Shown in pieces: positions 1 to 64,000 of a stretch of DNA of 64,000 nt. Position 1 is the stretch's first letter; the number at the start of each line of letters is the position of its first letter. The position numbers were made by a program, and so were the translations under genes. This DNA comes from Acaryochloris sp. CCMEE 5410 (GTDB taxonomy: Bacteria > Cyanobacteriota > Cyanobacteriia > Thermosynechococcales > Thermosynechococcaceae), in the NCBI RefSeq assembly GCF_000238775.2, contig NZ_AFEJ02000003.1:186001-250000 (forward strand). The letters run 5' to 3'. The notes below the pieces were generated by a model. That model saw only the letters and a list, made by a program, of their open reading frames with translations, had not been told where the DNA came from and did no database searches.

Positions 1-1094
1 GAAGTGCATCCATACCGATACTGCCGGATAGGTTACTTTTATCTATCTCTTGTTGAATATGAGTTCGAGTATGGTCATCCATAGGACGCCCACACAAACA
101 CATATCAGCATTGAGTAGAGCCTTAAGTTGTGAAGCTGACCCTGCTCTTCGAGCGACTGTTACGGTATTGCGTTGCATCTCATCCGCAACTTCTCGGATA
201 AGATCTGTCAGAAGTGGGATAGGGGACTGCCTTAATGCCTCTTCTATTTTTTCCTCTCGAATGCTGATGTCTTCGCGGAAACGAGACTCTTCGCGTTGTA
301 GCCGCAGAATCTCATTCATCTTGGTTTGTAAGGCATCGATCTGACTTGCCTCTGACTGCAGTGATTCCAGAGTTTTTATAGCGGCCTGGTGCTGTTCTTG
401 GTAAAACTGCAGTTGTTCTTCGACAGTCGTAATCTCCTCTTGCTTATCAATGATCTGAGTGTTGAGAGCTTTAAGTTCTTGATCATCAGAATCAAGATCG
501 CTCAGCTTATCATCCAATAAACTCAACGCTTTTGACGCATCATCACGTAAATTCATTAGTTCTGGCAGCCCTAATGTGCGTTCAATTGACTCTTTGGTCT
601 GTTGGTTATAAAAAGATTGCGCATAACGCTTAATTTCTAACCCATCAAAGAAGAAGAACTGACTACACGCTTCAGGTAAAAGGTTTTCAATTCGCTCTCT
701 GGAATCCCCTTGCTCGACCCCATCAATGCGGTAGCTTGCTTCACTCACTCGGGCAGTGATTGATGTACCTTTAACAACTCGCTTTGCATGGCGGCTAATT
801 TCATGAATCTTGGCATCTCGCTCAAAGGTCAATTGAGCAGATAATTCCAGATCTGGCTTTGTTCTAACTGCAACACGATTGAAGTAGTCTCGCAAGTTAG
901 CAGTTGGAACTCCAGAGCTTCCATATAGACACCATTGAATACCCTCTAGGAGGGATGTTTTACCAAAACCGTTATTTCCAAATAGAATCCAAATTTTTTT
1001 TTGGTCTGGGTTACGAGGGAACTCGATATGCTCGTCTTGATAACAACGCCAGTTTTGCAACCGAATACTTCTCAACTCAAAAACCATTACTCAT
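1..1094 (-). CDS. DndD/SbcC-like AAA ATPase, 3' end beyond the window
   Basis: This is the N-terminal ~364 residues of an SMC/Rad50-type ATPase. I read the frame by hand because it runs off the left edge. It opens with an RLQNWRCYQDEHIEF strand typical of RecF/SbcC ATPases, then a Walker A GNNGFGKTS near residue 40, an FFFFDGLEIKRYA segment near residue 165 that resembles the FFDGE motif of DndD proteins, a long coiled coil, and a CLCGRPM zinc-hook-like Cys pair near the window edge. The ATG overlaps the upstream gene's stop by 8 bp (ATGAGTAA), and AGGAGG lies directly against it, so translational coupling is likely. DndD drives DNA phosphorothioation with DndC and DndE. A plain SbcC-like defence ATPase is the alternative. 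Confidence 0.75.
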
Positions 1095-1287
1095 CCTCCT
1101 GTGAGGTAATTCCAGGATAAAGAGCTGCATAACGTTCAACCATGTTTAGTAGCTGCGTTTTTATTCCAGGACGATTCTTAAGTACTACCTTTTCTTGCTC
1201 AATGGCTATCGCTTCCCGAAGCATATTCTCGGGAATCTCATACATAACAGCAAGCTCATGTATTTTCTGGTTTAAGGTGTCGTCCAT
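1087..1287 (-). CDS. Small acidic protein between helicase and DndD-like ATPase
   Basis: A 66-residue protein beginning MDDTLNQKIHEL, predicted helical and acidic at the C-terminus. I chose the internal ATG at 1287 because GAGG lies 5 bp upstream. The longer open frame (to 1323) would overlap the helicase gene with no ribosome site. It starts 7 bp after the helicase stop and overlaps the ATPase start by 8 bp, so the three genes form one operon. A small protein in this position is known from DNA-modification (Dnd-type) clusters, but I cannot assign a function from the sequence. Confidence 0.7.
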   Translation of the reverse strand: MDDTLNQKIHELAVMYEIPENMLREAIAIEQEKVVLKNRPGIKTQLLNMVERYAALYPGITSQEDE

Positions 1288-2804
1288 ACATACCTCAAAG
1301 TAAATCGGAATGGCTAATACCATAGGGTTCCAACTTATGGATCAATCTATTCACAGCCACCATACGATTCCTAGCTGAATTTGCAAACTCAGCAAATCTG
1401 CGAACCTCGCTCTTTAAAACGCTCTGTGCTGATTCAGTGGAAGGTGGAACGACTAAAACATCTACGAGTGTTGCAAAAGATTTTCCGGCTGATGCCCTCA
1501 AGATGCGTCCCCTTCGTTGCACAAACTGGCGTTCTGATGAGTCACTTGCCAGAATAATGGCTAAATCTGTTTCTGGGATATCTACACCCTCGTCCAAACA
1601 CTTAACTGCTACTAATGCATCCAAACGCCCGCTGGCAAATTCTGATAACAATCCTTTGCGGTTGACGTCATCTGAGGAGTAGCGTGCAGCTCGAAAGCCT
1701 TGATGAGTTAGGAGCCGACTCGCCTCAGTTGCTTGCTCAATATCTGCACAGTAAACCATAGCTTTTCGAGGAGGGTGCTTCCTAATAATGCTGTCCAACA
1801 CTGACAGTTTCGATGAAGCTGACTTAAGAATATTGGCTCGACGGATGGCTAGACGTTTCCCTTGCTCATGTTCTTCTTCATCCTTACTGTTCAACAGACG
1901 GCCAATCTTTGCAGTCAATTCCTTAAAGTCGTCGTACTCATCATCCGATAGTTCGGCCACATAAACGTGATATTCGTATTCACAGAGAATACCCACTGCG
2001 ATCGCCTTTTCTAGCAGGAACTCATATACGATTCCGCCAAAATATTCCAAGACTAATTCGGTTCCTTCTTCGTCGTATTTTCGAATAGGAGTTGCTGAAA
2101 GTCCTAAGCGATAGTTAAAGTCTTCTCTTAACAGTCTTTGGTAGGTTTTAGCCCCAGTGGTGTGAACCTCATCTCCAATGAAGAGCGAATTCTTTGGCAA
2201 ACCTCCAACATCCTCAAAAAGCTGAGCCACTGTATATTTGGAAAGCTCACCATAGTTACCTACGATAATAATAGGCAACTTCTCTATTGGATACCTCTTA
2301 TGCTTGAGTAACCAGAGCTTACGAAATAATTCCTCTCGCCACTCTTCTGACCGACCAACTGCGACAATAGGAGGATGAAATGTAGTTCTTACCCTAAGTT
2401 CCTTGATCCATTGCTGCACAATTTCGTTTGTAGGTGCGCCAATTACAATGAGGTTTAACTTTTGAAGATTCGCTGCTCCTCCTAGCGCTGTAATTGTCTT
2501 CCCTGTCCCTGTTGCCATAGCTAGAATGCCACGATAATTAGCTTCCTGCCATGCCAGTAAAGCATCAACCTGGCGTGGTCTGAGGTCAACTTTGAGAAAG
2601 CATTGGGAAGGCTTATTAGAGCAATTTCTATGTTTTCTCCGACTAGGACCATACAGCACTTGCTTATTGGATAGTCCTGGTTCCCAAGTTGGGCGCTTCC
2701 CTGGGCAAAACTGGAGTAGCGATTTTGCCGCCGCTTCTGGAAAGCTTAAAACCTCTATATTCGGGGTTTGATCCTCCCAGAGTCTCTGGAAATTTTCTAA
2801 CTTA

Positions 2805-4103
2805 GGCGATTTCTAGGAAAGACCTCACATACTTCTGACCACAGAATGTAATAGTGATGCATTGAATCTAACTCTGAGCATGCGTGACCAATTAACCTGG
2901 AATCAACTTGAAGATCTGAAATTTGCCTCCTCGAAAATGACAGGAGCCCGCCGCCGGGCTTTCCAGGCAGACATCGCCCTCAAATACTGTGACGGGAACC
3001 CCAATCTCACAGAAATTATCTTTGGCTGGGGTCGAAATACGGTGGCAACAGGTTTAGGTGAGAAGCGAACAGGCATGATTTGTGTGGGTGCTCAGTCGGG
3101 TTTCTGTGGCAGGAAACGTTGGGAAGACCTTCACCCAGAGGTCGCAGCCGCCTTACGGGAGCTTGCAGAAGCCCATTGCCAACAAGACCCCACCTTTTCC
3201 AGCTCAACTGCCTATACCCGCTTAACAGCGGCTGCCGCTATCACCCACTTGAGGGCGCAAGGATTTCCCCCAAGTCTGTACCGGCAAAGAGTACTATGGC
3301 CGTCGTCTTGAATCGGTTAGGCTATCGACTCCGCCCTGTCCTCAAAGCTAAACCCCAAAAAACTGCCGGAAACCGATGCCATCTTTGCCAACCTCAAACA
3401 CAAAGACTTGAAAGACCATGACGGTACCGTCAAACGATTGAGCATCGATTGCAAAGCCACAGTTGAACTAGGGGAGTCCTCTCGTCGGGGCAAGACTCGA
3501 ACCCAAACGAAAGCCTGTGATCACGATATGGGGAGTGGGCCAAAATATATTCCCTGCGGCATCCTAGAGGAGGACACCGATACGTTACACATCATTTTTG
3601 GCCATTCTCACAAAACAAGCGATTTTATGGTCGATAATCTCCAGGATTGGTGGAACACCCTGGCCCCCACCGAACAGCAAACCCTGCAGCTCATCCAGAT
3701 CAAGTTGGATAACGGTCCTGAGAATAGTGGGGTACGCACTCAGTTTCTCAATCGACTGGTGGCATTTAGCGATCACATCGGCACCGCTATTCAACTCCTG
3801 TACTATCCGCCTTATCACAGCAAGTACAACCCCATTGAGCGATGTTGGGGGATTTTGGAGCAACACTGGAACGGAACCTTATTAACCGATGTTGATACCC
3901 TGTTGGGATGGGCTAGAACCATGACTTGGAAGGGGAATCACCCCGTTGTAACTGTGACACAGAAGATTTATGAAACAGGAATTTCGCTCACTAAACAAGC
4001 AATGAAAGGGATTGAGAAACGATTGGAGAGACATCCTCAGTTACCCAAGTGGGACATCCTAATTCATCCAATTTAGTACGGGGCTTCTTTTCAGGAAATC
4101 ACC
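2805..4103 (+). mobile_element. ISAzo13-family insertion sequence, copy 1 (1299 bp)
   Basis: Terminal repeats GGCGATTTCTAGGAAAG and, reversed at the other end, GGTGATTTCCTGAAAAG bound the element. TTA is repeated directly at 2802-2804 and 4104-4106, giving a 3-bp target duplication. It lies inside the PLD-helicase gene. The element matches the copy at 14736-16036 along the parts I compared, except for one missing base in a C run near 3268-3273 and one in an A run near 3357-3362. The 2-bp length difference agrees with this. Confidence 0.88.
2880..4076 (+). pseudogene. ISAzo13-type transposase, copy 1, with two indels
   Basis: The N-terminal frame reads normally to FPP (near 3270), where a C5 run replaces the C6 of copy 2 and shifts it. 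The middle continues in a second frame (LNRLGYRLRPVLKAKPQK), then an A6 run replaces A7 and the rest lies in a third frame from 3408 (MKDHDGTVKRLS). The C-terminal part has DNGPENSG and the PPYHSKYNPIERCWG segment that carries the last catalytic acidic residue of this DDE family. With both indels the -1 slip that would rescue copy 2 no longer restores the frame, so this copy is probably defective and would depend on the other transposase. Confidence 0.75.
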
Positions 4104-4672
4104 TTATTTGAAGCACGATCTTGCACTCGTTCGTCCCAGGATGAGAAGACATCCAAACATTCAAAGTTGGCTATGAGCGCACTGGAACTTTCATTTGCTG
4201 ATCCTGTAAAGGCAACATAGTCATGCTCACTATCCAGGAAGATTCCTAGTTTCTCGTGATAGATACCCCTGCTACTGATCTTCTTTGGGATAGCTAACTT
4301 GATATCCAGCACTGCCTGTGATAACAGCCACGCTAGACAAGCAAGACGGTCTTTCACTATTTGCTCAAAGTCTTGCTCAAATTCGCGAACTAGAGCCCTT
4401 TCAATAATTTGCTCTCTCTCTTGTAATCCTCGCGTGATGGCTTCAATATCTTCATCAGATAGCTTTGGTGAGGTCACCAGCCGCATTCGACCGCCTGAAC
4501 GAATAAAAGCGGTCAATCCCTGAGCCACAGATGCCATTGACGAGCTTGAAAAGAATCCTACCGCCCGATCGTAGACTTTAGCCTTTTCTAGGCAAGGGAT
4601 GTAAAAATCTTGAAGGAGGTTACACCGATCACTCCGATATTCCCCCTGAATATCAATATCTTTCAGGCCCAA

Positions 4673-5443
4673 GCGAATCTTTAATAAATCAACGGCAACA
4701 AAGCTAGATTGCTAGTTTAATCGCTCATGATAACTTTTGGGTCAACCCTGTAAAAAGTTAATGATAGTTTTCATAATCCTAAAATGGCCAAATAAAAACT
4801 ATTGATTTGACTCCATGAATTCAACTAGCACTTTTCTATACTTAGGAAAGCTAAACTTTTCACAAAATAAATTCACTGTTATTTCACCCTGAATTATTAG
4901 AATAGATCCTAAATTCTTTGATTTCCATTACTCATACATAAGCATATGTCAAGGTGGGAATGAGAATCGATTAGAATAGCTAAATTATTTAAGAGGCTGT
5001 TTGAAAACTTCTCCAGAATCCTTATCAAATATAGATTCAACCAACTACCTCGCTGCAAGCAGACGGGGTATGGAATACGATTTTCTCCCAAACCATAGAT
5101 TTGGATTGCAATCCCATTTCTTCGCTGTAAACATCGGGGAATCTACCCTTACTAGATTGGAATCGTTGAAAGTCAGCTTTGATAAGAGTTTTCAAAGACG
5201 TTCCAAATTGTCCTAAAGAGTAGGAAGTAAATAGATCACTAGACTATGCTGAATAATTATCTATTTTCTGACAAATCCCTGTAAATTTTGATTCAATGAT
5301 CTTAAGCTAGGGATCTGTATACGCTTTCTGGAAAATGCTTGGTTTAAACAGGAAAAGCGGTTGCAGAGCAATCCAGCGGTGAATGATGTTATGGTTCTGT
5401 ACAACGTAGGTAGTTCCGGTGTGATTTGAAACCTCAAATACTT
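4673..5443. other. Intergenic stretch without a supported gene
   Basis: About 770 bp of AT-rich DNA between the divergent or separate units around the PLD-helicase and the small secreted ORF. Short open frames exist (5001-5216 forward, 4909-5091 reverse), but they lack ribosome sites and protein-like composition. The helicase promoter should lie just above 4672. I see no repeat or RNA signature. Confidence 0.5.
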
Positions 5444-5614
5444 TTATCTTTTACAAGTTCTAATCATTTCATCTTTTACATGAATAAGTTTACTCTCTGT
5501 GCTAGATGTATCAGTTGGTTCCTCTGAGACTTTACTATGAGAGGTTAAAGGAAAGCAAAATAATCCACTCATAAAGATTAAGATTCCTAGAAGCATAAAG
5601 TTGCAATTTTTCAC
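5444..5614 (-). CDS. Small exported protein, 56 aa
   Basis: A short frame starting with GTG at 5614, with GGGAGA 7 bp upstream. It encodes a positively charged start (KN), a hydrophobic stretch (FMLLGILIFMSGLFCF) that looks like a signal peptide or membrane anchor, then a polar tail of about 35 residues rich in S, T, E and K. It follows the TPR gene in the same direction after 86 bp and may share its transcript. No family recognised. It is a real coding candidate mainly because of the ribosome site and signal-like N-terminus. Confidence 0.45.
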   Translation of the reverse strand: MKNCNFMLLGILIFMSGLFCFPLTSHSKVSEEPTDTSSTESKLIHVKDEMIRTCKR

Positions 5615-5700
5615 TTGAATTCTCCCTAAAATTGGTAAACTAAAAGCTAACCTATACCTATTGCTTAAAAATAAATCTTAGATATAGGAAAAAATTGAAG

Positions 5701-6762
5701 CTACAGAGACTTTAATGTCCTAAGTTCAGTCCGAAGCCATTCATCATTAATCTTGAGCTGTATTCTCAAAGCATCTGCCACAATTTTCTGACGATATCGA
5801 GGAAAGTTGGATTTAGGATCTTTAATTGCATCTTTAAACTCACAAAGCGCGAGTTTGGCTTTTCGTATATACATGTCTGATTCAGACTCCTTGAGAAGGC
5901 TGAACTCGCTGAAAAGATCAAAAATGTTCCAAACACCAAGTACGTTTGGACCGTCAGACCGAACAAAGGCTCTTCGGTAATAACTTACAGCTTGTCTTAG
6001 TACTAGGTCATCTCGGGTCTTGATAGCAAGCTCTTGATATGCTGAACCAAGTACACCATATAATTTGCCAACGTTATCTTTGTCTGTAAATAAAGGAAGA
6101 GCTTCTAACGCAATAGTGACTGCATCTGAATAACGTTGAAGTTGATCGAAACAAATCGCGATCTTGACCAAACAATGTTTGTAACTTAAATCCTGCTCAA
6201 CAGGGACTCGATAAAACTGAATAGCTGTCTCATACTGCCCAAGATTTGCTACCGATTCTCCCTTTTGAATTAAGCTATCAGCTACTTCCTTCGCAAGCTT
6301 TGAGTTTGAATTGTTAAGCCTATCGGAAATTTGGTTATCCTCAATGGACTTAATAATATCTGCTGCCCTAAGACTTCCACCTTTAACAATCGGTTCAGAT
6401 ATAGACTCCAAGCTGATATTTAGTTCAAGCTTACCAAGTAAGCGGTATCCTGCAAAACCTAGGAGTCTTGGAATTTGCTGCCAGCAAACTTTTGCGTCGT
6501 ATTGAATTTCTTTTTCACACAGGAGTTGACTTACAAAACTGTAAAGTCCTGCGCTTAAATCAGCTCGCAGACCATTAATTTTTCGATCTAACTTATTGGC
6601 AACCTCTGATAATGAAACGCCACAAAGCGCTCCACGAAGAAGAGCTTTATGAAGCTTAGTAAGCCTACCCCTATTGAACTTACCCAAATCTTTGTATAAA
6701 ACAGGCAAGTCCCAGTAATTGTCAGCGTCCTCCCAAACAAGAGACAGTTCAACAGTAGACAT
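5701..6762 (-). CDS. HTH-TPR protein of cyanobacterial signalling type
   Basis: A 353-residue protein. Residues ~30-85 (KLHKALLRGALCGVSLSEVA, then a KLDRKINGLRADLS segment) resemble the small helix-turn-helix module at the N-terminus of cyanobacterial vWA-MoxR-associated and NB-ARC proteins. From about residue 160 onward the sequence is a run of TPR-like helix pairs (ESVANLGQYETAIQFY, CFDQLQRYSDAVTIALEALP, LGSAYQELA). I chose the ATG at 6762 because GGGGGA lies ~11 bp upstream; a TTG start would add 8 residues. Such proteins are usually adaptor parts of multi-domain sensor or effector systems. No catalytic domain is present, and the partner is not visible here. Confidence 0.6.
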   Translation of the reverse strand: MSTVELSLVWEDADNYWDLPVLYKDLGKFNRGRLTKLHKALLRGALCGVSLSEVANKLDRKINGLRADLSAGLYSFVSQLLCEKEIQYDAKVCWQQIPRLLGFAGYRLLGKLELNISLESISEPIVKGGSLRAADIIKSIEDNQISDRLNNSNSKLAKEVADSLIQKGESVANLGQYETAIQFYRVPVEQDLSYKHCLVKIAICFDQLQRYSDAVTIALEALPLFTDKDNVGKLYGVLGSAYQELAIKTRDDLVLRQAVSYYRRAFVRSDGPNVLGVWNIFDLFSEFSLLKESESDMYIRKAKLALCEFKDAIKDPKSNFPRYRQKIVADALRIQLKINDEWLRTELRTLKSL

Positions 6763-7127
6763 AATAATGTATTCCCCCTTTTGCAACCCTAATCAACATG
6801 ACAAGGTTGAATTATTAATTAGCAGTATAGCAATTTTTATAAATTAGGAAACAAACGATAATTGAATTCTATGATCTATGCCTAACAATAGTTAGTAATT
6901 TATTAGACAAACAAAATTTACTAAAATATTATTTGAAATAAACATATAAATTGGCTTGCTATTTGATCTCTCAATGACATAGGAATATCTTAAAATCAGG
7001 AAAATTGAAACAAATGAAAATAATAATACTTCGACTTAAACTAATAAAAGTATGTTGTTGATCTTATTTTTATGAGCTTTGCTTGAAGCATGAAAAAGAA
7101 TTCTTTAATGTATCAAGGAAAGCTAGA
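6763..7127. other. AT-rich divergent intergenic region
   Basis: The region between the leftward TPR gene and the rightward secreted-protein gene, very rich in A and T. It should hold both promoters, but I could not pick out a convincing -35/-10 pair or operator. Confidence 0.45.
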
Positions 7128-8525
7128 ATGAAATTTTCAATAACTCATCAAGTACGGCTCTATTCTCTTGGACTTGCAGCTACAATTGTTTCCCTAGTAA
7201 CTATGAGTGATGGATCAACTGCTGAGTCTGCATACGGACCCAAAATAGTAAATCAACAGAAACTAGAATTTTCTGCTAAAAAAAGACATCCTTTTAATAC
7301 ACAATTAGCAAGGTTACCTATTGATCTCCGTGATCCTGACTTAAAAGTAAACAATATCTCTAGATCAAAATTTATTCAAAAATTATCCTTATTGAATCGT
7401 CCACAATTTGTTGCGAGAGCGATTACCCCAAATACATCTGATACAGATCCAGCAATTCTTGTACGTAAGGATAGATACCTTGGGCCAACTGAACAAAAAG
7501 TTTTCACGGTATTTTTTGGTAACAAAGATGGTACATTACCAACCTCTCCAGCAGAGCAGATTGATTGTAGCCGTTTACCACAAAAATCGTCTGGGGTTAA
7601 CCTAGCAAATGTCTTTCGTATAGAGACAGAACGAAATGTTACTGGTGGTAAGTCGCGAACTCAGCTGATGTACGCCGATTCTGAGCATCCACTTTCATCA
7701 AATGCAAATTTTCGTGGTGAACTACAGTGTGACGAGTCAAATAATTCACTTTCATTCACGATCCCAGGTCGTCTGCTAGGGGGAAGCGAAGTCAAGGTTC
7801 ATGCAATAGCTTATTCCAAGACTGGACTGAAAGCCCGTCGTACCTTTACTTTTCGAGTAGAGAACCCAGATGTGGTTATTCGTTTAACAAAAGTAAGAAA
7901 TAATTCAGGGAAAAAATGGGATGTTCGAAACCCCATTAAACCATCTAAGAAGAGGGCGGACATCTATGTTATCACCCAAGCCAAGGTGAACACTGGAGTA
8001 ACCATAATTGATCGAGAGAGAGAACCAGTCACATCCAGTCTTCCTCAGTTGGGAGTATGGAAAAATGTACCAAAAGATGCGGAGCGGCGTCCAAATGAAA
8101 CGAGAATCTACAATGGTGAAGTAGGTTTAGGTTTAGATCTTGGCATCAGTGCATTTGATCACGATAACTATGATTTGGCACTTATAAACGCTAAACTTTG
8201 GCAAGCTTCAAGTGCTACCTATTGCCGAATTGAACAATATTGCCCTGATTCATTGCCAGAATTTACGGCTCCCCTTCACAAACGAATACAAGACAAGATT
8301 GAAAAAAGTAGCAAAGATGATTTCATGGCAGGTACAGACATAAAGCTTCGTCATGATTCAGATCCTGAAGGTAGCTCATTAATAGGTCGAAATTGGGGGT
8401 TAGATCCCATGTTTGGCCAAACTCTTAGTCGTGATGGATATGAAATTAATATGGGTAATGTGACAATATGGCTTAGGATCTATGAAGCTCAACCTTCTTG
8501 GACAAATCCTGAAGATTTAATTTAG
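7128..8525 (+). CDS. Secreted protein of unknown function, 465 aa
   Basis: The ATG at 7128 is preceded by AAGGAAA and followed by an export signal: a basic start (MKFSITHQVR), a hydrophobic core (LYSLGLAATIVSLVTM) and a likely cleavage site near TAESA. The open frame extends upstream to a TTG at 7083, but that extension has no ribosome site. The mature part is Ser/Thr/Asn rich. It has two Cys pairs (one near residue 150 and one near residue 190, plus CRIEQYC near 375) that could form disulfides in the periplasm, and a central beta-rich stretch reminiscent of an Ig-like fold. No enzyme motif seen. A hairpin follows the stop. Confidence 0.6.
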   Translation: MKFSITHQVRLYSLGLAATIVSLVTMSDGSTAESAYGPKIVNQQKLEFSAKKRHPFNTQLARLPIDLRDPDLKVNNISRSKFIQKLSLLNRPQFVARAITPNTSDTDPAILVRKDRYLGPTEQKVFTVFFGNKDGTLPTSPAEQIDCSRLPQKSSGVNLANVFRIETERNVTGGKSRTQLMYADSEHPLSSNANFRGELQCDESNNSLSFTIPGRLLGGSEVKVHAIAYSKTGLKARRTFTFRVENPDVVIRLTKVRNNSGKKWDVRNPIKPSKKRADIYVITQAKVNTGVTIIDREREPVTSSLPQLGVWKNVPKDAERRPNETRIYNGEVGLGLDLGISAFDHDNYDLALINAKLWQASSATYCRIEQYCPDSLPEFTAPLHKRIQDKIEKSSKDDFMAGTDIKLRHDSDPEGSSLIGRNWGLDPMFGQTLSRDGYEINMGNVTIWLRIYEAQPSWTNPEDLI

Positions 8526-8571
8526 TAACCTAAGTGCTAGACATACATCAAGGTCAATTAAACAGAAAATT

Positions 8572-8600
8572 CCCCTCCACGACTTTTTAATTTGGAGGGG
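8572..8600 (+). terminator. Hairpin after the secreted-protein gene
   Basis: CCCCTCC at 8572 pairs with GGAGGGG at 8594-8600 (8 bp counting the closing A-T), with a loop of about 13 nt. It is followed by ATGGTTTT rather than a long T run. Placed 46 bp past the stop, it may terminate the rightward gene and also transcription of the leftward pseudogene. Confidence 0.55.
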
Positions 8601-8632
8601 ATGGTTTTCAAAACGAAAGTTGCTCTATATGT

Positions 8633-8929
8633 TTAAGAGAGAGATGTTTTAAACTGATGTCTTGAACTAAGGGTGAATTCAGAATTCGAGATTGGTCCTT
8701 GGGTCTTATGCCGATCCTCCCAATCCTGGATCAGCAACTCAGCCCGCTGACTAAACACCTCTGCAATACCAAGGGCCATCTCTCCAGCGATCTGGAGCCG
8801 TTCCTACTGAGAGAGGGCTTGCAATTCTGGCAACATCCCATTCCAGAGTTGGAGGACGTCCGCTTGCTCCGGTTCATCTAAGGCAGAAGCCAACGTGCTA
8901 GCAAAATCTAGCTCAAGCTGTTTGAACAT
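8633..8929 (-). pseudogene. Remnant of a small gene with an in-frame stop
   Basis: Reads MFKQLELDFASTLASALDEP onward for 41 codons, then an in-frame TAG at 8804-8806 (where CAG would be expected), then a further 56 codons to a TAA at 8633. Both halves are helical and of similar composition, so a single nonsense mutation in a ~98-aa protein is the simplest reading. Its ATG overlaps the end of the preceding gene by 17 bp in the manner of a coupled operon. Function unknown. Confidence 0.5.
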
Positions 8930-9443
8930 GGCGTTTATCCTTCAGCGGACAATCCGCGATCACACACTCAGACGGTTCTAGGCGAATCGGGGGTTCAAAT
9001 TCCGTAATTCCGAATCGTTCTCTTAATACTCTCAGCACCTCTTTCAAATACCGATTGACTTGAGTATTGGTCATTCCCATACAGTGGACCGCTTCAATTT
9101 CCGCTAACTTCTCACTGCATTGCCAGACACTCACAGCAATAGCATGGAGATGGGCATCCTTGGGCTTCTCCTTGTAGAGATAGAGTAAAGCTACAGGTGG
9201 TGCATGGATGGGAATCGAGAGGGTTTCCGTGGTTACAACTAGTGCTTTTTTTAGTTTTTTTGCCTGGTACTGCGCTCGTAGTTTTTCGATGTTGTCCTTA
9301 TGATGCCGATAATGAGATCTCTTCCTTGGGCAACGCCTTGGATTCCAACAAGCCGTTTCCGTACCAGGTCCGTGGAGTGAGATCGCACCTTTTTGGGAAA
9401 GCTTTGAGCATTCTAGGCATACCTTATTGATAGGGCGACCCAC
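8913..9443 (-). CDS. Cys-rich (zinc-finger-like) hypothetical protein in a toxin-antitoxin operon
   Basis: A 176-residue protein. I chose the GTG at 9443, 1 bp after the VapC stop, because GGAGG lies 9 bp upstream; the longer frame is only a shadow of VapC. CLEC near residue 10 and C-x4-C about 20 residues later could bind zinc. They are followed by a strongly basic segment (RRCPRKRSHYRHHKDNIEK) that suggests nucleic-acid contact. The C-terminal half (NTQVNRYLKEVLRVLRERFG) looks like an HTH helix pair. Third gene of a four-gene run with VapC and its antitoxin. Not a family I can name. Confidence 0.6.
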   Translation of the reverse strand: MGRPINKVCLECSKLSQKGAISLHGPGTETACWNPRRCPRKRSHYRHHKDNIEKLRAQYQAKKLKKALVVTTETLSIPIHAPPVALLYLYKEKPKDAHLHAIAVSVWQCSEKLAEIEAVHCMGMTNTQVNRYLKEVLRVLRERFGITEFEPPIRLEPSECVIADCPLKDKRHVQTA

Positions 9444-9444
9444 C

Positions 9445-9861
9445 TCAACCCACCTCCTGCCAGTTTTCCCTGGCCAGACCATCCACCCGTGAAAATTCCC
9501 GAACATTATCTGTAACCAGGGTGAGGTCATGAACCAGAGCAATGGCTGCAATCTGCAAATCATAAAGACCGATGGGGGTACCCTTCGCTGCAAGAGCTGC
9601 CCGGATCTGGCCACAGACTTTGGCAACCTCGTCATTAAACGGAATCGATTGGAACTGGCGACAGAAAAGCCTGAGACGTTCTAAATTGGCCCGTCGTTTG
9701 ACACTTTTGTCAGCCCCATAGAACAGTTCCCCCTTTACCGGGGCGCACAAGCGAATATCAGCAGGGGTATGTTGCGCTAGACGCTTTGCAATTGCAGAAT
9801 CCTGGTTTGCTTTCAGCAGTTGGACACAAGCATTAGTATCCAGTAAATAGGTCACGCCCAA
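9445..9861 (-). CDS. vapC: VapC-type PIN-domain toxin
   Basis: A 138-residue PIN nuclease. The four acidic residues that bind Mg2+ are present: D8 in YLLDTNACV, E45 in VKGELFYG, D101 in GLYDLQIAA and D118 in LVTDN. Toxins of this class cleave tRNA or rRNA and halt translation until neutralised. The gene overlaps the upstream antitoxin gene by 10 bp. Length and motif spacing are normal for the family, so the toxin looks intact. Confidence 0.85.
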   Translation of the reverse strand: MGVTYLLDTNACVQLLKANQDSAIAKRLAQHTPADIRLCAPVKGELFYGADKSVKRRANLERLRLFCRQFQSIPFNDEVAKVCGQIRAALAAKGTPIGLYDLQIAAIALVHDLTLVTDNVREFSRVDGLARENWQEVG

Positions 9862-10094
9862 TCCTCACGGATCTCAAACTCGCCCTGATCGGATCGCGTC
9901 AACTCGCCCTCCCAACTGCCGATCACATCCGAAAAGAAACCCGGTTGCCATTCTATGGTGGTGGGGGCAGAGGATTCAGCCGGAGACAATAGAACCGTCA
10001 CCTCTAGATCGGCATCCGCGAACTCCGTGGGCACCTCTAAGCGAAGAACGCCATCGGCACCGACATGGGAGCGAATCGAAATGGGTTGACTCAT
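9852..10094 (-). CDS. Antitoxin partner of VapC
   Basis: An 80-residue protein. It has a beta-rich N-terminus (ISIRSHVGADGVLRLEVPTE, reminiscent of AbrB/DUF104-type antitoxins) and an acidic C-terminus with W residues (WQPGFFSDVIGSWEGEL), which in this class wraps the toxin and blocks its active site. It precedes and overlaps vapC. The family name is uncertain; the antitoxin role rests mainly on position, size and overlap. Confidence 0.7.
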   Translation of the reverse strand: MSQPISIRSHVGADGVLRLEVPTEFADADLEVTVLLSPAESSAPTTIEWQPGFFSDVIGSWEGELTRSDQGEFEIREDWA

Positions 10095-10557
10095 CGATCA
10101 CCTAGTTCTCAAAAGACAACAATGAGGCGATGGCTCTGAAGGTCTTGGGTGAAACCCGCCTCTGAACTAGTGTACAAGTCGCCCCTCTGATATGACGTAT
10201 TTTAATGTAATCTTTAATGTAAATAAGATATTAGACGCATATTTTATGTTCAGATTCTCCACTTTAAACAGAGGATGAATTCAAGTGGGTTCAGTGCTGA
10301 GGGGGGAGGAACATGCGCTGTTGGATGGCATTCCAATCTTTAGCGGACAGTCCACTGGCTTGCTTGCTGCAATCGATCATTAACTGGCAGGTTGAAAGGT
10401 ATTCGGTGATAGCTTCCACTTCATCACGGGATAGATCAAGGTATTCAGCAGAGATATCCAGAGATGAGCTGATTATTGAGGTGAGTCCTTCGGGTGAAAC
10501 CGTTGATGAGTCTAATGAATCATCTAGATATGAGATAAGAGATTGAAGATTGACATT

Positions 10558-10865
10558 TGCAATGAGCTGCTTGTCCAGAGCAACTGTAGCTCGGGCGCTG
10601 GTGCGGGTGAGGTCGAGGACGCTGGCGATGTCGAGGTCGCTTTCGATGTCACGGGCAATGTTGCGGGCACGGGTGTAGGCGATGTCGAGGTCGCTGCCGA
10701 GATCGCGGGCGAGGGCAAAAGTGAGGTCGTTGGCAATGTTGCGGGCACGGGCGAGGGCGCGGGCGTGGGTGATGTCGCGGGCGATGTCGAGGTCGCTGGC
10801 ACAGGCGTGGGCGTTGTCGAAGTCGCTGGCAAGATCGCAGGCGCGGGCGATGTCGAGTATCAATA
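10558..10865 (-). repeat. Internal A/R/D-rich coding repeats of the NACHT protein
   Basis: The DNA is a series of imperfect GC-rich units (GCGGGCGAGGG and GATGTCGAGGTCGCT variants). They translate to tandem helices such as ALARARNIAND, LARDLGSDLDIA and TRARNIARDIESDLDIA. Units are roughly 10-16 residues. The regular alternation of R/A and D/L suggests a solenoid sensing surface like the C-terminal repeats of NLR proteins. GC content rises sharply relative to the flanks. Such repeats change length easily by slippage. Confidence 0.65.
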
Positions 10866-11998
10866 ATAGTGTAAATACTCGCTTAATTTCATCAGAATAG
10901 TCACTAGCTGCATGAGATGTCTTAGCTTCAGCCAAGATTAGTAGTTCCTTTAACTTGGGATGCTCAGATAGCTCTTGAGTTTGTAATTCCAACTTTTCCA
11001 AGAGTCCGATCGCATTCCGTCCCATTAGCCCTGTCGCTAAGAAAAAGACTTCTCTCCATCGACTTTCAGTAGCATGTCTAATTAATTTATCCAGGTTATA
11101 TACAACATGCTCAGCACATAAAAATTCTTGAAGAGTCAAATGAGAAAAGGAATAAACACCCCTGGCCCGTTCGACAAAAATACCCTGCTGCTCAGCAATG
11201 GCATCAATTACAGCATCTGCATCCAAATGTGTTGGGGCTTTGAGATTATCAGTTAAAAAAGTTGATATCTGCTGAGCTAAATCATCCTTTTTAAAGTACA
11301 GCCTATCGTCTTCAAAGCCTACATAGGCAATTTCAGCCAACAAGTCTTTTTCTAGTCGAGGATTTAAGTCTTTATAGATTTCCCAGCTTTTCTCCAGAAC
11401 CTTTTCCTCAGCCCACTGTTTTAGGAGAATATTGAGTGCCTCAGTATAAAGTAGGGCGCGATCATTAGTAATTGATCTGCTTTGACGGTAAACAAGACAT
11501 ACAAAGGTTAGTAGGAGTGGTGTTTGTGAGAGTTCTTTCGTGCCAATACAGCTTGCATCCTGCAACTGTTGCCAGCAGTCAGCCCCATAGTCTAGTTTTT
11601 GCTTTCTAGTAAGGCTAGGGTTAGGGTCTGCAATAAACCAGTTGCTAATGAACTGGCGCATTTGTTCTTCATTAAATTCTGCGATGGCAACATTGCGAAA
11701 TCCTTTGAAGTAGTTGTGATAAGCGGCAATGCGGCAGGAGGTAATAAATCGATTCTTAGCGTATTGATCTGATAAATTTTTGATAGCTCGGACCACTCGA
11801 TTGGCATTGTCACTTGGTACTTCTATTAGATGACAATCAAGGTTGGCGGATGACGGTCAACCAAGTGACAACCTCATTGGCGTGTTGAAGAACATCACAC
11901 AATCACACACTCTCTTTTCCCTTCAACCTGCATGGTATTTACCCGTCTGATTCCTTAAAAAAGACACTAGTCCCTCCTCACAAGATGGAGCACGCCTA

Positions 11999-13768
11999 GT
12001 GTCTGGAAAAACTATTGATGTCTATCATAGCCGGGTCTATATGAATGCACGTGAGCAAGGCTTGAGCCAAACCACCTCAGCCGAGATTGCTGAGATTTCA
12101 ATTCGCTCTGGTCAACGAATTGAAGCTGGAACCCACCAACCTAACCGGGGTCAGCCTCAGAAGGGTCGCACGGTCCCAGATCCACTCGCAGACGTATGGG
12201 ACAGTGAACTCGAACCCATGCTTCGCAAAGACCCTCGACTCCAACCCACCACCCTATATGAATATCTCCAGGACAAATATCCGGGTCAATATCCGCAAGT
12301 GCGTCGGACGCTCCAACGTCGGGTTCAAAACTGGAAGGTAATGCATGGTCCGAGTCCAGAGGTGATGTTTGAGTTGCGTCATGAACCAGGGATGATGGGG
12401 CTTTCGGATTTTACTGAACTCAAAGGCATAGCGATCACCATTGCCGGAGAACCCTATGAGCATTTGCTCTACCACTACCGTTTAGCCTATAGCGGTTGGC
12501 AGTACGCTCAGATCATTGAAGGGGGGGAAAGCTTTGTGGCCCTTTCAGAGGGGTTGCAGAATGCCTTGTCTGCCAGTGGCGGAGCCCCCAAACAGCATCG
12601 AACCGATAGTCTCTCAGCCTGCTATCGAAACACGGGGGGCAAACGCAACAAACCATTGACCCGTTTATATGACGAGGTGTGTGCGCACTATCATTTGCAG
12701 CCGACGCGCAACAATACAGGGATAGCCCATGAAAACGGCTCCATCGAGTCTCCCCATGGTCATCTGAAGAACCGAATTAAGCAGGCCATCTATCTGCGCG
12801 GCAGTGCAGACTTCAGCAGTGTGGCTGAGTACCAAGCTTTGATAGACGAGGCCGTTGAGGGGTTAAACCGCCAGTGCCAAGCTAAATTTGCTCAAGAGCA
12901 ACCTCATCTGCAACGGCTGCCGAAATATCGCACCCCTGACTATGAGATCCACACTGTCAAAGTCAGTCGCAACAGCACCATTATTGTCCGCTGCATCCTC
13001 TACAGTGTGCCGTCACGCCTCATCGGGCGACACCTGGAGTTGCACCTGTATCACAACCGCATCGTTGGATATTTCGGTACCCAGCAAGTGGTTGAACTGC
13101 GTCGTGTGCGGGTCACTGACCCGGATAAGCGTAGAGGACGCAGTATTGATTATCGCCATGTGATTAGTGGACTCCATCGCAAGCCTCGCGCCTTCTTGCA
13201 CTGTACCTGGCAGCAAGATCTGTTGCCGAATGCGGAATACAAACAGTTGTGGCAGCAGTTGAAAGCTCAGTTTCCCCTAGAAGATGCCGCTTACCTGATA
13301 GTGGAAGCCCTTTACATTGCGGCAACTGAGAATAAAGAACAGGCCGTGGCGCAGTATCTCACTACCGAACTCGCAGCGGGCACCCTCACCCTCCAGCGTT
13401 TGCAGCAACAGTTTGCCTTCACTGCCCACCCGGATATGGCAGAACTCAACGTTACCCAACACGATTTATCCAGTTATGACCAACTCATCATCCCCTACCC
13501 AGCCACGGGAGAGCCACCCCGCTCAACCCCAGACATCAGAGCCGACTCCCTACCAAAGCTTGACGCTACTTCTCAAGCGGCTGAAACTCGCTCACATGCT
13601 CGACCATTGGGAAGCTATCGAGCATCAAGCTGTGCAACAACACTGGTCCTATGCCAGATTTTTGCTCGAATTGTGCTACCTGGAAGCCGACAGAAGGGCG
13701 CAGGGTCGTCTCCAAAGAGCCCTCGCCGAAGCCCAACTGCCAAGCGCAAAAAGTTTTACCAACTTTGA
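11999..13768 (+). CDS. istA: IS21-type transposase IstA
   Basis: A 589-residue DDE transposase starting at a GTG that has GGAG 8 bp upstream, the same arrangement as in IS21 #2. The N-terminal HTH (TSAEIAEISIRSGQRIEAG) binds the ends. The catalytic acidic residues are in SDFTELK, HRTDSLS and HENGSIE. The C-terminal tail KRKKFYQL is shared with the copy at 28172-26427. It overlaps istB by about 290 bp, longer than usual for IS21, and ends in the same place relative to istB in both copies. Confidence 0.9.
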   Translation: MSGKTIDVYHSRVYMNAREQGLSQTTSAEIAEISIRSGQRIEAGTHQPNRGQPQKGRTVPDPLADVWDSELEPMLRKDPRLQPTTLYEYLQDKYPGQYPQVRRTLQRRVQNWKVMHGPSPEVMFELRHEPGMMGLSDFTELKGIAITIAGEPYEHLLYHYRLAYSGWQYAQIIEGGESFVALSEGLQNALSASGGAPKQHRTDSLSACYRNTGGKRNKPLTRLYDEVCAHYHLQPTRNNTGIAHENGSIESPHGHLKNRIKQAIYLRGSADFSSVAEYQALIDEAVEGLNRQCQAKFAQEQPHLQRLPKYRTPDYEIHTVKVSRNSTIIVRCILYSVPSRLIGRHLELHLYHNRIVGYFGTQQVVELRRVRVTDPDKRRGRSIDYRHVISGLHRKPRAFLHCTWQQDLLPNAEYKQLWQQLKAQFPLEDAAYLIVEALYIAATENKEQAVAQYLTTELAAGTLTLQRLQQQFAFTAHPDMAELNVTQHDLSSYDQLIIPYPATGEPPRSTPDIRADSLPKLDATSQAAETRSHARPLGSYRASSCATTLVLCQIFARIVLPGSRQKGAGSSPKSPRRSPTAKRKKFYQL

Positions 13769-14306
13769 GTTTGACCATTGCCCTGACTTTAATCCGGCCC
13801 CGTTAATGCAATTGGTTGAGGATACAGCTTGGTTAGAGCGAGCCCAGAACTGCCTGATCTTCGGGCCATCGGGGACAGGGAAAACGCATTTAGCGATTAG
13901 TGTGACCCGTCGCAGCATTGAGCTAGGCAAGCGGGCCAAATTCTTTGCTGCCACTGCGCTCGTGCAACTGCTGCAGGATGCCAAATTACAGCTACAGTTG
14001 CATCCGCTACTTAAAAAGCTCGACCGCTATGACTTGCTGGTGCTCGATGATATTGGCTATGTCAAAAAGTCGGAGGCGGAAACCTCGGTACTCTTTGAGT
14101 TGATTGCCCACCGCTATGAACGTAAGAGTTTGTTGATTACGGCCAATCAGCCCTTCAGCCAGTGGGATCATATCTTCACAGATTCGATGATGACGGTGGC
14201 CGCTATCGATAGGCTCGTTCACCATGGGGTGATCATTGAGGTGCAAGCAGAAAGTTATCGTCGGCAGGCTGCGGCCCAACGGAGCACTAAAGCAACCGCC
14301 AAATGA
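13476..14306 (+). CDS. istB: IS21-type helper ATPase IstB
   Basis: A 277-residue AAA+ protein of the DnaC/IstB type with FGPSGTGKTH (Walker A), LLVLDDIGYV (Walker B), an ITANQPF sensor segment and a basic C-terminus (KAESYRRQ type). It selects targets and activates IstA. I took the ATG at 13476, inside istA, because family members begin near this point; the open frame reaches back to 13317. It looks intact. Confidence 0.88.
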   Translation: MTNSSSPTQPRESHPAQPQTSEPTPYQSLTLLLKRLKLAHMLDHWEAIEHQAVQQHWSYARFLLELCYLEADRRAQGRLQRALAEAQLPSAKSFTNFEFDHCPDFNPAPLMQLVEDTAWLERAQNCLIFGPSGTGKTHLAISVTRRSIELGKRAKFFAATALVQLLQDAKLQLQLHPLLKKLDRYDLLVLDDIGYVKKSEAETSVLFELIAHRYERKSLLITANQPFSQWDHIFTDSMMTVAAIDRLVHHGVIIEVQAESYRRQAAAQRSTKATAK

Positions 14307-14439
14307 CCTCTACAAAAATTTGCGATCGCTAGTTGTCATTTCGATCTGATGTTGTCGTTTTGATCACGGGTTGTCGCGGCGTCAAAACAGTGCGCACGAG
14401 TCACCAGGCATGATGGCAGAGATATTGCGTTCTTAAATA

Positions 14440-14634
14440 GTGGTGTTTTTGCCCCCTTACTCCCCCGACCTTTCACCCATTGAGCTATGTTGGTCAAAAC
14501 TCAAGCAACTGTTGCGATCAGCTAAAGCTCGAACCAGAGGAGCACTTGATCAAGCGTTAAGCCAGATTATCAATGAGTGCATTTCCGATGATGATGCCCT
14601 TGGCTGGTTCGCTCACTGTGGCTTATTCATCTGA
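14440..14634 (+). pseudogene. C-terminal fragment of an IS630-type transposase inside IS21#1
   Basis: Encodes 64 residues, VFLPPYSPDLSPIELCWSKL and the following helices, which is the last third of an IS630 DDE domain including the final catalytic Glu. There is no N-terminal part or inverted repeat nearby. It lies between two blocks of IS21 right-end-like repeats (14331-14375 and 14693-14733), so it was captured as a fragment. It is not the same IS630 type as the one at 33.4 kb. Confidence 0.75.
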
Positions 14635-14735
14635 AAACCGCTGTAAGTGGGATATTTGTTGTTTTCACAGATTGAAATTTGGTGTCAACCCACCAACTTG
14701 GTTGTCGCCACCCGCCAAGTTAGGTTGACATTTAA

Positions 14736-16036
14736 GGTGATTTCCTGAAAAGAAGCCCCGTACTAAATTGGATGAATTAGGATGTCCCACTTGGGTAACT
14801 GAGGATGTCTCTCCAATCGTTTCTCAATCCCTTTCATTGCTTGTTTAGTGAGCGAAATTCCTGTTTCATAAATCTTCTGTGTCACAGTTACAACGGGGTG
14901 ATTCCCCTTCCAAGTCATGGTTCTAGCCCATCCCAACAGGGTATCAACATCGGTTAATAAGGTTCCGTTCCAGTGTTGCTCCAAAATCCCCCAACATCGC
15001 TCAATGGGGTTGTACTTGCTGTGATAAGGCGGATAGTACAGGAGTTGAATAGCGGTGCCGATGTGATCGCTAAATGCCACCAGTCGATTGAGAAACTGAG
15101 TGCGTACCCCACTATTCTCAGGACCGTTATCCAACTTGATCTGGATGAGCTGCAGGGTTTGCTGTTCGGTGGGGGCCAGGGTGTTCCACCAATCCTGGAG
15201 ATTATCGACCATAAAATCGCTTGTTTTGTGAGAATGGCCAAAAATGATGTGTAACGTATCGGTGTCCTCCTCTAGGATGCCGCAGGGAATATATTTTGGC
15301 CCACTCCCCATATCGTGATCACAGGCTTTCGTTTGGGTTCGAGTCTTGCCCCGACGAGAGGACTCCCCTAGTTCAACTGTGGCTTTGCAATCGATGCTCA
15401 ATCGTTTGACGGTACCGTCATGGTCTTTCAAGTCTTTGTGTTTGAGGTTGGCAAAGATGGCATCGGTTTCCGGCAGTTTTTTTGGGGTTTAGCTTTGAGG
15501 ACAGGGCGGAGTCGATAGCCTAACCGATTCAAGACGACGGCCATAGTACTCTTTGCCGGTACAGACTTGGGGGGAAATCCTTGCGCCCTCAAGTGGGTGA
15601 TAGCGGCAGCCGCTGTTAAGCGGGTATAGGCAGTTGAGCTGGAAAAGGTGGGGTCTTGTTGGCAATGGGCTTCTGCAAGCTCCCGTAAGGCGGCTGCGAC
15701 CTCTGGGTGAAGGTCTTCCCAACGTTTCCTGCCACAGAAACCCGACTGAGCACCCACACAAATCATGCCTGTTCGCTTCTCACCTAAACCTGTTGCCACC
15801 GTATTTCGACCCCAGCCAAAGATAATTTCTGTGAGATTGGGGTTCCCGTCACAGTATTTGAGGGCGATGTCTGCCTGGAAAGCCCGGCGGCGGGCTCCTG
15901 TCATTTTCGAGGAGGCAAATTTCAGATCTTCAAGTTGATTCCAGGTTAATTGGTCACGCATGCTCAGAGTTAGATTCAATGCATCACTATTACATTCTGT
16001 GGTCAGAAGTATGTGAGGTCTTTCCTAGAAATCGCC
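14736..16036 (-). mobile_element. ISAzo13-family insertion sequence, copy 2 (1301 bp)
   Basis: Opposite in orientation to copy 1 and nearly identical to it. TAA is repeated at 14733-14735 and 16037-16039. The target is the right terminal repeat of IS21 #1, only 2 bp from that element's outer edge. This copy has C6 and A7 where copy 1 has C5 and A6. Confidence 0.88.
14763..15961 (-). CDS. ISAzo13-type transposase, two frames joined by a likely -1 frameshift
   Basis: The first frame (15961 to 15428) ends TKT just after KPQKN. The second runs on as KKLPETDAIFANLKHKDLKD into MKDHDGTVK and the DDE domain to 14763. At the joint the coding strand reads A_AAA_AAC (15476-15482), the canonical heptamer for -1 ribosomal slippage. 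One slip fuses both frames into a single transposase of about 400 residues. N-terminal HTH residues (GNPNLTEIIFGWGRNTV), then DNGPENSG and PPYHSKYNPIERCWG catalytic segments. Probably functional if slippage occurs. Confidence 0.75.
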
Positions 16037-16801
16037 TAATATACTTCATCCAAGCCATCTAGGAGGATAAGCAGACTACCAGCTTTGAGAGCTGTATCTG
16101 TGAATTCTGAGGCTTCAGGAAAACCACAGGTTTCAAATTCTTGGACAATCGAGACTTTAAGGTTTAGTTCTTCGCTGGTAAAATTCTTTAGCTCCAGAAA
16201 AACGGGAATTTTGTCATGTTTATATTGACCATTCTTGCCGTGTAAGGCTTCAAGCCCTATCTTTCTAAGGTAAGTCGTTTTGCCGATTCCTGGCCCTCCC
16301 AAGACACATAGGGATGCTTCAGCATTAGCCACATCCATCCCGTTTTCCGGTTCACAATATTCCTGAGAGAATCCACGCCGATTAGCTTCACGTTGAGCTT
16401 TTTCCATATTCTCAACGGACACAAATGGCTTAACCGTCTCAGCATCCAGTATCCGCACTTTTGTAAAAACATCTTCTAAGGACATTGCTTTTGACATGCC
16501 CAATACCTGGATCTGTCCATGTCGCTTTAGATATGTCTCCATGTATTTCTTAGTAGGATCATGGAACTTGCGCTTTAGATCCTCCAATTTCTCAGGAGCG
16601 GCATCACCAGCCTTTTTTACTGCAATCTTGAGTACTTCTTGGAGCAAGAATTCAAGCATGGGTAAGGTGGGCTTGGCCTTCGGGAGGTAGGTTTGTCTTG
16701 AGAATAGGTGATATGTTGCTGACTATCAAGACAACAGTTCCAGCCTGCAACGGCTTATGGCTACTCCGAAGTCAAGCCAACTATTTTCTGAAGGGTGTTT
16801 A

Positions 16802-19015
16802 ATGAACAAGAATTATGGGGTAGATATTCCTGAAGTCAAACTCATCACCTTTCCAAGGACGGAAGCAGATCAAGCATCGCCTCCGAAATCCATCCCTAGA
16901 GGCAGACCACCACAGATTCCCACGCCGATGGATATCCGATGGCCGATGGTTCAGGAGTTCCTACGTAACAGCAATTTATCTCCCAATTCCCAAAAGCTCT
17001 ATGAGAGGGAGCTAAAACGTTTCTTGGGCTGGACCCATTTTCGATGGTCGGATCTGACGCTTCGGCACCTGGGCCAGTACAAAGCCTACCTGATGGAGCT
17101 AAAGGTCGCTGAAGGAAAGACGCTTTCCAAAAATAGTCTCAATAGTGCATTGACGGCCCTCAAAAGTTTCTTCAAATGGCTGACCCAGTTTCACCCGGAG
17201 CTATGCCCCACCAATCCCACCAAAGGGGTGAAGTTTGAAAAGGTGCCTTTGCCCCCGGCCCAGAATCTAACCCCGGAGGAAATGGCGCGAGTCTGGGATG
17301 CGATCGCACAGCGGGAACAGACCCAATTGCGTGACCTGGCCCTTGTGCAACTGCTCAGTCATAACCTTCGAGCGGGGGAAGTGGTAGCTGCCAATGTGGG
17401 GTCTTTTGATGGCCGCTTGATTAGTATTACCAAAACAAAGAATAACCAACCTCGGCTCGTACCCCTTTCAGCAGAGGGTCAGCGGGTGGTTCAGGATTAT
17501 CTAGATTGGCGACAGGAACGAGGGGAAGCGTTATCGGCTGAGTCTCCGTTGATTCTATCCCACCACCAAGGCTGGGAAGGGCAGCGTCTCAGCTATCATG
17601 GGGTCTATTTCGCCGTGGAAGATATCGGCAGATTAGCGGAACTCCCCGATCTTCACCCCCATCAGTTTCGACATACGAGTGCGACTGAATATCTGAGAAT
17701 GGGGTTAGACCCAGCCCATGCCCGACGATTAACGGGCCATACGGATGAGCGAACCTTTCGGCGATATACGGTGGCGGCAGAACAAGAGGCTGCAATCTCT
17801 GCGTTTTACCGGGCAGAAGCGGAGGGGCAACCCTTAGTCTATGCCCAGTCGTTGGACCGGAAGCAGCGTCAATTACTGGAGGCATTAGCAGAGATGACGG
17901 GGAAGTCTCCCCTGTACCAAGACGATTTGGATGAGGGGATGATTGATTTTGCTCAGCTCTGGCAGGAGAACTTATGGGAACTTGAGCGGTTGGTGGCTGA
18001 TGTGCGGGCTTTGCCAGAAAAGCTAGGAATGGCAGGTTTTGTGACAAATGAACGACAGTCGATATCGCTAGAAGAACGGGTTCTGCGTGGCGAAATACCC
18101 ACCGATGAAGCGCTAGGGCTAGATGCTGTCGTCGAAGAATCTTCAGACTGTCCCCAGGTAAGCTTTGTGGAGAGTTCTCTTCAAGTCGTTCATTTGGGCA
18201 TGAAGCTATGGGTTAAGGGTAAGAAAAAAGGCAAAGTCAGGAAAGCGATTGAGGAGCGGGTGCTCGATCAGTTTCAGATGATTAAGCCAAAACCCAGGGG
18301 AATTCAATACGAGCTGATGTTTGTCTTTGATAAAGAGGATGACCTATCGCAGATTGTTGCCCAGATGCGCTGGGATATGGATCTACTGGCTGAGTTAGAT
18401 GACTGTTCAGTGGAGGTGAAGTGGTTGGACGAGGTTCCTTGGGAGATGGGACAACAAGGTATTGCTACTGAGACAGGGACACCATTGAATGCAGTATCCA
18501 GCATCTATCAATTAAAAATCACGCTGTTGGGCGTCCGGCCCCAAGTCTGGCGGCGGTTTCAAGTCCCAGAGACGATGACACTCACCCAACTTCATTCAGT
18601 GATTCAAGTCGTGATGGGGTGGGAAGGTTACCATCTGCACCAGTTCTCGGAGAGCGAAGACGAAACTCTCACATTGGTGGAACTGCTCGGAGATGACCTA
18701 TTCTCATTCGGCTATACATACGATTTTGGAGATATGTGGCAGCACGAAATTGAGGTGGAGAAAAGGTTAGCAAGTAAGCCTGGGCAAGACTATCCAGTGT
18801 GTCTGGTCGGGAAGCGGGCCTGTCCACCGGAAGACTGTGGTGGGGACTGGGGATATGCCCATCTGCTGAGGGTTCTGAAGAATCCCCGACATTCACAGTA
18901 TGAGGAAAGAATGGAATGGGTTGGCAGCGATTTTGACCCGAAAGTGTTTGATCTGGAGGGGGTGAATCAAGTACTGAGGGAGCTTGAGGATGAGATAGTG
19001 GGGTACGACAATTAA
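16802..19015 (+). CDS. Tyrosine recombinase fused to a pRiA4b ORF-3-like domain
   Basis: A 737-residue protein. The N-terminal SAM-like core-binding domain (VQEFLRNSNLSPNSQKLYER) and catalytic domain span roughly residues 50-340: SHNLRAGE (first Arg), ITKTKNNQPRLVPL (Lys strand), HPHQFRHTSATEYLRM (HxxRH) and LTGHTDERTFRRYT (His and Tyr nucleophile). All key residues are visible. After a ~230-residue linker, residues ~575-720 match the pRiA4b ORF-3/IS1096 TnpR passenger fold (YQLKITLLGVRPQVWRRFQV, MGWEGYHLHQF, YDFGDMWQHEIEVE, GKRACPPEDCGG). Start chosen at 16802, with AAGGG 6 bp upstream. A recombinase next to a partition locus could resolve plasmid dimers or mobilise a cassette. Confidence 0.85.
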   Translation: MNKNYGVDIPEVKLITFPRTEADQASPPKSIPRGRPPQIPTPMDIRWPMVQEFLRNSNLSPNSQKLYERELKRFLGWTHFRWSDLTLRHLGQYKAYLMELKVAEGKTLSKNSLNSALTALKSFFKWLTQFHPELCPTNPTKGVKFEKVPLPPAQNLTPEEMARVWDAIAQREQTQLRDLALVQLLSHNLRAGEVVAANVGSFDGRLISITKTKNNQPRLVPLSAEGQRVVQDYLDWRQERGEALSAESPLILSHHQGWEGQRLSYHGVYFAVEDIGRLAELPDLHPHQFRHTSATEYLRMGLDPAHARRLTGHTDERTFRRYTVAAEQEAAISAFYRAEAEGQPLVYAQSLDRKQRQLLEALAEMTGKSPLYQDDLDEGMIDFAQLWQENLWELERLVADVRALPEKLGMAGFVTNERQSISLEERVLRGEIPTDEALGLDAVVEESSDCPQVSFVESSLQVVHLGMKLWVKGKKKGKVRKAIEERVLDQFQMIKPKPRGIQYELMFVFDKEDDLSQIVAQMRWDMDLLAELDDCSVEVKWLDEVPWEMGQQGIATETGTPLNAVSSIYQLKITLLGVRPQVWRRFQVPETMTLTQLHSVIQVVMGWEGYHLHQFSESEDETLTLVELLGDDLFSFGYTYDFGDMWQHEIEVEKRLASKPGQDYPVCLVGKRACPPEDCGGDWGYAHLLRVLKNPRHSQYEERMEWVGSDFDPKVFDLEGVNQVLRELEDEIVGYDN

Positions 19016-19694
19016 AAAACAGTTGATGGTGGGGAATTTGACCTGGGATTTTCGAAGAAGATAGCGCTACATGTATACATTTATAATCTTAGATAAAGAG
19101 ACAAGTATACTTCTAGAGGGGAAAGGCACAATCACAGATGCTCAACTTCTGGAGTCAGATTGAACCAAAGATACCGTAGGATTTTAGAAAAATTAAGTCT
19201 ATATGTATACATTTATATTTATCGACAACTAGATAAGTAGACATTTATATATCGATTGTTTTATGGTGCATTTGAAATGAGGCAACAGGGACTATGGCCC
19301 CGACTTTATGAGCATTGACGCATCATGTAGAATCAGCAAAATGGACAATTGATTCTTTGTTGTAGACATGTATACATGTATAGAAAACGACGATAGTACA
19401 CTTATATTCACATCTGCACTGCCACAGGTAGACATGTATACATATCTACCTGTATATTGACTATCGTCATCTGTATGGCCTTCAGCCACAATTGGTAAAT
19501 AAGAAAAAGAACATTACCAAAGTTGAATTTACTTCCAAGCATGAGCCACGTGTATCTTTATCGACACTTCTAAGATTAGAAATGTATACATGTCGGCACA
19601 TCTAAAAGTAGTTCAATATGAACCAATGAAAAACAAATATGTATACACCTATAAAATTCTTTAGGTATAAATGTATACATTTAGAGGAGTTAAC
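19016..19694. repeat. Centromere-like array of TGTATACA palindromes upstream of parA
   Basis: Perfect or near-perfect copies of ATGTATACAT lie at 19071, 19203, 19369, 19434, 19582, 19639 and 19671, with degenerate versions (AAGTATACTT at 19103) between them. Several extend into longer palindromes such as ACATGTATACATGTA. Spacing is irregular. The last copy sits just before the parA ribosome site, so it would also act as the parA operator. This is the arrangement of type Ib partition loci, where the RHH protein binds the centromere and represses the operon. Confidence 0.75.
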
Positions 19695-20315
19695 ATGAAG
19701 ACAATATCTTTACTCTCACAAAAAGGTGGGGCAGGTAAGACGCTGTTATCAGTAAATTTGGCATCTTACGCAGCGAGCCAGGGGGAGACGGTTGCAATTA
19801 TAGATATAGATGGTCAAGCCTCATCATGTGTATGGCATGACGAGAGGGAGGACACGGAGGAGCTGCCTGAAATATCAGTGATTAGCTCTCAGCCAAAAAG
19901 ATTACCAAATGTACTCAAAGCAGCTAAGAAAGGAGGGGCTACGTTCGTTGTAATTGATACGAGTCCTAACTCAGAGGGTGCAACTTTAGAGGCTGCAAAG
20001 AATTCTGATTTTGGATTAATTCCATGCCGAGCTGCACTAGCTGATATCAAAGCTATTAGGAGCACTGTTGATCTGATCAAAATAGCCAATATTCCTGCTG
20101 GGATCGTGATTAATGCTTGCAAGACCAAGGGCTTAGCATATGACGCCCAAACAGCTCTGGGAGTTTATGGCTTACCTATCGCCGATGTAGTAATTGGCGA
20201 TCGCACCCCCTTTAATCATGCCTTTACCAGTGGGCTGGGTATTTGTGAATATGAGCCAAAGTCAAAAGCCGCTAACGAAATAAGATTGCTTTACCAATGG
20301 ATGTCATCAAAATAA
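19695..20315 (+). CDS. parA: ParA-family partition ATPase
   Basis: A 206-residue ParA/ParF-type ATPase with the deviant Walker A QKGGAGKT at residues 9-16, DIDGQAS (A') near 43 and VVIDTSP (Walker B) near 90. It lacks the N-terminal HTH of type Ia ParA, which fits a small type Ib protein. The ATG at 19695 has GAGGAG 6 bp upstream; the open frame to 19671 overlaps a palindrome and is not needed. It forms a nucleoid-bound gradient that moves plasmid copies apart, together with the RHH protein at 20621. Confidence 0.9.
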   Translation: MKTISLLSQKGGAGKTLLSVNLASYAASQGETVAIIDIDGQASSCVWHDEREDTEELPEISVISSQPKRLPNVLKAAKKGGATFVVIDTSPNSEGATLEAAKNSDFGLIPCRAALADIKAIRSTVDLIKIANIPAGIVINACKTKGLAYDAQTALGVYGLPIADVVIGDRTPFNHAFTSGLGICEYEPKSKAANEIRLLYQWMSSK

Positions 20316-20320
20316 TTATC

Positions 20321-20583
20321 TACATGTATACATGTGGACTATATTTACTGTATACATAGTTAAATCATCCATATCTTAGCTAAATGCATATTCTCATTTA
20401 CTTCTCCACCCCTTGGGAGAGTAACGCTAAAAACATCGGAGCATTAATCATGGCTAATTTGCAGGCAATAGAATAGCAAATCAACCAAGATAGACATGTC
20501 TACACGTCTACGAAGATTCATTTGGGAGTCGCAATTATTTCTACATGTGTACATATAAGAATATCTAAATGTATACATGTATA
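20321..20583. repeat. Second array of the same palindromes between parA and the RHH gene
   Basis: TACATGTATACATGT at 20321, TGTATACAT at 20350, ACATGTCTACACGT near 20493, CTACATGTGTACAT at 20541 and AATGTATACATGT at 20568. Several copies differ from the core by one base. Lying between the two partition genes, they could serve as further centromere sites and as an operator for the RHH gene. Confidence 0.7.
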
Positions 20584-20620
20584 AGTGTTCAATTCTAGAT
20601 AAGCCGAGGAAAACTAGAGT

Positions 20621-20908
20621 ATGCCTACTAAAAAGAAATCTCTGACAAGCTCAATGCAAGCTGCAGCAGGTAACGACACTAACTTGCCAGAAGAAACTAC
20701 CGAGCAAAAGTCCGCATCACAGCCCAAGCTCTCATCAAGTAGGGCACCTGTGAGAGAGGGGACTCGTGCCATTGGAGGGCACTTTGCACCGGAAGTTCTG
20801 AAACAGCTCAAGCTGATTGCATTGGAAAATGATACGACAAACCAAAAGCTACTGGGTGAAGCGCTCAATTTACTTTTTGCGAACTATGGAAAGCCGCCTA
20901 TCGCATAG
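20621..20908 (+). CDS. Ribbon-helix-helix centromere-binding protein (ParB/ParG-type)
   Basis: A 95-residue protein: a disordered, basic N-terminus (MPTKKKSLTSS) of about 50 residues, then a compact RHH fold (TRAIGGHFAPEVLKQLKLIA, ending FANYGKPP). The flexible tail plus dimeric RHH is the ParG design: the tail stimulates ParA ATPase and the RHH binds the palindromes. GAGGA lies 10 bp before the ATG. It is 305 bp from parA, with binding-site-like palindromes between, rather than directly coupled. Confidence 0.8.
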   Translation: MPTKKKSLTSSMQAAAGNDTNLPEETTEQKSASQPKLSSSRAPVREGTRAIGGHFAPEVLKQLKLIALENDTTNQKLLGEALNLLFANYGKPPIA

Positions 20909-20981
20909 TCCGAATATTCACCCTATACGAGGTCAAGCCGATATACGTGTAAAAACTTGCGACTCATAGTTGGCACAAGCT

Positions 20982-21371
20982 CTAATACAAGCTCTTTTCT
21001 GACTCAATATTAAAGGTCGTTACCCATTCGTCTCCTGATCTCCGAGAGATAGCGATGCCATGAATTTCACGAAGATCTTTTTTGTCTAAGCCACGATCCT
21101 TAAAGGATTTTTTCATCCTGTCAGGGAGCGAAGATGTTTCAAGCTTAAAAGTCGCTTTGTATCTTGAGTGTATTTCAGGCTCGGTTTTAGTTCCAAGATT
21201 TTCAGTGTCTTCAATATCAAATTTAGACACTTTTAAATGTGCTCCGCTATAAACTAGAGATTCATCGTAGTTCTCAACGATTTCATTCTTTGATGGGCCG
21301 ATTTGCTGGCTGCACCCAGTAAGGAGCAACAGAGCGATTAATGCTCGAAAACAGAAAGGTAATTTCTTCAT
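20982..21371 (-). CDS. Lipoprotein of unknown function
   Basis: A 129-residue protein with a typical lipoprotein signal: MKKLPFCFRALIALLLLTGC, where LLTGC is the lipobox and Cys 20 would be lipidated. The rest (a mix of short strands and charged segments with DRMKKSFKDRGLDKKDL) has no recognised domain. It faces the partition genes in a convergent orientation. GAGG lies very close to the ATG. Role unknown. Confidence 0.65.
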   Translation of the reverse strand: MKKLPFCFRALIALLLLTGCSQQIGPSKNEIVENYDESLVYSGAHLKVSKFDIEDTENLGTKTEPEIHSRYKATFKLETSSLPDRMKKSFKDRGLDKKDLREIHGIAISRRSGDEWVTTFNIESEKSLY

Positions 21372-21598
21372 ACCTCACCCACAATCAAACCTGATTAAGT
21401 TCCACATTGACATTGAGAAAGACAGCAAGCAATAAAGAAATCCCTAAATCTCAGTAGATTTTAGTAAAAATGTACTTCTCTTATTGAGAAGTCAACTGAT
21501 TCCCTGTGAATAATCAGCAAAATTTTCCTCCCCAGCCCGTTCACCTCTTCAAGCGCTGGGTAAATTTCCAATAGCTACCGAGAATCCTTCGGCAGATT

Positions 21599-21619
21599 TA
21601 CCCAAGTTCATCTTGGGTA
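21599..21619 (+). promoter_or_regulatory. Hairpin in the leader of the methylase-helicase unit
   Basis: TACCCAAG pairs perfectly with CTTGGGTA around the 5-nt loop TTCAT, 51 bp before the start of the small acidic gene. There is no T run, so it is more likely a leader structure or protein-binding site than a terminator. A related GGGTAAAT/ATTTACCC pair lies just upstream. Confidence 0.4.
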
Positions 21620-21815
21620 GCAAATTCCTTTGTGCCATGATCAGGTCGATCAATTCACAGGTACATACCCATGACTGAATCCAAGAACCTACCCAGATGG
21701 GCCAAAGCTTACATCAAAGAGATGAAGCAGCATCGGCCCAAAACCTATGCCCAATTTATGGAGGAGGGTGGCTTAGAAGAAACCGCTTTGTCCGTCCAAG
21801 AGAGTGCTGAGGCCG

Positions 21816-23189
21816 GTTAGTGTCCCGATTTATTCGCCATGGTTATTGAGACGATCATGCTTGGCATGATCTCTGCGTGAGACGAGGAAGAAAATCGCTA
21901 AACAGCTCTCCTCATTGGGGAAAGCACCAATCTCATCAGCTTTGGTTCGGAATTCTCGGAACAACCGTTCTAGCGCATTGGAAGTACGAATCAGCGAATG
22001 AATGGATTCATCAAAATCATAGAAACTCAAGGTCAGGGCAAAATCTTTGGTAAAGGTTCTGACCGCATCGGGTTCAAGGTCTGTCCATTTCTGTGCAAAC
22101 ACGAGCAACGCAACAATAGCTTCTTCCCAGTCTGGCGCTTTATAGATAGCATAGGCATCGTGTTTAATTTGTGAATACCGCAGCTTCTTGGCTTCAGAGT
22201 GGGACAGTTCTTGTCCTTGAGCATCCAGGTGTGGCAATTGCTCATAGCCCAAATGCCGGAGCATCGCTCGAACCTTATGGGTAATGCACCGTTGATGTTG
22301 CGCGAGGGGAAACAGAGCGCGAATTACCTTAGGTAGCCCAGTGGTGCCATCACTCACAATCAGCTTCACCAAATGGGTTTGCAATCCTCGTTGCCGCAGG
22401 TGCTCAAAGAACAGTAGCCAAGCTGCCTCAGATTCTTGGACAGCAATTTCATAATGGAGAACAGTTTGTGTCCCATTTGGCCATATCGCCATGGCCACTA
22501 AGATGACTCTGTCTTCCGCACGGCGTAGTTTCCGAATATGCCCAGCTTGGTCTTCCCAAAAGTCTTCAGACGCACATTGAACACTCGCCCAAACCCCATC
22601 AACAATCAAAATAAAAGGGGTTTTCTCAAGACGAGTCTGACGACTTTGGAGCATCTGCTTCTGGGCTTTAAGTGTAATCCGGTTAATGGCATTCACGGAT
22701 AAGACTGCACCCAGGATCTCATAGAGAGCTTCTTGCAGATCTCGAAGCGATAAGCCCATGACATACAGCCCTAGGCAAAACTCTAGCAGGCTGCCAAGGG
22801 CTCGTTGGTAACGCTCTAAAATCTGCCACTCTCGGCCTGCATTCCCTTTCCGTAGTTTGGGAACGGACAGCTGAGTAATCCTGCCGTACTGGGTATCAAG
22901 GATCCGTTGATAGTAGCCTGAACGTCGAGGTCGATCCCTTGAATCTCTGATAGATAAGCTTGAACTTCTTCGTCTAGAGCTGACTCTACTGCGATCTGGG
23001 TGACTCGGTTAGCTTCAAGACGAAGGGTTGATTCTAGGGCTTCGTTAATAGAAGCATAGGAACTTTGAGATTGGATGCGGATAATCTGCTGCTCGCGTTG
23101 GGCAATGTTCATAAAGGAGTGCTCTGAATTCTCTATTATCAAAGCATTTCAGCTATCTCAGCCCATGGCGAATAAATCAGGACACTAAC
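21816..23189 (-). mobile_element. IS256-family insertion sequence (1374 bp)
   Basis: Terminal repeats begin GTTAGTGTCC and continue GATTTATTCGCCATGG, with one mismatch between ends (C versus T at the 11th base). The 8-bp duplication TGAGGCCG is at 21808-21815 and 23190-23197, the length expected for this family. Confidence 0.9.
21830..23112 (-). pseudogene. IS256-type (mutator) transposase with a frameshift
   Basis: The first frame covers residues MNIAQREQQIIRIQSQS to SEIQGID. Near 22921-22945 it slips: the family sequence continues in another frame (RRSGYYQRILDTQYGRITQL, then GREWQILERYQRALGSLLEF) into MGLSLRDLQEALYEILG. The catalytic core follows, with VDGVWASV, VSDGTTGLP and SNALERLFREFR. 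A single indel explains it, so this copy is probably inactive unless slippage occurs. The catalytic motifs themselves look intact. Confidence 0.75.
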
Positions 23190-25095
23190 TGAGGCCGCTT
23201 ATCAGCAGCTCGTAAAGCACTACATAAGTACAGGTTCAGATGCATCTTCGGCTGAAGCATTTGCTAATAGTGATGTGATGCGTCAGTACATCTGCATTGA
23301 ACCTTCCCCGGACGAATTCGATGACGATGACGAGATCGAAGACTGGGATGAAATGTACGGGGGAATAGACGAAGAAGACATGGTATTTTCCGACAGGAAG
23401 GATGATGATGATGGCTGACAATTTTCGCTTCCCTGAAGAGGGATTTGATTACGCAGCGGGTGGGCCTAAGACCAAAACTCGTAATAACATCCAGGCGATC
23501 AGGCTCCTAAAAACAATCGAGCAAGAAGAACGGCAAGCCACCTCTGCCGAGCAGCAAATTCTAGTTCAGTATGTTGGGTGGGGTGGCATCCCCCAGATAT
23601 TTAATCCCACACCAGATCCAAACTGGGCTAATGAAGCTGCTGAGCTGAAGGAAATTCTAGAACCAGAGGAATGGAACAACGCCTTTGAAAGCACCCTCAA
23701 CGCTCATTACACCTCCCCTCAAGTCATTCAGAATATCTATCAAGGGCTTGAGCAATTGGGTTTTAGCGGAGGACGCATTCTTGAGCCATCAATGGGAACG
23801 GGGAATTTTTTGGGCCTGATGCCCAAAGATATAGCCGACCGCTCTACTATCACCGGAGTAGAACTGGACAGCATTACCGGGAGAATTGCCCGTCAACTTT
23901 ACCCCAATGCTGAGATTTATGTTCAGGGATTTCAGGACACATCTCTACCCAAGGACTATTTTGATTTAGCGATTTCCAACGTTCCATTCGGGGATTACAA
24001 AATCCATGATCCAGAATTCAACCATCTGGATCTAAGGATTCACAACTATTTCATTGCTAGATCCCTCGATAGAGTAAGGCCCGGTGGACTAGTCACTGTC
24101 CTTACCAGCTCTGGTACCATGCAGGCCAAATCAAGCCATGAGTTTCGAGCCTACTTATCTGAGCAAGCAAACCTTGTGGGAGCCATGCGCTTACCGGGGA
24201 ATGCCTTTAAATCGAATGCTGGTACTGAAGTTACAACCGATCTCATCATCCTGCAAAAATTAGGACCCGGCGTTGAACCCAATCATGAACCCTGGATTGA
24301 TGTTGCAGATACCCCGGTGCAGGATGCTGAGGGTAACTGTCTGCAAACCAATGAATATTATGTTCGGCATCCAGATCGAATGCTGGGTGATATCAGTGAC
24401 GACAAACTTCATCCGGGACGCCTAGCCTTGGTTGCGGATGGCCGGGATATGCCCCAGGCCATGCAGGAAACGTTTGCCCAATTCCCGCAGCAGATCTACC
24501 AAAAGCGAACGTATCAGGCAGAACCAGAGAATACATTAAGAGTAAAGCTACCCCCCGATGCCACGGTCAAGAATTTTGGTTATGTCGCTCAAGGGGATAT
24601 CATCTGGCAGCGCCGAGGGGATTGGTTAGAGCCGACAGACTTCAAGGGCAAACGAGCTGAGCGAATCAAGGGGATGCTGGACATTCGCGATGCTGTCTGT
24701 CAGGTGTCAATTACTTTAAATACTTTGTGCAATTAGTTGGCCGATAAGCAACTTTGACTCTAATCACAATGAACCTTGAGATGAAGGCGCTATCTCATGC
24801 TTTATTCCAGCACTGTATAAGTTTCTGAAATTAGCGCTTTACTGCATGGAAAGATTTCTCAGAGCCATATCACAGAATTACATTCGATTTAGTGTCAGAA
24901 GATAGTTCAACAAGTCATCTTTTAGTTTGGGCGCATCCAGCTTTTCCAAAGGATAACCTCATACACGTTGCAAGCAAATTTGCTTTGAGCAGATTAGCGG
25001 CATTATCATAAACAGCCTAAGCAAAGCCTTACCTTCAGACTCACGACAATTACTTGGCTGAAGTAAAAAATCCTTTCTCTACATGAATTATATAG

Positions 25096-25779
25096 TTATT
25101 GGCCCTGCCTGATAAATATGGAAATATCAAGGTTATAGACAACTTTTTGAAGCCGATTATTGACGATTTGAAATGTATTTCCAGACCATTGAGACTTGCT
25201 GAAGTGCGTCCTACGGTCTAGGTAAGCAGGACTCTTCGTGATTAGGTCTACAGCAACCAGAGAAAAATCTGGTTTAGATATCCTTGCCTCCCACGTTTCT
25301 CCAATTTGCGGACCAAGACATCGAAACACATCAACACGCAGTTTTCTATCTCTAGAGAATCGGGAAAGTTTTAGCACAGCGATTTCTGCTGCATAGCCAT
25401 TCGCCCGAATAGAATCGGCGGCCCGTTGAATGATACTGGAGTTACCAATAGACTTTGCAGCAACCATCATCGCATCCGTAAGTACTGTGAGGATATACTC
25501 TTGCTGTTCCTCGATAGCTAAGGTCATGTAATCTGCAACGTCGAAGTCTTCTATGCAGTATGAAGTTACGCCTAGAACGGTTGAGTGGAGGAGATCATCA
25601 TTCAATTTCGGGCCAAAAATTGCCGAGAACTTTGCCGAGCCGTCGAGTACATAGTTGCGAGGAAGAAAGTGAAGCATCAATTCACAAACATGGTGTGCCG
25701 TAGTGCGGAAAGACCAATCGCGTTGATTGTTATAGGTCGTGTTACTTTCGCGTATCTCGATTTGATTGAGGTAAGCCAT
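25096..25779 (-). CDS. Passenger gene inside IS21#2, function unknown
   Basis: A 227-residue protein starting MAYLNQIEIRES, with mixed alpha/beta composition (HHVCELMLHFLPRNYVLDGS, LTDAMMVAAKSIGNSS). It has no Walker, HTH or DDE signature that I can see. Conserved-looking charged segments (RFSRDRKLRVDVFRCLG) could bind nucleic acid. It lies 112 bp beyond the istB stop in the same direction, between istB and the element's right end, so it moves with the transposon. Not a family I recognise. Confidence 0.6.
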   Translation of the reverse strand: MAYLNQIEIRESNTTYNNQRDWSFRTTAHHVCELMLHFLPRNYVLDGSAKFSAIFGPKLNDDLLHSTVLGVTSYCIEDFDVADYMTLAIEEQQEYILTVLTDAMMVAAKSIGNSSIIQRAADSIRANGYAAEIAVLKLSRFSRDRKLRVDVFRCLGPQIGETWEARISKPDFSLVAVDLITKSPAYLDRRTHFSKSQWSGNTFQIVNNRLQKVVYNLDISIFIRQGQ

Positions 25780-25891
25780 GACAGCAGATGATGATGACTA
25801 ATTGGTATGTGGTGTGGATTGTGTATGTATGCTGTTTCCAAGTATGAGATGGAATAGGTGCTTGAATAAGAAGGAAGCTGATTACCAAGCT

Positions 25892-26692
25892 TCACGATGA
25901 ATTTGCCTTGGCACGATTCGCAGCTGCCTGCTTTCTATAACTCTCAGCCTTGATCTCAATAATGAGCGCATGATGGACGAGGCGATCTACTGCTGCCACT
26001 GTCATCATTGAATCACTGAAGATGCTATCCCATTGTGAGAAGGGATGATTGGCTGTAATCAGTAATGAGCGCCGCTCATACCGATGGGCAATCAGCTCAA
26101 ACAGCACAGAGGTTTCATCATCCGTCTTTTTGACATATCCAATATCATCCAGGATGAGTAAGTCAAAGCGGTCCAGTTTAGCCAAAGTCGCAGGGAGTTG
26201 TAGCTGCTGCTTAGCTACCTGAAGCTGCTGGACCAAAGTAATGGCACTGAAGAACCTCACTCGTTTCCCCAGAGTGATCATGGCCCGTGCCATTGAAATT
26301 CCAAGATGTGTCTTCCCTACGCCGCTTGGCCCGAATATCAAGCAGTTCTCTGCCCGCTCTAGCCAAGTCGGATCTTCGGCCAACTGCATCAGAGGTGCTG
26401 GGTTGAGTTGTTTACAATGGCTGAAGTCAAAGCTGGTAAAACTTTTTGCGCTTGGTAGTTGGGCTTCTCTTAGAGCCTTTGTTTGTCTGGCTTGTACCCG
26501 ACGCTGCAATTCCAATTCGCATAAGGCAAGCAAGAACTGCGCGTAGGACCACTGTTCCTGGGTAGCCTGGTTTTCGACTGTCTCCCAATGGCTGAGCATG
26601 TTGGACAGTCGGAGTTGTTTCAAATGCAGAGATAGATTCTCGTAGGGGCTGAGTATGGTCGTCGGCGACGACGCTGGGGAGGAGCTGGTCAT
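25892..26692 (-). CDS. istB: IS21-type helper ATPase IstB (copy 2)
   Basis: A 266-residue AAA+ protein with FGPSGVGKTH, LLILDDIGYVKK and ITANHPFSQWDS, closely similar to the copy at 13476-14306. I chose the ATG at 26692 (MTSSSPAS), the position matching that copy. It overlaps the end of istA by about 266 bp, as there. Confidence 0.88.
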   Translation of the reverse strand: MTSSSPASSPTTILSPYENLSLHLKQLRLSNMLSHWETVENQATQEQWSYAQFLLALCELELQRRVQARQTKALREAQLPSAKSFTSFDFSHCKQLNPAPLMQLAEDPTWLERAENCLIFGPSGVGKTHLGISMARAMITLGKRVRFFSAITLVQQLQVAKQQLQLPATLAKLDRFDLLILDDIGYVKKTDDETSVLFELIAHRYERRSLLITANHPFSQWDSIFSDSMMTVAAVDRLVHHALIIEIKAESYRKQAAANRAKANSS

Positions 26693-28172
26693 AGGGATAC
26701 AGTGAATGTTGTTGGACATCAATCGGGGGAACAGCAGCGTCACTGAGTAGCTGGAAATGACGCTGAAGGTTGGCAAGGGTCAAGCTTTCTTGCTCTAGCT
26801 GCTGTTGGAGATAGACTTCAACAGCGGCTTCATTGTCTTGAGTTGCAGCAATATAAAGGGCTTCCACTATCAGACGAGCGCTGCTATCGGGGTCAAACTG
26901 GGCAGCAAGTTGATGCCAGATACTTCGCCAGGATTCATTGGGAAGTAGATCCTGTTGCCAAGTACAGAAGAGGAAGGCTCTGGGCTTTTTTCTTAACCCT
27001 TCAATGACATGGCGGTAATTGATACTGCGGGCACGTCGTTTCTTTGAGCCTTTGGGAATTCTCTTACGGGTGAGTTCAACCACCCGCTGAGTACCCACAT
27101 AGCCAACCAGACGGTCATGATAAAGCCGGATGGTCAACCGCTTGCCAATCAGCCGAGAAGGGACGGTGTAAAGAACCCGGCATACGGTAATCGCACTGTG
27201 ACAACTGACTTTGACGCTGTATTCCTTGTAGTCAGCAAAGCGATACTGGGGTAGGGGTTGCAGATGGGGGAGTTCTTGCTCAAACTTGTCACTACAGCGC
27301 TGATTCAGTTTGCTGACGACTGTTGCCAGGAACGTTTGATAGTCACTCACTGAAGCAAAGTCATAGCTGCCTCTGAGGTAAAGGGCTTGACGAAGACGAC
27401 GCTTGAAATATCCATGAGAGCCTTCCACGGAGCCGTTCTCGTGGGCTATCCCTGTGTTGTTGCGAGTGGGCTGCATCTGGTAGTGAGCACACAGGTCTTC
27501 ATAGAACTGGGTGAGAGGTTTACGACGTTTGCCTTTCAGATTCTTATAAGCTGCACTAAGGCTATCGGTACGATGCTGCTTAGGTACACCGCCACAGACT
27601 CTCAAGGCATTTTGTAAACCTTGGGAAAGGCCGATAAAACTCTCACCGCCCTGGATGATCTCGATATACTGCCAACCGCTGTAGACCAGTCGGTAGTGAT
27701 AAAGCAGGTGTTCAAAGGGCTTGCCTGCGATGGTCACTTTGATCTTTTTGAGTTCAGTAAAATCTGACTGGCCGATTTCACCAGGAATGTGACGAAGCTC
27801 GAACATCACTTCTTTGGATGGACCGTTTTGGGCTTTCCAATCCGCTACTCGGCGTTGCAGCGTTCGTTTGACGGTTTGATATTGACCTGGATATTGCTCC
27901 TGAAGATAGTCGTATAAGGTGAGGGGTTCAAGCCTGGGTTCCCTTTGCAGCATTGGCTCCAGTTCACTGCCCCACACAGCAGCAAGTGGATCTTTGCGGG
28001 TACGCCATGTCCTTTTTGCTCCAGTACTAGAACGGTGTTGGCCTTTCTCTATGCGTCGGCCACTGCGCTCTGAAATACCAGCGATTGCAGAAGCTTGAGC
28101 TTGGGTATTGCCTTGGTCTCTGGCTCGGTTAAAAACGTCCACTTTGTATAGTTCAATAAGTTGACCACGCAC
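26427..28172 (-). CDS. istA: IS21-type transposase IstA (copy 2)
   Basis: A 581-residue DDE transposase with HTH (ASAIAGISERSGRRIEKG), catalytic segments SDFTELKK, HRTDSLS and HENGSVEG, and the same KRKKFYQL tail. I chose the GTG at 28172, with GGGAGGAG 6 bp upstream, rather than the ATG at 28220, which has none. Related to but clearly diverged from the IstA at 11999, so the two elements are different family members. Confidence 0.88.
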   Translation of the reverse strand: MRGQLIELYKVDVFNRARDQGNTQAQASAIAGISERSGRRIEKGQHRSSTGAKRTWRTRKDPLAAVWGSELEPMLQREPRLEPLTLYDYLQEQYPGQYQTVKRTLQRRVADWKAQNGPSKEVMFELRHIPGEIGQSDFTELKKIKVTIAGKPFEHLLYHYRLVYSGWQYIEIIQGGESFIGLSQGLQNALRVCGGVPKQHRTDSLSAAYKNLKGKRRKPLTQFYEDLCAHYQMQPTRNNTGIAHENGSVEGSHGYFKRRLRQALYLRGSYDFASVSDYQTFLATVVSKLNQRCSDKFEQELPHLQPLPQYRFADYKEYSVKVSCHSAITVCRVLYTVPSRLIGKRLTIRLYHDRLVGYVGTQRVVELTRKRIPKGSKKRRARSINYRHVIEGLRKKPRAFLFCTWQQDLLPNESWRSIWHQLAAQFDPDSSARLIVEALYIAATQDNEAAVEVYLQQQLEQESLTLANLQRHFQLLSDAAVPPIDVQQHSLYPYDQLLPSVVADDHTQPLRESISAFETTPTVQHAQPLGDSRKPGYPGTVVLRAVLACLMRIGIAASGTSQTNKGSKRSPTTKRKKFYQL

Positions 28173-31100
28173 TAGCGCTCCTCCCGTCGATATCCTTGGG
28201 AGTGATCTAGTGCTTTTCATGTGGCTCGGTCAATACAGGGGTAATTGACGCCAACTCAATCAGTGATCATGTTTTAAAGAGGCGATCTCATAACCGGTCA
28301 AGTAATTGACTTGAGCTTGGTTGTAATTGTCGCCTGACAGCTGTCCAAGACGTGTTCGACGTTCAAATCAGAGGGGGGTTAGATGATGAGCTAGGAATTG
28401 CCCAAGCCAAACTCAATCAGGTTTATGACCAGTTTGTTGCAAAGAACGGCAACCTCTCTGACTCAGGCAATAAGCGGGTTTTCAATCTAGACCCCGATGC
28501 TCAACTCATCTTGGCTCTCGAACAGAAGAATAAGAACACGGAAGCAATTGAAAAGACAGCCGTCTTTTCTCGTCGAACCGTGCGCCCCAAGGAAGTGAGG
28601 GCATCAGCAGAGACGAGCCAGGAAGCATTGGTGACCTCCCTCAATGAATACAACCAAGTCGTGCCGGGATATATGGCTCAGCTTGTCGGTGAGGATGAGG
28701 CGGTTGTCCTCGCAGATCTGCAACAGCAGGGATTGATCTTCAAAGAGCCAACGACAGGACAATGGCAAACCGAGGATCAGTATCTCTCAGGAGGCGTCCG
28801 TGAAAAGCTCAAGATTGCCCAAGCAGCCGTAGAAGGTGGAAATCCAGAATTTCAGGCTAATGTAGAGGCACTGCAAAAGGTTCAACCCCGTGATCTGGGG
28901 CCAGGGGAAATTGAGGTACGCCTGGGTTCTCCTTGGATACCCCCAGAGACCATCGCTGATTTTGCCCATGATCTTTTGCAAGTCCCGAAAGAAAGCGGCG
29001 GCATCACCGTCAACCACAGCTCAAATTTTGCGGTATGGAACATCAAGGCTAAGCCTTCTATTCAGAGCAATTCACATAATCTAAAAACCTATGGCACGGG
29101 TTATTACTCAGCGATAGAACTGATCGAAAAATCCCTCAACCTCAAAGATGTATCTGTTTTTTATAAAGATGCGGATGGGAAGTCACGGGTGGATCAGCAA
29201 GCCACCATGTCTGTACGGATGAAGCAGGAGCAGATCAAGGAACGGTTCAAAGGGTGGATTTGGAAAGATTTTGATCGGTCCCAGACCCTGTGCAAAATCT
29301 ACAATGACCTGTTCAACGGCACGGTGATCCGGGAATTCAGAAACCCGAACCTGGAGATGCCAGGGTCAAGCCCCAGTATCACCCTGCGCCCCCATCAAAA
29401 AGATGCCGTTTGGCGATCACTCCAGTCTCCCACAACCTTATTGGCGCACGAAGTTGGAGCGGGCAAGACGTTCACGATGGTTGCCAGTGCCATTGAGATG
29501 CGACGGCTGGGCATTGCCAAGAAACCGATGATTGTGGTCCCCAATCACATGCTGGAGCAGTTCACGAATGAGTTTCAGCAGCTCTATCCCAATGCTAAGG
29601 TTTTGGCACCAGGGGAAAAGGATACCAAAGCATCCAAGCGTAAGGAATTGATGGCCCGAATTGCCACGGGGGATTGGGATGCCGTGATTGTTACCCATTC
29701 GGCATTTAAGCTGTTGCCCATCTCGAAAGAACAAGAGAAGGATTTCTATGTGCAGCAGTTGACGGAAGTCGAGTCCGTCATCAATGAGCAGGGAGATCGA
29801 AAGGGGAATGCCATCGTCAAGCAATTGGCGCGAGAGCGGCGCAAGCTACAAGAACGCATCGAGGCGATCACCAAAAGTGAGAAGCGGGATGATGGGGTGC
29901 TGTTTGATCAGCTTGGGGTAGATGCGCTGTTTGTAGATGAGGCCCATTTTTGGAAGAATCTAGGCCGCCCCAGCAAGCTAGAAAATATTACAGGTCTTTC
30001 CAATACCAATTCTCAGCGGGCAATGGATGGGTTTATGAAATGCCAGCTCATCCGTAAACAAGGTGGGCGCTTGGTGTTTGCGACAGGCACCCCGATCTCA
30101 AACTCCATTGCTGAGATGTACACGATGCAGCGATTCTTGCAGCCAGAGGCATTGGAGCGACAGGGGATTGGCAACTTTGATGCTTGGGTGGGGGCTTTTG
30201 CTGAGAAGGTCACGGCTCCTGAAATTGATGCCACAGGACGATTCAAGATTAAGACCCGGCTGGCTAAGTTTACCAATGTCCCGGAATTGATGACCCTGTT
30301 TCGGGAAACCGCTGACATCAAAACGACCGCACAGCTTCAACTGCCCGTGCCCGAGGTGGAGCGAATCACCGTCACGACTCAAGCCTCTCAGGTGCAGTTG
30401 AGCTATATGGAGCGGTTGATCAGTAGAGCGGAAGCGGTCGCTAGCCGTAGGGTAAGGCCGACTCAAGACAACATGCTCTTAATTACTACAGATGGCCGTC
30501 GATCCTCGCTGGATATGCGCCTCGTTTCTCCAGACATCCCCAATCACCCCCAGAGCAAGGCCAGCCAAGCCGTCACGAATATCCATAAAATCTGGGAATC
30601 CACGGCTGAAAATCGGCTCACCCAAATGGTGTTCTGTGATTTGGGCACTCCCAAAAAAGCAAAGGATGGTGGGGAAGGGCGCTTTAGTCTCTATGCCGAT
30701 ATCAAGGCTGGGCTGATGGCAAAGGGGATTCCCGCTGAGGAGATTGCTTTTATTCACGATGCGGCCAACAATCAACAGAAAGAAGAACTCTACGGCAAGA
30801 TGCGAAAGGGGGATGTGCGTGTCCTGATCGGGTCATCAGAAAAATGTGCTGTGGGGATGAATATTCAGGATCGGCTGATTGCAGAACATCATTTAGATGC
30901 TCCTTGGCGACCGTCTGACATTGCTCAAAGAGAAGGGCGGATCATTCGCCAGGGCAACCGCAACAGCAAAGTCATTGTGATGACTTACGTCACCCAAGGG
31001 CGTAATGGGCAGCTAGGGTTTGATTCTTATAGTTGGCAAACCCTAGCCCGTAAAGCGGAGATGGTGGGCCAGGTGATGAATGGCGATCCAACTTTGAGAT

Positions 31101-33431
31101 CGGTGGATGATATCTCTGGTGCAGCGTTGAGCTTTGATGAGATTAAAGCCATTGCGACGGGCAACCCTCTGATCATGGAGAAAGCCTCTGTGGATAATCG
31201 GGTGACGGAGCTTCAGCGGTATGAGCAAGCATTTTTGAATGAACGGTATGATAACCAGCGAGAAATTAAGGATCTGATTCCAGAGCGAATTAAAAATGTC
31301 ACCCAACGAATCAATGCTTTAACCTCAGATATTGCGATTCGACAGGATACGAGTGGGGATAAGTTCAAAATCAAGATCGGCAATAAGACCCTGGACAAAA
31401 GACAGGATGCGGGTCAATTGCTCCTGAATATTATGGGGACTATCAATAAAAAAGATAAAAAGGGTGAGCAAAAAATCGGTGAGTTCGCAGGCTTTGACCT
31501 AATGGCTTTCATTTTAGATAGGTATAAGACTGCACTGAACTTGAGGTCGCCAAATGGAAATAGTTACTACATAAGTGGAGGTGAATCCCCTCTTGGTATC
31601 ATCCGGTCAATGGAGAGCTGCCTCAGTAAGTTACCTGAGAATCTTGAAGGAGAGAAGAAGAGTCTAGCAAGAATAAATTCTGAGTTATCTGTACTTGAGG
31701 AGGGCTTAGATAAACCCTTTGAATATGAGACTGAACTTGAGCAGCAGCTTTCCCGACAACATGAAATCAATACGGAGCTGGGCATCTATAAAAGTGATGA
31801 GCAATCCATCACTGCGGAGGAAGATGAGAGTGCGGAGGTAGAACCGGACAAGGCCCAGACTGAAGGCGAACAAGACCCAGGGAAAAATGATCAGCTGATC
31901 GATCTCGATGATCTAGATAGCCTAGATGCCAACCTGGATTGGTTTGATGGTGTTGACGAAGAGGAAGTTTATGCCCCTAGTGAACCCACACCAGAACTAA
32001 CAGCAGCATTGCAAAATCTGGGAACCTTCGCCCCTGATCCCAAACAGGAGACAGCGGAGCTTGAACCGTCCGTGGAGCCAGAACCCGATCTCATTGAAGC
32101 ACCCCAAGCACAAGCCCCTGACAGCCCAGTTGAGGAAGCATCCACCCCGGAGATTCCTGAATCCATCATTGAAGGGTTAAAGGGTGCGATCTCAGAGATT
32201 GAATCATTCAATGAAGCGATTGAAGCGGGTCGATACCTAGATCAAACGCAGGGAGGACAGGGGCGCTATGAGTTTGAGTCTTTCGAGAATCGCTCCCCGT
32301 CCATCCACCAGGCCCAAGAGACGATTTCTCAGTTCCGGGCCATGTGCCCGGAGAAGGGGGTTGATGCTGAGCAAGTTCTGAATGATTTGGGATATGTGCC
32401 ACCGTTGGAGATATCAGAGCAGGCCCAGGAGTGGATCAAGGAACCGGATGAAGCTCCAGAAGTGAAGGTAACGCCTGTTGTCCAGGGTGAGGATGAACAG
32501 ATGTCTTTGCTCATCGACTCTCCTCAACATGAAGAAGAGATAGCATCTGAGATAGAGAATGACGAGCAGTTAGCTATGGATCAGAAGCCAGAAGAAACCA
32601 ATGCACCAGAGCCGTCCCAAGCTCAAGAGAAACCCGAATCAGAGGTTGAGCAGGTTACCCAGAATATGGGGTAATTGAAGGGTCGCTGACACCAGACGCA
32701 ACGAAGGCTGAAACCCTTTTTTAGTAAGGACTATGGGCGTTAAGAACTGTAAACCCCATTGACTTCCATTACCCTTAATTCATAACCTACACTTATAGTA
32801 CAAAGACTTGCCTTACGCTCTAATGAATTCACTTTCATAGGAGCGTAATCGCATGAAACGGAAATGGCATCCAGAAGAGCTGCTTGAGCATTGGTCCATT
32901 CAACCTGACGAAGAACATTTGTTAGCCAGACGTCAAGGAGCGAATCTCCTAGGATTTGTCCTATTGCTTAAATTTTTTCAATACGAAGGTCGCTTCCCTG
33001 AACAGAAGTATGAGATTCCTCGTATGGCCATAACCTTTGTAGCGAGTCAGCTAGACTTACTGCCAGATCTGTTTCAGGACTATAACTGGCAAGGTAGGAG
33101 TATTCAAAATCACCGGGCCCAGATTCGCCAATTTTCAGGATTTCGACAAGCAACTGTGGCAGACCAAAATCAGCTATGCACTTGGTTAATGCATACAGTT
33201 CTGGGTCAAGAGCAGGATTATCATCATCTGAAATTGAGAGTCTATGACCAACTGCGCTCACTTCAAATTGAACCACCTACTCCTGCTAGGATTGAGCGCT
33301 TAATCCGGTCCGCTCAACGCCGGTTTGAGCGTCAGCTTTTTTCCTCAACCCTCAAGCAGCTGTCCAAGCAAACTCAGACTGAGCTTGATGAATTGATTCA
33401 AGACCCCAAAGTGACCCCAGGTAAAGAGATA

Positions 33432-34385
33432 TAGCAGTCGCCATACTATTCAGGACGCTAGATTAAGGACATGCTCCATTGCTTCTCTGAGAGACCCAAA
33501 ATGGTCTAATTGGTGACGGATGCGACTTTTAATCCAAGACCAAGACCGTTCAATCTTATTCAAGTCAGGAGAATAAGGCGGTAAATACCAAACCTCACAA
33601 CCTGCTGCTTCCACCAATTCCTGTATTCGTCCTCCCTTATGAAATGTGGCATTATCTATCACCAACTTTTGCCCAGGTTTAAGCACCGGTATCAAGCAAC
33701 GCTCTAGCCAAATTTCAAATACCGTCCGGTTGCAAGCTCCTTCAATCGTGAACGGGGCCATCAACTGCTTTGACCTTAAAGCTGCAATCATATTGACTCG
33801 ACCACTTCTACGGCCAGTCTTCAAGGCATAAACCCGCTCACCTTTGGGGCCATAAGCGTAGTCATACTCATCTCGATGGTCCATGCCTGACTCATCCGCA
33901 TAGACGATATCCTCTGGATCCACGGTACTCAAGCGTTCGATGAACGCTGCCCGTTTGTGCTCATCTCGTTCTCGGTACCCATACGTTTTTTTTTCGAGTA
34001 AATCCGATTTTCTGGAGGGCTCTTGAGATGGTTCGATCACTAATCTCTCCATCCCATAGTTGAGCCATCTGAGCTTGGGTTTTATACCGATGCTGATGGG
34101 CAAACGCTCGGAACTTGTCCCAGTCTGTGATTTTATGGCTATGGCCAGGATGATGGACTGGCTTGGGATGCAAATCACCCGTTTCCGCCTTGAGGTGTTG
34201 CCATTGGTTAATCGTGTTACGACTGATATGGAACAGCTCACTCGCCTCAGAAGGGCGCATCCCATCGAGCTCAATCGCATCTATCACTTTGCAACGTAGG
34301 TCGTAACTATAAATTTTGGGCATCACACAGGAGAAGGAATGAAAGACTTCTCTAGTTTACGTCCTTCTCAATATGACGACTGCTA
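33432..34385 (-). mobile_element. IS630-family insertion sequence (954 bp) within TnpA
   Basis: Ends TAGCAGTCGCCATACTATTC and, reversed, TAGCAGTCGTCATATTGAGA are imperfect inverse repeats. TA is duplicated at 33430-33431 and 34386-34387, as IS630/Tc1 elements always do. Confidence 0.85.
33450..34326 (-). CDS. IS630-type transposase, two frames across an A9 run
   Basis: The first frame (34326-33961) carries the HTH (PSEASELFHISRNTINQW) and ends soon after FTRKKN. The second, entering through EKKTYGYRERDEHKR, holds the DDE core (YADESGMDHR, LVIDNATFHKG, LPPYSPDLNKIERSWSWIK) down to 33450. They overlap at an A9 run (33986-33994 on the other strand). Fusing them needs a +1 (or -2) slip, and many IS630 transposases are made this way. 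It could also be a single-base mutation. Motifs are otherwise complete. Confidence 0.78.
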
Positions 34386-36942
34386 TACCAGATCCGCCCC
34401 TGAGTGCCTTAAAAAAAGATCCTGGACCCGTGGGTCTCAATAGCCTGCTTTCAGAAATCATCAAGCTCCAACGCCTCCGCCAAGTGGCTTTGCCAGATAC
34501 CTTATTTTCTCATCTGACCCCACGAGTTCTGGAGTGTTATCGGCTCCGAGTGGAGACAGAAACCTTATCCGAGTTGAGGCATCACCCCAAAACCATCCGA
34601 CTCACCTTACTCGCGAGTTTCTGCTGGCAGCGATGCCAAGAGATCATCGACAACATCATGGATCTGCTGATTCAGATCGTCCATCGCATTGATAGCCGCA
34701 GCAAGAACAAAGTGACGTCAGAGGTGATCGCTAAAGTCAAAAAAACGGACTCTCACACCCAACTGTTTTATCAGGTGGCCACTGCAGCCCTAGCCACACC
34801 AGATGGCTTGGTCAGAGACGTCATCTACCCCGTTGCCAGTGAGCAAACCCTGGAAGCATTTGTAGACTCCTATAACGATGGCGGTCAAACCTTTCGACAA
34901 CTCCTACACGCCAGAATCCGTTCCTCCTACGGTCATCATTATCGGCAAATGCTTCCTGCGGTACTGGAAGTGATTGACTTTCGGTGCAATAACAAGCAAT
35001 ACCAGCCCATCCTGCAGGCTGTGGATTTACTCAAAGCCTATGTGGACACCCCCCGAAAACCTTATGCCTCAGAAGATGACGTCCCCATTGAAGGGGTCGT
35101 CAGTGCAGACTGGCAAGAGACGGTGTTAGGTCAGGATGAGGACCAGCCAGACAAAGTAGATCGCATCGCCTATGAGATGTGCGTCCTCAGGGCCCTGAGA
35201 GAGAAACTACGGTGTAAGGAAATTTGGGTCGCCGGTGCCAATCGCTATCGCAACCCCGACCTGGATTTACCCCAAGACTTTGACGAGCGGCGAGAGGAAT
35301 ACTACCAGGATCTGCAACAGCCCCTAGAGGTGGAAACCTTCATCACTCAGATCCAAGCTGATATGGAAAACGCCTTGACCCGTTTAAATCAGGGGATGCC
35401 TCACAACTCCAAAGTTGAGATCTTGAGTAAGCGTGGAGGACGAATTAAGGTATCCCCGCTTGAGGCACAACCGGAACCCATGAACATTCACAAGCTCAAG
35501 GAAGAGATCAACCAAAGATGGTCTTTAACGCATTTGTTGGATGTCCTCAAAGAAGCAGACTTTCGGATTGATTTCACCCAGCATTTCAAGAGTGCGGCTA
35601 GTCGTGAAATATTGAGCCCCCAGTCCCTGCGCAAGCGTTTGCTGTTGTGTATTTACGGACTGGGCACCAATTTAGGAATTAAGCGCATCGCTCATTCAGA
35701 AGCCGATGCAGGATACTTTGAATTGCATTATGTCCGACGCAAGTTTTTAAGCAAGACAGCTCTCAGCTGTGCGATTACGGATGTGGCCAATGCGATTTTC
35801 CGGATTCGCCTTTCTCATATCTGGGGAGAAGCCACCACGGCTTGTGCATCTGATTCTCGGCACTTTGAATCTTGGGACCAGAATTTGATGACGGAATGGC
35901 ATGTTCGCTATGGCGGCCGGGGGGTGATGATCTACTGGCATGTCGAGAAAAAATCTGTGTGTATCTACTCGCAACTGAAGAAGTGTTCTTCCTCGGAGGT
36001 AGCCTTTATGGTTAAGGGTGTGCTTCGCCACTGCACGGAGATGTCCGTGAATAAAAGCTATGTGGATACCCATGGCCAAAGCGAGGTGGGGTTTGCATTT
36101 TGCTATTTATTGAATTTCCAGCTGATGCCTCGCTTTAAGGGCATCAACAAGCAGAAGCTCTACCTGCCGATGTCCGGGCAGAAGAAGAAGTATGTCCATC
36201 TCAAGGCGATTGTGAAGCGACCCATTCGTTGGGATCTGGTACGGGAGCAATATGAGCCAATGATCCAGTTCACAACCGCGATGAAGCAAGGCACTGCCGA
36301 ACCTGAAGCCATTCTGAGTCGATTCACCCGCAACAACGTTAAGCACCCTACTTACCTTGCCTTGGCTGAATTAGGGCGAGCCATCAAGACCATTTTCTTG
36401 TGCCAGTATTTGCATGATGAAGCCTTACGGCAAGAGATCAATGAAGGTCTAAACGTGGTTGAGAATTGGAATAGTGCCAATGACTTCATCTTCTATGGCA
36501 AAAATGGTGACTTTGCTAGTAATCAAACGGCGATGCAAGAGCTATCCATGCTTTGCCTGCACTTACTGCAAATCAGCCTGGTCTATATCAATACTCTGAT
36601 GATTCAAAAAGTACTTTCTGAGCCCACATGGATGAATCGTATGCAGGAAGAAGATTTGAGGGCGTTAACCCCGTTGTTCTACCTCCATATCAATCCTTAT
36701 GGACGTTTCCGTCTAAACATGAGTGAGCGTCTGGTGATTGAAAACTTGGCTGCGTAGGGTGTGACAGCAATGAGATTGCTCTGTTGGGGCTCATCTCAGC
36801 GGGGCAACCTTTACTTCAATATAGAGTAGTACAGCGACAAAAAACACTTAAGATAAACTTATTGATAAGTAGCAAATTTGATCTGTTTTAGGGAGAGCTT
36901 TAGTTTGGTTGCGTCTGGTGTCAGCGACCCTTCAATTACCCC

Positions 36943-37319
36943 AACTGGACACGACGCAACCCCTGATTGTCCAGGGGGATGAAGAACAACTCTACCGAAT
37001 GATCGCCAATCTGGTGATGAACGCGATTCAGTACACCCCTCGGGGGGGCGATGTGGTCATTCGACTCAATCAAGATAAAAAATATGCTTTGGTTGAGGTT
37101 CGAGATACAGGCATAGGCATCCCTGCCGAGCAACAGGCCCATGTGTTTACCCGCTTCTATCGGGTGAATCGCGATCGCAACCGCAAAACAGGTGGCTCAG
37201 GATTGGGATTAGCGATTGCAAGTGCGATCGCACTGAAGCATCAAGGCAAGATCACGGTTCAAAGCCAAGTGGGTCAAGGTAGCACTTTTATCCTGTCTCT
37301 TCCTCTCGCAACGGTATAA
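36943..37319 (+). pseudogene. 5'-truncated sensor histidine kinase (ATP-binding domain only)
   Basis: About 124 residues of the HATPase_c domain: GDEEQLYRMIANLVMNAIQY (N box), VEVRDTGIGIPAEQQ (G1), FTRFYRVNRDRNRKTGGSGL (F and G2 boxes) and a normal C-terminus. The sensor, HAMP and dimerisation domains that should precede it are gone; the Tn3 end sits directly in their place. The copper genes that follow suggest this was the kinase of a copper-responsive two-component pair. The response regulator is also absent. The frame opens inside the transposon, but no start is evident. Confidence 0.8.
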
Positions 37320-37393
37320 CGCTGATCTTTCCTCACAGCTAAGACAGCACAGGTTAGGCCACCTAGAACAAGATCCAGTGTGCCATCTTCAAA

Positions 37394-38188
37394 TTAAGTT
37401 GTTTTATTGTGGAGTTGAATAATGGCGGGCGGTAATGTCTCTGGCATTCTCGCAGTTTCCGGCTGACTTTCACCCACTGACGTGAAGATCAGGAATGCGC
37501 CCATCCCCGCCATAATTGCATTTTCAGCAAAACTGATGATGCCAAGTGGAGTCTTGGTATTCCCTCCTACACAGGCACAGTTCAACGCTAATTTATCGAT
37601 GTACACAGCTTTGAAAACTGAAATGCCGCCGCTGGTGCCAATCAGTAGGGAACTAATTCCAGTGGCGAGAGGGGCCAATCCAGATAGAAAACCAAGACCG
37701 ATGATCAATTCAGCAAAAGGATAAGCTTTTGCATAGGGCTTGAATCGTTTGGTAATCAGGTCATATTTCTCGAAGCTTTCGGCAAAGGAATCGAGATCCA
37801 TTAGCTTCAGTGAGGCCAGCATGGAAAGTGAAACGCCCATCAGACCTGTCATCCCCAAGGAAGCTGCTAGAGCAATCAGTCCAGCAGTCGAAAAAACGGC
37901 GATGACAGGCGCGTAGGAATAGTCGGCTGATTCTGCTTCAACATCAAAGCGCTCAGCTAAGTCGGTGTAGCCGCCAATGCGCTCCTCGCCGAAGAAAATT
38001 TGAGGTGTAGTGGGAACATTGTGCTTGGCCTTGAAGGTCTCGACTTCTTCTTTGGATGTCAGCTTGTGGTCTTCAAACTCAATGTCTTGCTCATTGAGTA
38101 GGTTGATCGCTTTGAGTCCCCAAGGGCATTCATGCTCTGGCATGGACATTCGGTAGACTCTGACGGGTTCCTTGGTTGCAGTTGGCAT
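37394..38188 (-). CDS. Glutaredoxin-like domain fused to a DoxX/MauE-type membrane domain
   Basis: A 264-residue protein. Residues ~10-80 are a glutaredoxin fold with active site ECPWG (single Cys), TTPQIFFGEERIGGYTDL as the substrate-binding loop. Residues ~90-250 have four hydrophobic segments (VIAVFSTAGLIALAASLGM, FAELIIGLGFLSGLAPLA and two more) with a CAC motif between, as in MauE/DoxX membrane redox proteins. Preceded by an operator-type promoter at 38231-38260. Probably handles disulfides or glutathionylation in the membrane under copper stress. Confidence 0.75.
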   Translation of the reverse strand: MPTATKEPVRVYRMSMPEHECPWGLKAINLLNEQDIEFEDHKLTSKEEVETFKAKHNVPTTPQIFFGEERIGGYTDLAERFDVEAESADYSYAPVIAVFSTAGLIALAASLGMTGLMGVSLSMLASLKLMDLDSFAESFEKYDLITKRFKPYAKAYPFAELIIGLGFLSGLAPLATGISSLLIGTSGGISVFKAVYIDKLALNCACVGGNTKTPLGIISFAENAIMAGMGAFLIFTSVGESQPETARMPETLPPAIIQLHNKTT

Positions 38189-38230
38189 TATTTTTCCTCG
38201 TGTTCAGATACCTTTTTCTCAGATCACTAA

Positions 38231-38260
38231 CCTAAACCCTCTAGTTGACTAGAGAGTCAA
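38231..38260 (-). promoter_or_regulatory. MerR/CueR-type promoter of the glutaredoxin-DoxX gene
   Basis: Read leftwards: TTGACT, a 19-bp spacer CTCTAGTCAACTAGAGGGT with an internal palindrome, then TTAGGT. A 19-bp spacer between -35 and -10 with a dyad in it is the mark of MerR-family activators (CueR, CadR, PbrR). Ends 43 bp before the start of the gene at 38188. Confidence 0.75.
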
Positions 38261-38273
38261 TTTCACTCACTGA

Positions 38274-40328
38274 TCAAGCTAGCTTGGCTCTACGCAGCAT
38301 TACGGCGTTAATCGAAACGATGACCGTCGATAGACTCATGAGTAATGCTCCCACTGCAGGCGAGAGCAGAAAACCCCAACGATAAAGCACTCCAGCCGCT
38401 AGTGGAATTGCTAGAACGTTGTAGCTGGTGGCCCAAAACAGGTTCTGGATCATTTTGCTGTAGGTTTTCTTTGCTAAATTCAGCGCTTTAACGGCATCAA
38501 GCGGATCGTCTTCAATCAGCACTAGATCGGCAGACTCAATTGCGACATTGGTCCCAGCACCTATCGCCAGACCCATGTTGGCTTCTAGTAGGGCCGCAGC
38601 ATCATTAACGCCATCGCCAACAAAGGCCGTTGGACCTTCGTGTTTAAGCTCTCGAATCCGGTTGACTTTATCTTCAGGAAGGACGCGGGCATAGTAGCGA
38701 TCAATGCCGATTTCTTCAGCAACCGTCCGAGCCACGGCTTCAGCATCGCCGGTAATCATGACCGTCTGGATGTCCATTTGCTTGAGTTGGTGGACTGTCT
38801 CCTTGGCCCGCTGGCGCACCTGATCGGCCATTGCAATTACGGCGACGGCCTGCTGTTCGTCCATGAGGACCACAGCGCTTTCCCCCCGCTCATCCGCTCG
38901 GTCTAGTCCTCTTTTCAGAGTCGCAGGGAGACTCACCTGCTGCTCACTGACCCATTCAGGACGACCAATGCGATAGAGTTTGCCGTTGACATTCCCCTGT
39001 ACCCCTTGACCCGTGACGGTCTCGAAGTCGCTCATGCTAGGGATATCCAGCTTGTTCTGCTCTGCGGCTTCAACAATGGCCTTTGCCAGCGGATGCTCAG
39101 AAGATCTTTCTAGCGCGGTTGCGATCGCCAGTGCCTTCAGTTCGTCAAGTCCCTCAGCATAGATATTCTGAACGCCAAAGTGCCCCTCGGTGAGGGTGCC
39201 AGTTTTATCAAAGGCCATCGTTTGGATATCCTTAGCCCGCTCTAGGGAATCCCGATTTCTGACCAAGATGCCGTTTTTAGCCGCCAGTGCTGTTGAGTTG
39301 GCAATCACCAAGGGAATCGCCAAACCTAGCGCGTGGAGACAGGTAATCACCAAAACTGTGACGCTGCGGTTGAGCGCAAAGACTAGATCGCTAACGCTAA
39401 GCCAGACAATGAACGTGAGGGTGCCGGATGCGATCGCAATTAATGTCAGCCAGTAAGCCGCTCGATCTGCCAGGGCTTGATAGCGACTGCGAGACGACTG
39501 AGCTTCTTCCACTAAACGCATCATTTGGCTGATGGTTGTTTCATCCCCAGTGCGAGTGACCCGCACCTTGACGGAGCCTTCGCGATTTACTGACCCGGCT
39601 ACCACTTCATCGCCTTCCTGCTTGGAGACCGGGCGTGACTCTCCGGTGAGGAATGATTCGTCTACCGCCGTTTTGCCGTCGATTACCTCTCCATCATTGG
39701 GAACCTGTTCCCCAGGCCGAATCAAAATCACATCCTCAGCTTGAATTTGACTCACTGGGATATCTTCAATCTGACCGTTCCGCCACCGATGGGCCTCTGA
39801 CGGGACTAGCTCTGCTAAGTTCTCCAGCGCTTTGCTGGCTCCCTGCACAGAAGCCATTTCTACCCAGTGTCCCAGGAGCATGATGTCTACGAGAGTGGCT
39901 AGCTCCCAGTAGAAGGGTTTGCCCTGCAGCCCCAGCGAGACAGCGAGGCTGTAGACAAACGCCACCGTAATCGCCAGCGCAATCAGCGTCATCATGCCGA
40001 TTTGACTTCGCAGTTCTGACCAGGCTCCCTTTAGGAACACCCAGCCGCCGTAGAAGTAGATGGCAATCCCGAAGATTGGGTTAATCCAGTTTGAGCCAGG
40101 GAAACTGATAGCCTGATAGCCAAGCCAGCTTTGGAGCTGCACTGAGAAATAGAGAATGGGGAGCGTCAGCACTAAGCAGATGAAGAAGCGGCGCTTGAAA
40201 ATTTCAGGACTGTGGCCTGCATGTTTATCGTGACCTCCGTGACTCCCGTGGCCATGATGGTTATGGGCGTGATGATGGGTGTGCTCTGATGCGTCGTTGT
40301 GGTGATGTGCCCGAGTAGAGTGAGCCAT
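38274..40328 (-). CDS. copB: CopB-type (P1B-3) copper ATPase with altered CPH and NDAP motifs
   Basis: A 684-residue P1B ATPase. A His-rich N-terminus (residues ~8-40, including HHAHNHHGHGSHGG) is followed by transmembrane helices, TGES near residue 229 (actuator), DKTGT at 374-378 (phosphorylated Asp) and a GDG hinge at 571-573. Two invariant prolines are changed: the metal-site CPH motif of this class reads C330-L331-H332, and the hinge reads NDAAA (A578) instead of NDAPA. Both were checked on the DNA. Start at 40328 has AGGAGC 7 bp upstream. The protein may have lost or changed transport. Its relative at 56612 has both motifs intact. Confidence 0.85.
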   Translation of the reverse strand: MAHSTRAHHHNDASEHTHHHAHNHHGHGSHGGHDKHAGHSPEIFKRRFFICLVLTLPILYFSVQLQSWLGYQAISFPGSNWINPIFGIAIYFYGGWVFLKGAWSELRSQIGMMTLIALAITVAFVYSLAVSLGLQGKPFYWELATLVDIMLLGHWVEMASVQGASKALENLAELVPSEAHRWRNGQIEDIPVSQIQAEDVILIRPGEQVPNDGEVIDGKTAVDESFLTGESRPVSKQEGDEVVAGSVNREGSVKVRVTRTGDETTISQMMRLVEEAQSSRSRYQALADRAAYWLTLIAIASGTLTFIVWLSVSDLVFALNRSVTVLVITCLHALGLAIPLVIANSTALAAKNGILVRNRDSLERAKDIQTMAFDKTGTLTEGHFGVQNIYAEGLDELKALAIATALERSSEHPLAKAIVEAAEQNKLDIPSMSDFETVTGQGVQGNVNGKLYRIGRPEWVSEQQVSLPATLKRGLDRADERGESAVVLMDEQQAVAVIAMADQVRQRAKETVHQLKQMDIQTVMITGDAEAVARTVAEEIGIDRYYARVLPEDKVNRIRELKHEGPTAFVGDGVNDAAALLEANMGLAIGAGTNVAIESADLVLIEDDPLDAVKALNLAKKTYSKMIQNLFWATSYNVLAIPLAAGVLYRWGFLLSPAVGALLMSLSTVIVSINAVMLRRAKLA

Positions 40329-40410
40329 AATATTGCTCCTGTACGGCATTCGATGACAACAGAGGTTGCTGTTCTGACTTCCGCGAGAAACAGTGACCTG
40401 AAATTAACGT

Positions 40411-40437
40411 AAACGCTCTAGCTGACTAGAGGGTCAA
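40411..40437 (-). promoter_or_regulatory. MerR/CueR-type promoter of copB
   Basis: Read leftwards: TTGACC, the 19-bp spacer CTCTAGTCAGCTAGAGCGT, then TTACGT. The spacer palindrome matches the copies at 38231-38260 and 43961-43991. It lies 83 bp before copB. Confidence 0.7.
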
Positions 40438-40443
40438 GGATTC

Positions 40444-41013
40444 CTATTTAAGGCTTGAAGAAAAGTCTGGTAGTGGCCTTGTTGCAGGCGTATCTACCAC
40501 ACCATTATCTCGAATATCGGCAATCAACCAATCCATCTCTTTAATTTCCCTGCGCTGCGCTTTGATAATTTCATCTGCCAATTCACGAACCCGCGCATCC
40601 TTAATCTGAGCACGTTCACTCGTCAGGATGGCAATCGAGTGGTGAGGAATCATGCCTTCCATATAGTCCACATCACCCACCGTAACCTGGCTACGCACCA
40701 GCCACAGTGCGGCTCCGAACAGCAGAATCGCGATTGAAAAGATGGCGATGTTCCTGTTTTTGTTTTTGTACATGTTCAGCATGAAGGCCAACATAATCAC
40801 CATCATGGCGGCACCCATAATCAGGGTCATAAAGACCCGCGTTTCGCTGAACCGAGCATGATCGAGAATTTGGTAGGAGTGCAGGTACATCAAGAAGAAC
40901 ATCGTCACAATTGAGGTGCCAATCATGGCGAAGAACTTGATGTAGTTCCCCTGCATTCCTTTGTGATGGCTTGCTTCTGTGTGGCTTGCGATCGCGCTAT
41001 CTCTGGTAGTCAT
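40444..41013 (-). CDS. DUF305-family membrane-anchored copper protein
   Basis: A 189-residue protein with hydrophobic helices (FFAMIGTSIVTMFFLMYLHS, LIMGAAMMVIMLAFMLN, AIFSIAILLFGAALWLV). A C-terminal DUF305 domain then has the MEGMIPHHSIAI metal-binding segment and LADEIIKAQRREIKEMDWLI. DUF305 proteins bind copper through Met and His and are part of copper resistance in cyanobacteria and other bacteria. Located between the copB gene and the Cys-rich protein, all leftward. Confidence 0.85.
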   Translation of the reverse strand: MTTRDSAIASHTEASHHKGMQGNYIKFFAMIGTSIVTMFFLMYLHSYQILDHARFSETRVFMTLIMGAAMMVIMLAFMLNMYKNKNRNIAIFSIAILLFGAALWLVRSQVTVGDVDYMEGMIPHHSIAILTSERAQIKDARVRELADEIIKAQRREIKEMDWLIADIRDNGVVDTPATRPLPDFSSSLK

Positions 41014-41063
41014 TGGATTGTCTAGTAACAGTGATGTGACAAAAAGGCTGAAAGTCCAGCATC

Positions 41064-41345
41064 TTACTTAGCGACACTGGCAATTTGACGGTAAGCGTCA
41101 ACGGCGCTGCGGCAAGCTTGAGCGCACTTTTGGCAGTGTTCCATTTCGTGTTGTTCACACTCTTGAGCGCAGGCTTCACAAATTTCGGCGCAGGCTCTAG
41201 CGAGGTGGGCAACAAAGTAGGAACCGCGAACCATGAATGTTGCCGCTGTGCGGCAGATCTCAGCGCAGTCCAAACAGATGCGGGCGCACTTCGCCATCTC
41301 TGCTTTACCGACGCAGGCTTCGGCACAGTGTTCGCACTCCACCAT
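41064..41345 (-). CDS. Cys-rich four-helix copper-binding protein (DUF326/Csp-like)
   Basis: At least 93 residues with the repeating pattern of a copper-storage four-helix bundle: CEHCAEAC, CARICLDCAEIC, CAEICEACAQECEQHEMEHC, CQKCAQAC. Such proteins hold many Cu(I) ions in the bundle core. The coding pattern goes on upstream of the first ATG (HSSFDEAIKCMVEC, read through 41346-41397, which is how family members begin), but no ATG, GTG or TTG exists there. Only ATT or ATA could serve, next to AGGGAGA. Either the start is non-canonical, or the initiator was lost by mutation and the shortened protein is made. Confidence 0.8.
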   Translation of the reverse strand: MVECEHCAEACVGKAEMAKCARICLDCAEICRTAATFMVRGSYFVAHLARACAEICEACAQECEQHEMEHCQKCAQACRSAVDAYRQIASVAK

Positions 41346-41520
41346 GCACTTTATGGCTTCATCAAAGCTAGAGTGATACTCTGTATGATTGAGTAGTATA
41401 ATTTTCTCCCTTGCTCGACGTTTGGGGCAAAAATCGTCGTCATTAGCACTGTAGTTTTCTAGCTGTACAGATGCGTCTACCAGAGGCTAGAAAGGCAGAA
41501 TCTATCGAATGTAGTAGGCC

Positions 41521-42722
41521 GGTAGAAACGTGAGATTATCTCATACCCCTTAAGCTGGAAGGTAGACAGGACAACTAAGTAACTCAGCCACATCCCAAAT
41601 TTTATCTGTCAAGTTCATGGCCATCGCAGGGGTGCGGGGCTGATACAATCGCTTACCTTGCGGAGCATCCAGTCGTTGTCTCAAACTCCGATGTTCTCGC
41701 ACCCAGTTATAGACACAGCCACTCAACCAAGCCAATGCCTCCCGCGTTTTGGGTCGATGAGCAAACGCCAACGATCGCCTCACCTGATGGGGATTCATGC
41801 GCCGTGCCGTGGCATTAAAACGCTCGACAGCTGATGTGTTTGGCTGGTTGTAACCGAGCGCTTCGAGACCTTCGTTAATCCGACGCCAAGACCCATGGGC
41901 TTTATGCAGGTCTACTTTAACGAGCTTCTTGCCTTGTCGATGCTTGACGACTTGAACATGAGCCAAGGTCCGTGGCACTCGATATCGAAGCTTGGGAAAG
42001 CGTCCCGTTGAGCCCTGACGGGGGGGAGGTATGCCTCGCCAAAGACCTCTGGGAACTTCTGGGCATAGGTCGCAGCCCCATCGGTCATCAGCAGTAAATT
42101 CTGCGGATTGCTCAAGCGTTCAGCGCTGTGCTGCATCAGATTGAGCATCAGCGACTCATTGCGCTCCCCCACTTCGAGGGCAACGATGAACTTACTCGCT
42201 GGGTCAATCGTGACTGCGTCCCATAACTGCTGGTGTTTGTCTTCCACATACCCATGACGTTCGTCCATTTCCAGTGTCTTGCACTCCAGGGCCTGAGCTT
42301 GAGCTTGATGGAACCGTTGGCCATGTCGGCCACTTTTGAGCGCGAGTCGGCGCACTGTCCCAGGCGTCGTTCGCGTCAAGCGAGCAGTCCCTTTGAGGGA
42401 ATTCCCCTCGCTTAAATGTTCGGCTATGGAAATCACTTGGGCTTCAGGGAGCTTGCAGTTCCACAGGGCTGTATTTTTGCGTTCGCTGAACTCCTGTCCA
42501 CAGTGACTGCATCTGAGATAGCGGATCTGGTCCTTTCCATACACTTTGCGAACGGTCAAATTACTCTGCTGAGGCATACCGTAACTGATGCACTCGGAAT
42601 TGACACAAGCCAGGTGTTCAAGGGGGAGTCTGTGGCTGTTGGTCATCGGGGGGATTCGTCTACAACCCTTTATTAAAAGGCTATTCCGTCCTAGGGGTAT
42701 GAGATAATCTCACGTTTCCACC
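41521..42722 (-). mobile_element. IS1-like insertion sequence (1202 bp)
   Basis: Near-perfect inverted ends (GGTAGAAACGTGAGATTATC on one side, GGTGGAAACG... on the other, 29 of 30 matching in the first 30 bases) with an 8-bp duplication AGTAGGCC at 41513-41520 and 42723-42730. It lies about 120 bp upstream of the Cys-rich protein gene and may have separated it from its promoter. Confidence 0.85.
41550..42646 (-). CDS. IS1-type transposase in two frames
   Basis: The first frame has a zinc ribbon (CVNSEC and CSHCGQEF) with an HTH, then LEMDERHGYVEDK and LLMTDGAATYAQKF of the catalytic domain. The second (entered as GRFPKLRYRVPRTLAHVQVV) holds SAVERFNATARRM, with the catalytic Glu, and the basic tail. 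The frames switch near a run of seven G (42020-42026 on the forward strand). IS1-type elements make a fusion by ribosomal frameshifting, though at A-rich sites, so a mutation in the G run is as likely. Confidence 0.7.
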
Positions 42723-42730
42723 AGTAGGCC

Positions 42731-43165
42731 CATCTCATCCTGATTTCATATTTGTATGACAAGCAGATGATCCTTCTGAGAAGAGTCATATTTAAGATGG
42801 ATTTAGGCTAAGCAAAGAACATATGCTGCAGACTCAACAATAAACAATGTCTGAAATGGCCAAAGTTCTGGCATGAGGCCACAGCACCTCATTGAGTTAC
42901 GAATTATTAAGTGTAAAGTACAGATCATCTTGATCTCATTTTTGCTTGGCACACTCAACTTAGTGGGAACCTAATCTGACAATAATCAGTAAAAATATAT
43001 GAAGCTCTTGTTCGCCACATTTTGTATGGAAAAAATTCGCTTTTCTTTCAACAAGAGCGATATTCATTCTCATGTAAAAAAACTAATCAAATACATTTTT
43101 CCTGTTTATAAATGTGGTCTGAGACCTCCCAAAAAATCATTCTTAAAAAACTTGGAGGTATGAAA
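42731..43165 (+). other. Noncoding leader of the DUF2808 gene
   Basis: About 430 bp, rich in A and T, holding no open frame of note. GGAGG lies just before the DUF2808 start and the promoter should be here, but no operator resembling the MerR-type sites is present. Confidence 0.4.
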
Positions 43166-43723
43166 ATGTCTAAATCACTTCATAAGCGCTTAATGGGTAC
43201 TAGTTTGTTACTCCTAGGTGTCGTTGCTCCGTCCATCATGTTGGCCAGCCCTTCAACCGCTGTTCAGTTTCCCGATGGTAGAACAGCGTTTAACTCGCCT
43301 CCACGCTTGATCGAAGCTGAAAGCAGCTATACTCAACAAAATGTGCCATCCACTTACTACTTCACCCTCAAAATTCCTGCCAATGCTGGAGAACCGCTCA
43401 AGGCAATTAAGATTGCCCAGCGAGAAAACGTAGAAACTATCAGTTATGGAGGTAATTCGACCCGTGCATTTCAAGGAAGCAGATGGGCGCGGGGGACTCA
43501 GTTCTCTTTGACTCCGGTCGGAGGATCGACTGAGCCAGGGGCAATGACCGTGGTATTTGACTCACCTGTCCAGCCAGGAGAAACGATTACAGTTGCCCTC
43601 AAGGCGAAGAATAATCCCACATTTGGTGGAATTTACCATTTTGGTGTGACTGCTTATCCAGCAGGAGACAAGAGCATAGGGCAGTTTCTTGGCTATGCCC
43701 GACTGAGCTTTTACGCTGACTAG
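43166..43723 (+). CDS. Secreted DUF2808 protein
   Basis: A 185-residue protein with a signal peptide (KRLMGTSLLLLGVVAPSIML, cleaved near ASPSTA), followed by the DUF2808 domain: VQFPDGRTAFNSPPRLIEAE, a beta-rich YYFTLKIPANAGEPLKAIKI stretch and a C-terminal IYHFGVTAYPAG. This family is common in cyanobacteria and found outside the inner membrane; its role is not settled. GGAGG lies 7 bp before the chosen ATG (the other ATG at 43160 would sit too close). It is alone between the IS1-like element and the next operon. Confidence 0.8.
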   Translation: MSKSLHKRLMGTSLLLLGVVAPSIMLASPSTAVQFPDGRTAFNSPPRLIEAESSYTQQNVPSTYYFTLKIPANAGEPLKAIKIAQRENVETISYGGNSTRAFQGSRWARGTQFSLTPVGGSTEPGAMTVVFDSPVQPGETITVALKAKNNPTFGGIYHFGVTAYPAGDKSIGQFLGYARLSFYAD

Positions 43724-43960
43724 AGTACTGTTAGGAATTCCACGAAACAGGGGAGAATGCAGGCGCTTCTAGGAAGCTGACTGATAGATAGAAGACTTCA
43801 GTACTCTTGCTGGTTTGACCCACAGTCTTCCCATGCTTCACCAGCAGTGTTTTATTTACCTCAATCATCAGATACCTGGGGAAGATCCTAGAGTGTCATG
43901 TCGGATTAATGCTTGCAAACAAGAGCTGAATCTATCTTCAAGAACTTTTGTGATGATTAC

Positions 43961-43991
43961 TTGACCCTCTGGTTAACCCGAGGGTCTAACC
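43961..43991 (+). promoter_or_regulatory. MerR/CueR-type promoter of the copper chaperone-copA operon
   Basis: TTGACC at 43961, the 19-bp spacer CTCTGGTTAACCCGAGGGT with a GACCCTC/GAGGGTC dyad, then CTAACC at 43986. It is 27 bp before the Met/His-rich gene and, by position, should drive that gene and the HMA and copA genes after it. Confidence 0.75.
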
Positions 43992-44017
43992 TAAAACTCA
44001 TTGAGAGGACGTGAACC

Positions 44018-44434
44018 ATGTTTAAGATGCTTCACTACAAGATTCTGACCACCACAATGGTGGCGGGTGCAGTATTGTCACCCTTGGTCGTCTTGCCAGC
44101 TCTGGCCCAGACCAATCCCTCGACTGGGCCAATGATGACACCTGAGAAGCCAATGACGCCTGAGCAGATGCGTCAGCACCATCAAGAAATGATGGGGAAG
44201 ATGCAGCAAATGATGGGACAGATGCAACAACGCATGGCACAGATGACCCCCGAGGAAATGCGTCAGCATCATCAACAGATGATGGCAAATCACCAAAAGA
44301 TGATGGAGCAGATGCAGCAGATGATGGGGCAAGTGAAACAGAATAACGCTGGGGCAAATCGGGAACCAGGAATGATGCACAACCACAATTACAAGCCGGG
44401 ACAACGCATGAGTAATCCTCCCCAAGGGCAGTAG
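44018..44434 (+). CDS. Secreted Met/His/Gln-rich copper-binding protein
   Basis: A 138-residue protein with a signal peptide (ILTTTMVAGAVLSPLVVLPALA) and a mature part built of MMGQMQQ, EMRQHHQQMM and similar repeats. It contains more than 25 Met and about a dozen His, arranged as MxxM and HHxxMM, which chelate Cu(I) and Cu(II) outside the membrane. First gene after the CueR-type promoter at 43961, followed by an HMA domain and copA. Function is inferred from composition and neighbours, since no family is named with certainty. Confidence 0.75.
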   Translation: MFKMLHYKILTTTMVAGAVLSPLVVLPALAQTNPSTGPMMTPEKPMTPEQMRQHHQEMMGKMQQMMGQMQQRMAQMTPEEMRQHHQQMMANHQKMMEQMQQMMGQVKQNNAGANREPGMMHNHNYKPGQRMSNPPQGQ

Positions 44435-44491
44435 TTTTTCTCCGTGAACAACAGGCTTTTATTACGGGAGCAGATAGAAAGGTTGGTCATT

Positions 44492-44710
44492 ATGACAATA
44501 AGCCATCTCCGACTAAAGAACATCGCCTGTGACTTTTGCGCTGATGTTATTGAGCGGGCGGTTTGCAGTCTGCCCGGTGTTCATGAATGCTTGGTAAGCA
44601 CGGAGTTGAAGCAAGCCACCGTCCAGTACGCTCCTCAGTACATCACGTTAGAAGCGATTCAGAATGCTCTAGTAAAAGCAGGGTATGAGGTTGAATGCCT
44701 CGATAAGTAA
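44492..44710 (+). CDS. Heavy-metal-associated (HMA) domain protein
   Basis: A 72-residue ferredoxin-like HMA domain starting MTISHLRLKNIACDFCADVI, with the metal-binding CDFC in place of the usual GMxCxxC, then LPGVHECLVSTELKQATVQY and ALVKAGYEVE. It would pass Cu(I) to the ATPase that follows 82 bp later. The start at 44492 has AAAGG upstream; a longer frame to 44444 is less likely. The substitution of Asp-Phe between the Cys may alter metal preference. Confidence 0.78.
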   Translation: MTISHLRLKNIACDFCADVIERAVCSLPGVHECLVSTELKQATVQYAPQYITLEAIQNALVKAGYEVECLDK

Positions 44711-44792
44711 GCGGTTGCTACTCAAATGTGATTCTGTCTATCTGACTATCTGAATTGAACAAAGCCTGATTGCCCCTTAATGTCAGAAAGCT

Positions 44793-47048
44793 ATGGAAAC
44801 CAAACATCTGCAGTTGAAAGGCATGAGTTGTGCGTCCTGCGCCAACACCATTGAACAGGCGATTCGGACTGTACCCGGTGTTGGAGAATGCAGGGTTAAC
44901 TTTGCCACAGAGCAGGCCACTGTTCAGTACAATCCACAGTTCACAACCCCAGAAGTAATTCAGCAAGCTGTGGCCGATGCTGGTTATGCTGCTCAGACTA
45001 TCGCGGATAACACTCCCGAAACAGAAGATGCTGAGAAAGCTACCCGTGAGGCGGAGCAGCGGGAACTCACCCGCAAGTTAGTGGTGGGCACTGTCCTTAG
45101 TGTGCTGCTGGTGATAGCTGTCTTGCCCAACATGACTGGGCTAAGCCTGTCCTGGATTCCATTATGGTTGAGTGACCCCTGGATGCAATTGGTGCTGGCA
45201 ACCCCTGTACAGATCTGGGTCGGTAGCACTTTCTTTGTGGGGGCTTGGAAAGCCTTCAAGCATCATGTTGCCAATATGGATACGTTGGTTGCATTGGGTA
45301 CAGGCGTGGCGTACCTGTACTCGTTGTTTGTCACGGCTTTTCCTCAAGTCTTGCTGGCTGAGGGGATTCAACCGGCAGTCTATTACGAGGTTGCCGCCGT
45401 GGTCGTCACGTTAATCTTGCTGGGGCGATTGCTGGAAAATCGGGCTAAGGGCCAAACCTCAGAGGCCATTCGCAAGCTGATGGGTCTGCAGGCCAAAACA
45501 GCCCGCGTCATTCGTGCCGGAGAAGAAATGGATCTGCCCCTAGCAGAGGTGATGGTTGATGATGTGATCGTCGTCCGTCCCGGTGAAAAAATTCCGGTGG
45601 ATGGTCAAGTGATTGATGGATCTTCAGCAGTGGATGAAGCCATGGTGACCGGAGAGCCTATCCCTGTCACCAAAAGAGTTGGAGATGAAGTGATTGGAGC
45701 CACAATCAATAAGACGGGTAGCTTCAAGTTTCGGGCTCAACGGGTGGGTAAGGATACAGTGCTGGCCCAGATTGTTCAGTTAGTCCAGGATGCCCAAGGC
45801 TCCAAAGCTCCCATCCAACAATTGGCCGATCAGGTGACGGGTTGGTTTGTGCCGGTGGTTATTGCGATCGCGATCGCAACCTTTTTGGTTTGGTTCAATA
45901 CGATGGGCAACCTGACACTGGCCCTGTTAACCACGGTCGGCGTCCTGATTATTGCTTGTCCCTGTGCCTTGGGGTTGGCCACGCCCACGTCCATCATGGT
46001 GGGTACGGGCAAAGGGGCTGAAAACGGTATTTTGATTAAGGATGCCGAAAGCCTAGAGCTAGCGCATCAACTACAGGCCATCATTCTGGATAAGACGGGG
46101 ACACTCACCCAGGGCAAACCCACAGTGACCGACTACGTCACGGTCAAGGGAACGGCCAACCATCAGGAACTGGTCCTGCTGCAGCTCGCTGCAACCGTGG
46201 AACGGCAATCGGAACATCCCCTGGCCGAGGCTGTAGTTCACTATGCTCATGCGCAGGAGATTGGCCCACTCCCAGACGTGCAGCAATTTGAAGCAGTTGC
46301 GGGCATGGGGGTTCAAGGAATGGTGTCCCATCGATTGATCCAAATCGGGACGCAGCGTTGGATGGACACGCTTGGGATTGATACGACACCACTTGAGCCC
46401 CAGCGCCAAACTCTGGAAGCCGCGGCCAAAACCACGGCTTGGATCATTGTTGACGGTCAGGTCGAGGGGCTGATGGGAATTGCAGATGCCCTGAAGCCGA
46501 CCTCTGTGGAGGTGGTCAGAGCCCTACAGCGGATGAAGTTAGAAGTGGTGATGTTAACAGGGGATAACCGACAAACAGCGGAAGCGATCGCCCGTGAAGT
46601 CGGCATCAAACGAGTCTTTGCCGAAGTTCGCCCCGACCAAAAGGCCGCGCAGGTGAAATCACTCCAGGCCGAGGGAAAACGGGTGGCCATGGTCGGAGAT
46701 GGGATTAATGATGCCCCGGCCCTAGCCCAGGCTGACGTGGGGATTGCGATTGGGACGGGGACTGATGTTGCGATCGCAGCCAGCGATATTACCCTGATTT
46801 CGGGTGATCTGGGTGGCATTGTCACCGCCATTCAACTCAGCCACGCCACCATGCGCAACATCCGCCAAAATCTCTTCTTCGCCTACATCTACAACGTATC
46901 TGGGATTCCCGTTGCGGCGGGGATTCTCTATCCTTTCTTTGGATGGCTGCTCAGTCCCATGATTGCTGGAGCCGCGATGGCCTTTAGTTCGGTTTCGGTC
47001 GTGACCAACGCCCTCCGTTTACGGAATTTCCAGCCTACTGTTCACTGA
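44793..47048 (+). CDS. copA: CopA-type (P1B-1) Cu(I)-exporting ATPase
   Basis: A 751-residue ATPase with an N-terminal HMA domain (GMSCASC at residues 10-16), eight predicted transmembrane helices, TGEP at 287-290 (actuator), the metal-site CPC at 389-391 in [18 protein letters not shown] at 433-437 and [10 protein letters not shown]. All residues required for transport are visible. It exports Cu(I) from the cytoplasm. Third gene of the operon led by the Met/His-rich protein. Confidence 0.92.
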
Positions 47049-47066
47049 AAGAAAGGGTGAAAAACA

Positions 47067-47177
47067 ATGAACCATACTACGACGGATCAGTATCGCAGAG
47101 CGCTAACAGTCGGTCTGGCACTCAGCCTCATCGGTGAACTCATCCCATGCTTCCCAACCAGAATTGAGGAAAGTTGA
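47067..47177 (+). CDS. Small open frame, 36 aa, between copA and cupredoxin gene
   Basis: A short frame MNHTTTDQYRRALTVGLALS to EES, with AAAGGG upstream, ending 2 bp before the cupredoxin start. The middle is mildly hydrophobic (LTVGLALSLIGELIP). It may be a small membrane-associated copper gene, or the front of a longer gene whose rest was lost. Coding status is uncertain. Confidence 0.35.
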   Translation: MNHTTTDQYRRALTVGLALSLIGELIPCFPTRIEES

Positions 47178-47606
47178 TTATGTCGCTGAAACACAAGTGT
47201 TGGAATGGTCTGTTGAGTCTAGGACTCTTACTGGGCATCGCCACAGGTGACGCCGTTGCCCAGCCCTCAGAAACAACCTCAGAGCCAAACCAGTTTCGGC
47301 GCGTGGAGCTGCCTCTTCCGCTAAAAGTCGGTGTCACACTGGGAGGAATGGCATTGATTGGCCTAGAGCTATGGTGGTTTCAATTTAGTAAAACGAAGGC
47401 CCAGCAAGCAGAGGTCCACCAGGGGGTTCAGGAGATTGACGTGACCGTCGATGGGGGCTACGAGCCCAGCCGGATTGTGGTGCAGGCGGGCCAGCTGGTG
47501 CGGCTGAACTTTTTGCGCAAAGATCCCAGCAGTTGCCTTGAGAAAGTTTTACTCCCAGATTTTCATCAGTCCGTCGATCTGCTTTTGAACCACACCACTG
47601 CTGTAG

Positions 47607-49038
47607 CAGCAATTATAAATTCAAAATCTTGGCAAGCTAGGTTGTAATCGTTGAGGATGTATTCATCCACTTGCAGAGCCCCAGACGATGAATGAAGGTG
47701 TTCTAAATTTCCCCCTCTTACTGCACTGGCTACATCAGCTCATTGAGCAACTCGATGATCCACGTCAACCCAGTAATGGCACCAAATTTAGCCTCAAAGA
47801 TATTGTATTAGGCGCATTTGCTGTCTTCTTTATGCAATGTCCTTCGTTTTTGGAGCACCAACGCCAAGTTCATAGTCGTCATGGTCGTGACAACGCCCAA
47901 GCCCTCTTTGAGTTAGCAGAACTCCCCACGAGCAACCAAATCAAGAATGTTTTGGACTTGATCGCGTTTCGTCTTCTGTTTCCCATTTTCCATCGAATTT
48001 ATAGCGTTCTCCTACGACGAGGTTATCTAGAGCAATACAAGGTTCTAGGTGGGCATCTGTTGGTAGGGCTAGACGGCAGCGAGTATTTTTCCTCGAAACG
48101 GATTTGTTGCGATCAGTGTTCTACTAAGACCCATCGGGATGGGAGTGTCACCTATACGCACACCGCTGTATTGCCCGTCCTCGTTTGTCCGGGGATTGAA
48201 CATGTCATCTCTCTGGCCCCAGAGTTCATTCGTCCTCAAGATGGTGCACAGAAACAGGATAGTGAAACCGCTGCGGCCAAACGATGGATCAAGGGTCATG
48301 CTCAAGGGTTTGACGGAGCCAAGATTACGGTTCTTGGCGATGACCTCTATAGCCGTCAACCGATGGTTGAGACTTGTTTGGAGGATGAGTTGAACTTCAT
48401 TTTTGTCTGTTTGCCCTCCTCCCATCCAGAGCTATATGAATGGGTGGAGTATTTAGAAGGTATTGGAGACGTTGAGCATCTAGAGACTCGGGGCTGGAAC
48501 GGTCGCTATCACGAAATTTGTCAGTATCGCTATTACAATCGCATCCCCCTGCGTGAGGAGCTGCCAGCGGTGATGGTCAACTGGTGCGAAGTCTCTGTTA
48601 CCCGTGCTGCTGATGGAAAGCCTATGTATCACAACGCGTTCATTACTCACCATTCCATCAATGACCAAAGTGTGGCCGAGATTGTCAGTGCTGGACGTGC
48701 CCGATGGAAAGCGGAGAATGAAGGACACAATGTCCTCAAAACCAAGGGGTATCACTTAGAACATAATTTTGGTCATGGTCAGAAGAACCTTGCTGCTGTG
48801 CTGCTGGTACTCAATCTGTTTGCATTCTTATTTCATACCGTTTTGCACTTGGTGGACTCCACTTATCAACGCATGCGAAAGCAACGGGGAACCCGACAAG
48901 GCTTCTTTCACGATATTCAGACTTTGACCAAATACTTGCTCTTTGACAGTTGGGAGCATTTGCTGCAGTTTATGTTGGATGATCCAGAGCCTCGAATAGC
49001 AGCGGATACCTCTTAAAATTTTGAATTTACAATTGCTG
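47607..49038 (+). mobile_element. IS4/ISNCY-like insertion sequence (1432 bp)
   Basis: Ends CAGCAATTATAAATTCAAAA and, reversed, CAGCAATTGTAAATTCAAAA, one mismatch in 20. The 9-bp duplication CTGCTGTAG lies at 47598-47606 and 49039-49047. Confidence 0.85.
47688..49016 (+). CDS. DDE transposase of an IS4-related/ISNCY type
   Basis: A 442-residue transposase with LLVGLDGSEYF (first acidic residue), ITVLGDDLYSRQ (second) and GRARWKAENEGHNVLKTKGY (YREK-like signature with the final Glu), followed by HNFGHGQKNLA. The frame is complete, so the element may still be active. Family assignment among IS4 relatives is uncertain. It is read in the same direction as the cupredoxin gene it splits. Confidence 0.8.
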   Translation: MNEGVLNFPLLLHWLHQLIEQLDDPRQPSNGTKFSLKDIVLGAFAVFFMQCPSFLEHQRQVHSRHGRDNAQALFELAELPTSNQIKNVLDLIAFRLLFPIFHRIYSVLLRRGYLEQYKVLGGHLLVGLDGSEYFSSKRICCDQCSTKTHRDGSVTYTHTAVLPVLVCPGIEHVISLAPEFIRPQDGAQKQDSETAAAKRWIKGHAQGFDGAKITVLGDDLYSRQPMVETCLEDELNFIFVCLPSSHPELYEWVEYLEGIGDVEHLETRGWNGRYHEICQYRYYNRIPLREELPAVMVNWCEVSVTRAADGKPMYHNAFITHHSINDQSVAEIVSAGRARWKAENEGHNVLKTKGYHLEHNFGHGQKNLAAVLLVLNLFAFLFHTVLHLVDSTYQRMRKQRGTRQGFFHDIQTLTKYLLFDSWEHLLQFMLDDPEPRIAADTS

Positions 49039-49210
49039 CTGCTGTAGAGTTTACCCCTCAACAACCAGGAACTTATATCTTTCACTGCGGTATGAATATG
49101 TTTCGAGGCACCCTTGATGTGCAAGACCGTGAATAGGCCACCCCCCAACAGCATTCACAGATAAATTCAGCATCTGATCCTAAAAGCCCATAGATACTCA
49201 GGAGACTGCC

Positions 49211-49471
49211 ATGATTAAACACAAACACTCTCTGGTGCGATGGCGATCACCCGAGGGAATCGCCCTATTGGTATTTCTAGGAATTATCACCTTTTTTCTG
49301 GTGACTGAACATCTGGCGCATGTGATTCCTGTCCTACCCTGGCTTTTTCTTCTCGCTTGTCCGTTCATACACTTATTTATGCATGGCGGACATGGTGGGC
49401 ATAGTGGTCATGACGGACATGGTTCACCTGATAAGGGCGGCAGAGATCCTTTAGAAGGAGGTCCAAGATGA
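49211..49471 (+). CDS. DUF2933-type small membrane protein with His-rich tail
   Basis: An 86-residue protein with two hydrophobic helices (ALLVFLGIITFFLVTEHLA, LPWLFLLACPFIHLFMHG) and a C-terminal HGGHGGHSGHDGHG tail that would bind copper. DUF2933 proteins are found next to methyltransferase and copper genes. AGGAGA lies 8 bp before the ATG. Its stop overlaps the next start (ATGA), so the two are coupled. Confidence 0.8.
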   Translation: MIKHKHSLVRWRSPEGIALLVFLGIITFFLVTEHLAHVIPVLPWLFLLACPFIHLFMHGGHGGHSGHDGHGSPDKGGRDPLEGGPR

Positions 49472-50133
49472 ATTATCCCGCCTACGGCCTCTGGGCCCTG
49501 GTCATTATCAACTCTCTCGTTTTTATTATTTTTGCGTTTAGCTTTACTAAACCCAATAGTCCCCGTGATTGGCGATCTTTTGGTGCGTTCTCGGCCTTCA
49601 TCGTGGCGTTATTCACTGAAATGTATGGATTTCCCCTTACTATTTATCTGCTTTCGGGTTGGTTGCAAAGCCGTTATCCCCAACTCGATATTTTGTCTCA
49701 TGAATCAGGACATCTGTGGCATACGCTGCTGGGCTGGAAGGGGAATCCACATTTTGACCCCCTTCATATCCTCAGTAATGTTCTCATTATCGTAGGCTTT
49801 ATTCTTATATCCTCTGCCTGGAGAATTCTCTATACAGCTCAGCAACGTCACCAACTGGCTGTCAATGGTCTTTATGCTCGCGTACGCCACCCACAGTATG
49901 ACGGTTTTGTATTGATCATGTTGGGTTTCCTCTTTCAGTGGCCCACGATCTTAACCTTGTTGATGTTCCCAGTATTGGTGTGGATGTATACCCGATTAGC
50001 CTTAGTAGAAGAGCGCGAAATGCGTAAAGAGTTTGGGGATGCATATCTTCAGTATGCATCCCAAACCCCCGCATTTTTTCCTCGTTTTGGTAAAAGAGCT
50101 CCACATCGTCAAAACAAGCCTGATGAATTGTAG
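49468..50133 (+). CDS. Isoprenylcysteine methyltransferase-like membrane protein
   Basis: A 221-residue integral membrane protein with five or so helices and the C-terminal signature of the ICMT/PEMT family: QLAVNGLYARVRHPQYDGFV (SAM-binding) and ALVEEREMRKEFGDAYLQYA. Such proteins methylate small lipids or thiols. The overlap with the DUF2933 gene shows a unit seen in copper islands of other bacteria, but the substrate is unknown. Confidence 0.72.
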   Translation: MNYPAYGLWALVIINSLVFIIFAFSFTKPNSPRDWRSFGAFSAFIVALFTEMYGFPLTIYLLSGWLQSRYPQLDILSHESGHLWHTLLGWKGNPHFDPLHILSNVLIIVGFILISSAWRILYTAQQRHQLAVNGLYARVRHPQYDGFVLIMLGFLFQWPTILTLLMFPVLVWMYTRLALVEEREMRKEFGDAYLQYASQTPAFFPRFGKRAPHRQNKPDEL

Positions 50134-50247
50134 TGAAAATTCTCATTGAGGAGATGAACTCGCTCATCCAGCGATGGAAGAAACAAAAAGATGTGAATTT
50201 TCCCTTTATTCATTCCTTAAAGTCCACTATTCATTAAGGAGCCAAAA

Positions 50248-51786
50248 ATGAAAACGGATTATCTAATTGTAGGGAGTGGCTTATCAGCATTGGTGTTTGG
50301 CTCACTGATGGCAAAAGCTGGAAGAACGGTTCGAATATTAGAGGCCCATGAGTATCCAGGGGGGTATGGCCATACGTTTACGATGGCAAAAAAGTATCGA
50401 TTTAATGCCCAACTTCACTATGTATGGGACTGCGGTGAAGGGCAAACGGTCAATCGAGTGCTCAAAAAGTTAGAGTTGGACCAGGACGTAACCTTTGAAC
50501 GATACGACCCAAATGGGTTTGATCATATGCGAATGCCGGGATATTCGTTGGATATTCCTTCGGAACCGGAGGAGCTGATCAAGCGGTTATCTGAATTATT
50601 TCCTTCCCATAGCGATCGTATTCGCCAGTTTGTCTACGAAGTTGAGAAGACTGGTGCAGGATTAAAAAAACTGTCACCTCCCTTTCACCTAAGAGAACTG
50701 CTCAATCATTCAGGAGAAGTGTTTTGTGCTGTCCAATATCTCAACAGCACACTTCAGGACGTATTCAATAAGTTTAGATTGCCCCAAGCCGCCCAAACAT
50801 TATTGGCTTTGCAATGGCCTGATTTTTTACTTCCTCCAAATCAACTTTCATTCTATGCATGGGTAGCATTATTCAGAGGTTACCAAGCGGGAGCATTTTA
50901 CCCCACCCAGCATTTTGAGCATGTCATCAATTCGTTAGTCAAGGTGATTGAATCACACGGAGGTCAGATACTCCTCAACCATGAAGTTATGAATTTTAGA
51001 GTCACAGATAGAACTGTCACAGGTGTTGAGGCCATGAATCTAAGTACCCATCAAACTCATGAATTTTCAGGCAATCATGTGATTTGTAATATAGATCCCC
51101 AAACCGCCGCAAAGATGATCGGAGAATCTCAGTTTTCCCCGTCTGTTCGTCAAAAACTGAAGTACGACTATTCGGCATCGAATTACATGGCCTATTGTGT
51201 CGTCAAAGATCTGGATCTCAGAGACTACGGGTTTGGCAAATGGAATCTGTCTCATACGGGGCATGAGAATCTCAATGAAGCTTTTACACAGATGTATGAG
51301 CGTAATGACTATTCCAATCCTAGCTTTGCGATTACCACACCGTCATTGTTGACAGAAGTCGGGAAGGATTGCCCTGAGGACTGTCAGATTGTTGAATTTC
51401 TTACCGTTGCTAATTACGACTACTTCAAACAACTACGGCAAAGCGATCACAAAGCTTATGGCCGAAAAAAGGAAGAAATATTAAATGCCATTTTGGATGT
51501 TGTGGAAGAACACTATATCCCAACTTTTAGACAGCACATGGTTTTCCACATCACAGGTAGTCCTACAACCAACGAACGCTTCTGCTGGAGTCCTGCAGGC
51601 AACTCCTATGGTTCTAGTTTGACTCCAAAAAATATGGGTTTGGGACGGCTGAATCATAAAACATCTCTGAATCATTTTTCCTTCTGCAATGCCTCATCTG
51701 GTTATCCAGGATTTGCACCTACCTTTTGGACGGGAGCATTGCTCTATCAACGCTTATCTGGTGACGTACTTCTAGGTAGCGCTTAA
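50248..51786 (+). CDS. FAD-dependent oxidoreductase of the phytoene desaturase/retinol saturase type
   Basis: A 512-residue flavoprotein. The N-terminal dinucleotide fold (YLIVGSGLSALVFGSLMAKA, RILEAHEYPGGYGHTF) binds FAD. The central region contains HFEHVINSLVKVIESHGGQI and the strand IICN-like VICNIDPQ near residue 275, and the C-terminal WSPAGNSYGSSLTPKNMG is typical of CrtI/CrtO-like desaturases and saturases. No ribosome site is strong, but GGAG is 8 bp upstream. The gene opens a rightward run with another flavoprotein and a methyltransferase, hinting at oxidation and methylation of a lipid or quinone-like molecule. Substrate unknown. Confidence 0.75.
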   Translation: MKTDYLIVGSGLSALVFGSLMAKAGRTVRILEAHEYPGGYGHTFTMAKKYRFNAQLHYVWDCGEGQTVNRVLKKLELDQDVTFERYDPNGFDHMRMPGYSLDIPSEPEELIKRLSELFPSHSDRIRQFVYEVEKTGAGLKKLSPPFHLRELLNHSGEVFCAVQYLNSTLQDVFNKFRLPQAAQTLLALQWPDFLLPPNQLSFYAWVALFRGYQAGAFYPTQHFEHVINSLVKVIESHGGQILLNHEVMNFRVTDRTVTGVEAMNLSTHQTHEFSGNHVICNIDPQTAAKMIGESQFSPSVRQKLKYDYSASNYMAYCVVKDLDLRDYGFGKWNLSHTGHENLNEAFTQMYERNDYSNPSFAITTPSLLTEVGKDCPEDCQIVEFLTVANYDYFKQLRQSDHKAYGRKKEEILNAILDVVEEHYIPTFRQHMVFHITGSPTTNERFCWSPAGNSYGSSLTPKNMGLGRLNHKTSLNHFSFCNASSGYPGFAPTFWTGALLYQRLSGDVLLGSA

Positions 51787-51834
51787 ACAGTCGCTTCTTT
51801 ATTATTCCTTTCTAAAAAAAACTAGGAGTTAGTG

Positions 51835-53067
51835 ATGAAAATTGCAGTTGTTGGCGGTGGTGCTGCTGGCATGGCCACAGCCTATCTACTCGATAAACAA
51901 GGTCACCACATTACCGTACTTGAGCATCAACCCATATTAGGTGGACATATACGAACGCTCAACAAAAATGTGAAGCCTAGCCAATTTGAGTGTAATGAAG
52001 TTTTATGTCACGAAATTTTGGAAAGTGGACCGCTTGAATTTCCGAGCACATTTCACAACTTTGTCGATCTCATGCAGGAGCTAGGGGTAGAACTGGTACC
52101 CGTCAATATCGGGTCAGAGCTATTTCCCCAAAATGGCAACAACTTTTTATCTGATGTTGCGATAAAGAAGAACTTCAAAGGCATTAAACGACTCATTGAA
52201 TATCTCCGATATAGTAGCCTCCATATCCGTTCCGCTGGATTATGGCTACAAACAAAATTTGCTGAGATGGAAGATTTTTACGATCAGCCACTGTCCAAAT
52301 TTCTAAAAGATGATAGTACAAGCAGCCTTTGGCTCAAGTTGCTGACCATGTATAGCTACTCGATCCCATTTGAACTCATCGATGATTTCCCCGCAGAATT
52401 GGCAATACCGATGTTACGTGATTACCTTGCCGTTAACTGGCTCAGGGTAGAAGGTGGTGTCTATACCTACATCGAAAAAATATTGGATCGCTTTAAAGGC
52501 GAGATCTTACTCAGTGTGGAAATCGTTAATATTACCAGATGCTCAGATGGAATTAGTGTTGAGCATTCCAGAGATGAAATTCAAGAATTTGATAAAGTCG
52601 TTTTTGCTACTCCACCTGACCAGGTAATGGCACTTCTATCTGATCCCACAGATGCTGAACGCAGACGATTTTCAGCTTGGCAAGCTAATCATGTAACTTC
52701 CACAGTTCATACAGATATAACAATGTATGATAAATATGGCATCCGTCAACCATCAGAATTTGATTTTTTCCAGACAGATACGAGATGGGGCTATAACGGG
52801 TGTCTAAATCAACTTTGTGGCCTTCCTGCTTCAGCAAAGCATTATTTCTTATCCTTTCAATTAGAAGAACTCATTGCTAAGGATAAGATTGTTCATGTTC
52901 AGAAACACCACACTCCATTGTATACAACGGAATCCTTCCGATATCGAGATGAAATTGTAGACACGAATGGAGAAAACAGTACCTATCATGTAGGAGCCTA
53001 TCTCGGGGATGGTCTTCATGAAGGCGCAATAACTTCCGCCATGAAAGTTGCCAACATGATTGGATGA
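51835..53067 (+). CDS. FAD-dependent amine-oxidase-like protein
   Basis: A 410-residue flavoprotein with IAVVGGGAAGMATAYLLDKQ and VLEHQPILGGHIRTL for FAD, VVFATPPDQVMALLSD as the middle motif, and GAYLGDGLHEGAITSAMKVA at the C-terminus, which matches the amine oxidase/desaturase superfamily. The ATG at 51835 has AGGAG 7 bp upstream. Fits as the second oxidising step beside its neighbour at 50248. Substrate not evident. Confidence 0.75.
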   Translation: MKIAVVGGGAAGMATAYLLDKQGHHITVLEHQPILGGHIRTLNKNVKPSQFECNEVLCHEILESGPLEFPSTFHNFVDLMQELGVELVPVNIGSELFPQNGNNFLSDVAIKKNFKGIKRLIEYLRYSSLHIRSAGLWLQTKFAEMEDFYDQPLSKFLKDDSTSSLWLKLLTMYSYSIPFELIDDFPAELAIPMLRDYLAVNWLRVEGGVYTYIEKILDRFKGEILLSVEIVNITRCSDGISVEHSRDEIQEFDKVVFATPPDQVMALLSDPTDAERRRFSAWQANHVTSTVHTDITMYDKYGIRQPSEFDFFQTDTRWGYNGCLNQLCGLPASAKHYFLSFQLEELIAKDKIVHVQKHHTPLYTTESFRYRDEIVDTNGENSTYHVGAYLGDGLHEGAITSAMKVANMIG

Positions 53068-53151
53068 TTATCGGTGCAGTGATAAATTTTTTCATAATTT
53101 TTGAAGACTCAATATTCTCAAAAATTAAGAGGCATTATGGAGAACATATAA

Positions 53152-53838
53152 ATGACTGATTCTCTACACCATCAACAAAATACTCCAGAGAAAGATAATA
53201 TAGCTAAGACCTATCAGAAATTAGCTAAATATTATGATTTTCTTGGGGAAAGACTATTGGGTTGGATATTTAGCCCCTTTGGCTTCTTTAATTGTCGCAA
53301 GCTAGCGATCGCCTCCCTACAGCTTCATCCTGGTGATACTGTGATCGATCTATGCTGTGGTACGGGTTTAAATTTTCCTTTACTTGAAGAATTAATTGGT
53401 CCCGAGGGTAAGATTATTGGCGTAGATCTCACCGCCGGTATGCTTGCTCAAGCACGCCAGAGAGTAGAAACAAATCATTGGCAAAATATAAACCTTATTC
53501 AAAGTGATGTAGCAGACTATTCATTTCCTGATAAGGTCGATGGGATTCTATCAACATGGGCTATTACCCTAGTGCCTGAATATGAACAGGTTATTCTGAA
53601 GGGTTGTGAGGCACTCTCCCCTGGGAAAAAGTTGTGCATTTTGGATTTCAAGAAGCCAGACAGTGGTTTATCACTTTTTGCTCCATTTTTGTCCTATCTT
53701 TTTATTCGACCCTTTGGGGGAAATTTGAAAATGGCTGAACGTCACCCTTGGGAAACGATACAAAAATACCTGACGAAGACTATCTTCGTTGATTTAATGA
53801 TGGGCTTTGCATATTTCGCTGAGGGTGAGAAAAAGTAG
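53152..53838 (+). CDS. UbiE-like SAM-dependent methyltransferase
   Basis: A 228-residue class I methyltransferase with motif I TVIDLCCGTGLNFPLLEELI, GVDLTAGMLAQARQRV (acidic loop binding the ribose) and a following VADYSFPDKVDGILSTWAITLV. An N-terminal KLAKYYDFLGERLLGWIFSP positions substrate as in quinone or lipid methylases. GGAGA lies 9 bp before the ATG. Directly after two flavoproteins, it probably methylates their product. Confidence 0.75.
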   Translation: MTDSLHHQQNTPEKDNIAKTYQKLAKYYDFLGERLLGWIFSPFGFFNCRKLAIASLQLHPGDTVIDLCCGTGLNFPLLEELIGPEGKIIGVDLTAGMLAQARQRVETNHWQNINLIQSDVADYSFPDKVDGILSTWAITLVPEYEQVILKGCEALSPGKKLCILDFKKPDSGLSLFAPFLSYLFIRPFGGNLKMAERHPWETIQKYLTKTIFVDLMMGFAYFAEGEKK

Positions 53839-53847
53839 AAGGAAATA

Positions 53848-55713
53848 ATGAGTAGTACTCGAAAAGATCCAGTATGTGGAATGACTGTTCAAGTTGATAG
53901 GGCACTATCTGCTTTCTACCAAGAACAGGAAGTTTCCTTCTGCTCAGAACTTTGTCGCTACAAGTTTTTTGAAAATCCAGAGGTCTATAGTAAGGCACTG
54001 ATTACAAAAGGCTTTGAAGAACTAAAGGAGAATCGACAGATTGCCTATTTCTCAATGGAAGTTTCGGTAGGTTCTGCTATCCCAAACTATAGTGGCGGCC
54101 TCGGCGTTCTTGCAGGGGACACCTTAAAGTCCTGTGCTGATTTGCGCGTCCCTATCGTTGGAGTGAGTTTACTCTATCACCAGGGCTATTTCGAGCAGGT
54201 GCTCGATGACTGGGGGAATCAGGAGGAAAACCCTGTGCATTGGGATCCAGATCGGTTTTTACGCCCTTTAGAAGCAAGTATCGAAATCACAATTGAACAG
54301 CGACGGGTTCAAGTTCAAGCCTGGCAATACGATATCGTTGGCGTTGGTGGATTTGTTGTCCCCTTACTATTTCTGGACACAAGGATTGAAGGAAATGCGG
54401 AATATGACTGCACGCTAACTGACTTCCTTTACGGCGGAGATGAGAAATACCGATTTGCTCAGGAATATCTTTTGGGCATCGGTGGAATTAGAATGCTGGA
54501 GGCTCTTGGCTATCAGGGTATCGAGCGATTTCATATGAATGAAGGACATGCCAGTTTGCTGGTTCTGGAGCTGTTAAATAAACAGCATCGAGAAGAAACT
54601 TCAGACTGGGACTATAACAGCGTCAGAAGTCAGTGCGTTTTCACAACACATACCCCTGTACCTGCAGGACACGATCAATTTGGATACGATTTAGTCCAAT
54701 CTGTTGGAGAAAAAATTGTGCCTTTGAACGTACTGAAGATGTTGGCTGGTGGCGACTCCTTAAATATGACGGTATTAGGACTCAATCAAAGCCATTACGT
54801 CAACGGTGTGGCCAAGCGTCACGAAGAAGTCTCTCAAAAAATGTTTCCAGCTCAACCTATCCATCACATAACCAACGGAGTTCATTCATGGACTTGGACT
54901 TGCGATAGTTTCAGAATTCTTTTTGATCGCTATATTCCGGGCTGGAGCAACGACCCTGCCATGCTCAGGCACGCGATCAATATTCCTAAGACTGATATTT
55001 GGCAGGCCCACATCACGGCTAAAACTGAGCTACTTGAATTAATTCAGACGCGAACTAACCATATACTGACAACCAACACTTTGACGATTGGGTTTGCTCG
55101 TAGAGCGACCTCCTATAAACGAGTTGATTTAGTATTCTCAGATATAAATCGTCTTAAAGAGATGGTTGGGAAAATAGGGCGGCTGCAATTTGTGTTTGCT
55201 GGCAAAGCCCATCCAAAGGATAGTTCTGGCAAAGAACTGATTCGCCGAATTTTCAAGGTAGCCGATCAACTAAAGGGTGAAATCTCTGTTGTTTTTATAC
55301 AGAACTATGATCTAGATCTAGCTAGGGCATTGGTCTCTGGCGTTGACCTCTGGCTCAATACGCCACAGCGACCATTAGAAGCCTCTGGCACCTCTGGGAT
55401 GAAAGCAGCCCATAACGGTGTCCCCAGCCTTAGTGTTCTGGATGGTTGGTGGATTGAAGGGTGTATTGAGGGCGTGACGGGTTGGTCAGTAGGTTCACGA
55501 GAACCGGATACCTCAAATTCGGAATTGCTCAATTTGTCGGATGCGGATGACTTATACCAGAACATAGAGAACCTCATTGCACCCATGTATTATCGCGAGC
55601 GAGAGCGGTGGATAGATGTAATGCGGCAGTCCATTGCTCTAAACGCTTCTTTTTTTAATACCCATCGGATGGTGCAGCAGTATGTGACGAATGCGTATCT
55701 ATCTCGTTTGTGA
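53848..55713 (+). CDS. YHS metal-binding domain fused to alpha-glucan phosphorylase
   Basis: A 621-residue protein. Residues 7-50 are a YHS/TRASH domain (DPVCGMTV with C10, then FCSELCRYKF with C32 and C36), a metal-binding module common in copper proteins. From ~60 onward lies a short alpha-glucan phosphorylase (TIGR02094-like): QIAYFSMEVSVGSAIPNYSG, RFHMNEGHASLLVLELL, THTPVPAGHDQFGYDLV, FAGKAHPKDSSGKELI and EASGTSGMKAAHNGVPS, where the Lys binds PLP. It releases glucose-1-phosphate from glycogen or polyglucan. Fusion to a metal sensor would link polyglucan breakdown to copper status; that is inference. Confidence 0.82.
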   Translation: MSSTRKDPVCGMTVQVDRALSAFYQEQEVSFCSELCRYKFFENPEVYSKALITKGFEELKENRQIAYFSMEVSVGSAIPNYSGGLGVLAGDTLKSCADLRVPIVGVSLLYHQGYFEQVLDDWGNQEENPVHWDPDRFLRPLEASIEITIEQRRVQVQAWQYDIVGVGGFVVPLLFLDTRIEGNAEYDCTLTDFLYGGDEKYRFAQEYLLGIGGIRMLEALGYQGIERFHMNEGHASLLVLELLNKQHREETSDWDYNSVRSQCVFTTHTPVPAGHDQFGYDLVQSVGEKIVPLNVLKMLAGGDSLNMTVLGLNQSHYVNGVAKRHEEVSQKMFPAQPIHHITNGVHSWTWTCDSFRILFDRYIPGWSNDPAMLRHAINIPKTDIWQAHITAKTELLELIQTRTNHILTTNTLTIGFARRATSYKRVDLVFSDINRLKEMVGKIGRLQFVFAGKAHPKDSSGKELIRRIFKVADQLKGEISVVFIQNYDLDLARALVSGVDLWLNTPQRPLEASGTSGMKAAHNGVPSLSVLDGWWIEGCIEGVTGWSVGSREPDTSNSELLNLSDADDLYQNIENLIAPMYYRERERWIDVMRQSIALNASFFNTHRMVQQYVTNAYLSRL

Positions 55714-55764
55714 GCAGTTCTCCTGATTTGGAATGCAATTTAAATACATCGGAGCAGTAAGACC

Positions 55765-56142
55765 ATGATAAATAGTAAGAAAACTAATTTGCATCAAAAA
55801 AATCATCATAGAATACATCAGCAGTTACCCTTGCTGTTGAATACACAAGCCCTCTTTATTGCAACTGCTTTGATTACAGGAATGGTTTATGCAGTTTGCT
55901 ACTTATTTATTGTGCTGAAACCTCAGACAACCATGCAGTTTTTTAGCTATATTTTTCATCTAGACTTAACTAGATTTGATCAAGTTATAAATTGGTTGAG
56001 TTTTTGCGTAGGGTTACTCTTTTGGACTTTTGGAACAGCTTTTTATGTATCATTAATAGCCGGATTATATAATAGACTTCTATCTAAGTCAAGAATGCTA
56101 ACATTTAGAAAAGTTTCAGGGCCTAGAATCACTAAAAAGTAG
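55765..56142 (+). CDS. Small membrane protein (DUF5676-like)
   Basis: A 125-residue protein with a soluble basic N-terminus and two hydrophobic helices (ALFIATALITGMVYAVCYLF and FCVGLLFWTFGTAFYVSLIA). This resembles DUF5676 membrane proteins, which occur in metal-resistance regions. GGAGCAG lies ~7 bp before the ATG. Follows the YHS-phosphorylase gene by 51 bp in the same direction. Function unknown. Confidence 0.6.
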   Translation: MINSKKTNLHQKNHHRIHQQLPLLLNTQALFIATALITGMVYAVCYLFIVLKPQTTMQFFSYIFHLDLTRFDQVINWLSFCVGLLFWTFGTAFYVSLIAGLYNRLLSKSRMLTFRKVSGPRITKK

Positions 56143-56611
56143 GGGCTGCCCTATACCAACATTATTTTTTCAATACTTTTACTATGGTTAATCTGTAATA
56201 ATATAGTCCAATAAAGCAAGGAACTATCCTGAAAATTTCCAAATACATGACCAAAAATACATGAATATTTAGAGTGCTTGATATGTCATAAGACCACAAA
56301 AGTAGACGAATATATACAAATTCATCCTGGCTATTGAGAGATTTAAGGGATAATCAAGTTTTGTCAGTTACAGAGTCTTCAGATCCTCAAATCGATGTCT
56401 CTAGTCTCTATAGGAATTTCTGAATCATGCTACTGATTTAAATAAAATAATGCTGTAACAAGTCTAATAATCTGTTTTTGAAATACCCTCCGTAGTATTT
56501 TTGTTTTCCATGAGTATCATTTTCTCGCCACTTTTTTGAAAGTCTTTTCTTGTCTCTATTACTCTTTTACATAAGATACTGAAAGATCATTCTAAGAATA
56601 AGGTTGGAGTT
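56143..56611. other. Noncoding region upstream of the second CopB gene
   Basis: About 470 bp, AT-rich, with no gene-like frame. It lacks the MerR-type 19-bp-spacer promoter found before the other copper genes, so this copB is probably regulated differently. GGTTGGAG precedes the copB start. Confidence 0.5.
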
Positions 56612-58630
56612 ATGCAGCATCAACATCATCACGGACACAATCAACATTCTCACGGTAGTCACGGAGGACACGATAAGCATGCGGGACACAGTCCCGAAAT
56701 GTTCAAAAATCGCTTTTTTATCTGTCTAGTCCTCACCATCCCCGTACTTTACTTTTCTCCTGCCTTTCAGGCTTGGTTTAACTATCAAGCTATTCAGCTT
56801 CCAGGCTCGAACTGGATCAACCCCATCTTGGCGACCGTTATTTACTTTTATGGAGGTTGGGTCTTTATTCGAGGTTCGTGGCGGGAAATAAAAGGAAAAA
56901 TCGGCATGATGACCTTGATTTCTCTAGCCATTACCGTTGCTTTTGTCTATAGTTTGGCAGTAACCATCGGTTTGGAAGGGGAGCCATTTTTCTGGGAATT
57001 GGTCACCTTAATCGACATCATGTTACTGGGTCACTGGATTGAAATGGCATCAGTTCAGGGAGCCAGCCGTGCTTTAGAACAATTAGCCAAGCTAATGCCT
57101 TCGACAGCGCATCGACTGATAGGCAGTGAGATTGAAGATGTCCCTTTAGAGGAACTTCGAGAAGGAGATCTGATCTTGATTCGTCCTGGGGAGCAAGTTC
57201 CCATTGATGGGGTTGTTGTTGAAGGTGCATCAAGTGCTAACGAAGCTTTCCTCACTGGGGAATCTCGCCCGGTGAATAAACGGGAAGGAGATGAGGTTGT
57301 GACTGGGGCAGTCAACGGTGAGGGAGCCTTAAAAGCGGAAGTGATTCGGACGGGAGACCAGACTGCCCTCAGTCAGATTATGCGTTTGGTTGAAGAAGCC
57401 CAGAATTCGAGAAGTAAGTATCAGGTTCTGGCCGACAAAGCTGCTTATTGGTTAACCTTGATTGCCATTGCTGTAGGAACGTTGACCTTTGTAGTTTGGC
57501 TATCAACTGAAGAAGGACTGGTGTTTGCGATTAATCGAACGGTTACCGTATTGGTTATTGCCTGTCCCCATGCCCTTGGATTGGCGATTCCTCTGGTGAT
57601 TGTCAATGGAACTGCAATCGCTGCTAAAAATGGGATTCTCGTCCGTAACCGCGAAGCTTTCGAGCGAGCTAAAACGATTAAGTATGCTGCTTTCGATAAA
57701 ACTGGTACTTTGACAGAAGGACGGTTTGGCGTACAGCGAATTTATACCGAAGGCTTAAGCGATGAGCAAGCTTTGGCAATTGCTACAGCATTAGAGTCTC
57801 TATCAGAGCATCCTCTAGCTCAAGCAGTTGTGGAAGCAGCCCACCAGCTAAGAGTACAATCACCTACCGTCAATGATTTTAAGGCAGTCCCTGGTATGGG
57901 GGTAGAGGGGGTTATCAACGGCAAAACCTACCGAGTTGGACGACCAGAGTGGCCCAAAGATCTAGGTTTCTATTTTTCTTCTGAGCTTGAACGGGGTTTG
58001 GCAAAAGCAGAATCCAGGGGTGAAAGCGTCATTGCCTTGATGGATGAAAATCAAACCCTAGCTTTGTTCGCTTTGGCAGATCGGGTACGTGACAGTGCCA
58101 GAGAATTAGTTCACAGTTTGGACTCGATTGGCGTCCAGGTAGCAATGATCACAGGGGATGCTAAAGCAGTGGCCCAGGCTGTTGCCACTGACTTGGGTAT
58201 TAAACGGTTTTACGCCCGAGTTTTGCCCCAGGATAAAGTCCGAATTGTCAAAGAATTAAAGGCTGAAGGAGCCACCGTCTTTACAGGGGATGGGATTAAT
58301 GATGCTCCTGCATTATTAGAAGCCGATCTGGGAGTTGCCATTGGCGCGGGAACCAATGTAGCCATTGAATCTGCCGATTTGGTTTTAGTCAAGGATAATC
58401 CGATGGATGTAGGGCGAGCCTTAAAACTTGGCAAGGCAACCAATAACAAAATGATACAGAATTTGTTCTGGGCAACGGGCTATAACGTTATTGCTATTCC
58501 CTTAGCAGCTGGTGTTGCTTATCCTTTGGGCTTTGTGCTTTCCCCCGCAGTAGGAGCTGTATTTATGAGCCTTTCTACTGTGATTGTCTCACTCAACGCA
58601 GTGACCTTGCGTCGAGTGCGGTTGAATTAG
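56612..58630 (+). CDS. copB: CopB-type (P1B-3) copper ATPase with intact motifs
   Basis: A 672-residue ATPase closely related to the one at 38274-40328. His-rich N-terminus (residues 2-26), actuator TGES near 215, metal-site CPH at 318-320 (IACPHALGLAIP), DKTGT soon after 360 and [14 protein letters not shown]. All invariant residues are there, so this is likely the working export pump of this class, acting on Cu(I)/Cu(II) or Ag. It precedes a PPK2 gene and an HMA gene. Confidence 0.9.
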   Translation: MQHQHHHGHNQHSHGSHGGHDKHAGHSPEMFKNRFFICLVLTIPVLYFSPAFQAWFNYQAIQLPGSNWINPILATVIYFYGGWVFIRGSWREIKGKIGMMTLISLAITVAFVYSLAVTIGLEGEPFFWELVTLIDIMLLGHWIEMASVQGASRALEQLAKLMPSTAHRLIGSEIEDVPLEELREGDLILIRPGEQVPIDGVVVEGASSANEAFLTGESRPVNKREGDEVVTGAVNGEGALKAEVIRTGDQTALSQIMRLVEEAQNSRSKYQVLADKAAYWLTLIAIAVGTLTFVVWLSTEEGLVFAINRTVTVLVIACPHALGLAIPLVIVNGTAIAAKNGILVRNREAFERAKTIKYAAFDKTGTLTEGRFGVQRIYTEGLSDEQALAIATALESLSEHPLAQAVVEAAHQLRVQSPTVNDFKAVPGMGVEGVINGKTYRVGRPEWPKDLGFYFSSELERGLAKAESRGESVIALMDENQTLALFALADRVRDSARELVHSLDSIGVQVAMITGDAKAVAQAVATDLGIKRFYARVLPQDKVRIVKELKAEGATVFTGDGINDAPALLEADLGVAIGAGTNVAIESADLVLVKDNPMDVGRALKLGKATNNKMIQNLFWATGYNVIAIPLAAGVAYPLGFVLSPAVGAVFMSLSTVIVSLNAVTLRRVRLN

Positions 58631-58690
58631 GTCACAGATTCGACTATTTCAAGAAATTGTGAACCATAAAACCATCACTTGGTAATTGCA

Positions 58691-59550
58691 ATGAAACACG
58701 AAGACTTTATCGTTGCTCCTGGTACTAAGATCGCACTGAAGCAATATAACTCAAAGTATATAGGACACTTTAAACACAAGTCTAAAGCTAAACATGAACT
58801 ACAAGAACACATTGAGCATCTGACAAAGCATCAAGAGGTTCTTTATGCTCAAAATACATTTGCATTGTTGATCGTTTTTCAAGCCATGGATGCTGCTGGC
58901 AAAGACAGTACGATCAAATATGTGATTTCAGGGGTCAATTCACAAGGATGCCAGGTATTTAGCTTTGGAGTCCCCTCTGCTGAAGAACTGGATCATGACT
59001 GTTTTTGGCGCTATATGAAGGCATTACCAGAACGAGGGAGAATTGGGATATTCAATCGTTCGTATTACGAGGAAGTTCTTGTCGTGCGCGTTCATCCAGA
59101 ATTACTGAATAGACAACAGTTACCGCCAGAGGTGAAAACTAATCGGATCTGGGAATCTCGCTTTGAGGAAATTAATAATTTTGAAAAATATCTTTCACAA
59201 AATGGCATTATTATTCTTAAATTCTTCCTGAATGTTTCTAAGGAGGAGCAAAAAAGCCGATTTTTAGACCGTATCAATAGACCAAAAAAAATTGGAAGTT
59301 TTCTGTCAGAGACTTTAAGGAACGGGCTTATTGGGATAAATACATGCATGCTTATGAAGAGCTTTTTAACCACACCAGTACTATCTGGGCTCCTTGGTAT
59401 ATCATCCCAGCCGACCGCAAATGGTTTACGCGTTTTGTAGTTGCTGACATTATTTGCAACAGATTAGCATCGCTAAAACTATCCTATCCTAAGGTAAGTG
59501 AAGCGCATCAAAAACAGCTTTTTGCAGAACTAAATAAACTAGGCAATTAA
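58691..59550 (+). pseudogene. ppk2: PPK2-type polyphosphate kinase with a one-base deletion
   Basis: The first frame covers residues to RPKK with the PPK2 P-loop FQAMDAAGKDSTIKYVI, the lid and IFNRSYYEEVLVVRVHPE. At an A8 run (about 59284-59291) the frame breaks. Inserting one A (A9) gives KKNWKFSVRDFKERAYWDKY, the standard continuation, which runs into MHAYEELFNHTST and WYIIPADRKWFTRF to 59550. So a single-base loss in the homopolymer has truncated the enzyme after ~200 of ~287 residues. PPK2 moves phosphate between polyphosphate and nucleotides. A sequencing error or natural slippage could also explain it. Confidence 0.8.
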
Positions 59551-59555
59551 AAATT

Positions 59556-59750
59556 ATGACTATGCAACTAAAAGTCCCCAATATAGTTTGTGGCGGTTGT
59601 GGAAAAGCCATTGCCAAAGCGATTCAGTCAATCGATCCGAATGCCGAAGTACAAACCGATCCTAAAACCAAACAAGTAACGGTAGAAACCCAAGCATCTC
59701 TTACATCTATAAGAAATGCGATCGCTGCTGCTGGTTACCCTGCTGATTGA
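59556..59750 (+). CDS. HMA-domain copper chaperone (CopZ-like)
   Basis: A 64-residue HMA domain with the metal motif VCGGCGKAIAKA, then VQTDPKTKQVTVETQA and AIAAAGYPAD at the C-terminus. It carries Cu(I) in the cytoplasm. Begins 5 bp after the ppk2 stop, in the same direction, and would feed a nearby ATPase. Confidence 0.82.
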   Translation: MTMQLKVPNIVCGGCGKAIAKAIQSIDPNAEVQTDPKTKQVTVETQASLTSIRNAIAAAGYPAD

Positions 59751-60063
59751 ATCAAAATCTTTAAATTGTCCAAAATATTCAAGGATGTCTGAATCATCCA
59801 TCACGCGCTGACGCTTGTTCTGAATGACTTAACTTTAGCAAACAGTTAATATCCCATACATTTGGATGGAGTGATGTCATTTTAGACCGTTGGCGAATTT
59901 ACTTAGCACACTATCAACTTTATCTATATTTCAATTGTGGTAAACGCTTTAAGAGTGTGATTTTTAAAGTATTAACAGGAGAACTTAATCCCTAATCACC
60001 TCCTATGATTTATGGCCAGTTAAAGGCAACTACAACACTTTCAGCATAGCGAGAAAGAAATAA
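59751..60063. other. Noncoding region
   Basis: About 310 bp between the HMA gene and the saccharopine dehydrogenase-like gene. It holds no convincing gene, repeat or hairpin, and the promoter of the next gene is not obvious. Confidence 0.4.
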
Positions 60064-61164
60064 ATGTCTTTTGAACCTAAAACTCGGTCGAATAATAACA
60101 ATCGGCTCCTGATTATTGGTGGTTACGGACAGGTGGGTCAGATCGTAGCTGCTCAGTTGGCACCTCTTTTCCCTAGTTCCGTCGTGGTCGCAGGCCGTAA
60201 TCTCGAAAAAGCAAATACTGCCGCCAGCGAGATTGGATATGGAGCTGAAGCACAGGCGATAGATCTCTTCGCAACTTACAGTAAAGACGCACTTCTTGAT
60301 ATAGCGCTGGTCATCGTCTGCCTTGATCAGACTGATACAAGGTTTGTAGAGCAGTGCCTAATGCATGGCATTCACTATGTAGACATCAGTGCAAATTACG
60401 ATTTTCTCTCTCAAATCGACAGGCTCGACGATCTCGCTTTGACAAACAATGCAACTGTCATACTTAGTGTCGGTGTTGCACCGGGTCTCACCAATATGTT
60501 GGCAAGGCGGGTGAGTGAACAAATGGAGAGTATCGACCAAATCGACATCGTTCTAGAATTTGGCCTGGGTGATCATCATGGACAGGCGGCAGTGGAGTGG
60601 ATGTTCGATAACCTCGATGTAGCCTACACCGTGCAAGAGAATGGTCAGCCGATATCCGTGCGGAGTTTCAGTGAAAGTATTGATATTGGCCTTCCTGGGC
60701 AAGATATAGAGCGTCCCGCCTATCGATTCAACTTTTCAGATCAACATGTAATTAGACATACGCTTAATGTACCTACTGTCTCTACTTGGGTTCGCTTTGA
60801 TGACCCTATTTCGACCTGGCTGATCGCAAAGTTATCCCAGGCTGGTTTTGGGGGGCTGTTGAAACAAGGTTGGGGGCGGGCAGTTGCGATTTGGCTACTT
60901 ATGAATACACATATCGGTACGAATATCTGCGGTGTAGCTGTGCAGGCCAAGGGAAAAGCTAAGGATGGTGCCAACACACTTACGCTTGGCATCATTGGTC
61001 AGAGGGAAGCACTGATGACTGCAGTGATTACAGCCGAAATCGCCCGCCAGACTTTGTTTGCCCCTCCTCCACCGGGAGTACACCATAGCGAACAGGTAAT
61101 CTATCTCGATCCGGTCATCGCTTCACTCAGGCGTGAACTGCCAGATCTTGTTGTGGCACTGTAA
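60064..61164 (+). CDS. Saccharopine dehydrogenase-like NAD(P)-binding protein
   Basis: A 366-residue protein with a Rossmann fold at the N-terminus (RLLIIGGYGQVGQIVAAQLA, VVVAGRNLEKANTAASEIGY), followed by LDIALVIVCLDQTD and HYVDISANYDFLSQID, as in saccharopine dehydrogenases. The C-terminal part (GLGDHHGQAAVEWMFDNLDV) is that of related oxidoreductases of unknown substrate. The 31-bp gap to the next gene suggests co-transcription with glgX. The reaction is not determined. Confidence 0.75.
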   Translation: MSFEPKTRSNNNNRLLIIGGYGQVGQIVAAQLAPLFPSSVVVAGRNLEKANTAASEIGYGAEAQAIDLFATYSKDALLDIALVIVCLDQTDTRFVEQCLMHGIHYVDISANYDFLSQIDRLDDLALTNNATVILSVGVAPGLTNMLARRVSEQMESIDQIDIVLEFGLGDHHGQAAVEWMFDNLDVAYTVQENGQPISVRSFSESIDIGLPGQDIERPAYRFNFSDQHVIRHTLNVPTVSTWVRFDDPISTWLIAKLSQAGFGGLLKQGWGRAVAIWLLMNTHIGTNICGVAVQAKGKAKDGANTLTLGIIGQREALMTAVITAEIARQTLFAPPPPGVHHSEQVIYLDPVIASLRRELPDLVVAL

Positions 61165-61194
61165 GTCTTGTTGTGTTGAATAGGTGAGAAAGTA

Positions 61195-63285
61195 ATGATA
61201 GTAGCTGCTCCCATGCCCACTTATCCAATAAAGAAGGGACGATCCCATCCCTTAGGTGCAATTGTTGAACGCGATGGGGTCAATTTCTCAATATTTTCTG
61301 AACATGCCACATCGGTCGAACTGTTGCTGTTTAAGCAACATGACGGGCTAGAACCCATCCAAATTATTCCACTAGATCCAAATTCGAATAAAACGTTTCA
61401 CTTCTGGCATGTTTATGTTCAAGGTTTAAAGCCAGGTGTATTTTATGCCTATCGAATCGATGGACCGATGGATCTAAAGGCAGGATATCGCTTTGACCGG
61501 CAAAAGATCTTAATTGATCCCTACGCTAGGGGTACCATCAAAACACTTTGGAATCGAGCGGATGCTTGCCAGCCAGGTAATAATCTAGCAACCTCTTTAC
61601 GGAGTGTTGTTATCGATACCTCTGATTATGATTGGGAAGGCGATCTCCCCTTAAACAGAGCGATGAGCGAAACAATCATTTATGAGGTTCATGTCCGTGG
61701 ATTTACTCTATCCCCCACGTCTGGCGTTGAACGTCCAGGTACGTTTGCTGGCTTGATCGAGAAGATTCCTTTTCTCCAAAAATTAGGCATTACAGCGGTT
61801 GAACTCCTACCTATATTTGAGTTTGATGATACAGAAATTGGGTACATAGATGACAAACCACTGAAGAATTACTGGGGCTACAGTCCCATGTGCTTCTTTT
61901 CTCCTCACTCTCATTGCTGTAATGAACCTGAAATAGGGTGTCATGTCCGCGAGTTTAGGGACATGGTTAAAGCCTTACATAGAGCTGGAATTGAGGTGAT
62001 CTTAGATGTTGTATTCAATCACACAGATGAAGGTAATCACCAAGGGCCAACCTTTTCATTTAAAGGTATCGATAATAGCGTGTATTACTATCTCACTCCT
62101 GATGACAAGGAACATTATGCCGACTATACAGGCTGTGGAAATACTTTGAACTGCAATCATCCCGTAACTCAAAAAATGATTGTGGAATGTTTGCACTATT
62201 GGGTAAAAGAAATGCATGTGGATGGCTTTCGTTTCGATGAGGCTTCTGTATTGTCAAGAGGTGAAGACGGCTCACCGATGAAATATCCACCAGTTGTTTG
62301 GCAAGTCGAGCTGGATGAAACTCTAGCGGATACAAAGATGATTGCAGAGGCTTGGGATGCTGCTGGACTCTATCAGGTCGGCTACTTTCCTGGATATCGT
62401 TGGGCCGAGTGGAATGGACGATATCGGGACGATATTCGCCGCTTTGTTAAAGGAGAGTCGGGACTTGTCGGTGCCGTTGCATCGCGGATTACGGGTAGTG
62501 CCGATCTCTATCAATGGCGGGGACATTCCCCCATCAACAGCATTAATTTTATTACTTGTCATGATGGTTTTACCCTCAATGACTTAGTGTCTTATGACCA
62601 TAAGCATAATCAAGCCAACGGCGAGCAGAATCGAGATGGTGCTGATGAGAATCTGAGTTGGAATCACGGGATTGAAGGCGAAACAGATAATTCTGAGATT
62701 GAATTATTGCGAGAACGTCAGATTAAGAATTTTGCTACGATTCTGTTGCTTTCTCGGGGTGTGCCGATGATTCTGGCGGGGGACGAAATTCGGCGTACTC
62801 AGAAAGGCAACAACAATGCCTACTGTCAAGATAATGAAATTAGCTGGTTTGATTGGACTTTGCTTCAGAAAAACCATCATCTTTTGAGGTTCTGGCGACA
62901 GATGATTCAGTTCCGTAAATATCACTCAACTTTACAAAGCCCGCATTACTTTTCTGGAAATGAAATGAATGAACGTGGTTTAGCTGATATCTCTTGGCAT
63001 GGCTGTCAGCTAAATAGCCCTGGCTGGGATAATCCTCAATCTCGTGTGCTTGCTTTTACCCTGGGAGGATTTAATGGGGCATTAGACCTTCATGTCATGG
63101 CTAATATGTACCACGAAACATTGGGCTTTGAAATTCCATCTCTGCATGATAGACAGTGGTACAAAGCTGTTGACACTGCTCTAGAGGCTCCCTTAGATTT
63201 TCCAGAAATTGGTCAAGAAAGCTTGATAAAAGATAGTGTTTATCCAGTCACAGGGCGTAGCATTTGTGTCTTTATTTCAAAATAA
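61195..63285 (+). CDS. glgX: Glycogen debranching enzyme (isoamylase type)
   Basis: A 696-residue GH13 enzyme of normal length. It opens with a CBM48-like domain (SHPLGAIVERDGVNFSIFSE). The catalytic barrel holds VILDVVFNHTDEG, DGFRFDEASVLSRG (nucleophile Asp), MIAEAWDAAG (acid/base Glu) and NFITCHDGFTLNDLVSYDH (third Asp). It hydrolyses alpha-1,6 branches left by phosphorylase. With the YHS-glucan phosphorylase at 53848 it gives a nearly complete polyglucan-degradation pair on this replicon. Confidence 0.9.
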   Translation: MIVAAPMPTYPIKKGRSHPLGAIVERDGVNFSIFSEHATSVELLLFKQHDGLEPIQIIPLDPNSNKTFHFWHVYVQGLKPGVFYAYRIDGPMDLKAGYRFDRQKILIDPYARGTIKTLWNRADACQPGNNLATSLRSVVIDTSDYDWEGDLPLNRAMSETIIYEVHVRGFTLSPTSGVERPGTFAGLIEKIPFLQKLGITAVELLPIFEFDDTEIGYIDDKPLKNYWGYSPMCFFSPHSHCCNEPEIGCHVREFRDMVKALHRAGIEVILDVVFNHTDEGNHQGPTFSFKGIDNSVYYYLTPDDKEHYADYTGCGNTLNCNHPVTQKMIVECLHYWVKEMHVDGFRFDEASVLSRGEDGSPMKYPPVVWQVELDETLADTKMIAEAWDAAGLYQVGYFPGYRWAEWNGRYRDDIRRFVKGESGLVGAVASRITGSADLYQWRGHSPINSINFITCHDGFTLNDLVSYDHKHNQANGEQNRDGADENLSWNHGIEGETDNSEIELLRERQIKNFATILLLSRGVPMILAGDEIRRTQKGNNNAYCQDNEISWFDWTLLQKNHHLLRFWRQMIQFRKYHSTLQSPHYFSGNEMNERGLADISWHGCQLNSPGWDNPQSRVLAFTLGGFNGALDLHVMANMYHETLGFEIPSLHDRQWYKAVDTALEAPLDFPEIGQESLIKDSVYPVTGRSICVFISK

Positions 63286-63307
63286 AATATTTGTCCGAAG
63301 GCTTTTT

Positions 63308-64000
63308 GTGAAGAAACACATTTTTCTCCTATTTATTTGTTTATTTGTTCTTATGATTGGTTTTGGTATTACCTTACCTGTACTACCTTATTACGCAGAG
63401 CGGCTTGATACATCTGGCCAGATTTCTAGGGAAACAATGGTCCTCCACGTTAGTCTTTTGACCAGTATTTATGCCCTAATGCAGTTTATCTGCGCACCGC
63501 TATGGGGCAAGTGGTCAGATCGCTTTGGGCGGAAGCCTTTGCTGTTACTGGGTATTGGAGGTTCTGCGATCTCTCAGATTCTCTTTGGCATGGCGTCTTC
63601 TTTGGAAATGCTTTACATCGTTAGGGGAATTGATGGCCTGCTCTCATCAGCAGCACTCCCTGCAGCAAAAGCGTACGTGTCTGATATAACAACCGAGCAC
63701 GAACGTAGTCAAGGCATGGCATGGCTTGGGACTGCTGTCAGTCTGGGTGTTGTGGCTGGACCGGCTGTGGGAGGACTGACATCCCGCAGAGATCTCCATT
63801 TTGATTTCAGTTTCGGGCATTTTGTGATCAGTAGCTTTTCGCTTCCGTTTTTTATAGCGGCAACGCTCATGCTTCTTATGTTCTTGATAGCTAATCTCTG
63901 GCTGCCTGAGTCTTTAGTTCGCCAACGGACTACCATACAGGTCACTCAAACACCGCTTCAATGGCAACTCATAGGCAATCAACTATTTATTCTGCTGAGT
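63308..64000 (+). CDS. MFS drug-efflux transporter, 3' end beyond the window
   Basis: The first 231 residues of a major facilitator of the TetA type, read by hand because the frame is open at the right edge. A first helix (IFLLFICLFVLMIGFGITLP), the loop signature GKWSDRFGRKPLL after helix 2, and the helix 4-5 region (RGIDGLLSSAALPAAKAYVS, GTAVSLGVVAGPAVGGLTS) match drug:H+ antiporters. I chose the GTG at 63308; GAAGG lies 7 bp upstream. It begins 22 bp after glgX. Substrate unknown. Confidence 0.8.
   Translation, partial: MKKHIFLLFICLFVLMIGFGITLPVLPYYAERLDTSGQISRETMVLHVSLLTSIYALMQFICAPLWGKWSDRFGRKPLLLLGIGGSAISQILFGMASSLEMLYIVRGIDGLLSSAALPAAKAYVSDITTEHERSQGMAWLGTAVSLGVVAGPAVGGLTSRRDLHFDFSFGHFVISSFSLPFFIAATLMLLMFLIANLWLPESLVRQRTTIQVTQTPLQWQLIGNQLFILLS

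Follow-up and report, generated by a model that had tools for sequence, protein, structure and literature searches.

A small parA gene and, downstream of it, a gene for a ribbon-helix-helix (RHH) protein lie on contig C3 of an Acaryochloris genome (8.09 Mb in 23 contigs), and the noncoding DNA in front of and between the two genes carries an array of short palindromic boxes (Table 1). The window is the whole 64-kb stretch that was analysed, C3:186001-250000. ParA matches AAA_31 (4.2e-14) and CbiA (6.8e-13), and no N-terminal HTH domain was found in it by domain search; NCBIfam NF041546 (ParA_partition) scores 158.2 bits over nearly the whole length of the protein, below the 180-bit cut-off of the model. 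The ORF finder placed the parA start at 19671, within a palindrome. Homologs begin with MK at the second ATG, so that 19695 is the likely start.

The RHH partner that the initial annotation had proposed downstream of parA is borne out by a PF20605 match of 2.2e-24. In this protein, probably the centromere-binding component of the system, a long N-terminal tail is present and the residues IGGHF precede the first helix. An AlphaFold monomer model (mean pLDDT 67, low confidence) has helices at residues 57-69 and 74-89 and no strand. A Foldseek search with the model gave 41 matches, many of them RHH proteins (Arc, CopG), with a best E of 0.7 and none below 0.001, and phmmer found no relatives of the protein in the PDB up to E 10. 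A small ParA with a deviant Walker A motif and no HTH, a downstream RHH gene and adjoining iterated sites together make up a type Ib layout, in agreement with the type first assigned to the locus (type Ib ParA as defined in the excerpted text of PMC9178275).

The 129-aa ORF that follows on the opposite strand has no Pfam match over cut-off and no PADLOC match. On the other side, an ORF at 16757-19015 encodes a tyrosine recombinase fused to a PRiA4_ORF3 domain; its counterpart on contig C4 has a different front part and a related PRiA4 part. DNA matches to the locus were found in six plasmid records, all from Acaryochloris and each covering only 2-4% of the query.

Table 1. Features of the parA-RHH locus and its C4 counterpart (window positions unless another source is named)
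Feature	Position	Strand	Description
Cassette common to C3 and C4	18961..21505		about 2.5 kb
Mini-array A	19072..19111		perfect box 19072-19079 and 6/8 box 19104-19111, 32 bp apart (4 x 8)
Mini-array B	19204..19251		perfect box 19204-19211; 6/8 boxes at 19236 and 19244
Mini-array C	19361..19384		contiguous boxes TGTAGACA TGTATACA TGTATAGA
Mini-array D	19427..19458		four in-register boxes around perfect box 19435
Mini-array E	19583..19598		perfect box 19583 and a 5/8 neighbour
Mini-array F	19640..19679		two perfect boxes, 32 bp apart; ends 15 bp before parA ATG
parA	19695..20315	+	206 aa; deviant Walker A KGGAGKT; P-loop domain from residue 1
Mini-array G	20317..20356		two perfect boxes, 24 bp apart, and weaker boxes
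Mini-array H	20489..20512		TGTCTACA (7/8) and two 5/8 neighbours; no perfect box
Mini-array I	20538..20585		TGTGTACA and perfect TGTATACA, 24 bp apart, and weaker boxes; upstream of RHH ATG
RHH gene	20621..20908	+	95 aa; PF20605 (Antitox_RHH) at residues 45-94
Small ORF	20982..21371	-	129 aa; lipoprotein-like by eye; in both cassettes (C3, C4)
C4 par cassette	L005:4480-7500		on contig C4

Palindromes and mini-arrays of 8-bp boxes

With one mismatch allowed, the 10-bp palindrome ATGTATACAT occurs 13 times in the window, and 11 of these sites, eight exact and three with one mismatch, are concentrated at 19071-20578; under the same rule, shuffles of the whole 64 kb averaged 1.49 sites and never had more than 5. 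The "over ten copies" first reported thus hold if one-mismatch sites are counted, exact 10-mers numbering eight and exact 8-bp cores ten. Seven of the 11 sites lie upstream of the parA ATG and four between the parA stop and the RHH ATG; the copies do stand on both sides of parA, as proposed, with the downstream group inside the gene pair rather than outside it. The 8-bp core TGTATACA is present in its ten exact copies within 984 bp of noncoding DNA, where local shuffles lead one to expect 0.09. When two mismatches were allowed, 25 boxes were counted where shuffles gave 11.1 (sd 3.4), only a modest excess.

Genome-wide, 16 of the 19 exact ATGTATACAT copies fall in two par loci, eight at the window locus and eight at a second locus on contig C4. 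A repeat spread all over the genome, the finding that the initial annotation had named as fatal to its own reading, is thus not what the counts give. Around the other three copies (two on C1, one at C3:49546), no 8-mer at 8, 16 or 24 bp to either side has more than 4/8 box matches. At four places in the genome two perfect 8-bp cores are separated by 8-38 bp, and every one of these places is in the two par loci.

The repeated unit is better described as TGTATACA, an 8-bp box that recurs in an 8-bp register, than as the isolated 10-bp palindrome originally proposed. At 8, 16, 24 and 32 bp from the ten cores, the mean similarity to TGTATACA is 4.05 of 8; random anchors in the same DNA give 2.32 (sd 0.26), and none of 5000 draws reached 4.05. 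Similarity in the other phases is 1.35-3.10, the even phases being higher because the box alternates purine and pyrimidine. With the perfect boxes left out, in-register similarity is 3.84, as compared to 1.65-2.98 in other phases. The in-register similarity around the cores therefore resolves the array into nine mini-arrays, six (A-F) upstream of parA and three (G-I) in the interval between the two genes; each consists of a few graded boxes with the consensus TGTATACA as read from the DNA. Strong boxes, those with 7 or 8 matches, number just one or two in eight of the nine. The strong boxes are contiguous in C and separated by 32 bp in F, 24 bp in G and 24 bp in I; the remaining mini-arrays consist of a single strong box with weaker boxes in register. 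Of the box distances between 8 and 48 bp, 6/7 in the window and 3/4 in the C4 copy are multiples of 8.

Mini-array F probably serves as the parA operator, since a site immediately ahead of parA is found again in homologs, and mini-array I is the probable operator of the RHH gene. A promoter scan of the locus gave 5 sites against 6.9 in shuffles, nothing above chance. Within the second group, the C3 copy carries a 47-bp insertion at 20381-20427 that is not in the C4 copy; a stretch of about 41 bp from it is also present on C6, C7, C12, C16, C23 and other Acaryochloris plasmids, where the repeat sits inside a longer element.

A second copy of the cassette

Per 100 bp, C3 and C4 are 92-100% identical from 18961 to 21460, 71-92% before and 64% or less after; the drop at both edges suggests en bloc exchange of the cassette. 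The two ParA proteins differ at one residue (12 synonymous and 1 nonsynonymous change in the gene) and the RHH proteins at three, all in the tail (3 and 3 changes). The ten perfect boxes have no changes in 80 bp as compared to 48 substitutions in the other noncoding DNA, which spans 904 bp with 51 of these positions gapped (P 0.012); pooled with the boxes at 8 bp to either side, the conservation is not significant (P 0.09).

A TrwC relaxase match is present on each contig, and a CyRepA1 match over cut-off on C3 only, where some 150 kb of the contig separate it from the array. For C3 and C4, no exact terminal overlap (15-3000 bases) and no long reading frame across either junction was found as a sign of circularity. 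The ends of C3 (L105, L106) form a 2.4-kb inverted repeat, 96% identical, and the start of C4 (L107, 290-996) holds TrwC relaxase pieces with internal stops, the open gene being at C4:160962.

If the contigs of this draft assembly are separate plasmids, the near-identical par systems of C3 and C4 should compete. According to a study of cyanobacterial replication proteins, large cyanobacterial plasmids coexist without incompatibility, and in Acaryochloris marina MBIC11017 more than one rep gene is present on seven of the eight large plasmids (both from the excerpted text of PMC10899382). A bolder idea, which we consider rather unlikely, is that C3 and C4 are large co-resident plasmids with interchangeable cassettes, their strong boxes identical, that would be stable through a shared segrosome, tolerated or exploited by the scattered RHH centromere, and sorted as one pool, and that, separately, an RHH centromere made of short, spaced mini-filaments would break the contiguity rule of pSM19035. 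The duplicated cassette presents an incompatibility puzzle, and with it a test of how near-identical par systems coexist in one strain.

Related ParA-RHH pairs

RHH relatives were gathered from plasmids, species genomes and cyanobacterial genomes and kept if a ParA lay alongside, giving a sample of 35 distinct systems with our own genome left out. From 77 plasmid records matching the RHH protein and 3,835 matching ParA, 22 annotated stretches were picked by hand. RHH loci with no ParA match in range were dropped (the two G009 loci L018/L058/L096 and L021/L079/L097; L055/L099; L060/L103; and L065, L067, L086, L092 and L095), and loci whose RHH tails were identical were counted as one (for example L020 with L051, L036 with L037, L085 with L090, and C3 with the C4 copy). 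The fragment L083 was used in the hexamer and distance tests and left out of the triad and cluster/flank tests. Plain palindrome counts overlooked many homologs, in which the sites were revealed by allowing one mismatch and testing the register.

ParA/PF20605 pairs of Nostoc, Scytonema, Gloeobacter, Sphingomonas, Acidithiobacillus and others have the same gene order and related proteins. Among the 64 palindromic hexamers, GTATAC shows the strongest enrichment in the DNA that precedes parA and separates the two genes, with 37 copies against 5.6 expected, and is present in 24/35 systems. Second is ACATGT (18 against 5.2), the same sequence shifted by 4, and third is CGATCG (33 against 14.4), both over the 35 systems. 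Boxes of the same systems that match TGTRYACA with at most one mismatch give 33 distances between 8 and 48 bp, of which 29 are multiples of 8; in 200 shuffle sets the number of such multiples averaged 0.37 and was never higher than 2. The homologous systems are related, so that neither the hexamer nor the distance counts are independent draws, distances that share a box are not independent either, and the consensus was chosen after inspection of the data. By RHH cluster the multiples of 8 number 19/22, 3/3, 1/1, 1/2 and 5/5, other clusters having no such pair; one cluster of seven systems thus supplies 22 of the 33 distances and 19 of the multiples, and in five clusters the box pairs are mostly or half in register. 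In the 93,942 bases that flank the homolog loci, GTATAC is seen 17 times where 7.7 copies are expected, and 4/5 of the box distances are multiples of 8, a register that may reflect further sites there.

The presence of the box tracks a short motif of the RHH protein. In RHH proteins generally, such as Arc and CopG, the ribbon contacts DNA. The ribbon ends in Gly-His-Phe in 25/34 homologs, most of which have the box class of the window locus: GTATAC lies near the parA start or the parA/RHH junction in 22/25 systems with this triad as compared to 1/9 without it (Fisher P 7e-5, which is optimistic because the test ignores phylogeny, and for a grouping made after the sites were seen). The lone system with GTATAC outside the Gly-His-Phe group has Gly-His-Tyr. 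The three Gly-His-Phe systems without GTATAC at these places are L032, L089 and L093, L089 having only 193 bp upstream. The Gly-Tyr-Phe system L052 (Sphingomonas sp. gentR) has TGTGCACA-type boxes instead, some of them 8 bp apart, and no box was found around the Val-His-Phe pair L049 (Calothrix NIES-4105), the other end of the circular record included. The relatives support the predicted recognition of the box by the RHH protein.

Most of these pairs have fewer strong boxes than the window locus, and in many proteobacterial pairs parA and the RHH gene abut or overlap, which leaves no space for a second array. In many homologs the sites number just one to three, and a large array is therefore not needed family-wide; the sites that are kept lie at the parA start and the parA/RHH junction, from which we infer the self-regulation that was proposed at the outset. 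Of the 19 fetched stretches with both genes annotated, 11 also have an annotated rep gene next to the pair. The box accompanies the pair across cyanobacteria and proteobacteria while the neighbours vary, and the site, which had been judged well-defined if unusual, is typical of this RHH family and not an oddity of one plasmid.

Function of the boxes and comparison with known systems

The locus very likely encodes a type Ib ParA/RHH partition module whose nine mini-arrays, judging from their sequence and arrangement, form a split candidate centromere that is predicted to be bound by the RHH protein and probably provides operators as well. RHH dimers would read the DNA through the ribbon ending in Gly-His-Phe, one dimer per box, and would form short filaments on the 8-bp boxes. 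By analogy with TP228 and pSM19035, the N-terminal tails of these dimers would contact nucleoid-bound ParA-ATP and stimulate the hydrolysis that results in plasmid movement. Repression of parA and the RHH gene would be exerted from mini-arrays F and I, and the centromere would therefore double as operators.

It is improbable that the boxes are mainly operators, with the RHH protein an autorepressor or antitoxin and the centromere elsewhere. Nine mini-arrays over 1.5 kb exceed the needs of two promoters, A-E lying about 110-620 bp upstream of parA, although many homologs do keep just two sites, one where parA starts and another close to the parA/RHH junction. An antitoxin role would fit the Pfam name of the family, Antitox_RHH, and the toxin genes near some homologs (VapC in L045, PemK/MazF in L046, YafQ in L085, and RelE/ParE directly 3' of the RHH gene in L054); however, the annotated toxins in L046 and L085 have their own adjoining partner gene, and in the window the ORF that follows the RHH gene lacks a Pfam match over cut-off. 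One class of site can, moreover, do both, as ParG of TP228 binds parH and an operator (excerpted text of PMC7308502).

Much less probable still is that the boxes are sites of another regulator or replication iterons, adjacent to parA only incidentally. Iterons are likewise short repeats near plasmid maintenance genes, and RHH binding to the box is a prediction, but the box follows the parA-RHH pair from cyanobacteria to proteobacteria, its presence tracks the RHH triad, and the sole CyRepA1 gene over cut-off is distant on C3. Chance or low complexity of intergenic DNA that is 62-67% AT has a negligible probability, given ten perfect boxes where shuffles give almost none and a register that recurs in homologs.

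With the split centromere as the preferred reading, the PF20605 family would have a likely DNA code: TGTATACA boxes, an 8-bp register and a Gly-His-Phe ribbon. The family is antitoxin-like by its Pfam name, yet it sits with parA, often beside rep genes, on cyanobacterial and proteobacterial plasmids. Among the matches listed in the literature searched, no description of a family-wide box code was found, nor, in titles and abstract openings, of the PF20605 RHH family or the TGTATACA box as a centromere. If the code is true, centromeres and expected incompatibility groups would be readable from sequence, and the scattered layout would test whether RHH centromeres need long contiguous arrays.

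Among the closest known systems is delta/omega of pSM19035, which also combines a small ParA, an RHH ParB and short boxes in a fixed register, and in which parS also lies in the promoters of regulated genes. That plasmid has six parS sites, built of 7-bp heptads in contiguous runs, and fewer than four contiguous boxes do not activate ParA efficiently, at least four being required for full activation (excerpted text of PMC9499535). The window locus departs from the omega parS pattern in its period of 8, its sequence TGTATACA and its short graded runs scattered over 1.5 kb, and, set beside the four-box requirement of pSM19035, the one or two strong boxes in eight of the nine mini-arrays count against the split-centromere reading. 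The boxes of TP228 and the repeats of pB171 differ in sequence from those of the window, and parH of TP228 is one site upstream of the genes, whereas arrays also lie between the genes here. TP228 ParF/ParG/parH nevertheless resembles the window locus in its small ParA, in an RHH protein with a flexible N-terminal tail that also represses its own operon, and in a centromere of degenerate boxes with AT-rich spacers (excerpted text of PMC7308502). Two centromere regions per par locus are found in par2 of pB171 (parC1-parA-parB-parC2), where the second site follows parB according to the order of a construct list (excerpted text of PMC4270457), as compared to the window locus, in which the second group is enclosed by the gene pair.
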